Source: Aurantiacibacter atlanticus
GTDB lineage: Bacteria; Pseudomonadota; Alphaproteobacteria; Sphingomonadales; Sphingomonadaceae
Assembly: GCF_001077815.2 (NCBI RefSeq)
Contig: NZ_CP011310.1
Location: 1,302,001-1,366,000 of the forward strand
Direction of reading: 5' to 3'
DNA length: 64,000 bases
Notes under the pieces: model-generated
Seen by the model: only the letters and a program-made list of their open reading frames with translations
What the model was told of the DNA's origin: nothing
The model's database searches: none
Part shown: positions 1 through 64,000 of the stretch, in pieces
How positions within the stretch are numbered: the first letter of the stretch is position 1
Layout: each line of letters opens with the position of its first letter
Translations under genes and position numbers: made by a program

Positions 1-1
1 T

Positions 2-445
2 GAAGCCTATCGGCTCAAAACACCGTGTTCACCGCATGAGGCCGCGCGGATTGACGGGATCACGATGGATTGTGACAGGCTGAAATTGCCCGCAGCGGAA
101 GACCCCTTGATCGTCGAAGGGGCGGGCGGCGTACTTGTTCCCTATACCGATGATCTTCTTGCTGCAGACCTGTTTTCCTGTTGGGCCTTGCCCGCCATTA
201 TAGTTGCGCGCACCGCGCTTGGCACAATCAGCCATACTTTGCTAACGGTGGAGGCGCTTAAGGCGCGCGGGGTATTGATCGCGGGCGTGGTATTTACAGG
301 GGAGGAGGAACCGGTGGCGCAACGGGCCATCGCGCATTTCAGCGGCGTTGCACAATTGGGCCGCCTGCCGCAGCTTGAACCTCTTGATGCGGCCGGCCTT
401 TCTGCCGCATTTGCCACCAATATCCGCCTGGATTTGATGGCATGA
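2..445 (+). CDS. bioD: Dethiobiotin synthetase, C-terminal part (cut by window start)
   Basis: BioD closes the ureido ring of 7,8-diaminopelargonate using CO2 and ATP, the penultimate step of biotin synthesis. The frame is open from base 2 and the 5' part lies outside the window. Visible hallmarks are the segment YRLKTPCSPHEAA at the left edge and VEGAGGVLVPY, the conserved glycine-rich substrate loop, followed by the T-L-G-T-I-S-H-T stretch. The stop overlaps the bioA start as ATGA, so the two genes are translationally coupled. Identity follows from these motifs and the bioA neighbour. Confidence 0.93.
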   Translation, partial: EAYRLKTPCSPHEAARIDGITMDCDRLKLPAAEDPLIVEGAGGVLVPYTDDLLAADLFSCWALPAIIVARTALGTISHTLLTVEALKARGVLIAGVVFTGEEEPVAQRAIAHFSGVAQLGRLPQLEPLDAAGLSAAFATNIRLDLMA

Positions 446-1695
446 GCAGCCCTGTCTGGCATCCGTTTCACCAGCACGGGCTGGGCGAGGACATTCCGCT
501 GGTAGAGCGCGCCGAGGGCGCATTGCTCTACACTTCTGACGGACGCGAAATTGTTGACGCGATTTCCAGCTGGTGGGTCACCACGCTGGGGCATAACCAT
601 CCGCGCATTGTCGCAGCAATCCGCCAGCAAGCCGAAAAGCTTGACCAGCTTATTTTCGCGGGTTGGACCCACCAACCTGCCGAGGATCTGGCGCGGGGCC
701 TGATTGCAATGACGCCGCCCGCGCTGCAATATGTCTTTTTTTCCGATTCAGGCTCTACCGCAGTGGAGGTTGCGCTCAAGATGGCGCTGGGATTCTGGGC
801 CAATCGCGGGGAGTCACGCCATCGCATATTGGTGCTGGAACATAGCTATCATGGCGATACGATCGGCGCGATGTCTATTGGCGAACGCGGCGTTTACAAT
901 CGCGCTTATTCCCCGCTCCTGTTCGATGTTGGCACTATCCCGTTCCCGCATAAAGGGGCAGAGCAGGCGAGTCTTGATGCTCTCAATTCTGCTTGCAGCG
1001 CAGGCGATATCGCCGCCTTCATCGTGGAGCCGCTGGTGCTGGGGGCTGGTGGAATGCTGGTCTATCCGGCGCATGTTCTTGCAGAAATGCGCGCCATTTG
1101 TGCGGCGCATGACGTGCTGTTCATCGCCGATGAAGTGATGACCGGCTGGGGCCGTACGGGCACTTTGCTTGCTTGCGAACAGGCGGGCGTAGTTCCCGAC
1201 ATACTCTGCCTTGCCAAGGGCATTACTGGTGGCAGCATGCCTCTGGCGGTGACGATGGCAAGCGCGCCGATCTACGATGCGCATTATTCGACCGACCGAT
1301 CAAAGTTGTTTTTCCATTCTTCCAGCTACACAGCCAACCCCATCGCCTGCGCCGCCGCCAACGCCAATCTGGCGATATGGCAGGAAGGCGGGGTGCTGGA
1401 GCAGGTGACGTCGCTGGCCGCCAGAGAGGCCGATGGCTTTGCCCATCTGGCCGCGAAACACAGTCTTGCGAATTTGCGCCAATGCGGCAGCATCATTGCG
1501 ATGGATGTGGACGTGACCGATGCAGGCTACCTTTCCGACCTCGCGCCGAGAATGAAAGCAGGCTTCCTGCAGCGCGATATACTGCTGCGGCCATTGGGCA
1601 ATACGATCTACCTGATGCCGCCTTATTGCATGACGCAGGATCAGCTTGATCGAATCCTCACCGCGATAGACGAAGTGCTGACCGAAGTGCTCTAA
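442..1695 (+). CDS. bioA: Adenosylmethionine-8-amino-7-oxononanoate aminotransferase
   Basis: PLP enzyme that makes 7,8-diaminopelargonate from KAPA with S-adenosylmethionine as amino donor. The 417 residues match the family length. The N-terminus has the W-H-P-F motif, and SSWW near residues 42-45 is typical of BioA. IADEVMTGWGRTG holds the PLP-binding Asp230, and Lys259 in CLAKGITGG is the likely Schiff-base lysine. The start overlaps the bioD stop by 4 bases. The stop overlaps that of the convergent maiA gene by 4 bases, so there is no terminator space between them. Confidence 0.96.
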   Translation: MSSPVWHPFHQHGLGEDIPLVERAEGALLYTSDGREIVDAISSWWVTTLGHNHPRIVAAIRQQAEKLDQLIFAGWTHQPAEDLARGLIAMTPPALQYVFFSDSGSTAVEVALKMALGFWANRGESRHRILVLEHSYHGDTIGAMSIGERGVYNRAYSPLLFDVGTIPFPHKGAEQASLDALNSACSAGDIAAFIVEPLVLGAGGMLVYPAHVLAEMRAICAAHDVLFIADEVMTGWGRTGTLLACEQAGVVPDILCLAKGITGGSMPLAVTMASAPIYDAHYSTDRSKLFFHSSSYTANPIACAAANANLAIWQEGGVLEQVTSLAAREADGFAHLAAKHSLANLRQCGSIIAMDVDVTDAGYLSDLAPRMKAGFLQRDILLRPLGNTIYLMPPYCMTQDQLDRILTAIDEVLTEVL

Positions 1696-2324
1696 CCCGC
1701 GTCAGGCTGGCTGTCCGGATGGGCACGCTGGAACGCAGGCATGGCAAGGCAGGCTTTTTCTATCTGCTCCATGCGCGGACATTGCGACAGATCGAAATCA
1801 AAGCGCCTCGCATTATAAAGCTGGGGCACAAGCACTGCTTCAAACAGGCCGGGCGCATCCAGCAGGAATTCGCCTGTCGAAAGCTGGGACAACCTCTTTT
1901 CCACCGGCAGCAGCGTTTTAGCGAGCCAATGGCGATACCATGTGTCGATATCGTCCTGATCATGGCCAAGCTCTGCCTTCAGATATTTGAGCACCGGCAG
2001 ATTGAGCGGCGCATGCAATTCGGTGGCGATGGCATAGGCCAATTCGCGTGCGGTAAATCGGCTTTCGATATCGGTAGGCAGGAGCGAGCGTTCGGGATAG
2101 CGTTCATCCAGCCATGCAATGATGGCCATGCTTTGTGCACGGTCGCGGCCATCAGCCTCCAGCATCGGCACACCGGCAAAAGGATTGCGACTCGTAAACG
2201 CTTGTCCTCGCTGTTCACTTTCGATCAGGTTTACCGGACAGTCTTCATAAGACAGGCCCTTCAACTCCAGTGCGCAGCGCAAGCGATAGCTGGTGGAACT
2301 ACGCCAATATCCATACAACTTCAT
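1692..2324 (-). CDS. maiA: Maleylacetoacetate isomerase (zeta-class glutathione S-transferase)
   Basis: Glutathione-dependent cis-trans isomerisation of maleylacetoacetate to fumarylacetoacetate in tyrosine/homogentisate breakdown. The 210 residues show a thioredoxin-fold N-terminus with SSTSYRLR near residues 9-16, the zeta-class active-site motif, then the helical GST domain. It is transcribed divergently from hmgA-fahA, which supply its substrate and use its product, so the three steps are linked around one 100-bp divergent region. A GGTGCC-type Shine-Dalgarno-like stretch precedes the ATG but is weak. Confidence 0.93.
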   Translation of the reverse strand: MKLYGYWRSSTSYRLRCALELKGLSYEDCPVNLIESEQRGQAFTSRNPFAGVPMLEADGRDRAQSMAIIAWLDERYPERSLLPTDIESRFTARELAYAIATELHAPLNLPVLKYLKAELGHDQDDIDTWYRHWLAKTLLPVEKRLSQLSTGEFLLDAPGLFEAVLVPQLYNARRFDFDLSQCPRMEQIEKACLAMPAFQRAHPDSQPDAG

Positions 2325-2427
2325 TCGGCACCTCTCGTGGGTTCAATCGTTGCGATCCTTAAGACCATTGCGAAACCGGGCCAAGGGAGGCATGACACCA
2401 ACAGGTTTCATGTGAGACTAATTGCAG

Positions 2428-3705
2428 ATGGACTATCAGACCGGATTTCTCAACCACTTCGCGACCGAAGCCGTGGATGGTGCGCTGCCGCAGGGACGCA
2501 ACAGCCCGCAACGCCCGGCCTTCGGACTTTACGCTGAACAGTTTAGCACCAGCGCCTTTACTGCGCCAAGGGCTCAGAACCGTCGCAGCTGGCTCTATCG
2601 CATGCGCCCGACTACTGAACATGGGCCATATGCACCATATGATGGCGCGAAACATCTGGTGCAGCCAGACGATAGTCAAACAACCCCCAACCGCCTGCGC
2701 TGGGACCCGCTGCCGATGCCCGATGGTGCTGTCGACTTTGTCGATGGGTTGATGACTTATGGCGGCAATGGCGATCCATCTTCGGGTGGGATTGGGATCC
2801 ACCTTTATGCCGCTACTGCCGGCATGGATGCGCGCGCTTTTCAGAATTCTGACGGGGAAATGCTCATCGTGCCGCAGCAGGGCGCATTGCGGATCGTGAC
2901 AGAGCTTGGCCGCCTTGATGTGCCGCCAGGCCATATTGCGTTGGTCCCCAAGGGCATGCGCTTCCGGGTTGCACTGACTGATGGCGCCGCGCGCGGCTAT
3001 GTGTGCGAAAACTTCGGTGTGCCTTTTTGCCTGCCCGACCTTGGTCCCATCGGCGCGAACGGCCTTGCCAGTCCGCGCGATTTCGAAGCGCCTGTCGCCT
3101 GGTTCGAAGATCGCGATGAACCGTTTGAAGTGGTCCAGAAATTCAACGGTTGCCTGTGGAGCACTACGCTTGACCATTCGCCTTTCGACGTGGTCGCCTG
3201 GCACGGCAATTCTACGCCCTCCCGCTATGATCTGGCGCGCTTCAACACTATTGGCACGGTCAGCTTTGATCACCCCGACCCATCAATCTTCACCGTGCTC
3301 ACCAGCCCGTCTGATACGTCGGGCACAGCCAATTGCGATTTCGTGATCTTTCCTCCGCGCTGGATGGTAGGGGAAGACACGTTCCGTCCGCCATGGTTCC
3401 ATCGCAATGTGATGAGCGAATTCATGGGCCTGATCCATGGCACTTACGATGCCAAGGAAGGCGGCGGATTTGCGCCCGGAGGGGCAAGCCTGCACAACCA
3501 GTTCAACGGCCATGGACCCGATGTTGAAAGCACGGCCAGGGCGATGCAGGCCGATCTGAAACCCGTGAAGATTGACGATACGCTGGCATTCATGTTCGAA
3601 AGCCGCGCCATCATCCAGACAACCCCCTTCGCCATGACAGGCGGGCTGCTGCAAAGCGATTACGATGCCTGCTGGAATGGCTTCCCCAAAGCGAGATTAC
3701 CCTGA
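2428..3705 (+). CDS. hmgA: Homogentisate 1,2-dioxygenase
   Basis: Non-haem Fe(II) enzyme that opens the ring of homogentisate to maleylacetoacetate. The 425-residue cupin-type protein starts [11 protein letters not shown], the usual family N-terminus. The C-terminal part carries the iron-site region with [11 protein letters not shown] and the stretch [11 protein letters not shown] chose ATG 2428; an in-frame TTG lies two codons upstream. There is no strong Shine-Dalgarno sequence. The stop overlaps the fahA start (TGATG). Confidence 0.95.
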
Positions 3706-5003
3706 TGAATATTACCATCGATTTCACCCATGATCCCGCCGCCGCCAGCTGGGTGGCCGGAGCCAATGGACATAGCGATTTTCCCGTGCAGAACCTGCCG
3801 CTCGGCATATTTTCCACTTCGGACAATCCCACGCCGCGTGGAGGCATGGCGATCGGGGACATGGTTCTCGACATTCCCGCTATTGCCAAACATCTGGAAG
3901 GCGATGCTGCCGCAGCGGCGATGGCGGCCAACGCGCCTGCGCTCAACATGTTGTTCAAGGTCGGCCGCGGCCCGATCACCGCGCTGCGTCACGCCGTTTT
4001 CACCCTGCTTACAGACACCGCCATGCAGGCCGAGATCGAACCCGCTCTTCACAAAGCTGATGGCTGCACATTGCATATGCCCTTTGTGATTTGCGACTAT
4101 ACCGATTTCTACACCGGCATTCACCATGCGACGAATATCGGTAGCCTGTTCCGGCCCGATAATCCGCTTTTGCCGAACTATAAATACGTCCCCATCGGAT
4201 ATCACGGCCGCTCATCGTCCGTCCGTATTTCAGGTGTCGATGTGAAGCGGCCATCGGGCCAGACCAAGGCGCCGGATGCCGATGAGCCCAGCTTCGGCCC
4301 ATGCAAGCGGCTGGATTACGAATTGGAAATGGCGATCTGGGTCGGGCAGGGGAACGAGCTTGGCGAGCCTATTCCGATTGGCGATGCGGAAGACCACATC
4401 GCCGGTATTTCCATCCTCAACGATTGGTCTGCGCGCGATATTCAGGCTTGGGAATACCAGCCGCTCGGGCCATTTCTGGCGAAGAGCTTCCATTCCTCCA
4501 TATCGCCCTGGGTGGTGACAATGGATGCGCTGGCACCGTTCCGTACGGCGCAGCCGGCCCGTCCTGAAGGCGATCCCGCTCCGCTGCCGTATCTGCAGGA
4601 TGAGGCGGATCAGGCCAACGGCGCATTCGGCATTACCATGGAAGTCTTGATGACCACCTCTGCCATGCGCGAAGCAGGCGATGCTCCGCACCGCCTCAGC
4701 CAAGGCCCGATGACGGCCATGTATTGGACAGCTGCGCAACTTATCGCGCACCATTCGTCAAACGGGTGCAATCTACAGGCGGGCGATCTGCTGGGAACGG
4801 GCACGCTGACCAGCGGCGATGAAGGCGGCAAGGGCAGCCTTATCGAACTGACCGAAGGCGGCAAGAATGCCATCACCTTGCCCAATGGCGAGAAGCGGAC
4901 CTTTCTTGAAAACGGTGATGAAGTCATCATCATCGCCTATGCTGAAAAGGAAGGTCTGGCCCGTATCGGCCTTGGCGAATGCCGCGCAATCATCACCGGC
5001 TAG
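3705..5003 (+). CDS. fahA: Fumarylacetoacetase
   Basis: Hydrolyses fumarylacetoacetate to fumarate and acetoacetate, the last step of tyrosine degradation. The 432 residues have the N-terminal FAH domain with FPVQNLPLGIF and the C-terminal catalytic fold. VICDYTDFYTGIHHATN and IPIGYHGRSSS-like segments contain the expected metal and catalytic residues, and GDLLGTGTLTS is also conserved. It overlaps the hmgA stop by one base and is certainly co-transcribed with it. Confidence 0.96.
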   Translation: MNITIDFTHDPAAASWVAGANGHSDFPVQNLPLGIFSTSDNPTPRGGMAIGDMVLDIPAIAKHLEGDAAAAAMAANAPALNMLFKVGRGPITALRHAVFTLLTDTAMQAEIEPALHKADGCTLHMPFVICDYTDFYTGIHHATNIGSLFRPDNPLLPNYKYVPIGYHGRSSSVRISGVDVKRPSGQTKAPDADEPSFGPCKRLDYELEMAIWVGQGNELGEPIPIGDAEDHIAGISILNDWSARDIQAWEYQPLGPFLAKSFHSSISPWVVTMDALAPFRTAQPARPEGDPAPLPYLQDEADQANGAFGITMEVLMTTSAMREAGDAPHRLSQGPMTAMYWTAAQLIAHHSSNGCNLQAGDLLGTGTLTSGDEGGKGSLIELTEGGKNAITLPNGEKRTFLENGDEVIIIAYAEKEGLARIGLGECRAIITG

Positions 5004-5095
5004 ACAGCTGATAGCCACGCTTGAGGCTGGTCAAGAAACGGCGATATTGGAGCAGTGCCTTCGCCAACCCATCTAGGGTGTGAAGGAGACATGCG

Positions 5096-5797
5096 ATGAT
5101 TGAACTTCGACCTTTTGACAGCCTCGGTGGCGCAGATCATGGCTGGCTGAATACAAAGCACCATTTTTCTTTCGCCGAATATCACGATCCGTCGCGGTTA
5201 CACTGGGGTGCGCTGCGCGTGTGGAATGATGATCATATCGCGGCCAACAGCGGTTTCCCGCCGCATCCGCACGATAATATGGAAATCATTACCTATGTCC
5301 GCACAGGCGCAATCACGCATAAGGACAGCCTTGGCAATCAAGGCCGGACCGAAGCGGGCGATGTGCAAGTGATGAGCGCGGGGACGGGCATTCGCCACGC
5401 CGAATATAATGAGGAGGATGAGGAGACGAGCCTGTTCCAGATCTGGATCTTGCCAGACAGGGACAAGCGGGACCGGGACCCGCAGTGGGGCGCGAAACCT
5501 TTCCCCCGGAACGATCGGGCAGGGAGCTGGGCCATCCTGGCGAGCGGGCATGAAGACGATGAGGGCGCATTGTCCATAAATGCGGATGCACGCGTGGTGG
5601 GGGCAACTGTCAGGGCCGGGGAGACGCTTGAATACGTGCTCGGCGGGCGCAAGGCCTATGTTGTGGCTGCCACCGGCACGCTCGACCTGCATGGCACCAC
5701 CGTTAATACACGCGATGGCGCGGCGATTGCTGATCTCGATACGCTCAGCGTGAAGGCGTTGGAAGACAGCGAGATCGTGCTGGTAGATGTTGCCTGA
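5096..5797 (+). CDS. Pirin family protein (bicupin, YhhW-like)
   Basis: A 233-residue bicupin of the pirin/YhhW family, some members of which have quercetin 2,3-dioxygenase activity. The N-terminal cupin shows FPPHPHDNMEIITYV and GTGIRHAEYN, giving the expected metal-binding His-His-His-Glu pattern; this places one likely metal centre in domain one. A GGAG site sits 7 bases before the chosen ATG. It follows fahA by 92 bases and may be read through from it. The physiological substrate cannot be told from the sequence. Confidence 0.88.
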   Translation: MIELRPFDSLGGADHGWLNTKHHFSFAEYHDPSRLHWGALRVWNDDHIAANSGFPPHPHDNMEIITYVRTGAITHKDSLGNQGRTEAGDVQVMSAGTGIRHAEYNEEDEETSLFQIWILPDRDKRDRDPQWGAKPFPRNDRAGSWAILASGHEDDEGALSINADARVVGATVRAGETLEYVLGGRKAYVVAATGTLDLHGTTVNTRDGAAIADLDTLSVKALEDSEIVLVDVA

Positions 5798-5806
5798 TTG
5801 ATGACG

Positions 5807-5834
5807 GGGCCGCACTTTGCAGGAAGTGCGGCCC
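5807..5834. terminator. Bidirectional hairpin terminator
   Basis: Perfect 11-bp stem GGGCCGCACTT / AAGTGCGGCCC around a 6-base loop. It lies between the convergent pirin and ABC permease genes, and short T-rich flanks occur on both sides. Confidence 0.75.
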
Positions 5835-5850
5835 TTGTCATGTGAATAGC

Positions 5851-7059
5851 TTATTCGTGCCGTAACGCTTCGATGGGATCCAGCTTGCTGGCGCGGTGTG
5901 CAGGGTAATAGCCGAAGACGATACCCATCACCGCGCTGAATACAAAGCTCAGGACATTAACGACCGGATCGAAAAGGAAGGGCAGGTCAATCGCCTGGGC
6001 CAACCCAAATGATAGCGCGAAGGCCAGGCCAATGCCCACGAGTCCGCCAAAGCAGCACAAGACCACGGCTTCTGTCAGGAACTGCAACCGCACCTCGCGG
6101 GCAAGCGCGCCGATGGCAAGACGAATGCCTATTTCGCGCGTCCGCTCCGTCACCGAAACCAGCATTATATTCATAATGCCGATGCCGCCTACTAACAGGC
6201 TGATCGCGGCAATGACTGTCACTACCAGCGTCATGGTTCCGGTGATCGTATCCACCGTCTGGCTGATTTCGGCGGTATCGATAATATTGAAATCATTGTC
6301 CTCGCCTTCCTGAATGACGCGACGTTCACGCAGCAGTTCGACAAGCTGCTTCTGAATGAAGGCGCTGGCATATGATGGGTCATATTTCACTACGAAAAAC
6401 TGCACGTCGGTGCTGCCGGTAAACCTGCGCTGAACCGTTTTTAGCGGCATGAAGACGATGTCATTGGCATCATTGCCGCCACCAACGGCACTGGACCGCT
6501 CATCTATCACACCGACAACTTGGCACGAGACGTTGCCGATGCGCATTTCCTCGCCCAGGACAACGTCGGCGACAAAAATTTCTTCCACGATAGTGGGGCC
6601 GACAATGCAAACGCTCTCGCCGCGCGCTTCCTCTTCCTCGCTGAATGCGCGGCCATCGACCACGTCTATGGATTGCGCTGTGAAGAATGATCCGTTCGCG
6701 CCTTGGACGTTGGTTTGCCAATCCTGGCCGTTATGGAAAGCTACGGCCGGTTGGCTGACTGATCCGGCAGTCCCCTCGACGCCAGGAATTTGCATCTCGA
6801 CAGAGCGCACATCATCATCGTCAAATGGTGGTGGCGGGGTGTTCGGATCCACCCTCGATGGGAACACGATGAACACGTCCGATCCAAGGCCGGACACTTC
6901 TTGCTGAACATTGGCGGTCAATCCACGGCCAAGTGTTACCATGGTGATGACCGCCGCCACGCCGATGATGATGCCCAGCGTCGTCAGGAAACTGCGCAGA
7001 ATATGCCGCCGGATTTCCCTGATAGCGAGCAGGAGAGTGGCCCCGAACATGCGCAACAT
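5851..7059 (-). CDS. MacB-type ABC transporter permease
   Basis: Inner-membrane permease of a MacB-like (type VII) ABC transporter, 402 residues. One transmembrane helix lies near residues 20-45, followed by a roughly 220-residue periplasmic domain. Three C-terminal helices follow, with the conserved GGIGIMNIMLVSVTERTREIG coupling segment (only its core is quoted). The permease is a separate polypeptide from the ATPase, unlike fused E. coli MacB. Its start overlaps the ATPase stop by one base. It is the last gene of the tolC-macA-ATPase-permease operon. Confidence 0.92.
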   Translation of the reverse strand: MLRMFGATLLLAIREIRRHILRSFLTTLGIIIGVAAVITMVTLGRGLTANVQQEVSGLGSDVFIVFPSRVDPNTPPPPFDDDDVRSVEMQIPGVEGTAGSVSQPAVAFHNGQDWQTNVQGANGSFFTAQSIDVVDGRAFSEEEEARGESVCIVGPTIVEEIFVADVVLGEEMRIGNVSCQVVGVIDERSSAVGGGNDANDIVFMPLKTVQRRFTGSTDVQFFVVKYDPSYASAFIQKQLVELLRERRVIQEGEDNDFNIIDTAEISQTVDTITGTMTLVVTVIAAISLLVGGIGIMNIMLVSVTERTREIGIRLAIGALAREVRLQFLTEAVVLCCFGGLVGIGLAFALSFGLAQAIDLPFLFDPVVNVLSFVFSAVMGIVFGYYPAHRASKLDPIEALRHE

Positions 7060-7781
7060 CAGGCGTGCTCGCGCAAAGGAGCGCCGGACCTGTGGCCGCG
7101 ATCGATACGTTCGACAAGTCCATCACGGAAATGCACGATGGTCCGCGCGTATTCTGCCATCTCTTCTTCGTGCGTTACCATGAGGACGGTGATGCCGGTA
7201 TTACTGAGATCGGTCAGCAGATCCATGATCTCCAGAGAGCGTTCCGTGTCCAGATTGCCGGTCGGCTCGTCCGCCAGCAAGACGTCCGGATCAGTGACAA
7301 GCGCGCGGGCGATGGCGACTCGCTGTTGCTGACCTCCTGAAAGTTCTGCCGGGGTATGCTTGGCCCATGGCAGCAATCCGACCTTGTCGAGCGATCTTTC
7401 CGCTGCCTCGCGCCGTGCCTTCTTGGTTTCCCCGCGATAGAGCAGCGGCAGTTCCACGTTTTCCAGGGCCGAAGTGCGCGCCAGCAGATTGAAACCCTGA
7501 AACACAAAGCCGAGATAGCGACGTCGCAGCAATGACCGCTGGTCGCGGGTGAGTGCTTGCACCTCCACCCCTTTGAACCGGAAGATGCCACTGGTGGGAA
7601 CATCAAGGCAGCCAAGAATGTTCATCGTGGTCGATTTCCCTGAGCCTGATGGGCCCATCACCGCCACGAAATCACCCCGCTGGATGGCCATGTCCACACC
7701 CTTCAGCGCCTGAAACGCCGCAGCACCGGTGCCGAAGGTCTTGGTTATGCCTTCAAGTTCGATGAGGGGAGCGGCGCTCAC
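7059..7781 (-). CDS. ABC transporter ATP-binding protein (MacB/LolD type)
   Basis: Cytoplasmic ATPase that drives the adjacent MacB-like permease. The 240 residues contain Walker A GPSGSGKST (43-51), signature LSGGQQQR (147-154) and Walker B VLLADEP (167-173). These features place it in the LolD/MacB group. The start overlaps the stop of the periplasmic adaptor gene (ATGA) and the stop touches the permease start, so the operon is tightly coupled. The exported substrate is unknown; MacAB homologues export macrolides, haem precursors, peptides or lipoprotein-like cargo. Confidence 0.93.
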   Translation of the reverse strand: MSAAPLIELEGITKTFGTGAAAFQALKGVDMAIQRGDFVAVMGPSGSGKSTTMNILGCLDVPTSGIFRFKGVEVQALTRDQRSLLRRRYLGFVFQGFNLLARTSALENVELPLLYRGETKKARREAAERSLDKVGLLPWAKHTPAELSGGQQQRVAIARALVTDPDVLLADEPTGNLDTERSLEIMDLLTDLSNTGITVLMVTHEEEMAEYARTIVHFRDGLVERIDRGHRSGAPLREHA

Positions 7782-9079
7782 GGACTGCCTGCGCGAATGC
7801 CGGTAACTACCTTCATCCCCGGCTCCAGTTCATCTGATGTCACCACGGTAAACCGGCCATCGCTTTGTCCGGTCACGACTTCTATCGCTTGCAGTTCTCC
7901 TGCCTCGTCTACCAAGTAGACAGTCTGGCGGCTGCCAACCCCGATGCTGGCTTCGTCATTGCTGTCGAGGCCAAATTCCTGCGGGCCGAAAATACCACCT
8001 TCCTCTTCTTCTTCTTCGGGATCAAAGCGAATGGCACCATTGGGCACCAACATCGCTTCTCCGGTGCTTTGCGTGGCGATCGTGGCGGTTGCCGTCATGC
8101 CGGGACGCAGCAAGCCATCAGCATTGTCGACCGTCAATCGCGCTTCATAGCTGACGACCTGTTGACCCTGCTGCTGTTGCTGGCTGTTGAGCGCAATATT
8201 GTTTGAAGCAAGATCAACGCGTTCCACAGTCGCGGGGAACCGGCGTCCGGGATATGCGTCGACGGTGAAACTGGCCTGCTGTCCGACCTCGACCTGACCA
8301 ACATCGGCTTCGTCCAGATCGACCCGCAATTGCATGGTCGCAAGATTTTCAGCGAGCACGAACAGCGTCGGCGTGTTGAAGCTGGCAGCAACGGTCTGGC
8401 CGGGTTCCACCTGCCGAGCCAGCACTACGCCCGAAACAGGAGAGCGGATGACGGCGCGTTCATAATTGGTTTGCGCGGAGGACAATTGTGCCTGCGACGC
8501 GCTGACATTGGCGCGCGCCGATGCCACAGCTGCACGTCCGCGATTAACTGCTGCCTCCGCCTGTTCAAGTTCAGCCTGGCTGGGCACACGCCCGTCTGAA
8601 AGGCGCTGCACTTCGATCAGTCTTGCAAGCTGCGCGGCATCGCCATCAAGCGTTGCCTGCGCCTGCGCCACCTGTGCTCGCGCAGCGTTGAGATTGGCGC
8701 GGTTCTGCGCAATCTGGTCCTCGATTACATCGGTATTAATGACTGCCAGCACCTGGCCGCGGCTCACCTGGTCATTGACATCTACCACCACCCTGTCGAG
8801 CCGGCCTGAGATTTCCGAACCGACCTCTACCTGGTTGGTCGGACGCAAGCTGCCCGTTGCGGTAACGGAAAGATCGAGCGAACGCGTTTCGACCTCTGCC
8901 GTGATGTAATCGGCTTTCTGTTCGCCGCCGGCGCATTGCGATATCAGAAGGAGAATAGCGAAAAGCAGCGCGATCCCGACCCACAGCCGCTTGCGCTTGA
9001 ACCACTTTTTCGGTTTGCCTTCATCGAGATAGCTCTCGATATCGTTTGCCTCCGAGGTCGTCGTATCAGTCTCGCTCAT
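7778..9079 (-). CDS. MacA-like periplasmic adaptor (membrane fusion protein)
   Basis: HlyD/MacA-type adaptor of 433 residues that would bridge the MacB-like permease and the TolC-like outer-membrane channel. A cytoplasmic tail is followed by one membrane anchor near residues 31-48. A lipoyl/barrel-sandwich region is split by a long coiled-coil hairpin rich in Ala/Gln (about 130-215), then a beta-barrel domain. An acidic run of six glutamates near residue 350 is unusual. It overlaps both neighbours by 4 bases. Confidence 0.92.
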   Translation of the reverse strand: MSETDTTTSEANDIESYLDEGKPKKWFKRKRLWVGIALLFAILLLISQCAGGEQKADYITAEVETRSLDLSVTATGSLRPTNQVEVGSEISGRLDRVVVDVNDQVSRGQVLAVINTDVIEDQIAQNRANLNAARAQVAQAQATLDGDAAQLARLIEVQRLSDGRVPSQAELEQAEAAVNRGRAAVASARANVSASQAQLSSAQTNYERAVIRSPVSGVVLARQVEPGQTVAASFNTPTLFVLAENLATMQLRVDLDEADVGQVEVGQQASFTVDAYPGRRFPATVERVDLASNNIALNSQQQQQGQQVVSYEARLTVDNADGLLRPGMTATATIATQSTGEAMLVPNGAIRFDPEEEEEEGGIFGPQEFGLDSNDEASIGVGSRQTVYLVDEAGELQAIEVVTGQSDGRFTVVTSDELEPGMKVVTGIRAGSP

Positions 9080-10539
9080 TCGGGATTCCTGTCAGCTTGC
9101 CGCTCTGCGACATCGGGCAGTGGAAAATCATAATCTGTGCTGGTCCAGCCACCGCCCAGCGCCTGTGTCAGGCGGACGAAGGAGATGGCGCGGTCGGCTT
9201 CTGCGCTGACCATCTGGTTGCGCGCGGACAGCAGCAGGTTTTCGGCGGTCAGCAGCGTACGAAAATCGGTCAATCCGCCCTGATACTGGCTGCGCGCAAG
9301 CAGCGCGGAATTGCTGGCGGCATCAAGTGCCTCATCATTGATATCGACCCGCAGGCCCGCCGTGCGCAGATCCACCGATGCGGTTTCAACGTCTTCGAGT
9401 GCGTTGAGAATAGACTGTTCCCAGTTGGCAAGAGAGGCGCGTGCGCCTGCCTCCGCGCTATCAATCTGGGCCCGCGTGCGCCCTCCGTCGAAAATGAGCT
9501 GACTGACACCTGCAAATAGATTGCCCGTGATCACATCGAAAAGACTGCCCAACGTTTCCTGAGAGGTGCCGATGGAACCGGTGAGGCGCACTAGCGGAAG
9601 TAATTGAGCACGCGCGACACCGATCCGCGCGCTGTCTGCCACCAATGCCGCTTCGGCACTGCGCACATCGGGGCGGCGGCGCAGGACATCGGCAGGCGCT
9701 TCAAATCCTGTGAGCAAAGGCGGTTGCGGGACTGCCGCAGGGCCCACCGTATCAAACGCATTATACACACGGCCCGGCGGTTCACCGATCAATGTGGATA
9801 TTGCATTGGCCGTTGCGGCAAGGCTGCTTTCAAGAAGGGGAACGGTGGCAGCAGTCTGTGCGCGCTGGGTACGAGCCTGCTCGACATCCAGGCTGGAAAC
9901 TAGGCCTGCCTGGTTGCGCCATCGCGCAATCTGCAGATTGTCTTCCTGATAGGCAAGCGTATTGCGCGCGATTTCAAGCTGTTGTGAAGTGGCGCGGGCA
10001 TTGACCGTGGCGATGGCTACCTGTCCAACCAAAAGGCGTTGCAGATCAGCGAGCGAATAGCCCGTTGCCGCGAGATCGGCCTTTGCTGCCGAAACGCTGC
10101 TCGATATCTGGCCGAAGATATCGGCTTCCCAACTGGCATCTGCGCCAAGAGAGAATTGCACACCATCGCGCGAAAAATCGCCAATGTCGCGATTGATCCC
10201 GCCAGTAGCCGATATGGCCGGTAGATATCCGGCACGCGCTTGAACCAACGATGCGCGGGCCTGATCAAGTCGTGCTGCACTGATAGCAAGATCGCGATTT
10301 TCGACGATCGCCTGCTCAACGAATTGGGTTAGCAATGGATCGCCAAGAAGGGTCCAATATTGTGCAAGCTCAGCAGAAACGGGGGCTGCAGCGGCACGTT
10401 GCGTTTCATCCAGCGCCCAGGTGGCAGGCACTGCGACAGTGGGTTGCGCCACATCGACTTGCGAGGTGGCGCAAGCGGACAGGGCAAGCAAAGCTGCCGT
10501 GCTAAACGACCAACGCACCGGAAAGGCGCTACGATGCAT
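9076..10539 (-). CDS. TolC/NodT-family outer-membrane efflux lipoprotein
   Basis: Outer-membrane channel component of the export operon, 487 residues. I chose the ATG at 10539 because a GGGGGA Shine-Dalgarno site precedes it. It also gives a clean lipoprotein signal, with lipobox LSAC ending at Cys23. The longer open frame adds 26 residues before the signal peptide. Two repeated OEP domains with long helices follow, including the LDQARASLVQARAGYLP motif and GEPPGRV. It is the first gene of the minus-strand operon, so the promoter lies at about 10560-10700. Confidence 0.92.
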   Translation of the reverse strand: MHRSAFPVRWSFSTAALLALSACATSQVDVAQPTVAVPATWALDETQRAAAAPVSAELAQYWTLLGDPLLTQFVEQAIVENRDLAISAARLDQARASLVQARAGYLPAISATGGINRDIGDFSRDGVQFSLGADASWEADIFGQISSSVSAAKADLAATGYSLADLQRLLVGQVAIATVNARATSQQLEIARNTLAYQEDNLQIARWRNQAGLVSSLDVEQARTQRAQTAATVPLLESSLAATANAISTLIGEPPGRVYNAFDTVGPAAVPQPPLLTGFEAPADVLRRRPDVRSAEAALVADSARIGVARAQLLPLVRLTGSIGTSQETLGSLFDVITGNLFAGVSQLIFDGGRTRAQIDSAEAGARASLANWEQSILNALEDVETASVDLRTAGLRVDINDEALDAASNSALLARSQYQGGLTDFRTLLTAENLLLSARNQMVSAEADRAISFVRLTQALGGGWTSTDYDFPLPDVAERQADRNPE

Positions 10540-10599
10540 TGATTGCAATCCCCCGATGGCTTGTCCACTTCGCTCTATAACCGGGCGCAATATCTGTTC

Positions 10600-10613
10600 C
10601 AAACTACAGTTTG
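10600..10613. promoter_or_regulatory. Palindrome upstream of efflux operon, candidate repressor operator
   Basis: CAAACTACAGTTTG: perfect 6-bp arms with a 2-base spacer, 61 bases upstream of the tolC-like start and in the likely promoter zone. The shape suits a TetR-like dimer, but no regulator gene is adjacent. Function is inferred. Confidence 0.4.
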
Positions 10614-10751
10614 TCACACTGCCTAGTACACGAATCTCTGTTACCCGAGCGCAACAATGTCTACACCGATGTCAATTGCAACACTAACATTGAGAGGGAC
10701 ATATAACCCAAGGGAATATGTGCAGTTTATTATAGATGAATGTTCCTTGGC

Positions 10752-10775
10752 GTCCGACCAAGTGTATTGTCGGAC
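10752..10775. repeat. Inverted repeat GTCCGAC-N10-GTCGGAC
   Basis: Perfect 7-bp arms around a 10-base loop in the 256-bp space between the DUF3445 gene end and the efflux operon start. It could be a terminator for the DUF3445 gene, though no T-run follows on the minus strand. A related TCGGAC half-site lies about 14 bases further right. Confidence 0.4.
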
Positions 10776-10795
10776 TAATGCGGAAACTCGGACGG

Positions 10796-11620
10796 CTAGT
10801 CCATCGTTTTCGTCACCTGCGCAGCGAAGGTCTTAATCTGCGACGCAAAGAAGGTGGCGCCGCGCCGCTCCGCTTCTGCTGACGGGATCGTCAACACCGC
10901 TTTGGCCATTCGCGCAATATTGGCTGGGGAGAGCGATCCGAGAGGCGCGACATGGACCCCTATTGTAAACAGGATCGCCCCTGTCTCAGGAAGGCGCCGC
11001 AGCGTTTGGCGCTCGCTGCGAACGAAAAGCGTCCTGCCGGCATTGGCGACTGTGACATGGGCAAAGGCCTGTTGTGGGGGATTTTGCGCTATCCAGCGCA
11101 AGGCCGGGGTGGGGCTGACAAACCAGTTACAACGCCCGAAAATCTTACCCGGTTTCAGACCGGCCATGAAGTGATCGACCCCGCTTGCAAGCTGATCTGT
11201 ATAACCGTGGATCGGGGCGTGGAGCGAGATGAGTGACTTGCCAAGCTTTCTTGCCGGGTCCCAATCGGTTGGAAAAGCCACCGCCGCGCCGATCAGGCGG
11301 TACAGGCCTTCTCCTTCATCCGGGGCAAGCAGGCACATGTCCTCCCATGCTGAACGCGCAGCATCTTCCAACCCGCCTTGCAACCCTCGCATTGCGGCAA
11401 GTTCTGCTCCTGCCGGATGGGCATCTGGCGTGAGTTGCACGCTTTCTGGATGGGCGTCGAAAGCAGCGTTCCGAAGGTCAAGATCAGGGTCTGGCTGGAG
11501 CCATTCAGTTTCAGCGAGAGACACTAGCCCCATTTTCAACGCACCGCCACCGCGTGCGCGCGGCAAAAGCTCGTCGACCGAAAAGCCGAGCCGTTGGGTG
11601 GGCGTTTTCATCCTGTCCAT
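10796..11620 (-). CDS. DUF3445 protein, haem-dependent oxidative N-demethylase-like
   Basis: A 274-residue protein that I recognise as the DUF3445 family, whose studied members are the alpha subunit of haem-dependent oxidative N-demethylase. Typical segments are PDEGEGLYRLIGAAVAFP, LISLHAPIHGY and a late RSERQTLRRLPETGAILFTI. In some relatives this subunit works with separate beta and gamma subunits, and none of these is nearby. It may therefore act alone or on another substrate. The start could also be the Met three codons later (11611). Confidence 0.75.
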   Translation of the reverse strand: MDRMKTPTQRLGFSVDELLPRARGGGALKMGLVSLAETEWLQPDPDLDLRNAAFDAHPESVQLTPDAHPAGAELAAMRGLQGGLEDAARSAWEDMCLLAPDEGEGLYRLIGAAVAFPTDWDPARKLGKSLISLHAPIHGYTDQLASGVDHFMAGLKPGKIFGRCNWFVSPTPALRWIAQNPPQQAFAHVTVANAGRTLFVRSERQTLRRLPETGAILFTIGVHVAPLGSLSPANIARMAKAVLTIPSAEAERRGATFFASQIKTFAAQVTKTMD

Positions 11621-11832
11621 GTCACCGTCATCATGCTCGCGACCTGCTGCTCACGCTCTGGGCAATTACGCTCTCGATTGCCCGCATAATTGGCAATCAG
11701 CACGACGGGGTGGACGAAGGTCACAGAGGCTCCTGTAATACGATTTCCCAACATTCGCGGGATGTACTGTGGGTTACAAGCTTGTGTACGCAATTCCATT
11801 TAGACATGTCGATGTGCTTTGGTCTCATTTTA

Positions 11833-11849
11833 CAAACATAAGATGTTTG
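11833..11849. promoter_or_regulatory. Inverted repeat upstream of PilZ gene, candidate operator
   Basis: CAAACAT-AAG-ATGTTTG, perfect 7-bp arms with a 3-base spacer, about 40 bases upstream of the PilZ start in an AT-rich stretch. A second palindrome, ACAAGCTTGT, lies at 11776-11785. Both suggest protein-binding sites; no regulator is identifiable. Confidence 0.35.
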
Positions 11850-11889
11850 AAACCACTGCTTATTATCCTGCAATATCAGGAGAATAATA

Positions 11890-12168
11890 ATGGGTCTGAC
11901 ACTATCCGCATCGACATTTGTCTCGCGCCCCCCGCGTTGGGAATGCGACGTGGATGTCATCATAGATGACGGATGTTCGGAATTGTCCGGGCGCATAGCA
12001 AACATCTCCGAATCCGGCTTCATGGCCGAATGCGAGCGACGCCTGCCATTGGGCGAAATTGTTACGGTGATAATTCCCGGTCGCGGCAGGGTCAGGGCCG
12101 AGGTATGCTGGGCCGTGGGATGGCGCCTGGGCGCCAGGATCCTTGACGAGGCAAACGTTTCGGCCTGA
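11890..12168 (+). CDS. PilZ domain protein
   Basis: A stand-alone 92-residue PilZ domain, a fold that commonly senses cyclic di-GMP. The NISESGF motif (about residues 38-44) matches the D/N-x-S-x-x-G consensus. The arginine motif is atypical: RPPR (13-16) has two, not three, residues between the arginines. Nucleotide binding is therefore uncertain. An AGGAG site lies 7 bases upstream of the ATG. It is transcribed away from the DUF3445 gene and 78 bases before the CoA-transferase. Confidence 0.82.
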   Translation: MGLTLSASTFVSRPPRWECDVDVIIDDGCSELSGRIANISESGFMAECERRLPLGEIVTVIIPGRGRVRAEVCWAVGWRLGARILDEANVSA

Positions 12169-12246
12169 GCATTCTTGTCAACCGCCATGGCGGGACCAAA
12201 CTGAAAACATGTGTCATCTGCGCTGAAGGTGATTAGGACGCTTTGT

Positions 12247-13374
12247 ATGAGCGAAGCACACGGACATGCGCCACTGGGAGGCATCAAGGTCGTCGAACTG
12301 GCACGGATACTTGCAGGCCCTTGGGCCGGGCAGGTTCTGGCCGATCTGGGCGCGGAGGTCACCAAGGTTGAAAGCCCTGAAGGAGACGATACGCGGGGCT
12401 GGGGTCCGCCCTTCATCGATCGGGAAGATGGCACGACGGATGCGGCCTATTTCCACGCTGCGAACCGCGGGAAGGCGAGTGTGATCGCTAATTTCGCCGA
12501 TCCCGAAGATCTGGCCCGCGTGAAGGCGCTGATCGCGGATGCTGATGTCGTGATCGAGAACTTCAAGCTTGGCGGGTTGAAGCGTTTCGGCCTCGATTAT
12601 GAAAGTCTCGCGCGGGATAATCCTCGGCTTGTCTATTGTTCGATCACCGGTTTCGGACAGGACGGCCCCTATGCGGCGCGCGCCGGGTATGATTTCATCA
12701 TCCAGGGCATGAGTGGGATCATGGATCTGACCGGAGAACCTGACGGTCCGCCGCAGAAGATAGGCGTGGCCTATGCGGATATTCTCACGGGGCTTTACGC
12801 CGTTATTGGTATCCAGGCAGCGTTGCGGCAGCGTGAGGAAACTGAGCGTGGTCAGCTGGTGGACATGGCGCTGTTCGATGTGATGGTGGGCACGCTCGCC
12901 AATCAGGCGATGAATCACCTTGCCAGTGGCCGAAACCCGAAACGTCTTGGCAACGCTCATCCCAATATCGCGCCGTATGAGTCTTTTCGCGCCAAAGATG
13001 GCTGGCTGATCGTCGCAATTGGCAATGATCGGCAGTTCGAGCGGTTTTCAGAGGTGATTTCCATGCCCCGGCGCGAGGAATGGACTACAAATGCGCGGCG
13101 CGTGAAAAACCGCGAAGCATTATCGGCCTCGATCACGCGCCGCATTGCGGAATGGGGACGCGATGATTTACTTGAGAAGCTGGAACAGGCGAAGGTGCCT
13201 GCGGGGCCGATCAACAGTGTGAAACAGGCTTTGAATGATCCGCAAATAGAAGCACGCGGAATGGTTGTAGATCTGGAAGAAGGCTTGCGGGGATTGCGCA
13301 CGCCAATCCGCTTTTCCGATGCAAGACTAGTGATCGGCCAGCCATCTCCCAGCTTGCCCAAATCACCGAAATAG
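12247..13374 (+). CDS. CaiB/BaiF family (class III) CoA-transferase
   Basis: Moves CoA between carboxylic acids through aspartyl-CoA thioester chemistry. The 375 residues start with LGGIKVVELARILAGP, typical of the family, and Asp149 in ARAGYDF is the expected catalytic residue. I chose ATG 12247, preceded by an AGGACG site, over an upstream in-frame start. Glutaryl-CoA dehydrogenase lies 1.5 kb away on the other strand. CoA-transferases of this class often pair with that enzyme and supply it with glutaryl-CoA, so a succinyl-CoA:glutarate role is plausible but unproven. Confidence 0.88.
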   Translation: MSEAHGHAPLGGIKVVELARILAGPWAGQVLADLGAEVTKVESPEGDDTRGWGPPFIDREDGTTDAAYFHAANRGKASVIANFADPEDLARVKALIADADVVIENFKLGGLKRFGLDYESLARDNPRLVYCSITGFGQDGPYAARAGYDFIIQGMSGIMDLTGEPDGPPQKIGVAYADILTGLYAVIGIQAALRQREETERGQLVDMALFDVMVGTLANQAMNHLASGRNPKRLGNAHPNIAPYESFRAKDGWLIVAIGNDRQFERFSEVISMPRREEWTTNARRVKNREALSASITRRIAEWGRDDLLEKLEQAKVPAGPINSVKQALNDPQIEARGMVVDLEEGLRGLRTPIRFSDARLVIGQPSPSLPKSPK

Positions 13375-13417
13375 AACGCGCGGCCATTTAGGGCCCTTCA
13401 GAACAGGACAAAGAAAA

Positions 13418-13445
13418 GGGGCCGGGAGATTGCTCTCCCGGCCCC
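13418..13445. terminator. Bidirectional hairpin terminator
   Basis: Perfect 12-bp stem GGGGCCGGGAGA / TCTCCCGGCCCC with loop TTGC, flanked by AAAA on the left and TGTTTC on the right. It lies between the convergent CoA-transferase and OmpA genes. Confidence 0.85.
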
Positions 13446-13473
13446 TGTTTCATGTGCCGTATAAGGCTTGGGC

Positions 13474-14694
13474 TTACATGCCCGAACCCGGACCATAGGT
13501 CACTTCAACGCGGCGGTTCTGCAGTTCGCGGACACCGTCTGCGGTTGCAACACGAGGCATGCTCTCACCGAAAGCTTCGGTGGAGATGCGCGCACCCGGG
13601 ATGCCGCGACCGGTCAGATAGCTCTGAACCGAAGCGTTACGACGTTCTGCCAGACCCACGTTGTAGGTCACGCTGCCCGAACGGTCGGTGTGACCGGCAA
13701 GCATGATGTTCGCGCTGCCGCAATCGCTGTAGGCAGTGACGGCGCTGTTAAGCACGGTAGCTGCTTCCGTCGTGATTTCCGACTGATCCCAGTCGAAGAA
13801 CACGATGTACGGGCCGGTGTTGCACTCAACCTGCGGCGGCGGAGGCGGCGGAGGAGGAGGCGGGGGAGGAGGCGGCGGCGGCGGCGGCGGGGGGGGCGGC
13901 GGCGGCGGAGCGTCGGCACCCAGCATGAAGCGCAGGCCCAGCGAAATCAGGTGCTGGTCAGGCGATACGCCGAACTGACCCGGAAGCAGGCGATTCCTGA
14001 TTTCCGCATCGTCAAAAAGCGCACGATACTTATATTCAGCGAAAATTTCCGACTTTTCGGAAAGCTCTGCCGAAATACCGGCGATGCCCTGATACGCGAA
14101 CTGTGTGTCCGCATCATTGGCAATCAGAACGTCACTGGGGGCATAGTCTACGTCGATGACATAAACGCCGGCGCCGGCGCCGATGTAAGGCTTGATGCCG
14201 CCAAGATCGAAATCATAAAGAATGTTCAGGAACGCGCCGTAGCTTTCAACGTCCCCGCTGCCATCGCCGAGTGCGTCACCGACGGTAAAACCGACAGGCT
14301 CGCTGCGCAGCAGGATTGCGGCATCTTCATTGGAGATGTCCGCGCCGCCAAGAAAAGCGCCATTGTGCGTATCTACGTCATACGCAACATAGGTGCCTTC
14401 CAGCTCGATACGGAGGCCACTGTCAAAAGCGTAACCGATCTGCGCGCCGGCGTTCCAGCCCCAGTCAGTTTCGGTTTCGAAAGAGTAAGATGTGCCAGCA
14501 GCGATCGCGGGATAACCCGGGAAGTTGATCGCGGTGTTTTCATCGACTTCATCAATGTCCGCGCTGGTCGTGCCACTGTTAGAGGCATCTTCTGCCGAAA
14601 CCGTGCCACCACTGATAGCAATATAGGGATCCGCATGAGCGACCCCCGGAATTGCGAGCGCCAATACTGACGCTGAAAGAAGTAATCTCTTCAT
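13474..14694 (-). CDS. OmpA-family outer-membrane protein with 25-proline linker
   Basis: Outer-membrane beta-barrel joined to a peptidoglycan-binding OmpA C-terminal domain, 406 residues. The start at 14694 gives a signal peptide (MKRLLLSASVLALAIPGVAHA region) and has GAAGGA upstream. An eight-stranded-barrel-like N-terminal part is followed by exactly 25 consecutive prolines, encoded at 13834-13908. The OmpA domain follows, with LAGHTDRSGS and LAERRNASVQSYL, and the end NRRVEVTYG. It probably anchors the outer membrane to the wall. It lies between a CoA-transferase and glutaryl-CoA dehydrogenase. Confidence 0.92.
   Translation of the reverse strand: MKRLLLSASVLALAIPGVAHADPYIAISGGTVSAEDASNSGTTSADIDEVDENTAINFPGYPAIAAGTSYSFETETDWGWNAGAQIGYAFDSGLRIELEGTYVAYDVDTHNGAFLGGADISNEDAAILLRSEPVGFTVGDALGDGSGDVESYGAFLNILYDFDLGGIKPYIGAGAGVYVIDVDYAPSDVLIANDADTQFAYQGIAGISAELSEKSEIFAEYKYRALFDDAEIRNRLLPGQFGVSPDQHLISLGLRFMLGADAPPPPPPPPPPPPPPPPPPPPPPPPPQVECNTGPYIVFFDWDQSEITTEAATVLNSAVTAYSDCGSANIMLAGHTDRSGSVTYNVGLAERRNASVQSYLTGRGIPGARISTEAFGESMPRVATADGVRELQNRRVEVTYGPGSGM
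13834..13908. repeat. (CGG/AGG/GGG)25 triplet tract encoding polyproline
   Basis: A 75-base imperfect triplet repeat. On the coding (minus) strand it is 25 proline codons, a mix of CCG, CCT and CCC. Such a tract is prone to slippage in 3-base steps, so linker length may vary between strains without frameshift. Confidence 0.9.
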
Positions 14695-14845
14695 TATATA
14701 TCCTTCAATTCGCACGGGAACCATCCTCCCCGCGTCACCAAACGTAATGCGTCCAATAAATTAATGTTCCATCGCTGCGAAGAGGAAAATGCAGTCACTT
14801 TTGCACTGTGGCTAAAATGCCGCACTCGCGCGATGAGCTGTGTAA

Positions 14846-16030
14846 TTAGAACGCCGAGATGCCAGTAATCCCGCGACCAAGTATTAATGCGTGTACGTCG
14901 TGAGTGCCTTCATAGGTGTTGACAGTCTCAAGGTTCGCCATGTGGCGCATCACCTGATATTCTTCGGAAATACCGTTGCCGCCGTGCATGTCACGCGCGG
15001 CCCGCGCCATCTCGAGCGCCTTGCCGACGTTATTTCGCTTCACCAACGAGATCATTTCGGGTGCGAACCTGCCTTCCTCCATCAGCCGGCCGACGCGCAA
15101 GCTGGCCTGCAAGCCGAGCGCAATTTCGCTTACCATGTCTGCAAGTTTGAGCTGATAAAGCTGTTTTGACGCAAGCGGCACACCGAACTGATGCCGATCA
15201 AGGCCATATTGGCGGGCGGCGTGATAGCAGAACTCTGCCGCGCCCATGCTGCCCCATGAAATGCCGTATCGTGCCCGGTTGAGACAGCCGAACGGTCCCT
15301 TCATTCCCGAGACATTGGGCAAGAGGGCATCGGCGGGAAGTTTGACTTCGTCCATCTGAATCATGCCAGTTGTACTGGCGCGGAGCGAGAGCTTGCCGCC
15401 GATCTTTGGCGCCTCTAGCCCTGCCATGCCCTTTTCCAGCACAAAGCCACGCACCTTGTCTTCATGCGCTTCTGACTTTGCCCAAACCACAAAAACATCG
15501 GCGAAGGGAGAGTTTGAAATCCAGCTCTTGGCGCCGGTAAGCGAATAGCCATCACCATCCTTGCGGGCGTAAGTCCGCATTCCGCCAGGATCGGAGCCTG
15601 CATCGGGTTCAGTAAGGCCGAAGCAACCGATCAGCTTTCCGCTGGCCAGGCCGGGCAGGTATTTCTGGCGCTGTTCATCCGACCCATAGGCATGGATTGG
15701 GTGCATCACGAGGCTGGACTGAACGCTGGCCATCGACCGGTAACCACTGTCGACACGCTCAATTTCGCGCGCCACGAGGCCATAGGCGACATAACCCGCG
15801 CCAGCACCGCCGAAACGTTCCGGTATGGTCACGCCCAGCAGGCCCGCTTCGCCCATCATCGGAAAAAGTTCAGGCGCGTCTGCGGCGGCTGCGTAATCCG
15901 CGATCACCCGCGGTTGCAAAGTGGATTGTGCAAATCCATTCGCCGCATCGCGGATCATGCGCTCTTCTTCATTGAGCTGGCCTTCGAGATCGAAGGCATC
16001 GGCCCAGTCAAATGAAACCATATCAGCCAT
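14846..16030 (-). CDS. gcdH: Glutaryl-CoA dehydrogenase
   Basis: FAD acyl-CoA dehydrogenase that oxidises and decarboxylates glutaryl-CoA to crotonyl-CoA in lysine and tryptophan breakdown. The 394 residues show [15 protein letters not shown] (138-151) and [20 protein letters not shown] (253-272), both typical of this subfamily. The catalytic base Glu374 lies in [12 protein letters not shown]. Electrons would pass to ETF. No other gene of the pathway is adjacent except the nearby CoA-transferase, which could activate glutarate. Confidence 0.95.
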
Positions 16031-16133
16031 GAAATTAGTCTCCTTTGAAACCGGCCTAGGTTTTCAAGGTCGGCACGGCAAGGACTGAAGTCTGCGTCAG
16101 GAGCGAACGCGGACCAGCCCAAGCCATCACTGC

Positions 16134-16514
16134 CTAGTGCATGGAGCTGTAAGCGTTTTCGATCAGACTGATCAGCTTGTCAGGCGGACAGGGCTTGGCT
16201 GCTGCTGCCGCATTGGGATAACGTTCGGCGATATCCTGTTCAGTATAATGACCAGAATGGAATATGATGGGGACCCCAGCTTGCGTGAGCGCATCAGCCA
16301 GCGGGAACACCTCCCCGCTCGACGTCATGACATCGAGTATCGCCAGATCGGGCATGCAATCCGCAATCGCGACCATGGCATGATCCTTATCGGCAAATGG
16401 GCCTTCGACCCGATAGCCGAGATCTCGCACGGTCTCGGAAAGATCGAGCGCAATGATAAATTCATCTTCGACAACCAGCACGACGGGCTGTTCGGTTTGA
16501 AGTTGTGTAGCCAT
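16134..16514 (-). CDS. Single-domain response regulator
   Basis: A 126-residue stand-alone receiver domain with no output domain. Key residues are present: acidic pair Glu16-Asp17, phospho-acceptor Asp61 in LAILDVMT, Ser87, and Lys107 followed by proline. Proteins of this size in alphaproteobacteria often work in phosphorelays with HWE-type kinases, but no kinase is in the window. I chose ATG 16514 with AAGGA six bases upstream; a TTG two codons earlier is possible. Confidence 0.87.
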   Translation of the reverse strand: MATQLQTEQPVVLVVEDEFIIALDLSETVRDLGYRVEGPFADKDHAMVAIADCMPDLAILDVMTSSGEVFPLADALTQAGVPIIFHSGHYTEQDIAERYPNAAAAAKPCPPDKLISLIENAYSSMH

Positions 16515-16604
16515 ATCCAATCCTTGAAACCCACGAGATTCGGGGTCTTTTCGTGACTAATACGCAAGGATGGAGGTACGGTTCCGGCAACATTACCCGT
16601 AAAT

Positions 16605-17204
16605 TCATACTTTGCCGAAGTGTGCTTCATATCCGGTGAGGTCGTTGCTGGCGAGCAAACGGGCCTGTTCTACCCAGTTATCGCGCCGGATGCGCCCCGC
16701 AAATCGGCCAAGTTCAGCGTCTATCCGGTCAATATCGGCGTCACTCCAGCTTGCGATCTGCGCAAATGAGTTGACGCCCTGATCATGCAGGATGGCGACA
16801 AGTTTGGGCCCCACACCCTTGATCCGCTTGAGGTCGTCTCCTGCGGAGGATGCAGGAGAGGGCGGGCTGTCTTCTGCGTCCGCCATCTCCTTGATTGCTT
16901 CGCGCGCGGGGACGGCAGCGCCAGCTTCTGCATCTGCAACGGCAGGCGCTGCAGCGGTTTCATCATGATTGGCAGCCGCCGAAAGCGGGCCGGGGGATGC
17001 GGCGCTTTGCGCGACCGGATCGGCATCGATCAGCGCCTGATTGCGTTTCGCGCCCGATTTGCCTGCCTGTGTTGCGGCATCCGGCTGCTCCTCTATTTCT
17101 ACCTTGGTGCGGCGCGAGGCGTGGAATATCCACCACGCCACGACCACTCCGGTAACCAGCGCAACAAGGATGAGGATCCAGTATTCTTGGAGCAATTCAG
17201 GCAT
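16605..17204 (-). CDS. Membrane-anchored helix-hairpin-helix protein
   Basis: A 199-residue protein of unknown role. One N-terminal transmembrane helix (about residues 8-27) is followed by a basic stretch and a low-complexity Ala/Pro/acidic linker (about 35-120). A C-terminal helix-hairpin-helix domain starts at DDLKRIKGVGPKLVAIL and contains a second IASWSDADIDRIDAELG segment, as in small proteins annotated as predicted 5' nuclease-like. It probably binds DNA or protein at the membrane. It follows a 30-residue membrane protein gene. Confidence 0.75.
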   Translation of the reverse strand: MPELLQEYWILILVALVTGVVVAWWIFHASRRTKVEIEEQPDAATQAGKSGAKRNQALIDADPVAQSAASPGPLSAAANHDETAAAPAVADAEAGAAVPAREAIKEMADAEDSPPSPASSAGDDLKRIKGVGPKLVAILHDQGVNSFAQIASWSDADIDRIDAELGRFAGRIRRDNWVEQARLLASNDLTGYEAHFGKV

Positions 17205-17233
17205 TTCGTAGACTCTTTCCTATTCAGGTCAAA

Positions 17234-17326
17234 TCAGTGGCCGCGGCCCCAGACCGCGAAGCCGATGCCGATGCCAATCGCATAGGCGAGCAGCATGAAC
17301 ACGAATATTTCCATCCAAATCGGCAT
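17234..17326 (-). CDS. 30-residue single-pass membrane protein
   Basis: A small open frame with ATG at 17326, encoding MPIWMEIFVFMLLAYAIGIG followed by IGFAVWGRGH and a stop. It has one hydrophobic helix with a GxGxG-like face. It sits 29 bases before the helix-hairpin-helix gene on the same strand and would be its operon partner. Support is the composition, the fitting gap and the spacing; there is no known family and only a weak GAAAGA ribosome site. Confidence 0.5.
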   Translation of the reverse strand: MPIWMEIFVFMLLAYAIGIGIGFAVWGRGH

Positions 17327-17371
17327 GGCAATCTTTCTACTGCGGGCCAGTGGTTCTGTGCAAGTCCGGCA

Positions 17372-18121
17372 TTAACGCGGAGCAGGTGTGTCGACGGGCG
17401 TCGGGCGGATCGGCACTGTCGCGATTACGGAAAATTCGATGCGGCGATTGGCAGGATCGGTGGCTTCCAGCCCTTCGACCGGCATGCGCGAGCCGACGCC
17501 CTGGGCGCGCAGTCCATCTTCGGGGATGCCGCGCCTTACCAGCGCGGTGCGCACGGCAGCGGCCCGTTCTGCAGATAAGGCAAGGTTACCCGGTTCCGGA
17601 CCCGAACGGTCGGTATGGCCGGTGATCTGGATGATTGCGCCAAGACAAGGCCGCAGCGCGGTGGCGACTTCATCAATAAGACCGCGGCTGGCTTCGTCTA
17701 TACGGGCTGAGCTTTCCTCAAAGCGGATCGTGTGCGCGCGCAACAGGGCCTGCACATCTTCCTGACAATGGAGCGGGCGGAACGCTGCTTCCTGCCCCTC
17801 CGCCAGAATGTCACCGTCGGACCAGCGGATACCCCCGACCCCCGGCATGTCCGCAACGGCATGGGCAATTTTCGCTCTTGTGCTTTCATCAAGCGGTTCA
17901 CCGCCGGTCAGCAGTGGATGCCGGCTTGCAAGACCGCGCGGAGAGATAAAGTGCGCCTGCACATGCCCACCGCCGCCAGCCGTAGCGATCACGGCAGGCG
18001 CGTCTTGCGCCAGCCTGTTTGCAAAGGCAGACGCATCGGCATCACCGACGATACGGGCAAGCAGGAAGATTGCGAAAGCGCCAATGACAATGGCGACAAG
18101 CGGGCGTCCCAGAAAGTGCAT
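17372..18121 (-). CDS. OmpA C-terminal domain protein, membrane anchored
   Basis: A 249-residue protein with an uncleaved-looking N-terminal helix (about 7-24) and a BON-like or unassigned middle region. The C-terminal OmpA/MotB peptidoglycan-binding domain (about 135-240) contains QITGHTDRSGPE, ALSAERAAAVRTAL and NRRIEFSV. It probably ties the inner membrane to peptidoglycan. It is co-directional with the small membrane protein and the helix-hairpin-helix gene downstream (45-base gap), suggesting one envelope-related transcript. Confidence 0.82.
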   Translation of the reverse strand: MHFLGRPLVAIVIGAFAIFLLARIVGDADASAFANRLAQDAPAVIATAGGGGHVQAHFISPRGLASRHPLLTGGEPLDESTRAKIAHAVADMPGVGGIRWSDGDILAEGQEAAFRPLHCQEDVQALLRAHTIRFEESSARIDEASRGLIDEVATALRPCLGAIIQITGHTDRSGPEPGNLALSAERAAAVRTALVRRGIPEDGLRAQGVGSRMPVEGLEATDPANRRIEFSVIATVPIRPTPVDTPAPR

Positions 18122-18191
18122 GCGCGGCCCCTAGCGCGACAGGCTACCTTGCGTCGAGTGTTTCTGCATTGGCGCTGTCTGCTAACTTCAA

Positions 18192-19739
18192 TCAGCCCGC
18201 TTGCTCTAATGGCTCATCCAATTTTTTCTTGCGGAACAAGACCCTGTCTTCAGCGCCGAAGCCGCGTGTCCAGATGATCCAGCCATAGACGGCAAGAATC
18301 GCGGGAACGCCCAATGCAAGTTCGGCCCATTCGGGCAACAGGATGATTAATTGACCCACCAACACTGCCGCTGCTGACGCCCAGACCAGCGCCCATCGCC
18401 AATTGTTGATTGAATGGCCAAGGATGCGGCTGAGCATGGAAGCCTTCACCAGCGAGGCAAAGCCTAATGCCAGCATCAAGGAACCCGCGGCAGCCGAAGC
18501 ACGGTAGTAATCGGCGCGCTGGGTATCGGCGAAATCGATCGTATCGATCGCCATCATGGCTGCAATGGTCAATACGGCCTGAAAAGCAATTGTCCCGACC
18601 GACACCCACAGATTGCGCACCCGCGCAACATACACGAGGGCAGCTTCGGAGACGACCGCGGTAGCCGCCACGACTTCGGCGGCGAGCAGAAAGGCAAGTG
18701 CTGCCGTGCCAGGCACGAATTCACCATCATCGCCAAACAGCCCCATCAGCGCTTCGCCCGGAATACCCAGCGCGAGCGCTATGCCAGCCTGTGCGGCGAC
18801 GATCCAGAAACCCACCTGGCAGACCTGTTTGGCAATCGCGGCATAATCTTTTTCCTTGAGCCGGGCGGTAATCACCGGACCCAGTATAGGTTCGAAACTG
18901 GTCTTGAGCTTTTGCGGCAGGCTGGCGACCTGCTGCGCCATATAATAGATGCCGACCGCGACGGGACCTGCGAACCAGCCGAGGATCAGCAAATCCACGC
19001 GTCGCGTGCCCCATTCGATAGCGTCGGTGACTGCCAGCGGCATGGCACGCACCACCATATGGGCTATCCGTTCAGGACGCGGCGTCCAGCCACGTGGCAA
19101 TCCATAGCTTTTGAAGAAGGGCACCAGCGCGGTCGCCAATCCGGCATAGATCGATGCGAGATAGGCCATCGCAAGGCCAGCATCGCCGATTGCGGGCACA
19201 AACCAGAACGCACCGGCAAGGATAGAGATTGTCCATGGCTCTACCACGGCGCGCGCGCGCACGGTGGTGGCAATGTCATATTTATAGGCCTGTGCAGCCA
19301 GCGCGATCTCGGTCAGGGCATAGCCGGGTATCGCAAACACGATCCAGCGATCGAGATCGCTGCTCATGCCATTGGGAAACAGAGGCGCGGGGAAGATGAA
19401 GAACAGCGCTGCGGCCAAGCCTGCAAAAATCAATGCCACCAGCATGGAATCAGCGATGAGCGAGGTGGAGGTCGTCTTGCCTTCAGACAATCGCTGGGCC
19501 AGCCCGCGCTTTTCACCGATCGAACAGACGAGTGCGGTCAGTTCTACGCCAAGCAGGGCATAGGCATAGATACCGACCGCTTCTGCTCCATAAAGCTGGC
19601 CGGCGATGAATAGAAATGGCAGCCGCGCGAGCAGGCGCAGCAGAAAGCCGAACACATTGGTGCGCCCGCCTTTGGCCAGCGCTGCAATATCTTCGCCGGA
19701 TTCGCCATTGGGCGCGGCAGTCTTGGCAGGGTCACTCAA
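18192..19739 (-). CDS. Polysaccharide flippase (oligosaccharide/MATE-like, Wzx type)
   Basis: Multi-pass membrane protein of 515 residues with roughly a dozen or more hydrophobic helices, resembling polysaccharide biosynthesis flippases of the MOP superfamily. A short hydrophilic N-terminus precedes the first helices. No glycosyltransferase or polymerase gene is adjacent, so the cargo (O-antigen, exopolysaccharide or another lipid-linked sugar) cannot be told. The start overlaps the gpsA stop by 4 bases, making it the distal gene of tsaD-gpsA-flippase. Confidence 0.83.
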   Translation of the reverse strand: MSDPAKTAAPNGESGEDIAALAKGGRTNVFGFLLRLLARLPFLFIAGQLYGAEAVGIYAYALLGVELTALVCSIGEKRGLAQRLSEGKTTSTSLIADSMLVALIFAGLAAALFFIFPAPLFPNGMSSDLDRWIVFAIPGYALTEIALAAQAYKYDIATTVRARAVVEPWTISILAGAFWFVPAIGDAGLAMAYLASIYAGLATALVPFFKSYGLPRGWTPRPERIAHMVVRAMPLAVTDAIEWGTRRVDLLILGWFAGPVAVGIYYMAQQVASLPQKLKTSFEPILGPVITARLKEKDYAAIAKQVCQVGFWIVAAQAGIALALGIPGEALMGLFGDDGEFVPGTAALAFLLAAEVVAATAVVSEAALVYVARVRNLWVSVGTIAFQAVLTIAAMMAIDTIDFADTQRADYYRASAAAGSLMLALGFASLVKASMLSRILGHSINNWRWALVWASAAAVLVGQLIILLPEWAELALGVPAILAVYGWIIWTRGFGAEDRVLFRKKKLDEPLEQAG

Positions 19740-20731
19740 TGCGCGTGGCCTTCTGCCTTGAGCGGGCGCGAAAGCAATTCTGCGACCACGTCGCGCGCAC
19801 TGCGCCCTTCGAGCAGATGATTGACCGCTTCGGTGATAGGCATCTGCACACCCTGCTTGCGCGCCAGATCACGCAGCACCGGCGCAGTATGCGCGCCCTC
19901 TGCCACGGTGCGCTTGTCGGCCAGCGCTTCCTTTGCACTCATGCCTTCGCCCAGCGCCTTGCCGAGCGAGAAATTGCGGCTGGAAGTGGAAGAACAGGTG
20001 AGCACCAAATCGCCAAGCCCGCACAGGCCGTTGAGCGTTTCGGGCTGCCCGCCCAATGCCACGCCAAAGCGCAACATTTCGGCAAACCCGCGGGTGATAA
20101 GAGCGTTGCGTGCGTTCTGGCCAAGTTCCAGCCCTTCGACCACTCCGCAAGCGATGGCGAGCACATTCTTGACCGCGCCGCCCACCTCTGCACCGACCAC
20201 GTCGATAGAGTAATAAGGACGAAAATTCTGCCGGGCGATGGCGGGGGCCAGCCGCTCCCACTGCGTCTCGCCGCCACCGCAAGCCAGCGTTACAGCGCAG
20301 GGCAGGCCGGCGGCAACTTCATGCGCAAATGTGGGGCCAGAAAGGACAGCGATATCGCTTTGCGGCGCGCAATCATGCGCAACATCATGCATCATGCGCC
20401 CACTGCTCGCCTCGATACCTTTTGAACAAAGCACCAGATCGCGCGGGAAATGCTCCAAATTCTTCAACACGCGGCCAAGATACTGCGCAGGCGTGACAAG
20501 CAGCAGAATATCGCAGCTGCGCATGTCGGCAAGCTCTCCCGTCGCCTCAATAGAGGAGGCCAGCGTTGCAGATGGCAGATACAGGTGATTGCGATGCGTT
20601 GAATTAACGGCGTCGGCAAGGCCATCTTCGAGCGCCCACAGTTTTACGCTGCGCCCGTCACTCGCCAAAGCCTGTGCCAGCGCTGTGCCCCAGGCACCCG
20701 CGCCCACCACGCCAATAGAAGCCTGAGTCAT
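19736..20731 (-). CDS. gpsA: Glycerol-3-phosphate dehydrogenase [NAD(P)+]
   Basis: Reduces dihydroxyacetone phosphate to sn-glycerol 3-phosphate for phospholipid synthesis. The chosen 331-residue form starts [19 protein letters not shown], a Rossmann nucleotide site. A longer open frame adds 40 arginine-rich residues that read as part of tsaD in another frame. Further motifs are [19 protein letters not shown], the catalytic lysine in [12 protein letters not shown], and GLGDLVLTC. Start and tsaD stop overlap by 4 bases. Confidence 0.95.
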
Positions 20732-21765
20732 GCCTTTACTCCTGCACCGGGTGCGGGTTGCGCATCTGGGTCGAGCGGCCAGCGCGGGCGCGCCTTCAGA
20801 TCGAGCGGATCGGCGGGGAAACCCGCTGCCAGACGCTCCGCGCCTGCCCATGCGATCATTGCCGCATTATCGGTGCATAGCGGCAAGGGCGGGGCAGTGA
20901 AGCGCAGCGCAAAATCACTCGCCAGCCCTCCAAGTCCCCCACGTATCATTTGATTGGCCGCCACGCCGCCCGCTACTGCCAGCGCAGTGACCGGGTCCAT
21001 CGCATCAAGCGCACGGCGCATTCGGTCTAGAATGCAATCGAGCGCGGCCTGCTGGAAGCTGGCAGCAATATCGGCGTCGGAATATGTCTTGGCCTGATGG
21101 GCGCGAAGAACGGCACTTTTCAATCCGGCGAAGCTGAAATGCGGCTCTTCCCGGCCAAGCAGCGGGCGCGGCAGCGGCACAGCGCGCGGATCGCCCTCCA
21201 TCGCCAGTTTTTCCAACGCGGGGCCTCCGGGATAGCCAAGACCAAGAATCTTTGCGCTCTTGTCAAATGCTTCGCCCAACGCATCGTCAATGGTGGTGGC
21301 TATACGCTGGTATTCGCCAACGCCTTCCACGCGCAGGATCTGACAATGTCCTCCGCTTACCAGCAATAGCGCATAGGGAAATGCGAGTTCGGGATCAGCC
21401 AGTCGTGGCGACAGGGCGTGTCCTTCAAGATGGTTGATCGCGAGCAGCGGCTTGTCTGATGCCATCGCCAACGCCTTGGCAGTAACAAGGCCCACGATCA
21501 CGCCGCCGATCAGCCCCGGTCCGGCGGTGGCGGCAATGGCGTCGCAATCGGACAGACTGACATTTGCTTCTGCCAGCACAGTTTCGATCAGTGGAGCAAG
21601 TCGCTCTGCATGCGCGCGTGCGGCAATTTCAGGCACAACGCCGCCATAGGGTGCATGCTCCGCCTCTTGACTGGCGATGGCTTGCGCAAGAATTGTCCGC
21701 TCGCCCGTTACCAGCGCGGCGGCGGTTTCGTCGCAGGAACTTTCTATACCGAGCACCAGTGTCAT
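20728..21765 (-). CDS. tsaD: tRNA N6-adenosine threonylcarbamoyltransferase
   Basis: Transfers the threonylcarbamoyl group to A37 of ANN-reading tRNAs, working with TsaB, TsaC and TsaE. The 345 residues start [17 protein letters not shown], the ASKHA phosphate loop. His112 and His116 of NHLEGHAL are the metal ligands, and [10 protein letters not shown] and [16 protein letters not shown] are conserved. It is divergent from hemC with a gap of 60 bases, and co-transcribed with gpsA. Confidence 0.96.
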
Positions 21766-21825
21766 GCCGCTTTCCCTTAGCCGACCTGCAAGCTAGAGCA
21801 AGCAAACCCTATGCTTGATGAAACC

Positions 21826-22752
21826 ATGACACAGCCCGAACTTCGTCTTGGAACGCGCCGTTCGCCGCTGGCGATGGTGCAGGCTGAGGAGGCGCGCCAG
21901 CGCCTTTGCGAGGCGCATGGCTGGCCCCAAAGCGCTGTGGAATTGGTGCCCGTGGTGGCCAGCGGGGACAAGATTCAGGACCGCCCACTGGCCGAAATCG
22001 GCGGCAAGGCATTGTGGACAAAGGAATTGGACGTGTGGCTTGCTGAAGGGCGGATCGATGCATCGGTTCATTCGCTCAAAGACGTGGAGACAGTGAGGCC
22101 GGAAAGTCTGGTGCTTGCCGCCATACTGCCGCGCGCGGATAAGCGTGACAGGTTGATAGGCGCGCCTTCTATCGCTGACTTGCCGCAGGGCGCAGTGGTG
22201 GGGACCAGCGCGCCGCGCCGCGCCGCGCAATTGCTCAACCACCGGCCCGATTGCAGCGTCGTGATGTTCCGCGGCAATGTAGCGTCGCGGCTTGGCAAGC
22301 TGGAAGCCGGGGAGGTTGATGCAACTTTTCTTGCTGCAGCGGGGCTTGCTCGTCTTGGGGAGGATGATGTGGGGCATCCGCTCAATGCCGAAGACTGGCT
22401 GCCTGCGCCATCACAAGGGGCTATCGCGCTGGAATGCCGCACAGATGATGAACGCACACGCGCATTGCTTGCCCCCCTCGATCACATGCCCAGCCGGGCC
22501 GAGGTGTCGGCAGAGCGTGCGCTGTTACTGGCGCTGAACGGCACCTGCCACTCTCCCATCGCTACGCTATGCAGCTATGCCGACAGCAAACTTCATTTGC
22601 GCGCAGCGATTTTGAGCGAGGACGGCGCCGATAGGGTGGACGGCGAAGCGCGATTTGCGGCGGAAGACGATGCAGCGCCTGCGCGCCTTGCAGCACAATT
22701 GCTGGAACGTGCATCGCCCGCGATCTGCGCAGTGTTTGATCCTGCACCATGA
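21826..22752 (+). CDS. hemC: Hydroxymethylbilane synthase (porphobilinogen deaminase)
   Basis: Polymerises four porphobilinogens to hydroxymethylbilane in haem synthesis. Motifs are LRLGTRRSPLAM at the N-terminus, HSLKDVE and GTSAPRRAAQL. ALNGTCHSPIA contains the cysteine that carries the dipyrromethane cofactor (Cys241 from this start). An in-frame ATG at 21811 would add five residues; I prefer 21826 because it fits family N-termini. The stop overlaps the hemD start by 4 bases. Confidence 0.95.
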   Translation: MTQPELRLGTRRSPLAMVQAEEARQRLCEAHGWPQSAVELVPVVASGDKIQDRPLAEIGGKALWTKELDVWLAEGRIDASVHSLKDVETVRPESLVLAAILPRADKRDRLIGAPSIADLPQGAVVGTSAPRRAAQLLNHRPDCSVVMFRGNVASRLGKLEAGEVDATFLAAAGLARLGEDDVGHPLNAEDWLPAPSQGAIALECRTDDERTRALLAPLDHMPSRAEVSAERALLLALNGTCHSPIATLCSYADSKLHLRAAILSEDGADRVDGEARFAAEDDAAPARLAAQLLERASPAICAVFDPAP

Positions 22753-23420
22753 TTTTCGCGATCCGGCCCGAACCCGGCCTTCAATCAACCTTGCAGTTGG
22801 CGCGTGACATGAACATGGCGATTATCGGCATGCCCTTGTTCGACGTTGTGCCCATTGCCTGGGACGCGCCCGATCCGGCGCAATTCAATGCACTTCTGCT
22901 GGGAAGCGCGAATGCGCTGCGCCACGGCGGAGCCACGCTGGAAGCCTTCAATATCCTGCCGGTCTATGCCGTGGGCGAAGCAACAGCACAATACGCACAA
23001 GAAGCAGGGTTCACCGTTGCACAAACGGGTGCAGGCGGATTGCAAAGCCTGCTGGATGGGGCCGTTGACGGCACACACTTCTTGCGTCTTGCCGGTGCGG
23101 AAAATGTCTCGCTGAACGTGCCAAAGGGCATCACCGCGACGACGCGCATTGTCTATGAATTGCGCGCATTGCCGATCACCGGTAGCGATGAAGTCAGCCT
23201 GCGCGCTGCCGATCCGCTCGTTCTATTGCATTCTGCCGCTGCGGCACGGCATTTCGCTTCCGAATGTGATCGTCGCGGGCTGGATAAAAGCCGCATTTCC
23301 CTTGCCTGCATCGGTCCGCGTGTGGTGAAGGCAGCGGGTGATGGCTGGGCAGCGTGCAGGGCCGCTCCACAGCCCGATGATATCGGCGTGTTGGCCTTGG
23401 CTCGCGACATGTGTCATTAA
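22749..23420 (+). CDS. hemD: Uroporphyrinogen-III synthase
   Basis: Closes and inverts ring D of hydroxymethylbilane to form uroporphyrinogen III. The family is poorly conserved. The assignment rests on the overlap with hemC, the 223-residue length and the two-domain HemD pattern (LLLGSANALRHGG, YAVGEATAQYAQEAGF, and ACIGPRVVKAAGDGW near the end). The following mitofilin-like gene completes the usual alphaproteobacterial hemC-hemD-mic60 order. Confidence 0.9.
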   Translation: MIFAIRPEPGLQSTLQLARDMNMAIIGMPLFDVVPIAWDAPDPAQFNALLLGSANALRHGGATLEAFNILPVYAVGEATAQYAQEAGFTVAQTGAGGLQSLLDGAVDGTHFLRLAGAENVSLNVPKGITATTRIVYELRALPITGSDEVSLRAADPLVLLHSAAAARHFASECDRRGLDKSRISLACIGPRVVKAAGDGWAACRAAPQPDDIGVLALARDMCH

Positions 23421-23481
23421 TGTAAAAAGTTGATTTACCGGCGGGGAAAGACCCGGAAACGTCGGTATGTAGAAGGATGGT

Positions 23482-24429
23482 ATGGACCAAGGTTACAACT
23501 TCGAGGCAGCAAGCGCAAAACAGCGCAAGCCATCTTTGCGGCCGGTCCTATTTGCGGTTGGTGCCTCTTTCCTGCTTGGCGTTGCCGTGATGTGGCTGCT
23601 TGGCAGTGAGACTGGCTTATCCGATCTCGTCAATATTCGCTCCGAAAGTGAGCAGGTGGATGAAGATGTGAACGGCGCAGCCCTGCTGGAAGGTGACGTC
23701 ATCGAACCAGAACCCACGCCCAGCGAAACGTCTGCCGTTGCTGCCAATGATGCGCGCGAAGCAGTTGAGCAGGTTGAACGTGTTGTGGAACAGCAAGGGG
23801 GCCTCGACAGCCGTGTTGCTGCGATGGAACAGCGACTTACAAGACTTGACCTGCAATTGCAGGCTGCTGCCGGGAATGCAGCGCGCGCCGAAGCGCTGCT
23901 GATCGTCAATGCCAGCCGCCGAGCTATCGAGCGCGGTGCACCGCTTGGCTATCTGGCTGATCAATTGCGTCTGCGGTTTGGCGAAAATCGGCCAAATGCT
24001 GTGCAAACAGTGATCGATGCTGCGCAGGATCCGGTGACGCTCGATCAATTGCTGGCGCAGCTTGAAGGCCTTGCCTCCCAACTTGATGATGCACCCGACG
24101 GGGAAGGCGTGTTCACCCGTCTGGGCCGTGAATTATCCGAACTGTTTATCGTGCGCCGCGAGGATACGGCATCGCCCGTTGCCCAGCTGCGAATGGAACG
24201 TGCTCGCATGTTCCTGCAAAGCGGGCGCATAGATGCGGCTGTCTCCGAAGTGCGTAATTTGCCCAATGCCATTGTTGCAGAAGACTGGATTGCGGATGCG
24301 GAACGTTTCGCCGCCGCGCGCCGCGCGTTGGAAACGCTGGAATCCGCTGCCGTTCTCGATCCGCGTGAATTGCGTGACAGTGACGGGCAGGCGGTTGAAC
24401 AGGGCAGCCCGGCGGGCAATAGTCGCTAG
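23482..24429 (+). CDS. Mitofilin/Mic60-like inner-membrane protein
   Basis: A 315-residue protein with a short cytoplasmic N-terminus and one transmembrane helix (about 22-42). An acidic Pro/Glu-rich linker and a coiled coil (about 90-130, EAVEQVERVVEQQGG and AAMEQRLTRLDLQLQ) lead to a helical C-terminal region ending in an ALETLE-type stretch. Its place after hemCD matches the alphaproteobacterial Mic60 homologue, linked to membrane curvature and cristae-like structures. Sequence similarity within this family is weak, so this is largely a synteny call. Confidence 0.65.
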   Translation: MDQGYNFEAASAKQRKPSLRPVLFAVGASFLLGVAVMWLLGSETGLSDLVNIRSESEQVDEDVNGAALLEGDVIEPEPTPSETSAVAANDAREAVEQVERVVEQQGGLDSRVAAMEQRLTRLDLQLQAAAGNAARAEALLIVNASRRAIERGAPLGYLADQLRLRFGENRPNAVQTVIDAAQDPVTLDQLLAQLEGLASQLDDAPDGEGVFTRLGRELSELFIVRREDTASPVAQLRMERARMFLQSGRIDAAVSEVRNLPNAIVAEDWIADAERFAAARRALETLESAAVLDPRELRDSDGQAVEQGSPAGNSR

Positions 24430-24450
24430 TAATCATCATTATCCACGAAT

Positions 24451-24468
24451 GCTGAAGTTAACTTCAGC
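24451..24468. terminator. Perfect palindrome between convergent genes, likely terminator
   Basis: GCTGAAGTTAACTTCAGC can fold as a 7-bp stem with loop TTAA and is followed by CTTT on the plus strand. It covers the last codons of the convergent ubiH-like gene and lies 22 bases past the mitofilin-like stop. It resembles the palindrome at 30728. Confidence 0.55.
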
Positions 24469-25678
24469 CTTTCAGTAATTCGGGTAATTGCCCGCTCATC
24501 CCGCGCGCCTCATCCATGAACCAGCGCTTGAGGATTGGCGCACGCTGAATGCCCGCCATGCCCACCCGCCGTATGACGCTGGAAAGCTTGCCGGGCACGC
24601 CGAACAGCCGCGTCAGACTGTCCGTGGCGCCCATGACCATGAGCGAATCGAGCGCGCGCCATTTCTCATACCGGGCCAGCATCTGCGCATCGCCGCGATC
24701 AAGACCCAGCCGCTGTCCTTCGGTCAGAACCTCAACCAGCGCACCGACATCGCGCAAGCCAAGGTTCAATCCCTGACCGGCAATCGGATGCATGCCATGC
24801 GCGGCATCGCCGATCAGTGCCAGCCGGTGTTTGACAAGCTTTGCCGTATGCTGGAAGCCAAGCGGATAGGACGACCGATGTCCCGCCAGCGCCAATGCGC
24901 CAAAAATGCCCTCCATCCGCTTTTCAATCTCGTACAGGAAGGCGCGGTCCGACAGGGCAAGAAAGCCGGCAGCATCCTTTTCCGCCACGGTCCACACCAA
25001 CGCCGAACGATGGCGACCTTCACCATCATCAAGCAAGGGCAACAGGGCGAAGGGGCCGTCGGGATAGAAAATCTCCCACGCCACACCTTCATGCGGTCTT
25101 TCGTGGCAAAGCCCGATGATGATGGCGCGGTGACGGTAATCCCAATGCGCCATGGTGAAGCCCGCTTCTTCGCGCGTGGGTGATCCGCGGCCTTCCGCAC
25201 CGACCATCAGCTTTGCTTCAAGAACCGTGTCATCCGCCAGGGTGACGGAAACGCCGTGCTCACCGCGATGGCGCTCCATCACATTGGTGCTGCCATGCCA
25301 TGCAATGAGGGGCTGATCCTTTGCAGCTTCGAACAGGGCAAGGCGCAAGGTCCGATTGGGGAACATGCGGCCCAAGGTGCCTTCATGCGGTTCCGGCTGG
25401 AAATCGATACGGCCCGGCTTCATCCCGTCGGTGACAGCGATGTTTTCAATGCGGCAGCCATGCGGTTCCAGCGCGTCTGCCAGACCGATATTCCTGAACA
25501 GGTTCCAGCTTGCCGTGGATATGGCCGAAGCGCGCCCGTCAAACCCTTCCGCGGTCAGTTCGGATGGATCGGCACGATCCACCACATGGCTGGAAATGCC
25601 CTTTTTTGCCGCGGCAAGGGCCAGCGTCATGCCGACGAGGCCGCCGCCCAGGATCAGGAGTTCTCGCTTGTCCGTCAT
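24464..25678 (-). CDS. UbiH/UbiF/COQ6-family FAD monooxygenase
   Basis: Flavin hydroxylase of the ubiquinone-biosynthesis type, 404 residues from the chosen ATG at 25678. The open frame runs 94 codons further upstream into dsbD, which I reject. The N-terminus has the dinucleotide motif LILGGGLVGMTLALAAA. The FAD-ribityl site is at ALIGDAAHGMHPIAGQGLN, followed by LRDVGALVEVL. Which ring position it hydroxylates cannot be decided from sequence. It is divergent from the DsbD-like gene with only 27 bases between starts. Confidence 0.88.
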   Translation of the reverse strand: MTDKRELLILGGGLVGMTLALAAAKKGISSHVVDRADPSELTAEGFDGRASAISTASWNLFRNIGLADALEPHGCRIENIAVTDGMKPGRIDFQPEPHEGTLGRMFPNRTLRLALFEAAKDQPLIAWHGSTNVMERHRGEHGVSVTLADDTVLEAKLMVGAEGRGSPTREEAGFTMAHWDYRHRAIIIGLCHERPHEGVAWEIFYPDGPFALLPLLDDGEGRHRSALVWTVAEKDAAGFLALSDRAFLYEIEKRMEGIFGALALAGHRSSYPLGFQHTAKLVKHRLALIGDAAHGMHPIAGQGLNLGLRDVGALVEVLTEGQRLGLDRGDAQMLARYEKWRALDSLMVMGATDSLTRLFGVPGKLSSVIRRVGMAGIQRAPILKRWFMDEARGMSGQLPELLKG

Positions 25679-25705
25679 CACATGCGGTCCTAAGGCTCCC
25701 GCTCT

Positions 25706-27733
25706 ATGCAGACAAGCCTGTCCTTTCGTCTCACCTTCCTGCGATATTGCATCGCAGTGGCAATGTTTGCCATTGCACTGCTGGCAGCACCGACCGCTGC
25801 GCAGACGCAGAACTATATCGCTGCAGATCTCGTGGCAGAGGGTCAACCGCAGCCGGGAGAGACGCTTACCGTGGCATTGCGCTTTCGCCCGCAGGAAGGC
25901 TGGCACGGATATTGGCGCAATCCCGGTGATGCGGGTTTGGGCATGACGCTCGACTGGCAATTACCCGAAGGCTGGCAGGCAGGAGAGCCGCAATATCCCG
26001 TGCCAGAAGCGCTGGAACTGATCGGGCTGATGAACCATGTCTATAAAAGGCCCTACGCCGTGCTGGTGCCGATTTCGGTACCAGTCAATGCAGCGGTAAC
26101 GAACATTTCCCCCATCACCGTCAATGCCGAATGGCTCGCCTGTTCGGACAGGCTGTGCGTTCGCGAAGGCGATGTGCCGACCCTGCGTTTCCCGCAGCAG
26201 ACTGCCCAATTGCGCGAAGATTTTGACGCGCACCGTGCTGCCGTTCCACCCTTGATTGATCAACAGGCGCGCTTTGCCATGGATGGCAATCGCCTGCGCA
26301 TCGCCATTCCGCTGCCGCAGGCGCTGGGTCTGACCGATCCGCATGTCTTTATCGCCCAATCAGGCGTAGTCGATTACGGCGCGATGCAGACCTTCATGCG
26401 ACAGGGCGACGTGCTTGTTGCAGAGCTGCCGCGAGGTGGCTTGCGTGCAGAGCCTGATTTGCTTGAAGGGATGCTGTCCTTTGGTGCGGATGGCGAAGGC
26501 ATCAGGTTTGAAGCGGTGCCGGGGAATGTTCCTGCCGGTGGGGATCGGATTGGCAATTCCGCCGCGACAGCTCCGCTGGCTCTGCTGCTGGGGGGGGCAT
26601 TGCTAGGGGGATTGCTGCTCAACCTCATGCCATGCGTGTTTCCTATTCTCAGTCTCAAGGCATTGACCCTGGCGCGCGCGGGCGAAAGCGAAGCGCAAGC
26701 TCGGCGTGAAGGGCTTGCCTATACCGTCGGCGTGATGCTGGCGGTTCTGGCGCTGGGCGCGCTGATGCTGGCATTACGCGCCGCGGGGGAACAAGTGGGC
26801 TGGGCGTTCCAATTGCAGCAACCGCTGGTGGTGGGCGCATTACTGGTGCTCGCCATGCTCATCACCGCCAATCTTGCCGGCCTGATTGAACTGCCCATGA
26901 TGCCGATCCGCACTGGTGGACAAGGCAGCGCCTTTGCCACCGGATTGCTGGCCGCCGTGGTCGCGACCCCGTGCACGGGTCCGTTTATGGCTGCTGCGCT
27001 GGGCGCTGCATTGCTGCTGCCCGTTACGCAGGCGCTCCTGCTTTTCGCCGCGCTGGGGCTTGGCCTTGCCTTGCCATTTCTGCTGCTTGGTTATGTGCCT
27101 GCCTTGCGTTCCCGATTGCCCAGGCCGGGAGCATGGATGGGCACATTCCGCAAGGCGATGGCCATGCCGATGGGGCTGGCCGCATTGGCGCTGGCGTGGC
27201 TTGCATGGCGGCTGGGCGGCACGCATTTTGCCTTTGCCGCGCTGGCGCTGGGCATGCTGCCAGTGGTCGCGCTTATCGCCTTTCGCCGTGGCAATGTGCT
27301 GGTTGGCTGGATTGGCGTTGCCATTGCGCTCTATTTCGCCGCTTCCCTGCCTTTTCGCGTGGAAGAGCAATCTGCTGCATCGGCGCAAAGCCTGCTTGAT
27401 CCGGTGCCATATAGCGAGGCCGCACTGGCAGAAGCCCGCGCCAGCGGAGCGCCTGTATTCCTGTGGTTTACCGCCGACTGGTGTCTGACTTGCAAGGTCA
27501 ATGAACAGATCGCCATTGAACGTGAAACGACGCGTGCCGCCTTTGACCAAGGCGGCGTTGTGGCCATGCGCGGCGACTGGACGCGTGCTGATCCCGCGAT
27601 CACCCGATTCCTGGAGGAATGGGGCGCAGCGGGCGTGCCATTATATGTCTGGTATCCCCCCAATGGCGCACCGGGGCAAATGATGCCGCAGGTCCTAACG
27701 CCTGAAATGCTGGCGGAGCGGGCTCGCCAATAA
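25706..27733 (+). CDS. DsbD/ScsB-type thiol:disulfide interchange protein
   Basis: Carries electrons from cytoplasmic thioredoxin across the inner membrane to periplasmic thiol proteins. The 675 residues comprise a signal peptide (to about 33), an N-terminal periplasmic domain with a CSDRLC segment, and about eight membrane helices. The membrane cysteines are Cys310 in LMPCVFPI and Cys423 in ATPCTGPF. A C-terminal thioredoxin domain has the active pair Cys593/Cys596 (ADWCLTCK). The large N-terminal domain resembles ScsB more than E. coli DsbD. The thioredoxin-like TlpA protein at 48471 could be a partner. Confidence 0.9.
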   Translation: MQTSLSFRLTFLRYCIAVAMFAIALLAAPTAAQTQNYIAADLVAEGQPQPGETLTVALRFRPQEGWHGYWRNPGDAGLGMTLDWQLPEGWQAGEPQYPVPEALELIGLMNHVYKRPYAVLVPISVPVNAAVTNISPITVNAEWLACSDRLCVREGDVPTLRFPQQTAQLREDFDAHRAAVPPLIDQQARFAMDGNRLRIAIPLPQALGLTDPHVFIAQSGVVDYGAMQTFMRQGDVLVAELPRGGLRAEPDLLEGMLSFGADGEGIRFEAVPGNVPAGGDRIGNSAATAPLALLLGGALLGGLLLNLMPCVFPILSLKALTLARAGESEAQARREGLAYTVGVMLAVLALGALMLALRAAGEQVGWAFQLQQPLVVGALLVLAMLITANLAGLIELPMMPIRTGGQGSAFATGLLAAVVATPCTGPFMAAALGAALLLPVTQALLLFAALGLGLALPFLLLGYVPALRSRLPRPGAWMGTFRKAMAMPMGLAALALAWLAWRLGGTHFAFAALALGMLPVVALIAFRRGNVLVGWIGVAIALYFAASLPFRVEEQSAASAQSLLDPVPYSEAALAEARASGAPVFLWFTADWCLTCKVNEQIAIERETTRAAFDQGGVVAMRGDWTRADPAITRFLEEWGAAGVPLYVWYPPNGAPGQMMPQVLTPEMLAERARQ

Positions 27734-27735
27734 GC

Positions 27736-28374
27736 TCAGCTATCCTCGTCTTCCACGGCTGGTTCTGCGGGCTGGGCATTGGGAGTTTCACCGCCTGCGC
27801 GGCACCATTCAAGAAATTCGCCGGGAATACGGCTGCCTCTTATTTCCAGCATGCCCCGGCCGGGCAATGTGGCAGTCAAATCGCGGGTTCCGGCAAAGAC
27901 ATCAAGCTGCGGATCGTTTGCCGGAAGCCGCGCCTCCCACAGCCATTCGCCCCCGTTTTCCCCAGTTGCCAGTGCCGTATCCGCCAGAAAGCGGCTGCGC
28001 ATGCCATTGCCGATAATCGGGAACAGCGCTGATTGGCCCGGTAACGCTTCGGCATGGCGGATAATCACGAATTCAGACGGCAGCTCGCCCAGATTGCAGG
28101 CCAGCGTGAGCAATGGATCCTCTCCGACATTGCCGAAATTGATCGCCTGACCGCTTTCGGCCACCATCCACACGCCGTTCTGCGTGTCGGGCGAAGCCAT
28201 CGCCGTTGCCTCGCGTATTCCGGTCTCATCAAGGGGGATGCGCACCACATCGGCAGCAGCGGAAGGTGCACTTTCAGCCGCGCCGTCACAAGCCGCAAGA
28301 ATTGCCAGGACAGGGGGTAGGAAAAGGAGGGCGACTGGCCAGCGCATGCTGCGCCTTGCCGTCCGTTCGGCCAT
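27736..28374 (-). CDS. Putative lipoprotein of unknown function
   Basis: A 212-residue protein that I do not recognise. A basic N-terminus and hydrophobic stretch end in lipobox LAAC, so it is probably a lipoprotein. A Met at 28347 would give a shorter, equally good signal peptide. Two further cysteines occur (TLACNLGEL and EWCRAGG). The C-terminus is Pro/Glu-rich. The stop lies 2 bases from the convergent dsbD-like stop. It follows uvrB on the same strand by 88 bases. Confidence 0.7.
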   Translation of the reverse strand: MAERTARRSMRWPVALLFLPPVLAILAACDGAAESAPSAAADVVRIPLDETGIREATAMASPDTQNGVWMVAESGQAINFGNVGEDPLLTLACNLGELPSEFVIIRHAEALPGQSALFPIIGNGMRSRFLADTALATGENGGEWLWEARLPANDPQLDVFAGTRDLTATLPGRGMLEIRGSRIPGEFLEWCRAGGETPNAQPAEPAVEDEDS

Positions 28375-28462
28375 GACTGCAAGAGAATATTTGCGTTTTC
28401 CCCGCAGTTCGCGCGTTTAATTGAGCCCTTGCCAGTCTTCAGTCCGAATGGCTTGGCCTGCT

Positions 28463-30649
28463 TCAAGGCCCCTTCTTGCGCTGCGTGCGCCCGTAGCGCA
28501 TCTTGCGCGTGCCCGGTTTTCCTTCATTTGACCGTCCGACGAGTGGCGCCTTTTTATCCGGATCGGGGATTCCCAATTCGTCTTGTTCCAGCTTGCGGAT
28601 TTCATCGCGCAGGCGTCCTGCCTCCTCGAATTCTAGATCGGCGGCGGCGGCGCGCATGCGTTTTTCGAGATCCTCGATATAGCTGCGAAGATTATGGCCG
28701 ACGAGATTGTTGCGCTCATCATCACCGGTGCCCACTGTCACCTCGTCCTGCGAAGCGGTGTGGGCGACGATATCGGCGATGGCGCGCTTGATCGTGGTCG
28801 GCGTGATGCCGTGTTCCTCGTTATAGGCGCGTTGCTTTTCGCGGCGTCTCTCTGTCTCCGCCATCGCGCGTTCCATGCTTCCCGTGATCCGGTCTGCATA
28901 AAGAATGACCCTGCCATCCACATTGCGCGCGGCGCGGCCGATCGTCTGGATAAGCGAGGTTTCAGATCGCAGGAAGCCTTCCTTGTCCGCATCCAGAATG
29001 GCCACCAGTCCGCATTCGGGTATGTCCAGTCCTTCGCGCAGCAGATTGATCCCGATGAGCACATCATACACGCCAAGACGCAGGTCACGGATCAGCTCAA
29101 TACGTTCCAGCGTCTCCACATCGGAATGCATGTATCGCACGCGCACGCCCTGTTCATGCATGAATTCGGTCAGGTCTTCGGCCATGCGTTTTGTCAGCGT
29201 TGTGACAAGGGTGCGATAGCCCTTGGCAGCCGTCGCCTTGCACTCGGCAATGCAATCCTGCACCTGGTCTTCCACCGGCTTGATCTCGACCGGCGGATCA
29301 ATGAGGCCGGTAGGGCGGATGACCTGTTCGGCAAAGACGCCGCCCGTCTGCTCCATTTCCCAGCTGCCCGGCGTGGCTGACACGGCAAAGGTCTGCGGGC
29401 GCATCGCATCCCACTCGTTAAAGCGCAGGGGGCGGTTGTCGATACAGCTGGGGAGACGGAAACCGAATTCCGCCAGCGTGATCTTGCGTCGGTGATCGCC
29501 TTTGGCCATTGCGCCGACCTGCGGCACTGTCTGATGGCTTTCATCGACAAATAGCAGTGAATTTTCGGGCAGATATTCAAACAGGGTAGGCGGCGGCTCT
29601 CCCGGCAGGCGGCCTGTCAAAAAGCGGGAATAATTCTCGATGCCGTTGCAGCTTCCCGTCGCAGCGATCATTTCCAGATCGAAATTGGTTCGCTGTTCAA
29701 GCCGCTGCGCTTCGAGCAGGCGGCCTTCTTCATGCAATTCCTTCAGGCGCTCTTCCAGCTCAAACTTGATAGCCTGACTGGCCTGTTTCATGGTTGGCCC
29801 GGGGGTTACGTAATGACTGTTGGCATAGACCCGCACCTTCTCCAGCGATGTGCCCTTCTTGCCAGTCAGTGGATCAAATTCGGCAATGTCCTCGATATCG
29901 TCGCCAAAAAAGCTGATACGCCAGGCGGTGTCTTCCAGATGGCTCGGGAAAAGCTCCAGATTATCACCGCGCACTCGAAAACAGCCGCGCGCAAAGGCCG
30001 TGTCATTGCGCTTATATTGCAGCGCAACCAACTTGCGGATCAGTTCGCGCTGATCGACCGTGTCACCGGCCTTGATGTCAAAAACCATCGCCGAATAGGT
30101 TTCGACTGAACCGATACCGTAAAGGCATGAAACGGATGCCACGATCACCACATCGTCGCGTTCCAGCAAGGCGCGCGTGGCTGAATGGCGCATCCGGTCG
30201 ATCGCTTCGTTTACGCTGCTTTCCTTCTCGATATAGGTGTCGGACCGGGGCACATAGGCTTCCGGCTGATAATAATCGTAATAGCTGACAAAATATTCGA
30301 CAGCGTTTTCCGGAAAGAAGCTCTTGAATTCGCCGTAAAGCTGCGCGGCAAGGATCTTGTTGGGGGCCAGAACCAGTGCCGGGCGCTGCAATTGCTCTAT
30401 CACCTTGGCCATGGTAAAGGTCTTGCCCGATCCTGTGACACCCAGCAGCACCTGCGTCTGGTCGCCATCCTCTGCCGATGCCACCAGTTCGGAAATGGCG
30501 GTGGGCTGATCGCCAGCCGGTTCATACTCCGAAACCAGCTTGAACTTCTTGCCCGGCAGGGACTTTTGCGGCCGAGCGGGCTTATGCGGGACAAATTCGC
30601 CCGTTGTATCGGGCTCTTCCAGCCCGCGTCGTATTACCAGTTCAGCCAT
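28463..30649 (-). CDS. uvrB: Excinuclease ABC subunit B
   Basis: DNA-damage recognition helicase of nucleotide excision repair, 728 residues. Motifs in order: [12 protein letters not shown], Walker [17 protein letters not shown] (about 68-83), the beta-hairpin [31 protein letters not shown], helicase motif [21 protein letters not shown], and a C-terminal UVR domain ([17 protein letters not shown]) that contacts UvrC. An extension after the UVR domain is basic. It stands alone, without uvrA or uvrC nearby. Confidence 0.97.
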
Positions 30650-30727
30650 AGTCGCGGAATATGGAGACGGGCGGCGCTTTGGGCAATGTCTTGCTGGGTG
30701 TTGTCAATCAGATGCCGCACAGCCTAT

Positions 30728-30741
30728 GCTGAAATTTCAGC
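30728..30741. repeat. Perfect palindrome GCTGAAATTTCAGC
   Basis: A 14-bp palindrome followed by CTTTCC in the 156-bp divergent space between uvrB and the first DUF3617 gene. It shares both arm ends and the following CTTT with the palindrome at 24451. It could be an operator or a transcription stop; its placement 65 bases before the DUF3617 start favours regulation. Confidence 0.45.
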
Positions 30742-30805
30742 CTTTCCGGCTTGTCCCTCGTCGGCTGGTCAGCCACGATGAAAATTGATCTAAAGGGAAA
30801 TTTAT

Positions 30806-31366
30806 ATGCGCATTTCTTCGATTTTCGCGGCGAGCTCGCTGCTGGTATTGGCTGCTTGCGGGGATTCGGGCACCGACGATGACCCCAGCGATCCGGATGA
30901 AGTCGCCGCTGCTGCCGAAACTATCGCCAAGCCACAACCCGGCCAATATCGCACGATCGCGGAACTGGTGGAGTTCGATATTCCCGGAGCCAGCGAGGAA
31001 GAAGTGCAGATGATGCGCGGCTTCGTGGAAAGCTCCGCTGCGCAGGAACAGACCTTCTGCATGACTCAGGAAAAAGCTGACGAAGGCTTTCAGGAATTCC
31101 TTTCTGCCATGCAGGACAATTCGGAAGAGTGCACTTTCAGCGAATTCAAGGTCGATGGCGAGGCGCTGGATGCCACGATGAATTGCGATGATGGTGCGGG
31201 TAGCAGCGGCACGATCACATTCGATGGCACGATTAGTGAAACGAAGCAGAACATGACCGTGACGATGGACATGAGCAATCCGGGTGAAGGCCAGTCCATG
31301 CGGATGGTGATGCGCAACACTACCGAGCGCACCGGAGAATGCACTGCAGAAGATGACGCTGCATAG
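30806..31366 (+). CDS. DUF3617 lipoprotein, first of three tandem paralogues
   Basis: A 186-residue probable lipoprotein with lipobox LAAC ending at Cys18 and then an Asp/Ser-rich linker. The DUF3617 domain begins at KPQPGQYRTIAELVEF and has the conserved cysteines in FCMT, ECTF and MNCD and the closing RTGEC. AAAGGG lies before the start. The biochemical function of DUF3617 is unknown. The next two genes on the strand are homologous. Confidence 0.82.
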   Translation: MRISSIFAASSLLVLAACGDSGTDDDPSDPDEVAAAAETIAKPQPGQYRTIAELVEFDIPGASEEEVQMMRGFVESSAAQEQTFCMTQEKADEGFQEFLSAMQDNSEECTFSEFKVDGEALDATMNCDDGAGSSGTITFDGTISETKQNMTVTMDMSNPGEGQSMRMVMRNTTERTGECTAEDDAA

Positions 31367-31520
31367 GGTCAGGGGTTTGCGACGGTCTGCACCACAATGG
31401 GACGCAGCCGCCAAACTCCGCGAATCAGGGGCTTTGGCGATTGGCAGGGCAGGTTGGCGGGTTTAGGATTATCCCAAGACCGGCGGCCCTCTTGTGCCGC
31501 AGATTTGCTGAGGAAATGCC

Positions 31521-32042
31521 ATGCGCCCGATCCATGCCCTGCCGCTGATTGCAGCCCTAGCGCTTGCCGCGTGCAATAATGACGACGACGAAGCCCTGAC
31601 AGACGAGGATCTGGCTGGCAGCACCATTCAGGATAACGGCGCCATGCCGCAGCCGGGCGAATATGCCACCACTGTCGAATTGATTGATTTCGTCGATCCC
31701 GATCTTGATCAAGCCACCATGGCCCGCGCCCGCAGCGAATTTGAAATTGGTGCAGCCGAACCCAGCCTGTATTGCGTGACGGAGGAAACCACGCGCGAAG
31801 TGTGGCTCTCTGACATGACGGAGGCTACATGCACGCTTTCACGTTTCACGGCGGATGGAAATTCGCTGGACGGGGCGATGACATGTTCATCGGATATTGG
31901 TCTTAACGGCCCCTTGGAGATGACTGGCACCGCTGGTGGCCAGAGCGCGGATCTGCGCATGAGCTATACCATGCCGGAAGATGCTGGTGCTGGCACCGTG
32001 ACCATGCGTGTGCTGTCGGAACGTATCGGCGATTGCAGTTAA
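31521..32042 (+). CDS. DUF3617 lipoprotein, second paralogue
   Basis: 173 residues with lipobox LAAC at Cys18 and an Asp/Glu-rich linker. The DUF3617 core opens with MPQPGEYATTVELIDF, closely parallel to the first copy. It has matching cysteines in YCVTEE, TCTLSRF and MTCSSD and ends RIGDCS. The TTGCTGAGGAAATGCC stretch before the ATG includes a good Shine-Dalgarno site. A 154-base gap separates it from the first copy, and 19 bases from the third. Confidence 0.82.
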   Translation: MRPIHALPLIAALALAACNNDDDEALTDEDLAGSTIQDNGAMPQPGEYATTVELIDFVDPDLDQATMARARSEFEIGAAEPSLYCVTEETTREVWLSDMTEATCTLSRFTADGNSLDGAMTCSSDIGLNGPLEMTGTAGGQSADLRMSYTMPEDAGAGTVTMRVLSERIGDCS

Positions 32043-32061
32043 CCTCGAAAAGCCTTGCCCA

Positions 32062-32610
32062 ATGAAGCGCGCTGCTTGGCAACTTGCTTCTTTGGCGCTC
32101 TTGCTGGGCGCAGCCTCTGCAGCATTTGCGGGGCAGGACGGCGCAGACATGGCCAAAAATGCGTCGGTAGCGGATGATCATTTATTTCCATGGCTGGAAT
32201 TTCTCGATGCAGAACCACGCCCGGGCCTTTATCAGGTAAGGTACGGCCTGGAGAATGCTCTCATTGCGGATTTTGACCCACGCAAGAATGGCGGCCCGTC
32301 GGACCCCTCCATGGACGAAGGTGATGTTGAATTCATCTGTCTTGATGAAGACACGCAGCGGGTCGATATGTTGGAAGAATTTGCTACCGGAGGCTGCACC
32401 ATGGGTGCCCTTGCCGGCGGGGCCGACGGCTTTACCGTCATGGCGCAATGCCGCGACCCGGACGGTCAGCATATGAGAATCCGCATGACCGGATCGGGTG
32501 ATGCAGAACATCTGCAAACTTTATTGTCGATGACCATGCGCAGCCCAGAAAGAGGCAAAATGGCTCTTGGCATTCGGGTGGAGCTAGAGCGGGTCGGCGA
32601 ATGTGAATAG
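32062..32610 (+). CDS. DUF3617-like secreted protein, third paralogue
   Basis: 182 residues with a cleavable signal peptide ending near AAFAG and no lipobox cysteine, unlike the first two copies. The core is more divergent: PRPGLYQVRYGLENALI, FICLDEDTQ, GGCTMGALAG, AQCRDPDG, and it ends ERVGECE. The cysteine spacing and the ending match DUF3617. The ATG at 32062 is 19 bases after the second copy, so co-expression is likely. Confidence 0.72.
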   Translation: MKRAAWQLASLALLLGAASAAFAGQDGADMAKNASVADDHLFPWLEFLDAEPRPGLYQVRYGLENALIADFDPRKNGGPSDPSMDEGDVEFICLDEDTQRVDMLEEFATGGCTMGALAGGADGFTVMAQCRDPDGQHMRIRMTGSGDAEHLQTLLSMTMRSPERGKMALGIRVELERVGECE

Positions 32611-32683
32611 GTTTCTCAATTGAGTTAAACTCTTCACGCCCTGACGAATTGCCCAGCCAAGCCGTTTCATATAATTATCAGTC

Positions 32684-33475
32684 ATGGATGCTGCATCCCC
32701 CCAATCAGAGCATGTCCTGGCGCGTTTACGTCAGTCTGTGCGAGCAGGCGTGTTTGCGCTGGCTAGGCGCCTTCGGCTGCTGCGCGGAACAATGCCGGAC
32801 AACGCCCATGCGCCGCCGTTGCGACTGCTGTTTGCAGAACTTGGCGTTGTGGCAGAGCCGGTGCGCCGCCGCTTGCGACCGCCCATACCTATCGAACCTG
32901 CGATTCATCCGCGTATCGTGATCCTGCTGCCCGGATTCGGCACCGGACCGGATCGGATGCGCTATCTGGCACAGCAGCTTGAGCGGGCGGGTCACACGGT
33001 GAAACGCTGGGGCATGGGCCATAATCTGGGCCCTACCCCAGAAACGCTGGAAGTGCTCTCGCAAAGAATCCGCGAGGTGCATGAACGGTATGGTGAGAAA
33101 GTGGTGCTGGTCGGGTGGAGCCTTGGCGGCGTGTTCGCCCGCGAAGTGGCCAAGGTCAGTCCTGAATTTATCGCCAAGGTTATTACCATGGGATCCCCGT
33201 TTAGCCACACACCCTATTCCAACAATGTCTGGCGTCCCTATCAGCTTGTGGCGGGCCACCCGGTGGAAAAGCCGCCGATCGAAGCCCAGCTGGGCGTAAA
33301 GCCGCCGGTTGAAACGGTAGCATTCTGGAGCCCGCGGGACGGTGTAATTTCGCGCCGGGCCGCATGCGGTGCGCCCGGTGAAAGGGACCGCGCTGTTGCG
33401 CTGCGCTGCTCTCACCTCACCTTTCCGACCGCTTCTGATTGCATATTGGCGCTTGTGCGGGAACTTGAAAGCTGA
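32684..33475 (+). CDS. Alpha/beta hydrolase
   Basis: A 263-residue hydrolase fold with PRIVILLPGFGTGPDRMRYL, an oxyanion-hole region, and the nucleophile elbow GWSLGG with Ser146. Candidate acid and base are in SPRDGVI and RCSHLTFP. It resembles lipase- or PGAP1-like esterases in general shape. A hydrophilic, Arg-rich first 70 residues lack a signal peptide, so it is probably cytoplasmic. The substrate is unknown. It is 78 bases upstream of the ATP-grasp gene. Confidence 0.78.
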   Translation: MDAASPQSEHVLARLRQSVRAGVFALARRLRLLRGTMPDNAHAPPLRLLFAELGVVAEPVRRRLRPPIPIEPAIHPRIVILLPGFGTGPDRMRYLAQQLERAGHTVKRWGMGHNLGPTPETLEVLSQRIREVHERYGEKVVLVGWSLGGVFAREVAKVSPEFIAKVITMGSPFSHTPYSNNVWRPYQLVAGHPVEKPPIEAQLGVKPPVETVAFWSPRDGVISRRAACGAPGERDRAVALRCSHLTFPTASDCILALVRELES

Positions 33476-33553
33476 CTAACCTTTGTAACAACAGACGCGG
33501 CGCAATAGCGCGAGGGGTTATTTTCTTATCGTGTCACATCAACAAAGGGTTTC

Positions 33554-34984
33554 ATGAGCGCGTCCGATAAGACGAATTTCGATGAGATGCATGCGCCCGA
33601 TGGTTCGGTGCGCAATGCGTATGACAGCTATCAGGAATGGCTTTCCGGCCAGGATGAAGGCTGGATGCGGCGCAAGAACTTTGAGGCGGAAAGCTTCTTC
33701 CGCCGCACTGGCATTACCTTCAATGTTTATGGTGAGGACGATGCCGAGGAGCGGCTGATCCCGTTTGACATGGTGCCGCGCATCATCACGGGCGCTGAAT
33801 GGCGCAGGCTTTCCAAGGGTATCGAACAGCGCGTGCGGGCTTTGAACGCCTTCATGCATGATCTGTATCACCGGCAGGAGATCATCCGGGCGGGCCGACT
33901 GCCAGAGCGGTTGTTCCGACATAACAAGGCATGGTTGCCGCAGATGGTCGGCTTCACCCCGCCGGGCGGGGTTTACACCCACATCACCGGCATCGACCTT
34001 GTGCGCACCGGCCCTGATGATTTCCTGGTGCTGGAAGACAATGCCCGCACCCCCAGCGGTGTTTCCTATATGCTGGAAAACCGCGAAACGATGATGGCGA
34101 TGTTCCCTGAACTGTTCAGCAAGGTGAAGGTGTGCCCCGTTTCCGATTATCCCCGCCGTCTGGCGAAAAGCCTGGCGGCCTGCGCGCCACCGAATGTGGA
34201 CGGCCCGCCCACGATTGCGGTGCTGACTCCGGGTATTTTCAATTCGGCTTATTACGAACACGCTTTTCTGGCGGACCAGATGGGCGCCGAGCTTGTCGAA
34301 GGTAGTGATCTTCGGGTCGTCAACGGCAAGGTCCAGATGCGCACCACGATGGGCTTCAAGCCGGTGGATGTCCTCTATCGTCGGGTCGATGACGAATATC
34401 TGGACCCGCTGACCTTCAATCCCGACAGTATGCTGGGTGTGCCCGGTATCATGGATGTTTACCGCGCGGGCGGCATCACCATCGCCAATGCGCCCGGCAC
34501 TGGCGTTTGCGATGACAAGGCAATCTATTCCTTCATGCCGGAGATCGTTGAATTCTACACTGGCGAAAAGGCGTTGTTGCCCAATGTCGAGACATGGCGT
34601 TGCGCAGATCCGGACTCCCTCAAATATGTGCTCGAAAATTTGAACGAACTGGTCGTTAAGGAAGTCCACGGTTCGGGCGGCTACGGCATGCTGATAGGGC
34701 CCACCGCAACCAAGAAGGACTTGCAGCAATTCCGCGCGAAGCTGAAATCCAATCCTGATAATTATATAGCTCAGCCAACACTGTCCTTGTCCACCTGTCC
34801 GATCTTTACCCGCAAGGGGCTGGCGCCGCGGCATGTCGATTTACGGCCATTCGTGCTGTCATCGCCTGAAGGCGTGGATATCACGCCTGGCGGATTGACG
34901 CGGGTCGCCCTGAAGCGCGGATCGCTTGTGGTGAATTCCAGCCAGGGCGGTGGCACCAAGGACAGCTGGGTGCTGGAAGACTGA
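33554..34984 (+). CDS. Circularly permuted type 2 ATP-grasp protein
   Basis: A 476-residue enzyme of the permuted ATP-grasp superfamily, expected to form amide bonds via an acyl-phosphate. Conserved segments are LVLEDNARTPSGVSYMLENR (about 158-177), NAPGTGVCDDKAIYSFMPE, VVKEVHGSGGYGML with the ATP-contacting lysine, and HVDLRPFVL. It is the first gene of a four-gene set with alpha-E, transglutaminase-like and Anbu genes. The family is linked by genome context to peptide synthesis or modification; the real substrate is unknown. Confidence 0.9.
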   Translation: MSASDKTNFDEMHAPDGSVRNAYDSYQEWLSGQDEGWMRRKNFEAESFFRRTGITFNVYGEDDAEERLIPFDMVPRIITGAEWRRLSKGIEQRVRALNAFMHDLYHRQEIIRAGRLPERLFRHNKAWLPQMVGFTPPGGVYTHITGIDLVRTGPDDFLVLEDNARTPSGVSYMLENRETMMAMFPELFSKVKVCPVSDYPRRLAKSLAACAPPNVDGPPTIAVLTPGIFNSAYYEHAFLADQMGAELVEGSDLRVVNGKVQMRTTMGFKPVDVLYRRVDDEYLDPLTFNPDSMLGVPGIMDVYRAGGITIANAPGTGVCDDKAIYSFMPEIVEFYTGEKALLPNVETWRCADPDSLKYVLENLNELVVKEVHGSGGYGMLIGPTATKKDLQQFRAKLKSNPDNYIAQPTLSLSTCPIFTRKGLAPRHVDLRPFVLSSPEGVDITPGGLTRVALKRGSLVVNSSQGGGTKDSWVLED

Positions 34985-35000
34985 TGGTGGAGCAACGCAT

Positions 35001-35945
35001 ATGTTAGGCCGCGTCGCAAATGGCATCTTCTGGATGTACCGCTATCTCGAACGGGCAGAAAATACTGCACGTCTTCTGGCGGCTGGGCAGCGCATGGCGC
35101 TGACGCGCGGCGATGATCATGCAGTGCAGGAATGGCGGTCTATCGTGACGACGCTGGGGCTGCGCAAATATTTCGAGCAGGATAGCGGCGAATATGATGT
35201 CGCCCATGTCTGCGATTTCGTATTGCGATCGAAGAGCAATCCCGAAAGCGTTCTGGCGATGACAGAGCGGGCTCGCACGAATGCGCGGATTTGCCGTTCG
35301 GCCATCACGCTGGAAGTGTGGGAAGCCGTCAATGAAGGCTGGATGGCACTTCGCGAGTTACTTGCAAAGCCGGTGCGCGAAAGCAATCTCAACCCGATCC
35401 TCGGCGCGATCCGTCGTGAAAGTTCCCTGGCGCGCGGGGCGACCCACGGCTCCATGCTGCGCAACGAAGCCTATTGGTTTTCTCGTCTGGGCACTTTTCT
35501 TGAGCGTGCTGACAGCACGGCGCGTATCCTCGACGTGAAATATTACCTGCTGCTGCCATCGCTTTCCTATGTCGGAACTCCGCTCGACAGCGGGCAATGG
35601 GATAGTGTTCTGCGCTCGCTGTCTGGTGACAGGGCCTATCGCTGGCTCAATGCCGGAAGGATGGATGCCCGCTCCATCGCCGATTTCCTGATCCTTGATG
35701 AACGCTTTCCGCGCAGCCTGACCTATTGCTATGCTACGGTACGGCAAAACCTCGATGAGCTTGCCCGTCTGCACGGTAGCGAAAGCACATCGCATGAAAT
35801 GATGCGCGCGGCCGATCTCGGGCTTACCAACAAGACGGTCGAGAATATATTCGATCAGGGCCTACACCAGTTTCTGCTCGATTTTATCGCCAGCAATCAA
35901 AAAGTCGCCGGCGCCATCGCTGAAGATTACCGTTTCACCTCTTAA
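35001..35945 (+). CDS. Alpha-E domain protein
   Basis: A 314-residue, mostly helical alpha-E domain protein starting MLGRVANGIFWMYRYLERAE. It carries RNEAYWFSRLGTFLERADSTARILDVKYYLL near the middle, typical of the family (core residues R, ER, A-D-x-T-A-R-I-L-D). ATG 35001 follows the ATP-grasp stop by 16 bases with GGTGGAG upstream. It is almost always found with this type of ATP-grasp and is thought to act with it; no catalytic function is established. Confidence 0.9.
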   Translation: MLGRVANGIFWMYRYLERAENTARLLAAGQRMALTRGDDHAVQEWRSIVTTLGLRKYFEQDSGEYDVAHVCDFVLRSKSNPESVLAMTERARTNARICRSAITLEVWEAVNEGWMALRELLAKPVRESNLNPILGAIRRESSLARGATHGSMLRNEAYWFSRLGTFLERADSTARILDVKYYLLLPSLSYVGTPLDSGQWDSVLRSLSGDRAYRWLNAGRMDARSIADFLILDERFPRSLTYCYATVRQNLDELARLHGSESTSHEMMRAADLGLTNKTVENIFDQGLHQFLLDFIASNQKVAGAIAEDYRFTS

Positions 35946-35963
35946 AGGAGAGGATTACAGACT

Positions 35964-36779
35964 ATGCGCCTCTCAATCCGCCACACCACGCGCTATCGCT
36001 TCACTGAACCTGTCTCCTACGGGGTCCAGCGGTTGCGGCTGACGCCCAAGGAAACGCAAGGGCAGAAGATACTCGAATGGGACATGGAATATGAGGGCGC
36101 GCACGAGGAACTGGTCTATGATGATCAGAACTTCAATCACACGACCTTCATCTCCGTAGAAGAAGGCGCGCAGGATGTTGTCGTCACGTGCAAGGGCCGC
36201 GTCGATACAGAGGACCAGGCCGGCGTCATCGGACAACATGCCGGACATTTGCCGCTATGGGCTTTTCTGGGGCAGACTCCGCTGACCAAACCCGGTCCCA
36301 AAATCAGGTCGTTGATTGGTAAGGTGGAACGCAGCGAAAGCATGGTCGATACCCTCCACAATCTCAGCAATGTCATCCGTGACCATGTCGAATATGGCGT
36401 AGGCACGAGCGGGGTTTCAACCACGGCAGAGGAGGCGGCGATCAATGCCTCAGGCGTTTGTCAGGACCATGCGCATATTTTTATCGCGGCTGCGCGCAGC
36501 CTGGAAATACCGTCTCGTTATGTAAGCGGTTATCTTATGATGAATGATCGCATTGAGCAGGAGGCCACCCACGCATGGGCAGAGGCCTATGTGCAGGGGC
36601 TGGGCTGGGTCGGCTTCGACATTTCCAACGGCATCAGCCCCGATCCACGGTATGTCCGTGTTGCAACGGGTCGTGATTACAGCGATGCAGCGCCGGTAAC
36701 AGCCATATCTTTCGGTGCCCAGACTGCGGACCTTGATGTAAATCTTGCTGTCGAACAGCAGATCATGGGGCAGCAGTGA
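35964..36779 (+). CDS. Transglutaminase-like cysteine peptidase/amidase
   Basis: 271 residues: an N-terminal beta domain of the bacterial transglutaminase type (about 1-85), then the papain-like transglutaminase core. The triad is visible as Cys166 (ASGVCQDHAHIF), His203 (ATHAWAEAYV) and Asp219 (GWVGFDISNG). It may cut or form isopeptide bonds. AAAGGAGAGG lies 11 bases before the ATG. It sits between the alpha-E and Anbu genes, which suggests action on the product of the ATP-grasp ligase. Confidence 0.9.
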   Translation: MRLSIRHTTRYRFTEPVSYGVQRLRLTPKETQGQKILEWDMEYEGAHEELVYDDQNFNHTTFISVEEGAQDVVVTCKGRVDTEDQAGVIGQHAGHLPLWAFLGQTPLTKPGPKIRSLIGKVERSESMVDTLHNLSNVIRDHVEYGVGTSGVSTTAEEAAINASGVCQDHAHIFIAAARSLEIPSRYVSGYLMMNDRIEQEATHAWAEAYVQGLGWVGFDISNGISPDPRYVRVATGRDYSDAAPVTAISFGAQTADLDVNLAVEQQIMGQQ

Positions 36780-36825
36780 TACGCCTTGCACGTATCTGAA
36801 CTTTTCGCAGTTTTAGAGGAAATAC

Positions 36826-37581
36826 ATGACTTATTGCGTTGGGATGGTTCTGGACAAGGGCCTCGTTTTGATGAGCGATACGCGAACCAATTCGGGTGTC
36901 GACAACATTTCTGTTTTTCGCAAGATGTTCACCTGGACGGTCCCGGGAGAGCGGATCATATCGGTGATGACGGCGGGCAACCTTGCCACGACGCAGGCGG
37001 TCATCAGCCAATTGCAGGAACGCACAAAGGCACCCGAAGAACGCCAGCACGGATTGCTGGAACTGCCGACCATGTTTCAGGTGGCCGTGGAAACAGGCAA
37101 GCTGCTGCGCGAGGTCATCAGTGCCACCCAAACCGATAATGGCACGCGCGGTAAAGGTCGCTTCACGGCATCAATCATCCTTGCCGGCCAGATCAAGGGC
37201 ATGGAGCCACGCCTGTTCATGATCTATCCGGAAGGTAATTTCATTGAAGCCAGCTTCGACACTCCATTTTTCCAGATTGGCGAGACGAAATATGGCCGGC
37301 CGATCATCCTGCGCGGTTATGAAAGAACGATGAGCTTTGAGGATGCAGCAAAATTGCTGATGGTGAGCTTCGATTCAACCTTGAAGGCCAATCTGTCAGT
37401 TGGCCTTCCGCTGGATCTCATGGTGATCGAACGCGATACATTTGCCCCGCTGCATGAACGGCGGATCGAACACAGTGACCCCTATTTCGATGCGATTTCG
37501 AACAGTTGGAGCGAGGCATTGCGAAGCGCCTTTCATTCGCTCCCGGATTATAGCTTTTACCAACCGGATGAAACTACCTAG
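36826..37581 (+). CDS. Anbu, proteasome-like N-terminal threonine peptidase
   Basis: A 251-residue Ntn-hydrolase of the Anbu (ancestral beta-subunit) group, related to HslV and proteasome beta subunits. After Met removal the N-terminus is Thr1 (MTYCVGM), with Asp17 and Lys32 in the catalytic places (SDTRTNSGVD, FRKMFTW). GERIISVMTAGNLATTQAV and RPIILRGYERTMSFEDAAKLLMVSFDST are family-typical (only cores quoted). AGAGGAA precedes the ATG. Anbu rings are known structurally but their substrate is not. No unfoldase such as HslU is in the window. Confidence 0.93.
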   Translation: MTYCVGMVLDKGLVLMSDTRTNSGVDNISVFRKMFTWTVPGERIISVMTAGNLATTQAVISQLQERTKAPEERQHGLLELPTMFQVAVETGKLLREVISATQTDNGTRGKGRFTASIILAGQIKGMEPRLFMIYPEGNFIEASFDTPFFQIGETKYGRPIILRGYERTMSFEDAAKLLMVSFDSTLKANLSVGLPLDLMVIERDTFAPLHERRIEHSDPYFDAISNSWSEALRSAFHSLPDYSFYQPDETT

Positions 37582-37586
37582 TCGCG

Positions 37587-37602
37587 CGGTCCGATCGGAC
37601 CG
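37587..37602. promoter_or_regulatory. 16-bp palindrome just after anbu
   Basis: CGGTCCGATCGGACCG begins 5 bases past the anbu stop. The half-site TCCGATC recurs at 37609 and 37650. There is no T-run, so an operator cluster is at least as likely as a terminator. It lies in the 190-bp gap before the FixJ-type regulator. Confidence 0.45.
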
Positions 37603-37719
37603 GAAAGTTCCGATCAGAATTATCCCGTAGCTGCATCGCGGATAAATGGTCCGATCCGGTGATAACTTTTTCGCGGTTTCCTGCCATTCCTCGGGAAAGG
37701 GGCGGCGCAATAGGTGGAC

Positions 37720-37737
37720 TTCCGTAGTAATACGGAA
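37720..37737. promoter_or_regulatory. Inverted repeat upstream of FixJ-type regulator
   Basis: TTCCGTA-GTAA-TACGGAA, perfect 7-bp arms and a 4-base centre, 35 bases before the regulator start. Size and symmetry fit binding of a LuxR-type dimer, so autoregulation is an attractive guess. Confidence 0.45.
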
Positions 37738-37772
37738 TGTAAAATGCACGATCCTCAGCCAGTACCAGTTTC

Positions 37773-38462
37773 ATGGAAAAACGTATTACGATACATATTG
37801 TCGGCGGCGACAGCCGCTCGCGCGCGTTACAATCGCGCCTCGCCCTTTCCATGGGTTGTCATGCGGAAGTTTATTCGGACCTGATCGAATTGCTTGACCG
37901 TCCGCCGCAGGATGGCGTTATCATTGCATCGGATGTCGTCATTGAAGACGGCATCGGAGCGCTTCTGGAAAAACTTGCCGATCACGGGATCTGGATACCG
38001 CTGGTAGCGGCGCGTGAAGAGCCGAGTCTGGAAGAGGTCGTTCACGCAGTTCAGGCGGGGGCGCTCGATTTCCTGACCTTGCCCCTTACCGAGGGAGAAC
38101 TGCGCCGGATGATCGCGCATTACCATTCAGATTCGGGCCAACATGCCGAAGCGCGCCGCCGGCTGATCGATGCCCGCAATCGCATAAATGAATTGTCTCG
38201 GCGCGAGCGCGAAGTGCTGGATTGGTTATCCGAAGGGCGCTCGAACAAGGCCATTGCGCGCGAACTCGATATCAGTCCGCGTACGGTAGAAATTCATCGC
38301 GCCAACATGATGGAAAAGCTTGGTGCCAACCATGCAGCCGATGCTGTGCGCATGCGCATGGATGCAGCATTGCGGGACCCAGTGGCCAAAACCCGCGAGG
38401 TGGTGCCCGGCCTGCATACCGACGTCAGTTCTGCGCCATCGCCGACGGCTACGTCGGGCTGA
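37773..38462 (+). CDS. FixJ/LuxR-type regulator with degenerate receiver
   Basis: 229 residues: an N-terminal receiver-like domain (1-115) and a LuxR-type helix-turn-helix (about 140-195, LSRREREVLDWLSEGRSNKAIARELDISPRTVEIH; core GRSNKxIARxL). Asp54 is in the phospho-acceptor place. The usual acidic pair reads Gly11-Gly12-Asp13, and the conserved lysine before the late proline is Leu103. Phosphorylation is therefore doubtful. It follows the Anbu operon on the same strand; regulating that operon is a context guess. Confidence 0.85.
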   Translation: MEKRITIHIVGGDSRSRALQSRLALSMGCHAEVYSDLIELLDRPPQDGVIIASDVVIEDGIGALLEKLADHGIWIPLVAAREEPSLEEVVHAVQAGALDFLTLPLTEGELRRMIAHYHSDSGQHAEARRRLIDARNRINELSRREREVLDWLSEGRSNKAIARELDISPRTVEIHRANMMEKLGANHAADAVRMRMDAALRDPVAKTREVVPGLHTDVSSAPSPTATSG

Positions 38463-38530
38463 TCCGGCCCCAGCACAGACTTACAGAGTTTCCCCCCGGA
38501 AAGGCGGCCCAGCGATGGGTCGCCTTTTCG

Positions 38531-39238
38531 CTATCGACAATAGGACGAGCCGCTGCTGACACCTTCAACGTGGAAGTGATCACGGTGGGCCGCATTGTAA
38601 TCCGGCCCCAGAACAGTGCCGAAGCGAAGACAGGCGCTGCGTTGCACGGTGCGCAGGAATTCACGCTCCTTGCTGGAACCATTCCAGCCCGAATGCACGC
38701 TGATCCGCGTTCCGTCAGACAGAACAAATCCACCGACATCAATGGCATCAGCACTGGCATGGGCTGAACGCCGTCCAGTGCCCGCGACATTACGGCATGA
38801 ATAGCTTCCCATCGTCTGGATGGACTGGATCGGCACACCGAAAACCTGCCGCGCCGCACGATCAACACCATATCGTGCCCATGCCGCAAAGGCTGTGCTG
38901 ACAGGGCAGGTGACCGGCCCCAGATTGCCAACTTCAAACCGGCCGTAATCACCCTGCAAGGCATGCATCTGCACCGTGTTGAGCGTGCTGCAACCGTGAT
39001 CGGCATAGCGATCCGGCAAGGCATCGAACTGTGCACCAGCGGCGCCAAGCTGGGCCAGGCATTGCGCTTCGGCACCACGCCGAACGATTGGCGCTGAATT
39101 GCTGATGCGCGATGAGGAGGCTGTATTGCGCGAATCATGGCTATCGCGCTGGGGACTGCCATTCGGAAGGACCGAACAGCCCGCCAAGGCGAGAGTGCCA
39201 AGTCCAAGGGTAAGGGCACGTTTCATCACGATTTTCAT
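38531..39238 (-). CDS. Extensin-like C-terminal domain lipoprotein
   Basis: 235 residues with a lipoprotein signal, lipobox LAGC at Cys21 (a Met four codons in is an alternative start). The family-typical domain contains CRNVAGTGRRSAHASADAIDVGGF and NAAHRDHFHVE (motif cores H-A-x-A-D-A-x-D and H-x-D-H-F-H). This pattern resembles the zinc sites of M15/LAS-type D-Ala-D-Ala peptidases, so a cell-wall role is likely. It converges on the regulator gene with 68 bases between stops. Confidence 0.85.
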   Translation of the reverse strand: MKIVMKRALTLGLGTLALAGCSVLPNGSPQRDSHDSRNTASSSRISNSAPIVRRGAEAQCLAQLGAAGAQFDALPDRYADHGCSTLNTVQMHALQGDYGRFEVGNLGPVTCPVSTAFAAWARYGVDRAARQVFGVPIQSIQTMGSYSCRNVAGTGRRSAHASADAIDVGGFVLSDGTRISVHSGWNGSSKEREFLRTVQRSACLRFGTVLGPDYNAAHRDHFHVEGVSSGSSYCR

Positions 39239-39327
39239 GACGCTAACATGCTTAACATCATCCTAATGCGTGCGCCAGCAGGGCAAGGTTTCACAAGTAA
39301 TGATTGACTCCTTCGCACTCATCTCTA

Positions 39328-39382
39328 GTGGCCGCTGCGGGCCACGCGGTCCCAACGCCGCGCGAGCTCTCTGCAAGGAGAG
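39328..39382 (+). promoter_or_regulatory. Structured serC leader (candidate serC RNA motif)
   Basis: Three adjacent hairpins before serC: GTGGCC/GGCCAC (39328-39345), CGCGG/CCGCG (39345-39362) and CTCTC/GAGAG (39367-39382). The last would mask the AAGGAG ribosome site of serC. A conserved serC leader RNA is known from alphaproteobacteria; I have not compared to its consensus, so the match is an inference from position and folding. Confidence 0.45.
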
Positions 39383-39387
39383 AATAC

Positions 39388-40548
39388 ATGACTGCACAAC
39401 CTACCCTCCGTCCGGAGCGTCCTTTTTTTTCGTCCGGACCTACCTGCAAGCCGCCCGGCTGGTCGCCAGACAAGCTCGACATCAAAAGCCTCGGCCGCTC
39501 GCATCGCTCCAAATATGCCAAGGGTCGCCTGAAATATGCGATTGACCTGACACGTGAACTGCTCGGCGTGCCTGACGATTATCTCGTCGGTATTATGCCC
39601 GGTTCCGATACTGGCGCGCTTGAATGCGCGATGTGGACCATGCTGGGCGCTCGCCCTGCCACGATCGCTGCGTGGGAAAGCTTTGGCAATGTCTGGATCC
39701 AGGATGCAGTCAAACAGCTCAAGCTGCCCGATCTTCAGGTGCTGGATGCCGATTATGGCGAGATACCCGACCTTTCGCAGATCCCGCAGGAAAACGATGT
39801 CGTTTTCACCTGGAACGGCACGACAAGCGGCGCGAAAATTCCGAATACGGATTGGCTCGCGCATGATCGTACCGGTATTACGATAAATGATGCCACCAGC
39901 GCCGTTTTCGCGATGGAAATGGACTGGGCCAAGCTCGATGCCACTACTTTCAGCTGGCAGAAGGTGCTTGGCGGTGAAGCGCAGCATGGCATGCTCATCC
40001 TCAGTCCCAAGGCGGTTGAGCGGATCGAAAGCTATAATCCAAGCTGGCCGCTGCCCAAGCTGTTCCGCCTGAAAAAGGGCGACAAACTGAATGTTTCAAT
40101 CTTCGAAGGCGCGACAATCAACACGCCTTCCATGCTGGCGACCGAAGATTACATTTTCGCGCTGGAATGGGTGAAATCCATCGGCGGACGCCAGGCCATG
40201 TTCGACCGCGCCGATGCCAATGCCAAGATCGTCAAGGACTGGATAGAGGCTACCCCGTGGCTGCGCAACATGGTTCCCGATCCTGCCAAGCAGACCAATA
40301 CCGGCGTGTGCATGGTATTTCAGGGGGACTGGATCGAAAGCCTTTCTGCCGAAGATCAGGCAGTCGTGCCCAAGAAAATCGCTTCCAAGCTGGAAGAGAT
40401 GGATATCGGCTATGACTTTAATGGCTATCGCGATGCCCCTCCGGGCCTGCGCATCTGGTGCGGCGGTTCGCTGGAGTCAGAGGATATCTCTCGTCTGCTG
40501 CCGTGGATCGAATGGGCTTATGAAGAGCTCAAGGCCGGCAATCGGTGA
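39388..40548 (+). CDS. serC: Phosphoserine aminotransferase
   Basis: PLP enzyme that makes phosphoserine from 3-phosphohydroxypyruvate and glutamate. The chosen 386-residue form starts MTAQPTLRPERPFFSSGP with AAGGAG 7 bases upstream. A longer frame adds 28 residues read from the leader. Lys192 in FSWQKVLGGEAQHG is the likely Schiff-base residue, and WNGTTSGAKIPN and FNGYRDAPPGLRIWCG are typical of the alphaproteobacterial type. It lies 135 bases upstream of serA, the preceding enzyme. Confidence 0.95.
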   Translation: MTAQPTLRPERPFFSSGPTCKPPGWSPDKLDIKSLGRSHRSKYAKGRLKYAIDLTRELLGVPDDYLVGIMPGSDTGALECAMWTMLGARPATIAAWESFGNVWIQDAVKQLKLPDLQVLDADYGEIPDLSQIPQENDVVFTWNGTTSGAKIPNTDWLAHDRTGITINDATSAVFAMEMDWAKLDATTFSWQKVLGGEAQHGMLILSPKAVERIESYNPSWPLPKLFRLKKGDKLNVSIFEGATINTPSMLATEDYIFALEWVKSIGGRQAMFDRADANAKIVKDWIEATPWLRNMVPDPAKQTNTGVCMVFQGDWIESLSAEDQAVVPKKIASKLEEMDIGYDFNGYRDAPPGLRIWCGGSLESEDISRLLPWIEWAYEELKAGNR

Positions 40549-40683
40549 TGCCAGCGCCCTTGCCTTGGGAAAGGTGAGGGGCAGGAGGGGGCTGACCCTT
40601 CGATATTCCAAACAAACGACAAGGCTGGGTGAGACTGATATTCTCTCCGGCCTCTCCTCCCAAAGCGGGAGATGGAGCAAATC

Positions 40684-42282
40684 ATGACCAAGCCAAAAGT
40701 CCTTATTTCCGACAAGATGGACCCGAATGCCGCCCGTATTTTTGAAGAGCGCGGCTGCGATGTGGATGTCATCACCGGCGAGACACCCGAACAGTTGATC
40801 GCGCGTATCGGCGAATATGATGGCCTTGCCATTCGTTCTTCCACCACGGTGACAGATGAAATTCTTGCCGCGGCAACCAATCTCAAGGTGATCGGTCGCG
40901 CCGGTATCGGGGTCGACAATGTCGATATTCCCAAAGCTTCCGCGCGCGGCGTAGTGGTGATGAATACGCCATTCGGCAATTCGATCACGACTGCTGAACA
41001 CGCCATTGCGATGTTGCTGGCACTTGCCCGCCAGATCCCTGAAGCCAACACCCGCACCCAGGCGGGAGAATGGCCCAAGAAGGATTTCATGGGTGTCGAA
41101 GTTACCGGCAAGACTTTGGGCCTCATCGGGGCGGGTAATATTGGCGCAATCGTGGCCAGCCGCGCCCAGGGCCTGCGCATGAAAGTCATCGCCTACGATC
41201 CGTTTCTCACGCCTGACAGGGCTGTTGAGCTGGGCGTCGAAAAGGTCGATCTGGGCATGCTGGTGCAGCGCGCCGATTTTATCACTTTGCACACGCCGCT
41301 GACTGACGAGACACGCAATATTTTGAACCGCGAACGGCTGGAGCAGTGCAAGCCGGGCGTGCGCATCGTCAATTGTGCGCGTGGCGGGTTGATTGACGAA
41401 CTGGCGCTGAAGGATCTGCTCGATTCCGACCACATCGCCGGCGCCGCGCTGGATGTATTCGCGAAGGAGCCGCCAGCCGCCGATCACCCGCTATTCGGCA
41501 CGCCGGGTTTCATCTGCACACCGCATCTGGGTGCTTCCACGACAGAGGCGCAAGTCAATGTCGCGCTGCAGGTGGCAGAGCAGATGGCGGATTACCTCGT
41601 CGATGGCGGCGTGACCAATGCGCTGAACGTGCCATCGCTCTCAGCCGAGGAGGCACCCCGTCTGCGCCCGTATATCGCGCTGGGCGAGAAGCTGGGTTCG
41701 CTGGTCGGGCAGCTTGAAGGGCCGGATGTCAATTCGCTCACCATCGAGGTTGAGGGGGCTGCTGCCGAATTGAACATGAAGCCGATCACCGCTGCCGTGC
41801 TTGCGGGCATGATGCGCAGCTGGTCTGACAGCATCAACATGGTCAATGCGCCCATCCTCGCCAAGGAGCGCGGTCTGGATGTCCGCGAAGTGCGCCACGG
41901 CAGGGAAGGCAATTATCACACGCTGCTGCGCGTCACCGCGACCACCGGAACGCGCAAGCGCGAAGTTGCCGGAAGCCTGTTTGGCGGGTCGGAAATGCGG
42001 CTGGTGGAAATTGCGGGCACGCGGATCGAAACCGATCTGGACGGCCACATGATCTACGTTGTCAACGAAGATGCGCCGGGCTTCATCGGTCGGCTTGGTT
42101 CGACGCTGGGCGAAGCTGGCGTCAACATCGGCAACTTCCACCTTGGTCGCCGCCTGCCCGATCGCCACCGCGGCGGCGATGCTGTGTTGCTGTTGACGCT
42201 GGACCAGCGACCCACGCCCGAAGTGCTCGACGCGATCTGCGAGCTTGAAGGCGTCAAAAAGGTAAAGGCATTGAGCTTTTGA
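40684..42282 (+). CDS. serA: D-3-phosphoglycerate dehydrogenase
   Basis: First enzyme of serine synthesis, oxidising 3-phosphoglycerate with NAD+. The 532-residue long form has a substrate domain, an NAD domain (TLGLIGAGNIGAIVASRAQG), an intervening domain, and a C-terminal ACT domain (VVNEDAPGFIGRLGSTLGEA) that can sense serine. The catalytic Arg is in NCARGGLIDE and the His in PHLGASTTEAQ. GGGAGATGGAG precedes the ATG. A GCCATCCCGG hairpin follows the gene. Confidence 0.96.
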   Translation: MTKPKVLISDKMDPNAARIFEERGCDVDVITGETPEQLIARIGEYDGLAIRSSTTVTDEILAAATNLKVIGRAGIGVDNVDIPKASARGVVVMNTPFGNSITTAEHAIAMLLALARQIPEANTRTQAGEWPKKDFMGVEVTGKTLGLIGAGNIGAIVASRAQGLRMKVIAYDPFLTPDRAVELGVEKVDLGMLVQRADFITLHTPLTDETRNILNRERLEQCKPGVRIVNCARGGLIDELALKDLLDSDHIAGAALDVFAKEPPAADHPLFGTPGFICTPHLGASTTEAQVNVALQVAEQMADYLVDGGVTNALNVPSLSAEEAPRLRPYIALGEKLGSLVGQLEGPDVNSLTIEVEGAAAELNMKPITAAVLAGMMRSWSDSINMVNAPILAKERGLDVREVRHGREGNYHTLLRVTATTGTRKREVAGSLFGGSEMRLVEIAGTRIETDLDGHMIYVVNEDAPGFIGRLGSTLGEAGVNIGNFHLGRRLPDRHRGGDAVLLLTLDQRPTPEVLDAICELEGVKKVKALSF

Positions 42283-42289
42283 TCATTGC

Positions 42290-42315
42290 GCCATCCCGGC
42301 TTCCACCGGGATGGC
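42290..42315 (+). terminator. Hairpin between serA and hisZ
   Basis: Perfect 10-bp stem GCCATCCCGG / CCGGGATGGC with loop CTTCCA, 8 bases after the serA stop. The following CAATTGTC is not a proper T-run, so it may only partly stop transcription or protect the 3' end. Confidence 0.5.
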
Positions 42316-42338
42316 CAATTGTCTAGGAAGCCCCAGCT

Positions 42339-43451
42339 ATGACCGATCCTACCCAAGACCTGTTGCCCGAAGGGCTGGAAGACCGCCTGCCGCAAAGTGC
42401 GGCCGCAGCCGCGCGTATTCAGCGCGCCATGCTCGATGTGATGCGCAGCCATGGATATGACCGGGTCAATCCGCCGCTGATCGAATTTGAACAATCGATG
42501 GCGAGGCGGATGGATGGGGTGCGCACGCGCAATCTCTTCCGCTTTGTCGATCCGCGCAGCCTTCGCTCGCTCGCACTGCGCAGTGACATTACGGTTCAGG
42601 TAGGGCGCATTGCCGCGACCGGGCTTGCCAACGCGCCGCGTCCCATGCGGCTTGCCTATGCAGGGCAGGTCGCGCGTATCACAGGAGACATGCTCGATCC
42701 GCGGCGGGAAAATTTGCAGATTGGTGCCGAGCTTATCGGAAGCGATAGCGTAGCTGCGGCAGCCGAAGTGGTGGAAGTGGCTATTGCTGCGCTGGAGGCG
42801 GCGGGAGCAGGACGTATTTCAGTCGATTTCACGCTGCCTGATCTTGTCGACACACTGGCTGACGGGCCGCTACCGCTCGATGCTGAAACGCGCGCGGCTG
42901 TCCGGCGTGAACTCGATACCAAGGATGCTGGCGGGCTGGTAGAGGCAGGCGGCAGTGCCTACCTGCCATTGCTTTATGCGACCGGGCCGTTTCCGCAAGC
43001 TGCTGAGAAACTTGCCGCGATTGACGGTGCCGGTGTGCTGGACAGTCGCATCCACGCACTGCGCCAGATCGCCGAACGGGTGCAGGGCCGCGCGCGGCTG
43101 ACGCTCGATCCGTCGGAACGCCATGGTTTCGAATATCAAAGCTGGTTTGGTTTCACCCTCTATGCCGAAGGCGTGCGCGGAGCGCTGGGCCGTGGCGGCA
43201 CCTATCGCATTGGTGGCACTGATGAAGCCGCGACAGGCTTCTCGCTTTACCCTGATGATCTGGTAGAGATGGTCAAAGCGAAAGAAACGATGGGCAGGCG
43301 CCTGTTCCTGCCCATCGGCCATGATCGCACTGCCGCCAATGAAATGCGCGCAGATGGCTGGCGCACAGTGGCAGCACTGACAGATGCTGATGACGGCAAG
43401 GTGCTCGGCTGCACTCACGCATTGTTGGATGGTGAGATACAGCCGCTTTAG
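42339..43451 (+). CDS. hisZ: ATP phosphoribosyltransferase regulatory subunit
   Basis: HisRS-like, catalytically inactive partner of the short form of HisG in the first step of histidine synthesis. The 370 residues begin LLPEGLEDRLPQSAAAA and show class II synthetase-like motifs, with LFRFVDPRSLRSLALRSDITVQVGRIAA (motif 2 area) and ARITGDMLDPRRENLQIGAE-like segments. hisG is not in the window. In related genomes serC-serA-hisZ-purA is a common order, here interrupted by an opposite-strand aldo/keto reductase. Confidence 0.9.
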   Translation: MTDPTQDLLPEGLEDRLPQSAAAAARIQRAMLDVMRSHGYDRVNPPLIEFEQSMARRMDGVRTRNLFRFVDPRSLRSLALRSDITVQVGRIAATGLANAPRPMRLAYAGQVARITGDMLDPRRENLQIGAELIGSDSVAAAAEVVEVAIAALEAAGAGRISVDFTLPDLVDTLADGPLPLDAETRAAVRRELDTKDAGGLVEAGGSAYLPLLYATGPFPQAAEKLAAIDGAGVLDSRIHALRQIAERVQGRARLTLDPSERHGFEYQSWFGFTLYAEGVRGALGRGGTYRIGGTDEAATGFSLYPDDLVEMVKAKETMGRRLFLPIGHDRTAANEMRADGWRTVAALTDADDGKVLGCTHALLDGEIQPL

Positions 43452-43460
43452 TCGGTATGT

Positions 43461-44297
43461 TCAGCAGAAATTGCCGGGGTCTGGTCCAATTCTGCCTTGC
43501 GGATCATCCAGCGCATCGATGGACGCGATCTGCGCGTCTGTCAGCGTCAGTTCCAGTGCTTTGAAATTGTCTTCCATATGGTTCTTGCTGGCTGCCTTGG
43601 GTATCGGAGCCAGCCCATGATGCAGATGCCACGCAAGAACCACGGTCGCAGGCGCGCTGCCGGTTTCCTCGGCAATTTTGCGAACCGCATCTGTTTCCAT
43701 ACCTGCACCTTGGCCAAGCGGCGACCATGATTGCGTAATGATGTTCATGTCCTTGTGAACACGCCGCAATTCACGCTGTTGGAAAGCGGGGTGCAATTCG
43801 ATTTGGTTGAGCACGGGAACAACGCCCGTTTCATCCACAATACGCTTCAGATCTTCCTCGCGGAAATTGGAAACGCCGATGGATTTGGTCAGCCCGGCGT
43901 CGCGCAATTCAATCAGGGCCTTCCAGGTGTCCACGAACTTGCCCTGATCGGGGCAGGGCCAGTGGATTAGCAACAAATCGACATGGTCGCGGCCTAGCCG
44001 TTCAAGAGCCTCGCGCGCGGCCTCCTTTGTTCTGTCATAGCCCTGGTCGGGATTGCCGATTTTGGTCTGAAGGAAAACATCGTTCTGTTCGCCAACGCCG
44101 CGCCCAACGCCGTCTTCGTTGCAATAGAATGATGCGGTGTCGATCAGCCAATACCCCGTCTTGATAGCCTGATCCACGGCCTTTGCAGCCGTATCCGGAT
44201 CCATGTTGAATGTGCCATATCCCAATTGGGGGATCTGCCGTCCGTCATTCATGGACAGGGTGGGATTGTGTTCGCGCTGCGATGCAGTTTCAATCAT
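43461..44297 (-). CDS. Aldo/keto reductase
   Basis: NADPH-dependent carbonyl reductase of the AKR superfamily, 278 residues, similar in layout to 2,5-diketo-D-gluconate reductases. The catalytic tetrad is Asp53, Tyr58, Lys79 and His112. GVSNFREEDLKRI and the C-terminal IPKAASKNHMEDNF bind the cofactor. AGGAG lies 6 bases before the ATG. The substrate cannot be told. It is inserted on the minus strand between hisZ and purA, with 9 bases between its stop and that of hisZ. Confidence 0.92.
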   Translation of the reverse strand: MIETASQREHNPTLSMNDGRQIPQLGYGTFNMDPDTAAKAVDQAIKTGYWLIDTASFYCNEDGVGRGVGEQNDVFLQTKIGNPDQGYDRTKEAAREALERLGRDHVDLLLIHWPCPDQGKFVDTWKALIELRDAGLTKSIGVSNFREEDLKRIVDETGVVPVLNQIELHPAFQQRELRRVHKDMNIITQSWSPLGQGAGMETDAVRKIAEETGSAPATVVLAWHLHHGLAPIPKAASKNHMEDNFKALELTLTDAQIASIDALDDPQGRIGPDPGNFC

Positions 44298-44618
44298 TGG
44301 TGTCTCCTATCTCTATGTAATGGCACCGGGTGTCCGGTGGTTCCCGACAAGCGCGCATAGCAGTCCACAGATGGGAAAAATATCCGCGTAAGAACACGTT
44401 CAACTGGTGGAGTTGCCTGATCTTCGGGATCACCGAGCCAGCGATTGGTCACGGCATGTCCCGCGCAACATCACTATCTCTTCCCCCGGTCTGACGCTGG
44501 ATTTATCCATGCATCGGCCCTCCAGCCAATCGCAAAGTGTCGTACATCGCTTGCTCTTATATGCGCCATTGAATAGGGCCGCGCGCGGTGCGCAGCACAA
44601 GCTTGGAAGGCAGGAAAT
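44298..44618. other. 321-bp gap: promoter region for aldo/keto reductase and purA
   Basis: Divergent spacer. It holds a hairpin CACCGG-GTGT-CCGGTG at 44324-44339 and no convincing gene; an open frame from 44407 has no family features and unlikely composition. The purA promoter should lie within it. I see no tRNA, riboswitch fold or repeat that I can name. Confidence 0.6.
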
Positions 44619-45908
44619 TTGGCCAGTGTAACGGTAATTGGTGCCCAATGGGGCGATGAGGGCAAGGGCAAGATTGTCGATTGGCTGGCGAGCCGTGCCG
44701 ATGCGGTGGTACGCTTTCAGGGCGGCCACAATGCAGGCCATACGCTGGTTGTGGGTGACCAGACCTACAAGCTCAGCCTGCTGCCCAGCGGTATCGTCAC
44801 AGGCACGCTAAGCCTTATCGGCAATGGCGTGGTGCTGGACCCGTGGGCGCTACGCGATGAAATTGCCCGGCTTGAGGCGCAGGGTGTCTCTATTTCACCG
44901 GAAAACTTTGGCATTGCGGATAACTGTCCGCTGATCCTGCCGCTTCATCGTGATCTGGATGGTCTGCGCGAAACCGCAGCGGGGAAGGGCAAAATCGGCA
45001 CGACCGGGCGCGGCATTGGCCCCGCATATGAAGACAAGGTCGGCCGCCGCGCAATTCGCGTTTGCGACCTTGCACATCTCGATGCGATTGAACCTCAGCT
45101 CGACAGGCTGTGCGCCCATCATGATGCGCTGCGTGCAGGTTTTGGCCAGAATCCCGTCGACCGCGCGGGACTGCTTGATGAGTTGCGCGAAATAGCGCCT
45201 TTCGTGCAGCAATTTGCGCAGCCGGTGTGGAAGCGTTTGAATGAAGTGAAGAAGGCTGGCGCCAAAATCCTGTTCGAAGGCGCGCAAGGCGTGTTGCTCG
45301 ATGTTGATCATGGGACCTATCCCTTCGTGACCAGCTCCAACACCGTCAGCGGCACTGTGGCTTCGGGCAGCGGGCTTGGCCCCAATGCGGCGGGTTTCGT
45401 GCTAGGAATCGTCAAAGCCTATACGACGCGCGTGGGCAGCGGGCCCTTCCCGACAGAGCTGGAGGACGAAGTAGGCCAGAAGCTGGGCGAACGCGGCCAT
45501 GAATTCGGCACCGTTACCTCGCGCAAGCGTCGGTGCGGCTGGTTTGATGCGGTGCTGGTCCGCCAGACCTGCGCGCTGTCCGGCGTTACCGGCATCGCGT
45601 TGACCAAAATCGACGTGCTCGACGGGTTCGACACCATCCGCATCTGCACCGGCTATAAACTGGGTGATCAGATGCTGGATTACCTGCCTGCCCATACGGC
45701 AGAGCAGGCCGCAGTAGAGCCGATTTATGAGGAATTCGAAGGTTGGGAAGGCACCACAGTGGGCGCCCGCAGCTGGGCCGAACTGCCTGCGCAGGCGATC
45801 AAATATATCCGTCGGATCGAAGAGCTGATCGAATGCCCCGTAGCCAGTGTCTCCACCAGTCCAGAGCGTGATGATACGATCCTCGTCCGGGATCCATTTG
45901 CCGATTGA
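44619..45908 (+). CDS. purA: Adenylosuccinate synthetase (TTG start)
   Basis: Joins IMP and aspartate with GTP in AMP synthesis. The 429 residues begin [20 protein letters not shown], the family GTP loop. The start codon must be TTG: no in-frame ATG or GTG exists nearby upstream, and the protein would lose its first strand if started later. An AAGGCAGGAAA ribosome site fits. [17 protein letters not shown] and [20 protein letters not shown] are conserved, and [10 protein letters not shown] closes the nucleotide site. Confidence 0.95.
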
Positions 45909-45997
45909 TGCTTAACGCGGTTCCTTGACACGATCTCGCTTTGTTCTCATGTGTTCACGACCTAAAGGCTTGGTGCGACTCGGGGAAATATTTGGAC

Positions 45998-46987
45998 ATG
46001 ACGCAGGTCGATTTCATTTATGAAGTAGCTGCCCATGGTGCGGGCCTGCCGCTTACCGTTTCGATTTTTGCAGATTGCAGCAACTTGCGCGGTGATCTGG
46101 AAGATGACGTGGCTGCCGCAGGCCTGACGTTGCGCGAAAGCGGTAATCTCAACCAGCTTTTTGCCGGGGATGTGCGCCCCCTTGGCAAATTGGTGGTGGT
46201 AGATTGCCCCCAGCCTGATGCATTGGCAATGGCAACCCTGTCACGGCTGGATAGCCGGGCGGTCAAATTGGGCGCGCGACTGGTGGTTTCGACCAGCCTG
46301 GAATCGCTCGATGCGGTCTTCGGCTGTTGCGCGCAATCCAAGCCCCAAATTCTCGTGGACCCGCCGCGTGTGGAGCGGATCATTGCGTTGGGGCGCATGC
46401 TGGCAGAGGTGCCTTCTTTGCGTCTGCGTGAACTTTCGGAAGATGATCGTCTTACCCTCCTGCGGCTGACAGAGCAGGTGGGTCATATTGCAGAGCGGCT
46501 GGACAAAATGGACACGCATGGGAGCGTAGGGCAGCAATCAGCAGCCGGGGCATTCCGCTTTGAAAGCCCTTCGGACAGCTATCGCACCGAAGATAATACT
46601 GGCACGGGCGAGGCACTGATTCGCAAACCACGCCCGGCGCTGCCCGATGCACGGCTGGTGCGTCAGATTATCCGCCAGCGCAGAACGCGGGCGAAGTTCC
46701 TTGATGGCGATCTGTTCGCCGATCCCGCCTGGGACATGCTGCTCGATCTGACAGCTGCACGGGTTGAATATATGCGCGTTTCGGTAACATCCTTGTGTAT
46801 CGCATCGGGCGTGCCGCCAACGACAGCGCTTCGCTGGATCAATCAAATGGTTGATGTGGGCCTGCTGGACCGCGTGGAAGACGATGCCGATCGCCGTCGT
46901 GCCTTTATTGAATTGAGCGACAAAGCGGCTGACGCAATGGCGCGCTACTTTGCCGAAATAGGGCAGGACACAATGGCGCTTTCTTGA
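45998..46987 (+). CDS. MarR-type winged-helix regulator with N-terminal receiver-like domain
   Basis: 329 residues. The C-terminal third (about 245-325) is a MarR/winged-helix domain: LLDLTAARVEYMRVSVTSL, CIASGVPPTTALRWINQMV and GLLDRVEDDADRRRAFIELS. The first 130 residues alternate strands and helices like a pseudo-receiver (LTVSIFADCSNL, KLVVVDCPQPD, ARLVVSTSLES, QILVDPPRVERIIALGRML) but lack clear phosphorylation residues. A linker region separates them. I chose ATG 45998; a TTG at 45941 is in frame. Targets are unknown. Confidence 0.7.
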   Translation: MTQVDFIYEVAAHGAGLPLTVSIFADCSNLRGDLEDDVAAAGLTLRESGNLNQLFAGDVRPLGKLVVVDCPQPDALAMATLSRLDSRAVKLGARLVVSTSLESLDAVFGCCAQSKPQILVDPPRVERIIALGRMLAEVPSLRLRELSEDDRLTLLRLTEQVGHIAERLDKMDTHGSVGQQSAAGAFRFESPSDSYRTEDNTGTGEALIRKPRPALPDARLVRQIIRQRRTRAKFLDGDLFADPAWDMLLDLTAARVEYMRVSVTSLCIASGVPPTTALRWINQMVDVGLLDRVEDDADRRRAFIELSDKAADAMARYFAEIGQDTMALS

Positions 46988-46993
46988 AACGCC

Positions 46994-47974
46994 CTAGCGT
47001 TTGTCGAAGGCGGCCTGGGCTTCGTCCATTGAGGTGACGCCGTTGGCGATGAGCAATTGCAGCAGGATGCGGGCCTTGGCCGGACCCAACGCACGTGCCG
47101 CGATGAAGCCGTTGCTGTCATCCTCCGGTTCGCGGTGAACTAGGCCATCATCAGCCCGTGTGGCGCGGACCACAGGAATGCCTTGTCGAACGGCATCTGC
47201 CAGCGCTTCACGCACTGCATCAGGCGAATTTCCGGCACCCATTCCAGCAAGAACAATACCTTGCGCACCGCCTGCCACAGCTTGAGTCACACACGCAGCT
47301 TCCATGCCAGCAAAGGCATGCAGGATCGGCACAATCGGAAAGCTGTTGGGAAAGGCGAAGCGGGCAGGCTCCGCCACGCGCCATGGCGGGGCAAGCCAGT
47401 CGAGCCATACAGGTGTCGCCAACCCAATCGGTCCGCGCGGGAAACCCTTGAAGGCGTTGGTTCCGGCGGTGTGTGCCTTGCGGGCATCGCGCGCGGACAG
47501 AACATGTTCGCCCATCACTACCAATACGCCGCGTCCTGACGCATCTGCATGCGCGGCGACCTGCACCGCATTGGCGAAATTGCGCAAGCCATCGCTGCCA
47601 ACGGCATCGGCTGGCCGCATTGCGCCTACCAGAACGATTGGCTTGGATGTCGGCAGGGTCTGGTCGAGAAGAAAGCCCGTTTCCTCTGCCGTGTCTGTCC
47701 CGTGGGTGACGATCACGCCGCCATAGGCCGGATCATCAATCGCCGCGGAAATCTGCTGGTGCAGACTCGTCCAAAGTTCCGGCCCGATATTCGCTGAATC
47801 AATGTTGGCGACCTGCCGTCCTTCGAGCTGTGCATCAAGGCCAAGCCTGCTGAATTCGTCCAGAAAATCCGCGATATCGATCTGGCCGGGGCGATAATCT
47901 GGCCGCGTGGCAGATCCTGCCTGTCCGGCAATGGTTCCGCCAGTGGCGAGGACGAGTATGCGAGCCTGATCCAT
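46994..47974 (-). CDS. L-asparaginase
   Basis: Asparaginase of the two-threonine bacterial type, 326 residues from ATG 47974 (in-frame starts at 47998 and 48004 are possible). Thr14 in LATGGTIAG is the expected nucleophile, and Thr93-Asp94 in VTHGTDTAEETG form the second half of the site. There is no signal peptide from the chosen start, so it is probably cytoplasmic. It converges on the MarR-type gene with 6 bases between stops. Confidence 0.92.
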   Translation of the reverse strand: MDQARILVLATGGTIAGQAGSATRPDYRPGQIDIADFLDEFSRLGLDAQLEGRQVANIDSANIGPELWTSLHQQISAAIDDPAYGGVIVTHGTDTAEETGFLLDQTLPTSKPIVLVGAMRPADAVGSDGLRNFANAVQVAAHADASGRGVLVVMGEHVLSARDARKAHTAGTNAFKGFPRGPIGLATPVWLDWLAPPWRVAEPARFAFPNSFPIVPILHAFAGMEAACVTQAVAGGAQGIVLAGMGAGNSPDAVREALADAVRQGIPVVRATRADDGLVHREPEDDSNGFIAARALGPAKARILLQLLIANGVTSMDEAQAAFDKR

Positions 47975-48112
47975 CTTGTGCCGATAGCGCGGCAGCATCG
48001 CCAAGGCCAGTACCGCAAACGCCCTGCGCTGAATGGTCGCGGGCTAGCCAATCTCAATCGCGATGTCGAAGGGAGCTAGGGGCACTGCTTCCGCGAATCG
48101 ACATTGGCTGCC

Positions 48113-48188
48113 TGGTGGGCGGTGACGGTCTCGAACCGCCGACCCTCTCGGTGTAAACGAGATGCTCTACCAACTGAGCTAACCGCCC
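48113..48188 (-). tRNA. tRNA-Val (anticodon UAC)
   Basis: 76 bases with an encoded CCA end. The acceptor stem is GGGCGGT pairing with ACCGCCC, the D-arm has AGCTCAGTTGGTAGAGC, the anticodon stem is TCTCG/CGAGA with loop TTTACAC, and the T-arm has GGTTCGAGACC. The anticodon at positions 34-36 is TAC, giving valine. Confidence 0.97.
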
Positions 48189-48310
48189 ACGATGCGGCAA
48201 GAGCGTCGAAATAGCGGCCTTTCGCGCCGGGTCAATAGTTCGTTGTGTTCATGCCCTGCACAATGACGCTTGTGACGCAGCAGCATTAGGCAGCATCAAG
48301 CACGATTGGG

Positions 48311-48388
48311 ATGACAAGGCGCCGCCAGAATATCGCCATTGCAGGATGCGGCATTGCCGGATTGGCGGCGCTGCTGCTTCATCGGTAA
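48311..48388 (+). pseudogene. Remnant of an FAD-dependent oxidoreductase N-terminus
   Basis: ATG at 48311 reads MTRRRQNIAIAGCGIAGLAA and then LLLHR before a TAA. This is the first strand and GxGxxG nucleotide loop of a flavoprotein monooxygenase, cut after 25 residues. The next 80 bases in another frame read like more protein-type sequence (LKAHLVAGLAGSGPDRLALAL) up to the tlpA end, as expected for a gene that suffered deletions and frameshift. It lies in the 280-bp space between tRNA-Val and the TlpA gene. Confidence 0.5.
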
Positions 48389-48470
48389 AGCTGTGGCCGC
48401 AGTTAAAGGCGCATCTCGTCGCCGGACTTGCGGGCTCAGGGCCGGATCGTCTGGCTCTTGCTTTGCCCGA

Positions 48471-49064
48471 TTATTCGGCACTGGCAGAAATCGCCTCAAG
48501 CACTTCCTCCCGTGCGGAGGCACTGGACCAGTCATATGCTCCGATCACGCGCCAGACCTCATTCCCTTCCGCATCATAGAGAATGGTCAGAGGAAGCACT
48601 GCGCCGCCGCCGTATGAAAAGGCAAGATCGTTTTGCTGATCCATCCAGCGCGGCAGATTGGGGAGGTCGCGCGCATCAAAAAACGGTACGACAACGTCGG
48701 CACCGCGCAAGTCCTCGCTCACTGTCAGGACCTGCACCTCGTTTCCGAGGTCCGCCGCCAGATCATCAAGCAGCGGCATCTCGATCACGCAGGGCGCGCA
48801 CCATGTGGCCCACAAATTAAGCAGCACCGGCTCTTCTAGCGCGGCAAGATCGAGTGAATTGCCCTCGGGATCGATCAGGGTGACCTGCGGTATTGGCTCC
48901 CCTGCAAAACTGCGGTCGAGCATGCCGGTCAATGCAGAAGTTTCGCTTGTCGCCTCACTATCCGCCTTTTCTTGCGCCGCGTCCTCGGCGCCGTTATCGC
49001 ATCCCGCCAACAGGCTGGCTGCAATACAAGCAGCAGCAAGAGACGAAAGGCGTATTTTGGCCAC
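48471..49064 (-). CDS. TlpA-like thioredoxin-fold lipoprotein
   Basis: 197 residues starting with GTG at 49064, with GAGGA about 8 bases upstream. It has a lipobox LAGC at Cys22, an Ala/Glu linker, then a thioredoxin-like domain with active pair Cys89/Cys92 (LWATWCAPC). The cis-proline is in [12 protein letters not shown]. It probably keeps periplasmic thiols reduced, for example in cytochrome maturation or oxidase copper insertion. The start is only 19 bases from the divergent argH start. Confidence 0.88.
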
Positions 49065-49083
49065 GGATAAATCCTCGAATGCA

Positions 49084-50460
49084 ATGTGGGGCGGCAGGTT
49101 TGCAGAAGGACCTAGCGCGATCATGCGCGAAATCAACGCTTCGATACCGTTCGACAAGGCTCTGTGGCGACAGGACATAGCGGCAAGCAAGGCGCATGTC
49201 GCCATGCTGGCTGCCTGCGACATCGTCAGCGATGATGATGCCGGAACAATTATTGGCGGGCTGGAAACAATCGCCAGTGAATATGACACGGATGGCGTGC
49301 CAGAGGACTGGGACCTTGAAGACATCCACATGACGACAGAGGCGCGACTGGCCGAACTGGTCGGGCCAGTGGCGGGGCGCCTGCACACGGCGCGCAGCCG
49401 CAATGATCAGGTGGCGACCGATTTTCGACTGTGGGTGCGCGATACCTGCGATGCCATGATTGACGGGCTCAAGGGCCTGCAACGCGCGCTGGTCAGCCGC
49501 GCTGGCGAGCATGCGGCATCAATCATGCCGGGCTTCACCCATTTGCAAACAGCACAGCCGGTGACGATGGGTCATCATCTGATGGCTTATTACGAGATGG
49601 CCGCACGCGATATCTCGCGGTTGGAAGATGCGCGGCGGCGGCTGAACCAATGCCCGCTGGGCAGTGCCGCATTGGCGGGGACAGGCTTCCCGATAGACCG
49701 GGAAATGACTGCACAGGCGCTTGGCTTTGATGTTCCGACGGCCAACAGCCTCGATTCGGTGTCGGATCGCGATTTCGCCCTCGATTTTCTGGGCGCTGCC
49801 AGCCAGTGCGCACTGCATTTGTCTCGGCTGGCAGAAGAGATGGTGATCTGGGCGAGTCAGCCCTTCGGATTTATCCGCATGCCCGATACGCTTTCTACCG
49901 GCAGTTCGATCATGCCGCAGAAGAAAAATCCCGATGCTGCAGAGCTGGTGCGCGGTCATACAGGCAGGATTGTGGGTTGTCAGATGTCATTGATGATGAC
50001 GATGAAAGGCCTGCCGCTTGCGTATTCCAAGGACATGCAGGACGATAAACCGCCGGTCTTCGAAGCCGCGCACCTGCTCCAGCTGTGCATCGCAGCAATG
50101 ACAGGTATGGTGGATGGTGCAGAGTTCCGCACCGGGCGCATGCGCGAAGCTGCTGAACTCGGCTATGCCACCGCGACCGATCTCGCCGACTGGCTGGTGC
50201 GAGAGGCGGACATTCCGTTCCGCGAAGCGCATCATATCACTGGTGCCGCGGTAAAGCTGGCCGAGAGCCGTGGCCAATCGCTTGAGGCGTTGTCACTCGA
50301 TGATCTCACCGCGATTGATGCGCGGATCGACGAGCGTGTGTATAGGGCGCTTTCGGTGGAGGCATCGGTGGCTGCCCGCAATTCTCACGGCGGCACCGCG
50401 CCCGATGAAGTCAACAAGCGCGTGGCAGAGGCGCGCAAAGCTCTGGGGATGAAGGAATGA
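49084..50460 (+). CDS. argH: Argininosuccinate lyase
   Basis: Splits argininosuccinate to arginine and fumarate. The 458 residues begin [14 protein letters not shown]. Motifs are [25 protein letters not shown] and the superfamily signature [16 protein letters not shown] at 49057 in frame, with AAAGG upstream, would add nine residues and overlap the divergent tlpA start codon; either is possible. The stop overlaps the next lipoprotein start (ATGA). Confidence 0.95.
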
Positions 50461-50702
50461 AGGCCCGCTCAACGCTTGCTCTTGCTGCTATCTTGACACT
50501 GGGCGCATGCGGACAGAAAGAGGATTTGCAGCCTCTCGCCGGTGAGATGCTGCCTCCTGCGCCCTATGGCGCGACGCAGCCGCTTGATGCCGAACAGCTT
50601 CTTGCGCTTGAACCACAGGCCGCGCCGGAACGCAGTGTGGAATTGCGCAGGGAAAGCGAAGAGCGCGATGACGATCCTTTTGATCTCCCCCCGGAAGTCT
50701 GA
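50457..50702 (+). CDS. lptM: Small LptM/YifL-like lipoprotein
   Basis: 81 residues with lipobox LGAC at Cys18, followed by GQKEDLQP and a Pro-rich and acidic tail. Position between argH and lysA and the small size match the LptM (YifL) lipoprotein, which helps the LptDE LPS translocon assemble in enterobacteria. Similarity is limited to the lipobox region, so function is inferred from context. It overlaps argH by 4 bases and lies 2 bases before lysA. Confidence 0.7.
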
Positions 50703-50704
50703 CC

Positions 50705-51982
50705 TTGAACCATTTTAGCATCAAGGACGGCGAACTTCACGCCGAAGACATTCCCCTTTCGCGTATCGCGGAAGAGGTTGGAACGCCTGTCTATGTCTAT
50801 TCGCGCGCCACGTTGGAACGTCACGCCCGCGTATTTCACGAGGCGCTGGAGCCGGTCGCCGCGCAGAGTGGGCGTGAATCATTGGTCGCATTCGCAGTTA
50901 AGGCCAATCCCAACCTGGCAGTCCTGAAAATCTTGAGTCGCGAAGGGTGCGGGGCAGATGTGGTTTCAGGCGGAGAACTGGTGCGCGCCCTTACTGCAGG
51001 CATGCCTGCGGAAAAGATCGTGTTTTCGGGCGTCGGCAAGACCCGGGCGGAACTGGAACTGGGCCTCGAAAAACATATCGGTCAATTCAATATCGAATCC
51101 TCTGAAGAAGGGCGTGAACTGGCCGAACTGGCCGAGGCGAAAGGGCAATTGGCGCAGGCTACCTTGCGTATCAATCCCGATGTTGATGCCAAGACGCATG
51201 AGAAAATTTCTACTGGCCGCGCCGAAAACAAATTCGGCATCCCATTGGTCCGCGCGCGCGAAGTCTTTGCGGAACTGGCGGGCCTTCCAGGACTGAACCT
51301 GCGCGGCGTGTCGGTGCATATCGGCAGTCAATTGCTCGATCTCGCTCCGCTCGAAACGGCTTTCGCCAAGGTTGGGCAATTGGTGGCAGACCTGCGGGCA
51401 GACGGGCACCAGATCACTCATGTCGATCTGGGCGGCGGGCTTGGCGTGCCTTACAAGGACGGCGAAAATCCGCCCTCTCCGGCAGAATATGGCGCAATGG
51501 TCGCGCGAGTCACGCAGGGCTGGGATGTTCATCTGACGTTTGAGCCGGGGCGGGTTATTGCTGGCAATGCCGGTATCCTCCTGACCCGCATTGTGCGGGT
51601 GAAGCGTGGCGGAAACGGGCCGCCCTTCGTTATCGTCGATGCCGCGATGAACGATCTTGCCCGGCCCGCTTTATACGGGGCATGGCATGATTTCGACGCA
51701 GTGAGGCCCACGGGTGAACGGATGACGGCAAACATCGTCGGCCCAATCTGTGAAACGGGCGATACCTTCGCCAGCGACCGCGAATGCGATGCTCTGCAAT
51801 CTGGCGATCTCGCCGTATTCCGCACCGCAGGGGCCTATGGTGCGACCATGGCTTCCAGCTATAATTCACGCGGTTTTGTACCTGAAGTGCTGGTGGACAA
51901 GGATCAATTTGCCGTGGTGGCAGATCGCATTCCCGCTGATGCCATCATGGATGCAGAACGCGTTCCCGATTTCCTGATGTGA
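50705..51982 (+). CDS. lysA: Diaminopimelate decarboxylase (TTG start)
   Basis: Last step of lysine synthesis, PLP-dependent. The 425 residues start MNHFSIKDGELHAEDIPL from a TTG codon at 50705. No ATG or GTG fits upstream, and the sequence aligns with usual LysA N-termini. Lys66 in FAVKANPN binds PLP. HIGSQLLDLAP, LGGGLGVPY and GPICETGDTFASDR are family motifs. GGAAG lies 8 bases before the start. It is co-transcribed with argH and the lipoprotein. Confidence 0.95.
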   Translation: MNHFSIKDGELHAEDIPLSRIAEEVGTPVYVYSRATLERHARVFHEALEPVAAQSGRESLVAFAVKANPNLAVLKILSREGCGADVVSGGELVRALTAGMPAEKIVFSGVGKTRAELELGLEKHIGQFNIESSEEGRELAELAEAKGQLAQATLRINPDVDAKTHEKISTGRAENKFGIPLVRAREVFAELAGLPGLNLRGVSVHIGSQLLDLAPLETAFAKVGQLVADLRADGHQITHVDLGGGLGVPYKDGENPPSPAEYGAMVARVTQGWDVHLTFEPGRVIAGNAGILLTRIVRVKRGGNGPPFVIVDAAMNDLARPALYGAWHDFDAVRPTGERMTANIVGPICETGDTFASDRECDALQSGDLAVFRTAGAYGATMASSYNSRGFVPEVLVDKDQFAVVADRIPADAIMDAERVPDFLM

Positions 51983-51986
51983 GCCG

Positions 51987-52775
51987 ATGAAATCTCTGCC
52001 GCTCTTCCACCAGATCGCCGGTCAGCCGGTTATCGTGCTGGGGGAGGGCGAGCTAGCGGAGCCTAAGCGCCGGCTTGTCGAACGGGCTGGGGCGAAGGTT
52101 ATCACCGAAATGCAGCAAGGCGTGGACGAAGGCGCACGGATTGCCTTTGTCGCCCATGACGATGGCGCCATGTGCGAAGCCGATGCGATAAGGCTGCGTT
52201 GCGCTGGCTTGCTTGTTAATGTCGTCGACCGGCCGGACCTGTGCGATTTCACCACACCCAGTATTCTTGACCGCGATCCGGTATTGGTCGCGGTGGGCAC
52301 TGGCGGGGCGTCAGCGGGGCTAGCGAAGCAATTGCGGTTGCGGCTGGAAAAACTGCTGCCCGCCAATCTTGGAGAACTTGCACAAAATCTGTTCAATGCG
52401 CGTGCGACCATCCGCGCAGCTTTTCCGACGATGCCCGATCGCCGTCGCGCGCTTGATGAAGCACTGGGCGAAGGTGGCGCGCTCGATCCGCTGGCCGAGG
52501 GGAGCGCTGCGGAGATTGACCGATGGCTTAGCAAGGGTGCCGCTGTTGCAGCGAGGCAGTTACACGATTTCACCCTTCGCAGTGCCGATCCCGAAGACCT
52601 TACCTTGCGACAGGCGCGCCTTCTGGGGAGCGCCGATGCGGTGATCGCCGAGGCGGCTATTCCCGCTACCATTCTCGACCGCGCCCGTGCCGATGCCATG
52701 CGCCTCACACTGCCGCATGATGGCGAATTGCCAGATGGGCTGGTGGTCATCCTGCGCGCGCATCAGGCGGACTAA
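51987..52775 (+). CDS. Siroheme synthase N-terminal domain (precorrin-2 dehydrogenase/ferrochelatase) with methyltransferase stump
   Basis: 262 residues. The N-terminal NAD-type domain (QPVIVLGEGELAEPKRRL, FVAHDD, LVNVVDRPDLCDFTTPSIL) and CysG dimerisation region (about 115-180) convert precorrin-2 to siroheme. The remaining 80 residues look like the start of the uroporphyrinogen-III methyltransferase domain: RSADPEDLTLRQARLLGSAD then AEAAIPATILDRARADA, after which the protein ends. So only a stump of that domain remains, and a separate methyltransferase would be needed. It follows lysA by 4 bases. Confidence 0.83.
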   Translation: MKSLPLFHQIAGQPVIVLGEGELAEPKRRLVERAGAKVITEMQQGVDEGARIAFVAHDDGAMCEADAIRLRCAGLLVNVVDRPDLCDFTTPSILDRDPVLVAVGTGGASAGLAKQLRLRLEKLLPANLGELAQNLFNARATIRAAFPTMPDRRRALDEALGEGGALDPLAEGSAAEIDRWLSKGAAVAARQLHDFTLRSADPEDLTLRQARLLGSADAVIAEAAIPATILDRARADAMRLTLPHDGELPDGLVVILRAHQAD

Positions 52776-52870
52776 ACACGTTCTCAGCGTCAGTGGCGGC
52801 GAGACGATCCTACCGGTGGCTGTCGGATGGCGCGAATTGGAATTAAACTGAAAACCCCGTGCGAGTCGCG

Positions 52871-53365
52871 CTAGAACACTCCGCCTGCTAGCCGGTCTAT
52901 GGCACCTTGCAGGATGACCGCAGCCGCATGGCTGTCAATCCGCTCTGCCCGCTTGGCGCGGCTGAAATCCTGCGCGATCAGATCGCGTTCGGCGCTGGTT
53001 GTGGACCAGCGTTCGTCCCATAGCAGAACCGGCAGGCCCAGCACCGCCAGATTGCGGGCGAAGGATCGGCTCGCCTGCGCGCGCGGGCCAGCCGATCCAT
53101 CCATATTGAGCGGCAGGCCGAGAACAAGGCCTGCTACGCTGCGCGCCTGGCAGATGGCCCCAAGCGCCTCCTTATCGCGCCCAAATTTTCCCTTGGGGAG
53201 CGTTTTAGCTGCTGTTGCAAAGCTCCATTGGGCATCGCACAGCGCCGTGCCAATAGTCTTGGTGCCAAGATCCAATCCCAATAGCACACCGCCATCGGGC
53301 AGCGCTTCACGATAGGCGATCGCATCCTCGGTGATGAGGGGGCTCAGCTGTTCGCTTGCTGCCAT
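52871..53365 (-). CDS. ruvX: Holliday junction resolvase-like pre-16S rRNA nuclease (RuvX/YqgF)
   Basis: A 164-residue RNase H-fold protein of the YqgF family, implicated in 16S rRNA 5' maturation. Motifs are LLGLDLGTKTIGTALCD (about 28-44), LVLGLPLNMDGSAGPRA, LWDERWSTTSAER with the conserved acidic residue, and a C-terminal DSHAAAVILQGAID. The start lies 22 bases inside the end of the upstream DUF3089 gene, so it is the last gene of that operon. Confidence 0.92.
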   Translation of the reverse strand: MAASEQLSPLITEDAIAYREALPDGGVLLGLDLGTKTIGTALCDAQWSFATAAKTLPKGKFGRDKEALGAICQARSVAGLVLGLPLNMDGSAGPRAQASRSFARNLAVLGLPVLLWDERWSTTSAERDLIAQDFSRAKRAERIDSHAAAVILQGAIDRLAGGVF

Positions 53366-54555
53366 GCGCCTACCCGCCGCACGACATCCTGCTGCAAATT
53401 CTTCCAGAACAGCGGAATATCGTAAACGTGATAATTATTGCCGGGCAGCACATACTGGCCAAGATCTGGCGGATCGCCGATCAACAACAGACCCCTTTCG
53501 CTGCAACGCGCTGGCACCGCTCCGGCGACCAGCTCGCCCGAGCTCAAATCATCATTCGGAATCAGTGAACCGGAATTGCGGCCTGCCGGTGCTTCGCCGC
53601 TTATGGTGCCTGTCAGGGGATTGACGCACAGAATCGGGCTTTCTCCGCGTGGTTCCCCGTCGGAACCCGGCAAAGTGGTATACCGGTGCAAGAATTGGCC
53701 CGGACCAGGTGGCTCGGCAAAACTTGCCCAGCTTACGATACAGCTGGATTGATCCGGAGTCGCACAGGCTGGAAAGCCAAGACTTGGCAAATCATGTTCG
53801 ATGGAGATCGGCCAGCCAATTGGATAGGCCATAACGACCCGCGATTGCAGCTCTGTTCCCGCCACACGATCCTGCAACAGCCGCATTATCATCAGGCCGC
53901 CCTGGCTATGCCCAGCAAGCACAATGGGCATATCCGCAGGGACAGAATCGAGGAAAAGATCGAAGGCTGCGTCAACGTCTTCATAGGCGGCATCAATCGC
54001 CTGGCTGGCTTCTGGCAGGTCCGTGATGAAGGCGCCAAAGGTGGCCTGGCGATAGCGCGGTGCCCAAATCTCGCTCGCCCGATTGAACGCGCTGGCAAGC
54101 CCGCGGACAAGCAGCCGGGCACGGTTCTGCGATTCTTCGTCATCAAGCGGGGCGTTCCACCTGCGTGGATCAAAATAGCTTGTGGGATGCACGAAGAAAA
54201 CTGCGAAACGCGGTGTCTCTATGTCCACTGGTGTGGAGGTGGGCGAAGGTGCTGGAGAAGGCGTTGATGTAATGTCCGATTGCTGTTCCAGCTCCTCCTC
54301 TGCGGGTGTTTCCGGCCCTTCATCGGCGAAGGCAGGCTGCCAGCGGGCCGGATCGTTCTGCACGCCCTTGCCTGGGCGGCTGAACCACATGTCCGGATCC
54401 AGATAGGCATTGGTTTCGAGCGGATCCTGCTTCACAAATTCGCTGCTGGGCACCAGTGCAACCTCAGACAGCTCCTCGCCGAACATACGCAGCGCGAAAA
54501 GCACGGCCAAGACAAGGACGATGAGGATGACGATGATATAGAGAAACTTACGCAA
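53344..54555 (-). CDS. DUF3089 alpha/beta-hydrolase-like membrane protein (TTG start)
   Basis: 403 residues starting from a TTG at 54555 that overlaps the end of the AI-2E gene, with GGAAG six bases upstream. An N-terminal membrane helix (about 4-23) is followed by a Glu/Ser/Thr/Pro-rich linker. The DUF3089 domain follows, with FVHPTSYFDPRRWN and the nucleophile elbow VLAGHSQGGLMIMR. It is likely an anchored periplasmic esterase-like enzyme with unknown substrate. A longer frame to 54651 overlaps the transporter and is less likely. Confidence 0.82.
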   Translation of the reverse strand: MRKFLYIIVILIVLVLAVLFALRMFGEELSEVALVPSSEFVKQDPLETNAYLDPDMWFSRPGKGVQNDPARWQPAFADEGPETPAEEELEQQSDITSTPSPAPSPTSTPVDIETPRFAVFFVHPTSYFDPRRWNAPLDDEESQNRARLLVRGLASAFNRASEIWAPRYRQATFGAFITDLPEASQAIDAAYEDVDAAFDLFLDSVPADMPIVLAGHSQGGLMIMRLLQDRVAGTELQSRVVMAYPIGWPISIEHDLPSLGFPACATPDQSSCIVSWASFAEPPGPGQFLHRYTTLPGSDGEPRGESPILCVNPLTGTISGEAPAGRNSGSLIPNDDLSSGELVAGAVPARCSERGLLLIGDPPDLGQYVLPGNNYHVYDIPLFWKNLQQDVVRRVGAWQQANS

Positions 54556-55693
54556 GGCTTTCTTCCGTCCCTTCGGTGGATTGCGGCGCTGATGCAGTAT
54601 TGGCGGCCTCGTCCTCTGCGTCATTGGCGCGAGAGCGCTCTTCCAGTCCAACCTTGATCATGGCCAGAAGCGGATCAGCCAGAAACAGGCCAAGAATGCC
54701 GAACAATATGCCCATGATCAGCTGCATCGAAAGGACCAGTGCAGGCGCCAGATCCACCGTCTTGCGCGCGATCATCGGAACGATGATGTAACCATCGATA
54801 TTCTGGACGAGGAAATAGACCACAATGGTGTAAATGCCCATCTGCGAACCACCGGAGAAACCCACCAGCACCATGAGCACGCCCGATACAACAGCGCCAA
54901 TATTGGGCACGAAGGCGAGAAGTCCTGTGAGAACCGCCAGCAGCGCAGCCATCGGGATCACATCACCTGTCACGAAACCATAGCCGATCAGCATTATATA
55001 GGTGAACACGCCTTCCACCGCCATGCCGACCAGCCGACCAGCCATCAGGCGGCGCATGGTGAAGCCCATGCGGCTGGCTACATGGTAGAATTCTTCACGC
55101 TGCCCGCGCGGGAGCATCCACGCCACGCCGCGTTCGTAAAGGCGTGGCTCCAGCACCACATAAATGCCGATGATGATGATCAGCACCAGCGTAGTCAGTC
55201 CGCCAACCAGGCCGCCCAATGCGCGGGTGACCGTCCCAAACCCGCTGGCAGCCTGATTGGCCATGCTTTGCATCATTTCCATGTCGACCTGCAGACCCTG
55301 TGCGCGAAGCCATGCGAACAGCTTGCTCGTCTCTTCCTGCACGATGCCAGGAAATGCCGCTGCTTCGCGCGTGATCTGGGAGCCGGCAAACATGGTCAGC
55401 CAGGCAAGGAATGCCACTGCGGACAATAGGACAATGCTGATCCGCCAATTGCGCCCGATAGGTATCCAGCGCCCCAGCAATCGTGCTCCGCCATCTACCA
55501 TTGTGGCAAAAACCATCGCCCCGAATATGACCAGCAGGCTTTGAGAGATATAGACCGCGAGGATGATCAGGCCAATGACTGTCGTCCAGATCAGCGCCCG
55601 GGCCGCTTCGAAGCGCAGGGCGGGCGTTGAAATTCGCGCAGGACTGGCGCCGATGTGATACGGTTGCTCATTGGTGTCGCTGGCTTGGCTCAC
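54548..55693 (-). CDS. AI-2E family transporter (PerM/YdiK-like)
   Basis: A 381-residue multi-pass membrane protein of the AI-2 exporter superfamily, with about seven or eight helices. The family-typical late segment is ALLAVLTGLLAFVPNIGAVVSG, then QNIDGYIIVPMIARKTVDLAPALVL (core QNIDGxxIxP). The C-terminal tail is acidic and Ala/Thr-rich. Despite the name, members transport varied substrates. Start and lepB stop overlap by 4 bases. Confidence 0.9.
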   Translation of the reverse strand: MSQASDTNEQPYHIGASPARISTPALRFEAARALIWTTVIGLIILAVYISQSLLVIFGAMVFATMVDGGARLLGRWIPIGRNWRISIVLLSAVAFLAWLTMFAGSQITREAAAFPGIVQEETSKLFAWLRAQGLQVDMEMMQSMANQAASGFGTVTRALGGLVGGLTTLVLIIIIGIYVVLEPRLYERGVAWMLPRGQREEFYHVASRMGFTMRRLMAGRLVGMAVEGVFTYIMLIGYGFVTGDVIPMAALLAVLTGLLAFVPNIGAVVSGVLMVLVGFSGGSQMGIYTIVVYFLVQNIDGYIIVPMIARKTVDLAPALVLSMQLIMGILFGILGLFLADPLLAMIKVGLEERSRANDAEDEAANTASAPQSTEGTEESLA

Positions 55694-56571
55694 TGGACCA
55701 TTCCTTCAGATGTTACATGGCGCATTTCAGGCCGCAGGCTGGTCCATGCGCGCCCGCCGCGCAAAGCTCCCCACCAGGTCAGCGGGTTCCAGCTGGCCGA
55801 TCCGTCGAGCGAAAATGTGATAATTTCCGCGCGACCGCCAATGCTGGTGAGCGGGACGGGGCCACCAAGACCGCGATTGAATGCCTCTGCGCGGCTATCC
55901 GCCGAATGGTCGCGATTGTCACCCATCAGAAAAACATGGCCGTCCGGCACTTCGACCGGAGCCATGTTGTCGAGCCGTTGGTCGAAATGATCAATGATAA
56001 GGTAGCTGGCACCATTGGGCAGCGTTTCGCGATAGGTCGGAGGCTCGAACACCTGCGTGCCGTCTTCCAGCGTGACGCGATATTGTCCGAACACATCGAG
56101 GCACTGACGCATTTCACTATAAGCGCTGGCGCAGAGATTATCGTCATCCGCCGCCAGCTGAACCGCCGGCTCAATCTGCTGCGGCACTGTCTCTCCATTG
56201 AGGATGATCTGCCCGTTCCTCATCGCAATGGTATCGCCCGGCAATGCAACAACGCGCTTGATGTAATCTTCATTGCTGACTGGCGGCACGGCAATTACCA
56301 CGTCGCCATATTCTGGTGTGGCGGGCGCAATGCGCCAATCATCGCGCGGAAAAACATGGAAGCTGGCCGAAACCCAGCTCCAGCCATAGGGATATTTGCT
56401 CACGATCAGCCTGTCACCTACCAGCAGGCCGGGGACCATGCTGGCGCTGGGAATATAAAACGGCTTGGCGATGAAAGTGTGAAACGCCAGCACCGCCAGC
56501 AGCATCAGCAGTAATCCGCGCATTTCGGAAAACCAGTTGATCTTCGCAGGTTTGGTTTCGTCATCGCTCAT
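55690..56571 (-). CDS. lepB: Signal peptidase I
   Basis: Cleaves signal peptides of exported proteins at the periplasmic face of the inner membrane. The 293 residues have one N-terminal helix (about 17-36). Catalytic Ser44 is in IPSASMVPGL and general-base Lys105 in DYIKRVVALPGD. GDNRDHSADSR is also conserved. A C-terminal extension follows the last conserved block. It lies between acpS and the AI-2E gene in the pyrE operon. Confidence 0.95.
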   Translation of the reverse strand: MSDDETKPAKINWFSEMRGLLLMLLAVLAFHTFIAKPFYIPSASMVPGLLVGDRLIVSKYPYGWSWVSASFHVFPRDDWRIAPATPEYGDVVIAVPPVSNEDYIKRVVALPGDTIAMRNGQIILNGETVPQQIEPAVQLAADDDNLCASAYSEMRQCLDVFGQYRVTLEDGTQVFEPPTYRETLPNGASYLIIDHFDQRLDNMAPVEVPDGHVFLMGDNRDHSADSRAEAFNRGLGGPVPLTSIGGRAEIITFSLDGSASWNPLTWWGALRGGRAWTSLRPEMRHVTSEGMVQ

Positions 56572-56580
56572 GGCGGCAGA

Positions 56581-56985
56581 TCAGGCTTTCGGATGCGCCT
56601 CGAGGATCACGAAGGCCTGCGCCCATGGATGATCGTCTGTGAGGGTGAGATGAATTGTTACAATGTGTCCGGGCGGCGTCAGTTCCACCACTCGTGCAGC
56701 GGCGCCGCCGGTAAGCGAAAGCGTCGGTGCGCCGCTGGGCGCATTGACAACGCCGATGTCCTTCATGAAAACGCCGCGCTTGAAGCCGGTGCCAACCGCC
56801 TTGGAAAATGCCTCCTTCGCGGCGAATCGCTTGGCATAGGTGCCTGCCTGCGTATGCGGTCGCCGTGCGGCTTTGGCGTTTTCAATCTCGGTAAAGCTGC
56901 GCTGTCTGAAGCGATCGCCCCAGCGGTCAAGCGATCTGGCAATGCGTTCGATATTGCACAGGTCTGATCCCAACCCGATAATCAC
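56581..56985 (-). CDS. acpS: Holo-[acyl-carrier-protein] synthase
   Basis: Attaches phosphopantetheine from CoA to acyl carrier protein. The 134 residues begin [19 protein letters not shown] with metal ligand Asp8. [15 protein letters not shown] holds the second acidic ligand and the CoA contact. The start overlaps the pdxJ stop by 4 bases; lepB follows after 9 bases. The pdxJ-acpS pairing is widespread in proteobacteria. Confidence 0.95.
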
Positions 56986-57722
56986 CGCGCCAGATCCATG
57001 AGTTCCCGCATTTTCAGCACTGCTGGCTCCAGCCCCTCGAAGATCGCCTCGCCAATCAGATAATGGCCGATATTGAGTTCAGCCAGTTGCGGAATAGCGG
57101 CGATCGGCTGGACGTTTTCATAGGTAAGGCCGTGGCCCGCATGCGGCTCAATCCCGTTTTTCGCGGCCAGCGCGGCCATGTCTGCGATACGTTTCAGTTC
57201 AGCGGCCAGGCGCTCCTGCTGGTTATCCAGATGGGCATGGGCATATTCGCCCGTGTGGAATTCAACCACGGGCACGCCCAATTGCAGCGCGGCGTCCAGC
57301 TGTTGCTCTTTCGCTTCGATAAACAGGCTTACGCGAATACCGGCCTCTTTCAACTGCGTGACGATCGGCTGAAGGTGATTGTGCTGGCCTGCTGCATCCA
57401 GTCCGCCCTCCGTAGTGCGCTCTTCGCGCTTTTCGGGCACGATACAGGCTGCATGCGGATTATGTGCAAGCGCGATGGCGAGCATTTCCTCGGTTGCTGC
57501 CATCTCGAGATTGAGCGGCAAATTGGTCGCGTGCTGGATGCGCTGCAAATCGTCATCGCGGATATGCCGCCGGTCCTCGCGCAAATGTGCGGTGATGCCG
57601 TCACCGCCGCATGCCGCAACGATCTGCGCTGCGCGTACCGGATCAGGATGGTCGCCGCCACGTGCATTACGAATGGTAGCAACGTGATCGATATTCACGC
57701 CAAGACGAAGGGGAGGGGCCAT
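56982..57722 (-). CDS. pdxJ: Pyridoxine 5'-phosphate synthase
   Basis: Condenses 1-deoxyxylulose 5-phosphate with 3-amino-2-oxopropyl phosphate in vitamin B6 synthesis. The 246 residues start [19 protein letters not shown]. Other motifs are [16 protein letters not shown] with the catalytic His, [15 protein letters not shown], and [15 protein letters not shown]. It follows pyrE by 2 bases and overlaps acpS. Confidence 0.96.
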
Positions 57723-57724
57723 GC

Positions 57725-58303
57725 CTATGCCCGACTGCCAGGCTTGGTAATGGCAATCCCGGCGAGGTCTTCCGGAACCTCGTTCTCTGCATAAGTTGGG
57801 AAGTCAATGTCGATGAGCGGGAAGAAGGGGACGCCGAGGTCCGCTGACCCATTGGACCGATCCACTAGTGCAACTTCAGCCAGCACTTCACCGCCTTCGC
57901 GTGCAACGGCTTCAATCGCTTCCCGGCTGGAAAGGCCTGTGGTCACGACGTCTTCCACCATCAAGACTTTGGTGCCCGGCGCCAATGCAAAGCCCCGGCG
58001 CAGGTGGAAGGTGCCTTCGGGCCGTTCGAGAAACATTGCATCCAGATTGAGCGCGCGGCCCATTTCATGGCCGATGATGATGCCGCCCATGGCCGGACTC
58101 ACCACAGCATCGAGCGAGTCGAGTATGTCGCCCGGTATGCACTCGGCCAGCGCTTCGGCCAATCGAGCGGCGCGATGCGGATTCATCAACACCCGTGCGC
58201 ACTGTAGATAATGGCCGCTGTGTCGCCCGGAACTGAGCCTGAAGTGGCCTTCCAGCAGCGCTCCGCTGGCGCGAAACTCGTCGAGAACCTCGTCTTGGGT
58301 CAT
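57725..58303 (-). CDS. pyrE: Orotate phosphoribosyltransferase
   Basis: Forms orotidine 5'-phosphate from orotate and PRPP in pyrimidine synthesis. The 192 residues from ATG 58303 start MTQDEVLDEFRASGALLEGHF, as in relatives; an ATG nine codons upstream (58330) is also open. The PRPP loop is VLMVEDVVTTGLSSREA (about 114-130), and SSGRHSGHYLQCA is the type seen in alphaproteobacteria. It is the first gene of the operon pyrE-pdxJ-acpS-lepB-AI-2E-DUF3089-ruvX. Confidence 0.93.
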   Translation of the reverse strand: MTQDEVLDEFRASGALLEGHFRLSSGRHSGHYLQCARVLMNPHRAARLAEALAECIPGDILDSLDAVVSPAMGGIIIGHEMGRALNLDAMFLERPEGTFHLRRGFALAPGTKVLMVEDVVTTGLSSREAIEAVAREGGEVLAEVALVDRSNGSADLGVPFFPLIDIDFPTYAENEVPEDLAGIAITKPGSRA

Positions 58304-58517
58304 GATCGTGCGAGCCTGGCCTTTCGTCATAAAGTGTAGTTCTGGACCACGGGCCTGATGGACCCTGTCGAAAAAAGTCCCTAGAGCCGCTTGAGGCGAC
58401 GGGCAAGCATGCGTATAGGCCCGCTCAATCTACCCTCAGCATGACTGCGGGGGTTCAAGCTGCAGGTCCGTTGCGGGCCTTCATGCCCGGTTCGTAAAAA
58501 TGGGAAGTATCGACGCA

Positions 58518-59603
58518 ATGAATTTCGGCGACCTTGTCCGCAAGAAACTGCAAACCCTCACGCTGGTCGCTGCTGCGTTCGGCCTTGCTGCTGTGCCGGC
58601 CATGGCCAGTGCGCAGGAGATTTCAGAGCCTGCAACCACCGTCAACGCCTCTGAAGTGCAGGCTGAAAGCGTGGCTGATGGCGATGTCGTGCTTGATGGC
58701 GCGGGTGGCTTTGAACATTTCGGCCCGGACATGATCAAGGGCCAGCCGACGGCATTTGAAGACGATCCGATGGCATCGCTGACCTTCCAGGACCAGTATA
58801 CGTCCGATGGCGATTACGCGCTGTGGATGCATGATGCGATTTTGCTGCCGGTCACCGTGGTGATCAGCCTGTTTGTTCTGGCTCTGCTGCTGTGGGTCGT
58901 CGCGAAATATCGCCGCAAGAAAAACCCCGTTCCTTCCAAGACCAGCCATAACACGTTGATTGAAGTGATCTGGACTGTTGTGCCCGTCATCATCCTTGTG
59001 GTGATCGCAGTGCCTTCCATTACCCTGCTGGCGCGCCAGTATAAATCACCGCCAGAGGATGCGATCACGATCAAGGCCAATGGCTACCAGTGGTATTGGG
59101 GCTATGAATATCTCGACAATGGCGGCTTTGAAGTCATTTCGAACATGCTGGACGAAAGCGACGCGCTCGACGCTGGCGAACCGCATCAGTTGGCGGTGGA
59201 TAACCGCATGGTGGTGCCGGTCGGTGTTCCGATTCGTCTGCAGACATTCGGCGCAGATGTGATCCACTCATTCGGCGTCCCGTCGCTTTGGTTCAAGCTG
59301 GACGCAGTTCCTGGCCGCATCAACGAGCGTGTTCTCACGATTGAGGAAGAAGGCATTTATTATGGCCAGTGCATGGAGTTGTGCGGTGCCCGTCACGGTT
59401 ATATGCCGATCACGATTGAAGCGCGCAGTCTCGATGATTACAATGCCTGGGTGCAAACGCAGCCTGGCGGCATGACCCGCGAACAGGCTCTTGCCGATGA
59501 AGCGGCTGCGGCTGCTCCGGAAGCCGATACGGAAGTAGCCGAGGAAGAAGATGCAGGCGAAGCAGAAGTTGCAGAGGAAAACGCCTCCGCTGCTGCCGTC
59601 TAA
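58518..59603 (+). CDS. ctaC: Cytochrome c oxidase subunit II
   Basis: Carries the CuA centre that accepts electrons from cytochrome c. 361 residues: a signal sequence, a periplasmic N-terminal segment, two membrane helices (about 105-130 and 150-172) and a cupredoxin domain. Visible CuA ligands are Cys285, Cys289, His293 and Met296 (QCMELCGARHGYM). An Ala/Glu-rich tail of about 35 residues follows the cupredoxin domain. GGGAAG precedes ATG 58518; an ATG six codons earlier is possible. Confidence 0.95.
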   Translation: MNFGDLVRKKLQTLTLVAAAFGLAAVPAMASAQEISEPATTVNASEVQAESVADGDVVLDGAGGFEHFGPDMIKGQPTAFEDDPMASLTFQDQYTSDGDYALWMHDAILLPVTVVISLFVLALLLWVVAKYRRKKNPVPSKTSHNTLIEVIWTVVPVIILVVIAVPSITLLARQYKSPPEDAITIKANGYQWYWGYEYLDNGGFEVISNMLDESDALDAGEPHQLAVDNRMVVPVGVPIRLQTFGADVIHSFGVPSLWFKLDAVPGRINERVLTIEEEGIYYGQCMELCGARHGYMPITIEARSLDDYNAWVQTQPGGMTREQALADEAAAAAPEADTEVAEEEDAGEAEVAEENASAAAV

Positions 59604-59646
59604 TCAAGTATTCACGTTTTACAGCATAAAGTAAGGTTCACCGAAA

Positions 59647-61371
59647 ATGGCCACCACCGCTGAAGGTTTTGACGCTCACTCTGAAGAGCACAACCACGCG
59701 CATCACGATGCCGATCACAAGCCCGGCTTCTTCGCGCGCTGGTTCATGTCGACAAACCACAAGGATATCGGCACCCTTTATCTGATCTTTGCAATATTCG
59801 CCGGGGTTGTCGGTGGCGCCATATCGGGCGCGATGCGTGCCGAATTGGCGGCTCCCGGACTGCAATACCTGGGTATGTTCGTCGATATGCTTGGCGGAGA
59901 CGGTTCCTCTTTCGACCAGCAGGGCCATATGTGGAACGTGCTGATCACGGCACACGGCTTGATCATGGTATTCTTTATGGTCATGCCCGCCATGATCGGC
60001 GGCTTTGGCAACTGGTTTGTCCCGCTGATGATCGGTGCTCCAGACATGGCCTTTCCGCGGATGAACAATGTTTCGTTTTGGCTGACAGCGGCGGGCTTCT
60101 TCTCGCTGATGTTCTCCATGTTCGTTCCGGGCGGCGTGGGCCAGGGTGCAGGTGTTGGCTGGACGGTCTATGCTCCGCTTTCGACAACCGGCTCCGTCGG
60201 TCCCGCAGTCGATTTTGCGATCTTCTCGCTCCACCTTGCTGGCGCTGGTTCCATCCTTGGCGCGACCAATTTCATCACCACCATCTTCAATATGCGTGCT
60301 CCGGGCATGACCTTGCACAAGATGCCGCTTTTCGTGTGGTCGGTGTTGGTCACCGCGTTCCTGCTGTTGCTGGCACTGCCTGTGCTGGCCGCCGCAATTA
60401 CCATGCTGATTACGGATCGTAACTTCGGCACGACCTTCTTCGATCCGGCAGGCGGCGGCGATCCGGTGCTGTACCAGCATCTTTTCTGGTTCTTCGGTCA
60501 CCCTGAAGTCTACATCATGATCCTGCCGGGCTTTGGCATGATCTCGCAGATTGTGGCGACTTTCAGCCGCAAGCCGGTGTTCGGTTATCTGGGCATGGCC
60601 TATGCAATGGTCGCGATTGGCGTGGTCGGGTTCATCGTGTGGGCGCACCACATGTATACGACGGGGCTCGACGTAAATACGAAGATGTATTTCACCGCCG
60701 CTACCATGGTCATCGCGGTGCCTACGGGTATCAAGATATTCAGCTGGATCGCAACGATGTGGGACGGCAGTATCGAGTTCAAGAGCCCGATGGTCTGGGC
60801 GATGGGCTTCATCTTCCTGTTCACCGTTGGCGGCGTAACGGGTGTTGTGCTGGCCAATGGTGGTATCGACGACAATCTGCACGATACCTATTATGTGGTG
60901 GCGCATTTCCACTATGTGCTGTCGATGGGCGCGGTTTTCTCACTATTCGCCGGCTGGTATTACTGGTTCCCGAAGATGTCGGGCCGTTGGCACAGTGAAT
61001 TTCTCGCCCATGTGCATTTCTGGTTGTTCTTCGTCGGTGTGAATGTCGTGTTCTTCCCGATGCACTTCCTGGGCATGCAGGGCATGGCGCGCCGTTATCC
61101 CGATTTCACTGCAGCCTATTCCTATTGGAATGAAGTGGTGAGCCTTGGCTATCTCATCGTGCTTGCGTCGATTGGGGTGTTCTTTGTGAACCTCATTTAC
61201 GCCTTTACCGCGGGCAAGCGGGCCGAAGGCAATTACTGGGGCGAAGGCGCGACCACACTGGAATGGAGCCTTTCCAGCCCGCCGCCATTCCACCAGTTCG
61301 AAACGTTGCCTGTGATCGAAGACCATCACAATGCCGACGATCACATCAGCGAGAAACCGGCGACTGCCTGA
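59647..61371 (+). CDS. ctaD: Cytochrome c oxidase subunit I
   Basis: Catalytic subunit of aa3-type oxidase with haem a, haem a3 and CuB; it reduces oxygen and pumps protons. 574 residues with twelve expected helices. A His-rich N-terminus precedes [14 protein letters not shown]. The K- and D-path region and the His-Tyr cross-link site appear in [18 protein letters not shown], and the haem ligands in [17 protein letters not shown]. It lies 43 bases after ctaC. Confidence 0.97.
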
Positions 61372-61403
61372 CCTCGGCGCCTCTCGCCACGACAAGACAG
61401 ATG

Positions 61404-61438
61404 GGGAGGGGCGCGCCGGAGACGGCAGCGCCCCTTCC
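61404..61438 (+). terminator. Hairpin between ctaD and ctaB
   Basis: Stem of about 11 bp (GGGAGGGGCGC with GCGCCCCTTCC, one G-U pair) and a 13-base loop, followed by TCTTCT. It could reduce read-through so that subunit I is made in excess of assembly factors. Confidence 0.55.
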
Positions 61439-61455
61439 TCTTCTATTGAAGGACC

Positions 61456-62409
61456 ATGAACGCCATTACCGCGCCTTCCTCCCAAGAGGTCGACCAGACC
61501 GCGATTGCCGTCAGCCCAGTGGCTGCGTCAATGCCGGCAGACTGGCGTGATTTCTTTGCTCTGACCAAGCCCAAGGTGATGCGGCTGGTGGTGTTTACGG
61601 GCCTTTGCGGTTTGCTCGCGGCACCCGGCTCCATCCACCCGGTCATCGGATTTACTGCGATATTGTGCATCGCGCTGGCCGCAGGGGGCGCAGGTGCGCT
61701 GAACCAGTGGTGGGAAGCCGATATCGACACCAAGATGAAGCGCACGGCGAGCAGGCCCCTTCCAATGGGCCTTATGCGGCGGGAAGATGCGCGCGATTTC
61801 GGTCTGCTTCTTTCTGGCGGTTCCGTGATGATCATGGGCCTTGCGGTCCATTGGCTGGCTGCCGCTGTTCTGGCATTCAGCATATTCTTCTATGCCGTAA
61901 TCTACACCATGTGGCTCAAACCGCGCACGCCGCAGAATATCGTGATCGGCGGCGCTTCGGGCGCGTTTCCGCCATTGATCGGATGGATAGCGGTGACGGG
62001 TGAGATCACTGCCATGCCCGCTCTTCTGTTCGCGATTATCTTCATGTGGACGCCGCCGCATTTCTGGGCGCTCGCGCTGTGGGTGAAGATTGATTACGCC
62101 GAAGCCGGGATCCCGATGATGCCGGTGGTTGCGGGAGAAGTTTCCACCCGCCGACAGATATTGCTCTATTCGATACTCTTATGGCCATTGAGCGCTGCGC
62201 CGTGGTTCATCGGCGGCACTGGTCTGATTTACGGCTTTGCCGCCCTCGCGCTTTCGGCCATATTTTTGGGCCTGTCTGTCCCCGTGGGCTTGCGTCGAGC
62301 GAGTGAAGGGGACACGATGAAGCCTGAAAAGCGCTTATTCGCATATTCGATATTTTATCTTTTCGCGCTGTTTAGCGCATTGGTCGCCGATCGCTGGATT
62401 TTGCCATGA
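61456..62409 (+). CDS. ctaB: Protohaem IX farnesyltransferase (haem O synthase)
   Basis: Prenylates haem b to haem O, precursor of haem a for the oxidase. The 317 residues have about nine membrane helices. The prenyl-diphosphate motif is [19 protein letters not shown], and [26 protein letters not shown] (core [10 protein letters not shown]) is diagnostic. The stop overlaps the next small gene as ATGA. Confidence 0.95.
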
Positions 62410-62531
62410 CGCCGGAAGAAGAAAAAGAATTCAAACGTCGCCGCACCGCGCGCAACAAGGTGTTCGCACTGGTGCTGTTCGGCTTTGTCGCGCTGTTTTA
62501 TGCAATCACTATCGTGAGGATGGGTGACTGA
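62406..62531 (+). CDS. 41-residue membrane protein in oxidase assembly cluster
   Basis: Encodes [20 protein letters not shown] followed by a single hydrophobic helix [17 protein letters not shown] and a short RMGD tail. It overlaps ctaB by 4 bases and ctaG by 1 base, so it is certainly in the operon. Small proteins of this kind at this position are common in alphaproteobacterial oxidase clusters (CoxF-like); a role in oxidase assembly is inferred only from context. Confidence 0.8.
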
Positions 62532-63133
62532 TGGGATCGCTGGTACATGACGATCATCTGGAACGCCGCAACCGCCGCACCATGCTGGTGGCATTTGGCG
62601 CGGCGCTGGCCATGCTTGGGCTGGGCTATGCTGCTGTGCCGCTTTACGATCTGTTCTGCCGTGTCACCGGCTTTGGCGGCACCACGCAGGTCGCTTCGGA
62701 GGCCGAGGCGGACATCGCAGCCCGTCTGGCGGCCAGTGCTGGCGGACAAACCTATTCGATTCGATTTGATGCCAATACAGCGCGCAACATGCCGTGGGAT
62801 TTCCGTCCCGTGCAGGTGACGGACACGATCACCATCGGTCAACGGGACATGGCGACCTATATTGCTCGCAATAATTCGTCTGAGCCGGTGACAGGTACTG
62901 CCACTTTCAATGTGGAGCCCAAGCAGGCAGGCCGCTATTTCAACAAGATACAGTGCTTCTGTTTCACAGAGCAGACATTGCAGCCCGGGCAGGAAGTGCG
63001 GATGCCGGTTTTGTATTACGTCGATCCTGCGGCGCTGGATGATCCCAATATGGAAGGGGTAGAGCAAATTACGCTAAGCTATACCTTCCATCGCGCAATC
63101 GAAAATGAAGAACAGGCAGAACAAGGCATCTAA
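62531..63133 (+). CDS. ctaG: Cytochrome c oxidase assembly protein CtaG/Cox11
   Basis: Membrane-anchored copper chaperone that delivers CuB to subunit I. 200 residues: one N-terminal helix (about 16-38, ending near AAVPLYDLFCRVTGFGG) and a periplasmic immunoglobulin-like domain. The copper-binding CFCF motif is in KIQCFCFTEQTLQPGQE. The start overlaps the small membrane protein gene by one base. Confidence 0.96.
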   Translation: MGSLVHDDHLERRNRRTMLVAFGAALAMLGLGYAAVPLYDLFCRVTGFGGTTQVASEAEADIAARLAASAGGQTYSIRFDANTARNMPWDFRPVQVTDTITIGQRDMATYIARNNSSEPVTGTATFNVEPKQAGRYFNKIQCFCFTEQTLQPGQEVRMPVLYYVDPAALDDPNMEGVEQITLSYTFHRAIENEEQAEQGI

Positions 63134-63198
63134 GGCTCTGGACCCGCGGCTGCGCGGACATTAAGGGCCTTATCAAACGCAAATAGCAGGACTGAATT

Positions 63199-64000
63199 AT
63201 GGCCGGCGCCAAAAACCACGATTATCACATTCTCGCACCTGACATCTGGCCGGTGGTCGGCGCGCTTTCTGCGCTGACCTTCACCACCGGCATGGTGATG
63301 TTCATGCATAATGACTTGGAAATGTTCAGCACATCCTGGCGCATCGTTCTGGGCCTGGGCATCGCGGGTCTCATCGCCACTTTCTATGGCTGGTTTGCCA
63401 AGGTCGTGAAAGAGGCGGAGCGCGGCGATCATACGCCTGTTGTGCAGCTTCACATGCGCTATGGCATGATCTTGTTTATCGCTTCGGAAGTGATGTTTTT
63501 TGTCGGCTGGTTCTGGAGCTGGTTCGATTTCGCCCTGTTCCCCGCCCCGCTGGAATATCTGGGTGATGGTATCTGGCAGAACCTGATTGGTCAGGAAGGT
63601 GCTGCTGCCGTTCTCCACTTTCCGCCCGAAGGCATCGATGTGCTCGATCCCTTCTCCCTCCCGCTGCTCAACACAATCATCCTCCTGTGTTCGGGCACAA
63701 CGGTCACCTGGGCGCATCATTCGCTCATTCATGGCGACCGCGATGGCCTCAAGAAGGGCCTGTGGCTCACCATCGCCCTGGGCGTATTGTTCTCAGCGAT
63801 TCAGGTCTATGAATACAGCCATGCGGACTTCGGCTTTGGCGGTGTAAGCTATTCCAGCGCCTTTTACATGGCGACAGGTTTTCACGGCTTTCACGTGCTG
63901 GTCGGCACGATTTTCCTGATCGTCTGCCTTGTGCGGACCTACAAGGGCCATTTCACCCCGCGTCAACACTTCGGCTTTGAAGCGGCGGCGTGGTATTGGC
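63199..64000 (+). CDS. ctaE: Cytochrome c oxidase subunit III (cut by window end)
   Basis: The frame is open from ATG 63199 to the window edge, about 267 codons. It reads MAGAKNHDYHILAPDIWPVV at the start. It continues with RYGMILFIASEVMFFVGWFWSWF, CSGTTVTWAHHSLIHGDR and the lipid-pocket segment ATGFHGFHVLVGTIFL (cores quoted). These are typical of subunit III. Only the last few residues appear to be missing. It completes the ctaC-ctaD-ctaB-ctaG-ctaE order. Confidence 0.95.
   Translation, partial: MAGAKNHDYHILAPDIWPVVGALSALTFTTGMVMFMHNDLEMFSTSWRIVLGLGIAGLIATFYGWFAKVVKEAERGDHTPVVQLHMRYGMILFIASEVMFFVGWFWSWFDFALFPAPLEYLGDGIWQNLIGQEGAAAVLHFPPEGIDVLDPFSLPLLNTIILLCSGTTVTWAHHSLIHGDRDGLKKGLWLTIALGVLFSAIQVYEYSHADFGFGGVSYSSAFYMATGFHGFHVLVGTIFLIVCLVRTYKGHFTPRQHFGFEAAAWYW

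What the first reader, a model, noticed from the sequence alone, without database searches (positions are those of the whole stretch)
33554..37581. ATP-grasp / alpha-E / transglutaminase-like / Anbu operon: a putative peptide-tagging and proteolysis system
Four genes run in one direction with gaps of 16, 18 and 46 bases. They encode an amide-bond-forming permuted ATP-grasp, its alpha-E companion, a Cys166-His203-Asp219 transglutaminase-like enzyme and an N-terminal-Thr peptidase (Thr1, Asp17, Lys32). All catalytic residues look intact. The association is known from comparative genomics, but substrate and product are, to my knowledge, unresolved. I infer that the ligase builds or attaches a short peptide or isopeptide mark, and that the transglutaminase and Anbu process it.
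Basis: partly seen in the sequence, partly recalled or inferred. Interest (0 to 1): 0.75.

Follow-up and report, generated by a model that had tools for sequence, protein, structure and literature searches.

The report
Known four-gene Anbu operon, intact
This is an intact copy of a widespread bacterial gene cassette that pairs a proteasome-like enzyme with an amide-bond-making enzyme; the cassette is already known but its job is not, and the evidence here and in print leans towards nitrogen economy more than protein tagging.

Summary
In detail: permuted ATP-grasp (33554-34984), alpha-E (35001-35945), transglutaminase-like (35964-36779) and Anbu (36826-37581) run on one strand with gaps of 16, 18 and 46 bases, catalytic residues intact. 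It is a canonical Anbu operon, already in print with crystal structures (PMC5666114, PMC6376114): a new member of a known kind. What I add: (1) Anbu depends on the other genes but not the reverse: in 219 Pseudomonadota genomes 84 of 85 with Anbu also have alpha-E, while 45 of 129 with alpha-E lack Anbu; a sister cluster fuses ATP-grasp and alpha-E. The core is therefore the ligase module, with Anbu an optional hydrolase. (2) Alpha-E, with no solved relative found, looks like an internal duplication with two 'LERA' helices. (3) In one genome the operon runs straight into urease genes, in another it follows a urea-transporter operon; with the published NtrC dependence in Burkholderia and nitrogen-limitation induction in Pseudomonas this favours nitrogen scavenging. 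Against it: the window's genome has no urease or UrtA match and no sigma-54-like site upstream, and 80 further neighbourhoods showed no urea genes beyond one UrtE-like match. 'Tag and degrade' remains untested.

The parts
33554..34984 (+). circularly permuted (type 2) ATP-grasp ligase, 476 aa
   Evidence: PF14403 1.7e-163, PF04174 8.7e-143; solved homologue 3n6x, E 2.5e-190
35001..35945 (+). alpha-E protein, 314 aa, all-helical; two halves (1-153, 154-314) that resemble each other, each with an (Y/F)LERA(E/D) helix
   Evidence: PF04168 1.7e-83; AlphaFold2 mean pLDDT 89; HHalign of halves prob 95.4, score 54.6, controls at most 38.0
35964..36779 (+). transglutaminase-like cysteine enzyme, 271 aa, C166-H203-D219
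   Evidence: PF08379 + PF01841; solved homologue 3isr, E 1.5e-16; triad conserved
36826..37581 (+). Anbu proteasome-like Ntn hydrolase, 251 aa, Thr directly after Met1
   Evidence: 5loy 3.6e-85, 5nyj 2.8e-71, 5nyf 1e-70, 5nyw 4.8e-65, 5lox 1.6e-61; T1, D17, K32 in 78 of 78
32684..33475 (+). alpha/beta hydrolase 78 bases upstream, same strand; possible further operon gene in this lineage (not part of the general cassette)
   Evidence: PF00561 1e-8; just upstream in 56 of 76 testable loci
37773..38462 (+). LuxR/FixJ-like regulator downstream; possible local regulator, link not tested
   Evidence: PF00196 4.1e-23, no Response_reg match at 1e-3; within 1 kb downstream in 53 of 69 testable loci

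Best explanation
A canonical Anbu operon. Shown here: the four families, their order, the intact active sites, and the dependence pattern (Anbu almost never without alpha-E; alpha-E often without Anbu). Inferred: the working core is an ATP-grasp/alpha-E complex that activates a carboxylate as acyl phosphate and joins it to an amine, with alpha-E, a pseudo-twofold helical protein with two charged helices, holding one of the substrates. The transglutaminase-like Cys-His-Asp enzyme then transfers or hydrolyses the amide, and Anbu, where present, hydrolyses a downstream product. The cycle serves nitrogen salvage or redistribution under nitrogen limitation rather than marking proteins for destruction. 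The substrate is not known.
For: Families and residues. Core partnership: ATP-grasp and alpha-E occur in the same 36 of 118 genomes of the order; eight of them carry a second copy with both in one open frame (seven of 831-853 aa, one of 1174 aa), and the 120 best of 7465 homologues of one such protein (from L083) are all listed with both domains. Asymmetric dependence: 84 of 85 against 84 of 129. Nitrogen: in a B. cenocepacia ntrC mutant the DUF404/407, DUF403 and two TG genes fall 6- to 9-fold (PMC5491218, passages); PP_2686-2688 rise 11- to 15-fold in N-limited wild-type P. putida (PMC7801951, passages), and PP2685 (Anbu) to PP2687 rise in PMC3325844 (passage); co-variation with urea-metabolism domains in unstandardised marine metagenome networks (PMC3597751, passages); continuity with urease genes in L107 (2-base gap) and with urtABCDE in L108. 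Alpha-E duplication. ATP-grasp phosphate release: PMC6376114.
Against: No substrate or product is known. The window's genome has no urease or UrtA match, and no sigma-54-like site lies upstream. Urea adjacency is rare: 80 alphaproteobacterial Anbu loci fetched (one) had no urea gene beyond one UrtE-like match. In PMC7801951 the Anbu gene PP_2685 itself changes only 1.12-fold in wild type and the three core genes are still induced in an rpoN mutant, so sigma-54 is not needed there. The Caulobacter NtrC preprint (PMC10274813, passages) mentions no ATP-grasp or proteasome gene although Caulobacter has alpha-E. The co-occurrence odds ratio with urease (4.75; catalase control 1.98; urease against catalase 2.85) is not corrected for phylogeny or genome size. 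Alpha-E halves match over 121 columns in this type, but only over the 20-column ER helix in the fused type. PMC5666114 argues for proteolysis and against a peptide-synthesis role. Spending ATP under nitrogen starvation needs a reason not yet given.
Confidence: 0.4

Rival explanations
1. Peptide tagging and proteolysis (the first reader; also proposed in print according to PMC6376114): ATP-grasp and TG attach a short peptide mark, and Anbu removes it or degrades the marked protein.
For: Two candidate amide-bond enzymes beside a proteasome relative with intact Thr1; PMC5666114 reports proteasome-inhibitor binding.
Against: No activity on proteasome substrates and no complex with partners detected in PMC6376114; Anbu absent in 45 of 129 genomes with alpha-E; no AAA+ family in the ten neighbouring ORFs scanned.
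Confidence: 0.2
2. Biosynthesis of a peptide or amide metabolite (proposed by Iyer 2009, known here only from citing papers): the core makes a small compound, and Anbu processes a precursor.
For: Glutathionylspermidine-synthase label on the close ATP-grasp relative 3n6x; fused and unfused core versions without Anbu; in one fused cluster (L083) the neighbours are DUF2126 'putative amidoligase' and N-formylglutamate amidohydrolase.
Against: Among 86 Anbu neighbourhoods no clear additional partner recurs: the largest extra cluster covers 18 loci at scattered positions, family not identified.
Confidence: 0.25
3. Anbu is a nitrogen-starvation peptidase of its own, and the other three genes form a separate function that merely shares regulation.
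For: 21 of 86 alphaproteobacterial Anbu genes have none of the three genes upstream; Anbu lies more than 10 kb from the listed alpha-E in 8 of 86 cases of the phylum sample and on another contig or without it in 7; in Azospirillum it sits alone among amidase and ABC-transporter genes.
Against: 84 of 85 Anbu genomes still carry alpha-E somewhere.
Confidence: 0.13

Closest known systems
Anbu operon (PMC5666114, PMC6376114 read in part; Valas and Bourne 2008 and Iyer 2009 known only as cited there)
   Same: Same four families, same order, same Anbu catalytic residues
   Different: Nothing in the genes themselves; local flanks (alpha/beta hydrolase upstream, LuxR-type gene downstream) belong to this lineage
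Nitrogen-regulated DUF404/407-DUF403-TG clusters (P. putida PP_2685-2688; B. cenocepacia I35_5080-5083)
   Same: Same core families; PP_2685 is described as similar to the 20S proteasome beta subunit
   Different: No sigma-54-like site upstream in the window; I35_5083 is described as a large protein containing a transglutaminase-like domain, and no Anbu is named in that cluster
Fused ATP-grasp/alpha-E cluster with DUF2126-TG, TG and FGase (L083)
   Same: Same core domains
   Different: Ligase and helper in one chain, no Anbu match in the 16-kb stretch, ATP-grasp about 33% identical to the window's
Pup-proteasome / ubiquitin-proteasome systems (recalled)
   Same: A ligase and a proteasome-fold hydrolase in one system
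   Different: No AAA+ family in the ten neighbouring ORFs scanned; no tag or protein adduct shown

Membership tests
Anbu operon | ATP-grasp, alpha-E, TG-like, Anbu in this order on one strand | tested here: met
Anbu family | Thr1 directly after Met, Asp17, Lys32/33 | tested here: met
   T1, D17, K32 in 78 of 78; the five best solved relatives are all Anbu
Anbu family | open, lock-washer-like multimer | not testable with these tools
   no assembly prediction run
Circularly permuted ATP-grasp (PF14403) | full-length profile match | tested here: met
   profile positions 1-374 of 374, 1.7e-163
Alpha-E (PF04168) | all-helical domain with conserved ER motif | tested here: met
   E17-R18 and E168-R169 invariant; helical model
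Transglutaminase-like superfamily | Cys-His-Asp triad | tested here: met
   81 of 81, 81 of 81, 80 of 80
NtrC/sigma-54 regulon | -24/-12 site upstream of the first gene | tested here: not met
   best window match 6 of 12; 0 of 71 loci of the sphingomonad set (window included) reach 10 of 12, where random windows reach it in 2.6%
Tagging-proteolysis (Pup-like) system | AAA+ unfoldase encoded beside the operon | tested here: not met
   none among ten ORFs of 30806-39238 scanned; the rest of the genome was not searched
Tagging-proteolysis (Pup-like) system | covalent protein adducts | not testable with these tools
   needs mass spectrometry

The most novel reading that the evidence does not exclude
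The Anbu operon is a nitrogen-salvage amide cycle: the ATP-grasp/alpha-E complex loads a nitrogen compound onto a carboxylate carrier, and the TG-like enzyme and Anbu release the nitrogen again for assimilation. A proteasome relative proposed as ancestral would then be a dedicated amidohydrolase of nitrogen metabolism, which would explain why it can sit in one unit with urease genes and has no unfoldase beside it.
Probability: 0.2. Interest if true: 0.8.

Novelty: new member of a known kind. Interest (0 to 1): 0.4.

Why it matters
Anbu has been proposed as a relic of proteasome origins, yet the published studies read here report no known function and no measured activity on proteasome substrates. 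If the ligase module is the core and Anbu an optional amidase of nitrogen metabolism, assays with 20S-proteasome peptides tested the wrong substrates, and the fused ATP-grasp/alpha-E protein offers a single-chain enzyme to assay. The urea-linked loci give concrete genetic settings in which to test the idea.

Tried and rejected
Urea adjacency as a general rule: rejected. In the phylum sample 4 genomes (G136, G163, G306, G249) have urtA or ureC within 12 kb of alpha-E, out of 64 (UrtA) and 70 (UreC) genomes carrying both; four related genomes have UrtA at 29-33 kb. My estimate of chance for 12 kb is about 0.4, not simulated. But the 80 Anbu loci fetched for one search gave none with UreC or UrtA, and one with a UrtE-like match only (L150).

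Sigma-54 scan: my first two scans (the promoter part) forced the -12 GC to the wrong spacing and are withdrawn; one search is the corrected scan. It gives 0 of 71 loci of the sphingomonad set at 10 of 12 or more, and 3 of the other 33 (L099, L104, L109; expected about 0.9 from random windows). L099 is from the window's own order.

'TGA inside Anbu' in three genomes: in the two read (L093, L094) it is only the normal stop codon.

Hand-typed tables: the presence lists and positions were typed. From the alpha-E positions I left out most fused copies and many genomes without Anbu or urea genes, and cut its own list, so distances are upper bounds. Dropped as weak before counting: 13 of 101 urease matches, 69 of 149 UrtA matches (below the curated cut-off), 10 of 88 catalase matches. 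G133's Anbu (2e-40) belongs to a weaker group but was counted among the 85.

the 80 fetched loci come from 73 genomes, 11 of which were also in the phylum sample; several are cut short by contig ends. From I did not fetch the 19 weak matches, G000, G019, G025, G012 (same genus or family), G148 (already held) or G592 (partial); G276 was added. Six loci held earlier were added to make 86. In one search one Anbu and three LuxR sequences held a stop letter in the aligned stretch; it was read as X and not looked into.

Literature: Iyer 2009 was not held. Valas and Bourne 2008, Vielberg 2018, Hervas 2008 and 2009 were not opened; known only from citing papers. PMC3169532 and PMC3710099 turned out to be off the point. 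I cannot claim that the alpha-E duplication is unpublished. The Anbu-urease linkage did not show in the searches.
Full report
OBSERVATION. Pfam assigns each to its family. Solved relatives exist for the ATP-grasp (3n6x, 2.5e-190), the TG (3isr, 1.5e-16) and Anbu (5loy, 5nyj, 5nyf, 5nyw, 5lox), none by sequence for alpha-E (nothing better than E 0.6). The named residues are present. Promoter-like and terminator-like patterns in 33300-38600 do not exceed the shuffled expectation (2 against 3.5; 5 against 5.1), so a single transcript is plausible but not shown.

CONSERVATION. A scan with alpha-E alone found 88 relatives and kept the best 80 loci, mostly sphingomonads with some Rhodobacterales and Maricaulis. 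All 80 hold ATP-grasp and TG sequence, and 77 Anbu in the same order. Catalytic residues are invariant. Median gaps over these loci, with starts taken from the alignment, are 16, 14 and 48 bases (the gap part of that call is not touched by the promoter-scan error).

DEPENDENCE. In 118 genomes of the window's order, ATP-grasp and alpha-E occur in the same 36, TG in 35, Anbu-like matches in 31. Four of those 31 are only 28-31% identical and lie in genomes without the core. Nine core genomes lack an Anbu match (G002, G005, G014, G023, G031, G039, G044, G047, G062). S. meliloti has the three genes on a plasmid and no Sinorhizobium record is among the 27 plasmid records matching Anbu. In 219 Pseudomonadota genomes, alpha-E occurs in 129, Anbu in 85, both in 84. 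Of 86 Anbu genes there, 57 have alpha-E within 2.5 kb upstream on the same strand, 3 within 2.5 kb otherwise, 11 at 2.5-10 kb, 8 further, 7 on another contig or without it. In 86 alphaproteobacterial loci, 52 have all three partners upstream, 10 ATP-grasp and alpha-E only (a divergent TG may be missed), 21 none, 3 other mixtures. The natural reading is a ligase core with Anbu as an accessory.

FUSED SISTER CLUSTER. Eight genomes of the order carry a second copy in which one open frame holds ATP-grasp and alpha-E: G002, G005, G039, G044, G047, G062, G105, G110. L083 shows it with a TG-DUF2126 protein of 1059 aa, a TG of 305 aa and an N-formylglutamate amidohydrolase. The 120 listed homologues of the fused protein, of 7465 found, carry both domains. 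Fusion is good evidence that the two proteins work together.

ALPHA-E. AlphaFold2 gives an all-helical model, mean pLDDT 89. Profile comparison of the N-half (1-153) with the C-half (154-314) gives probability 95.4 and score 54.6 over 121 columns; one reversed and 19 block-shuffled controls reach at most 38.0. The motif YLERAENTARLL (15-26) returns as FLERADSTARIL (167-178). In the fused type only the 20-column ER helix matches (score 23.0, 20 controls at most 14.7), and cross-comparisons between types are weak. I take alpha-E to be an old internal duplication with two charged helices that could frame one substrate site. This is an inference; no structure shows it.

NITROGEN. Published: in a B. 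cenocepacia ntrC mutant the genes for DUF404/407, DUF403 and two TG-domain proteins fall 6- to 9-fold (PMC5491218, passages); no Anbu is named in that cluster. In N-limited wild-type P. putida PP_2686, 2687 and 2688 rise 12.6-, 11.0- and 14.7-fold while PP_2685, the Anbu gene, changes 1.12-fold; the three are still induced in an rpoN mutant (14.2, 16.0, 19.6), and the authors call the operon likely NtrB/NtrC-controlled (PMC7801951, passages). PMC3325844 lists PP2685 at 11.1 and 4.0 in its two nitrogen-limited comparisons (table passage). COG3484 is listed in a sigma-54-linked group enriched in Proteobacteria (PMC12316311, passage), and the domains go with urea metabolism in unstandardised marine metagenome networks (PMC3597751, passages). 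The Caulobacter NtrC preprint shows only a different transglutaminase homologue, hvyA (PMC10274813, passage).

Here: in L107 (genome G163) ATP-grasp, alpha-E, TG, Anbu, ureD, Urease_beta, Urease_alpha, UreF and a UreG-like gene lie on one strand (with unidentified ORFs among the urease genes), and two bases separate Anbu from ureD. In L108 (G306) urtABCDE precede the ATP-grasp on the same strand by 318 bases, and ureD and urease alpha lie beyond urtA on the other strand. In L109 (G136) ATP-grasp and alpha-E, without a TG match, precede urtAB, with an oppositely oriented RhuM-family gene between. Co-occurrence odds ratios with alpha-E: urease 4.75, UrtA 4.55, catalase (control) 1.98; urease against catalase gives 2.85, so genome size or lifestyle explains part; not corrected for phylogeny. 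Against this, no urea gene but one UrtE-like match lies in the 80 Anbu loci fetched, and the window's own genome has neither urease nor UrtA. So urea itself cannot be the general substrate; nitrogen stress is the better common denominator.

REGULATION IN THE WINDOW. The sigma-54 gene is present in 115 of 118 genomes of the order, the window's included, but no sigma-54-like site precedes the operon in the 71 loci of the sphingomonad set, the window included. One other genome of the order (L099) has a 10-of-12 site 62 bases upstream. The NtrC link is therefore not shown for this lineage.

PUBLISHED BIOCHEMISTRY. [quoted passage not shown] PMC5666114 (passages; section 14): inhibitor binding and ring geometry taken to favour proteolysis; physiological substrates unknown. 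PMC8665760 (passages): no function known for Anbu.

VERDICT. An ordinary, intact member of a known and unexplained cassette. Interest 0.4: the general question is old, and the evidence here (dependence pattern, fused core, duplication in alpha-E, urease-linked loci) sharpens what to test.

Noticed in passing
32684-33475: Alpha/beta hydrolase 78 bases upstream on the same strand, conserved in 56 of 76 testable loci. A hydrolase also precedes the operon on a Klebsiella plasmid (L105), but the two share no significant similarity.
   Followed up: partly
37773-38462: LuxR/FixJ-like regulator whose N-terminal half does not match the Pfam receiver domain at 1e-3, conserved just downstream in 53 of 69 testable loci; may be a degenerate receiver.
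   Followed up: partly
30806-32610: Three DUF3617 genes in a row on one strand.
   Followed up: no
L095-L098; G133, G456, G532 and others: Two sets of weaker Anbu-like matches: four in the order at 28-31% identity, in genomes without ATP-grasp or alpha-E, and 18 class genomes at about 1e-40 (G374 at 1e-33). Perhaps another proteasome homologue; not shown to be one group.
   Followed up: partly
L107:6293-10426: Anbu and urease accessory gene ureD two bases apart on one strand, urease beta and alpha following.
   Followed up: yes
L105:6810-10747: The full four-gene operon on a plasmid typed conjugative (Klebsiella), so the cassette may move between strains.
   Followed up: no
L106:10001-10735: Solo Anbu in Azospirillum among amidase, amidohydrolase, hydroxyisourate hydrolase and ABC-transporter genes.
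   Followed up: no
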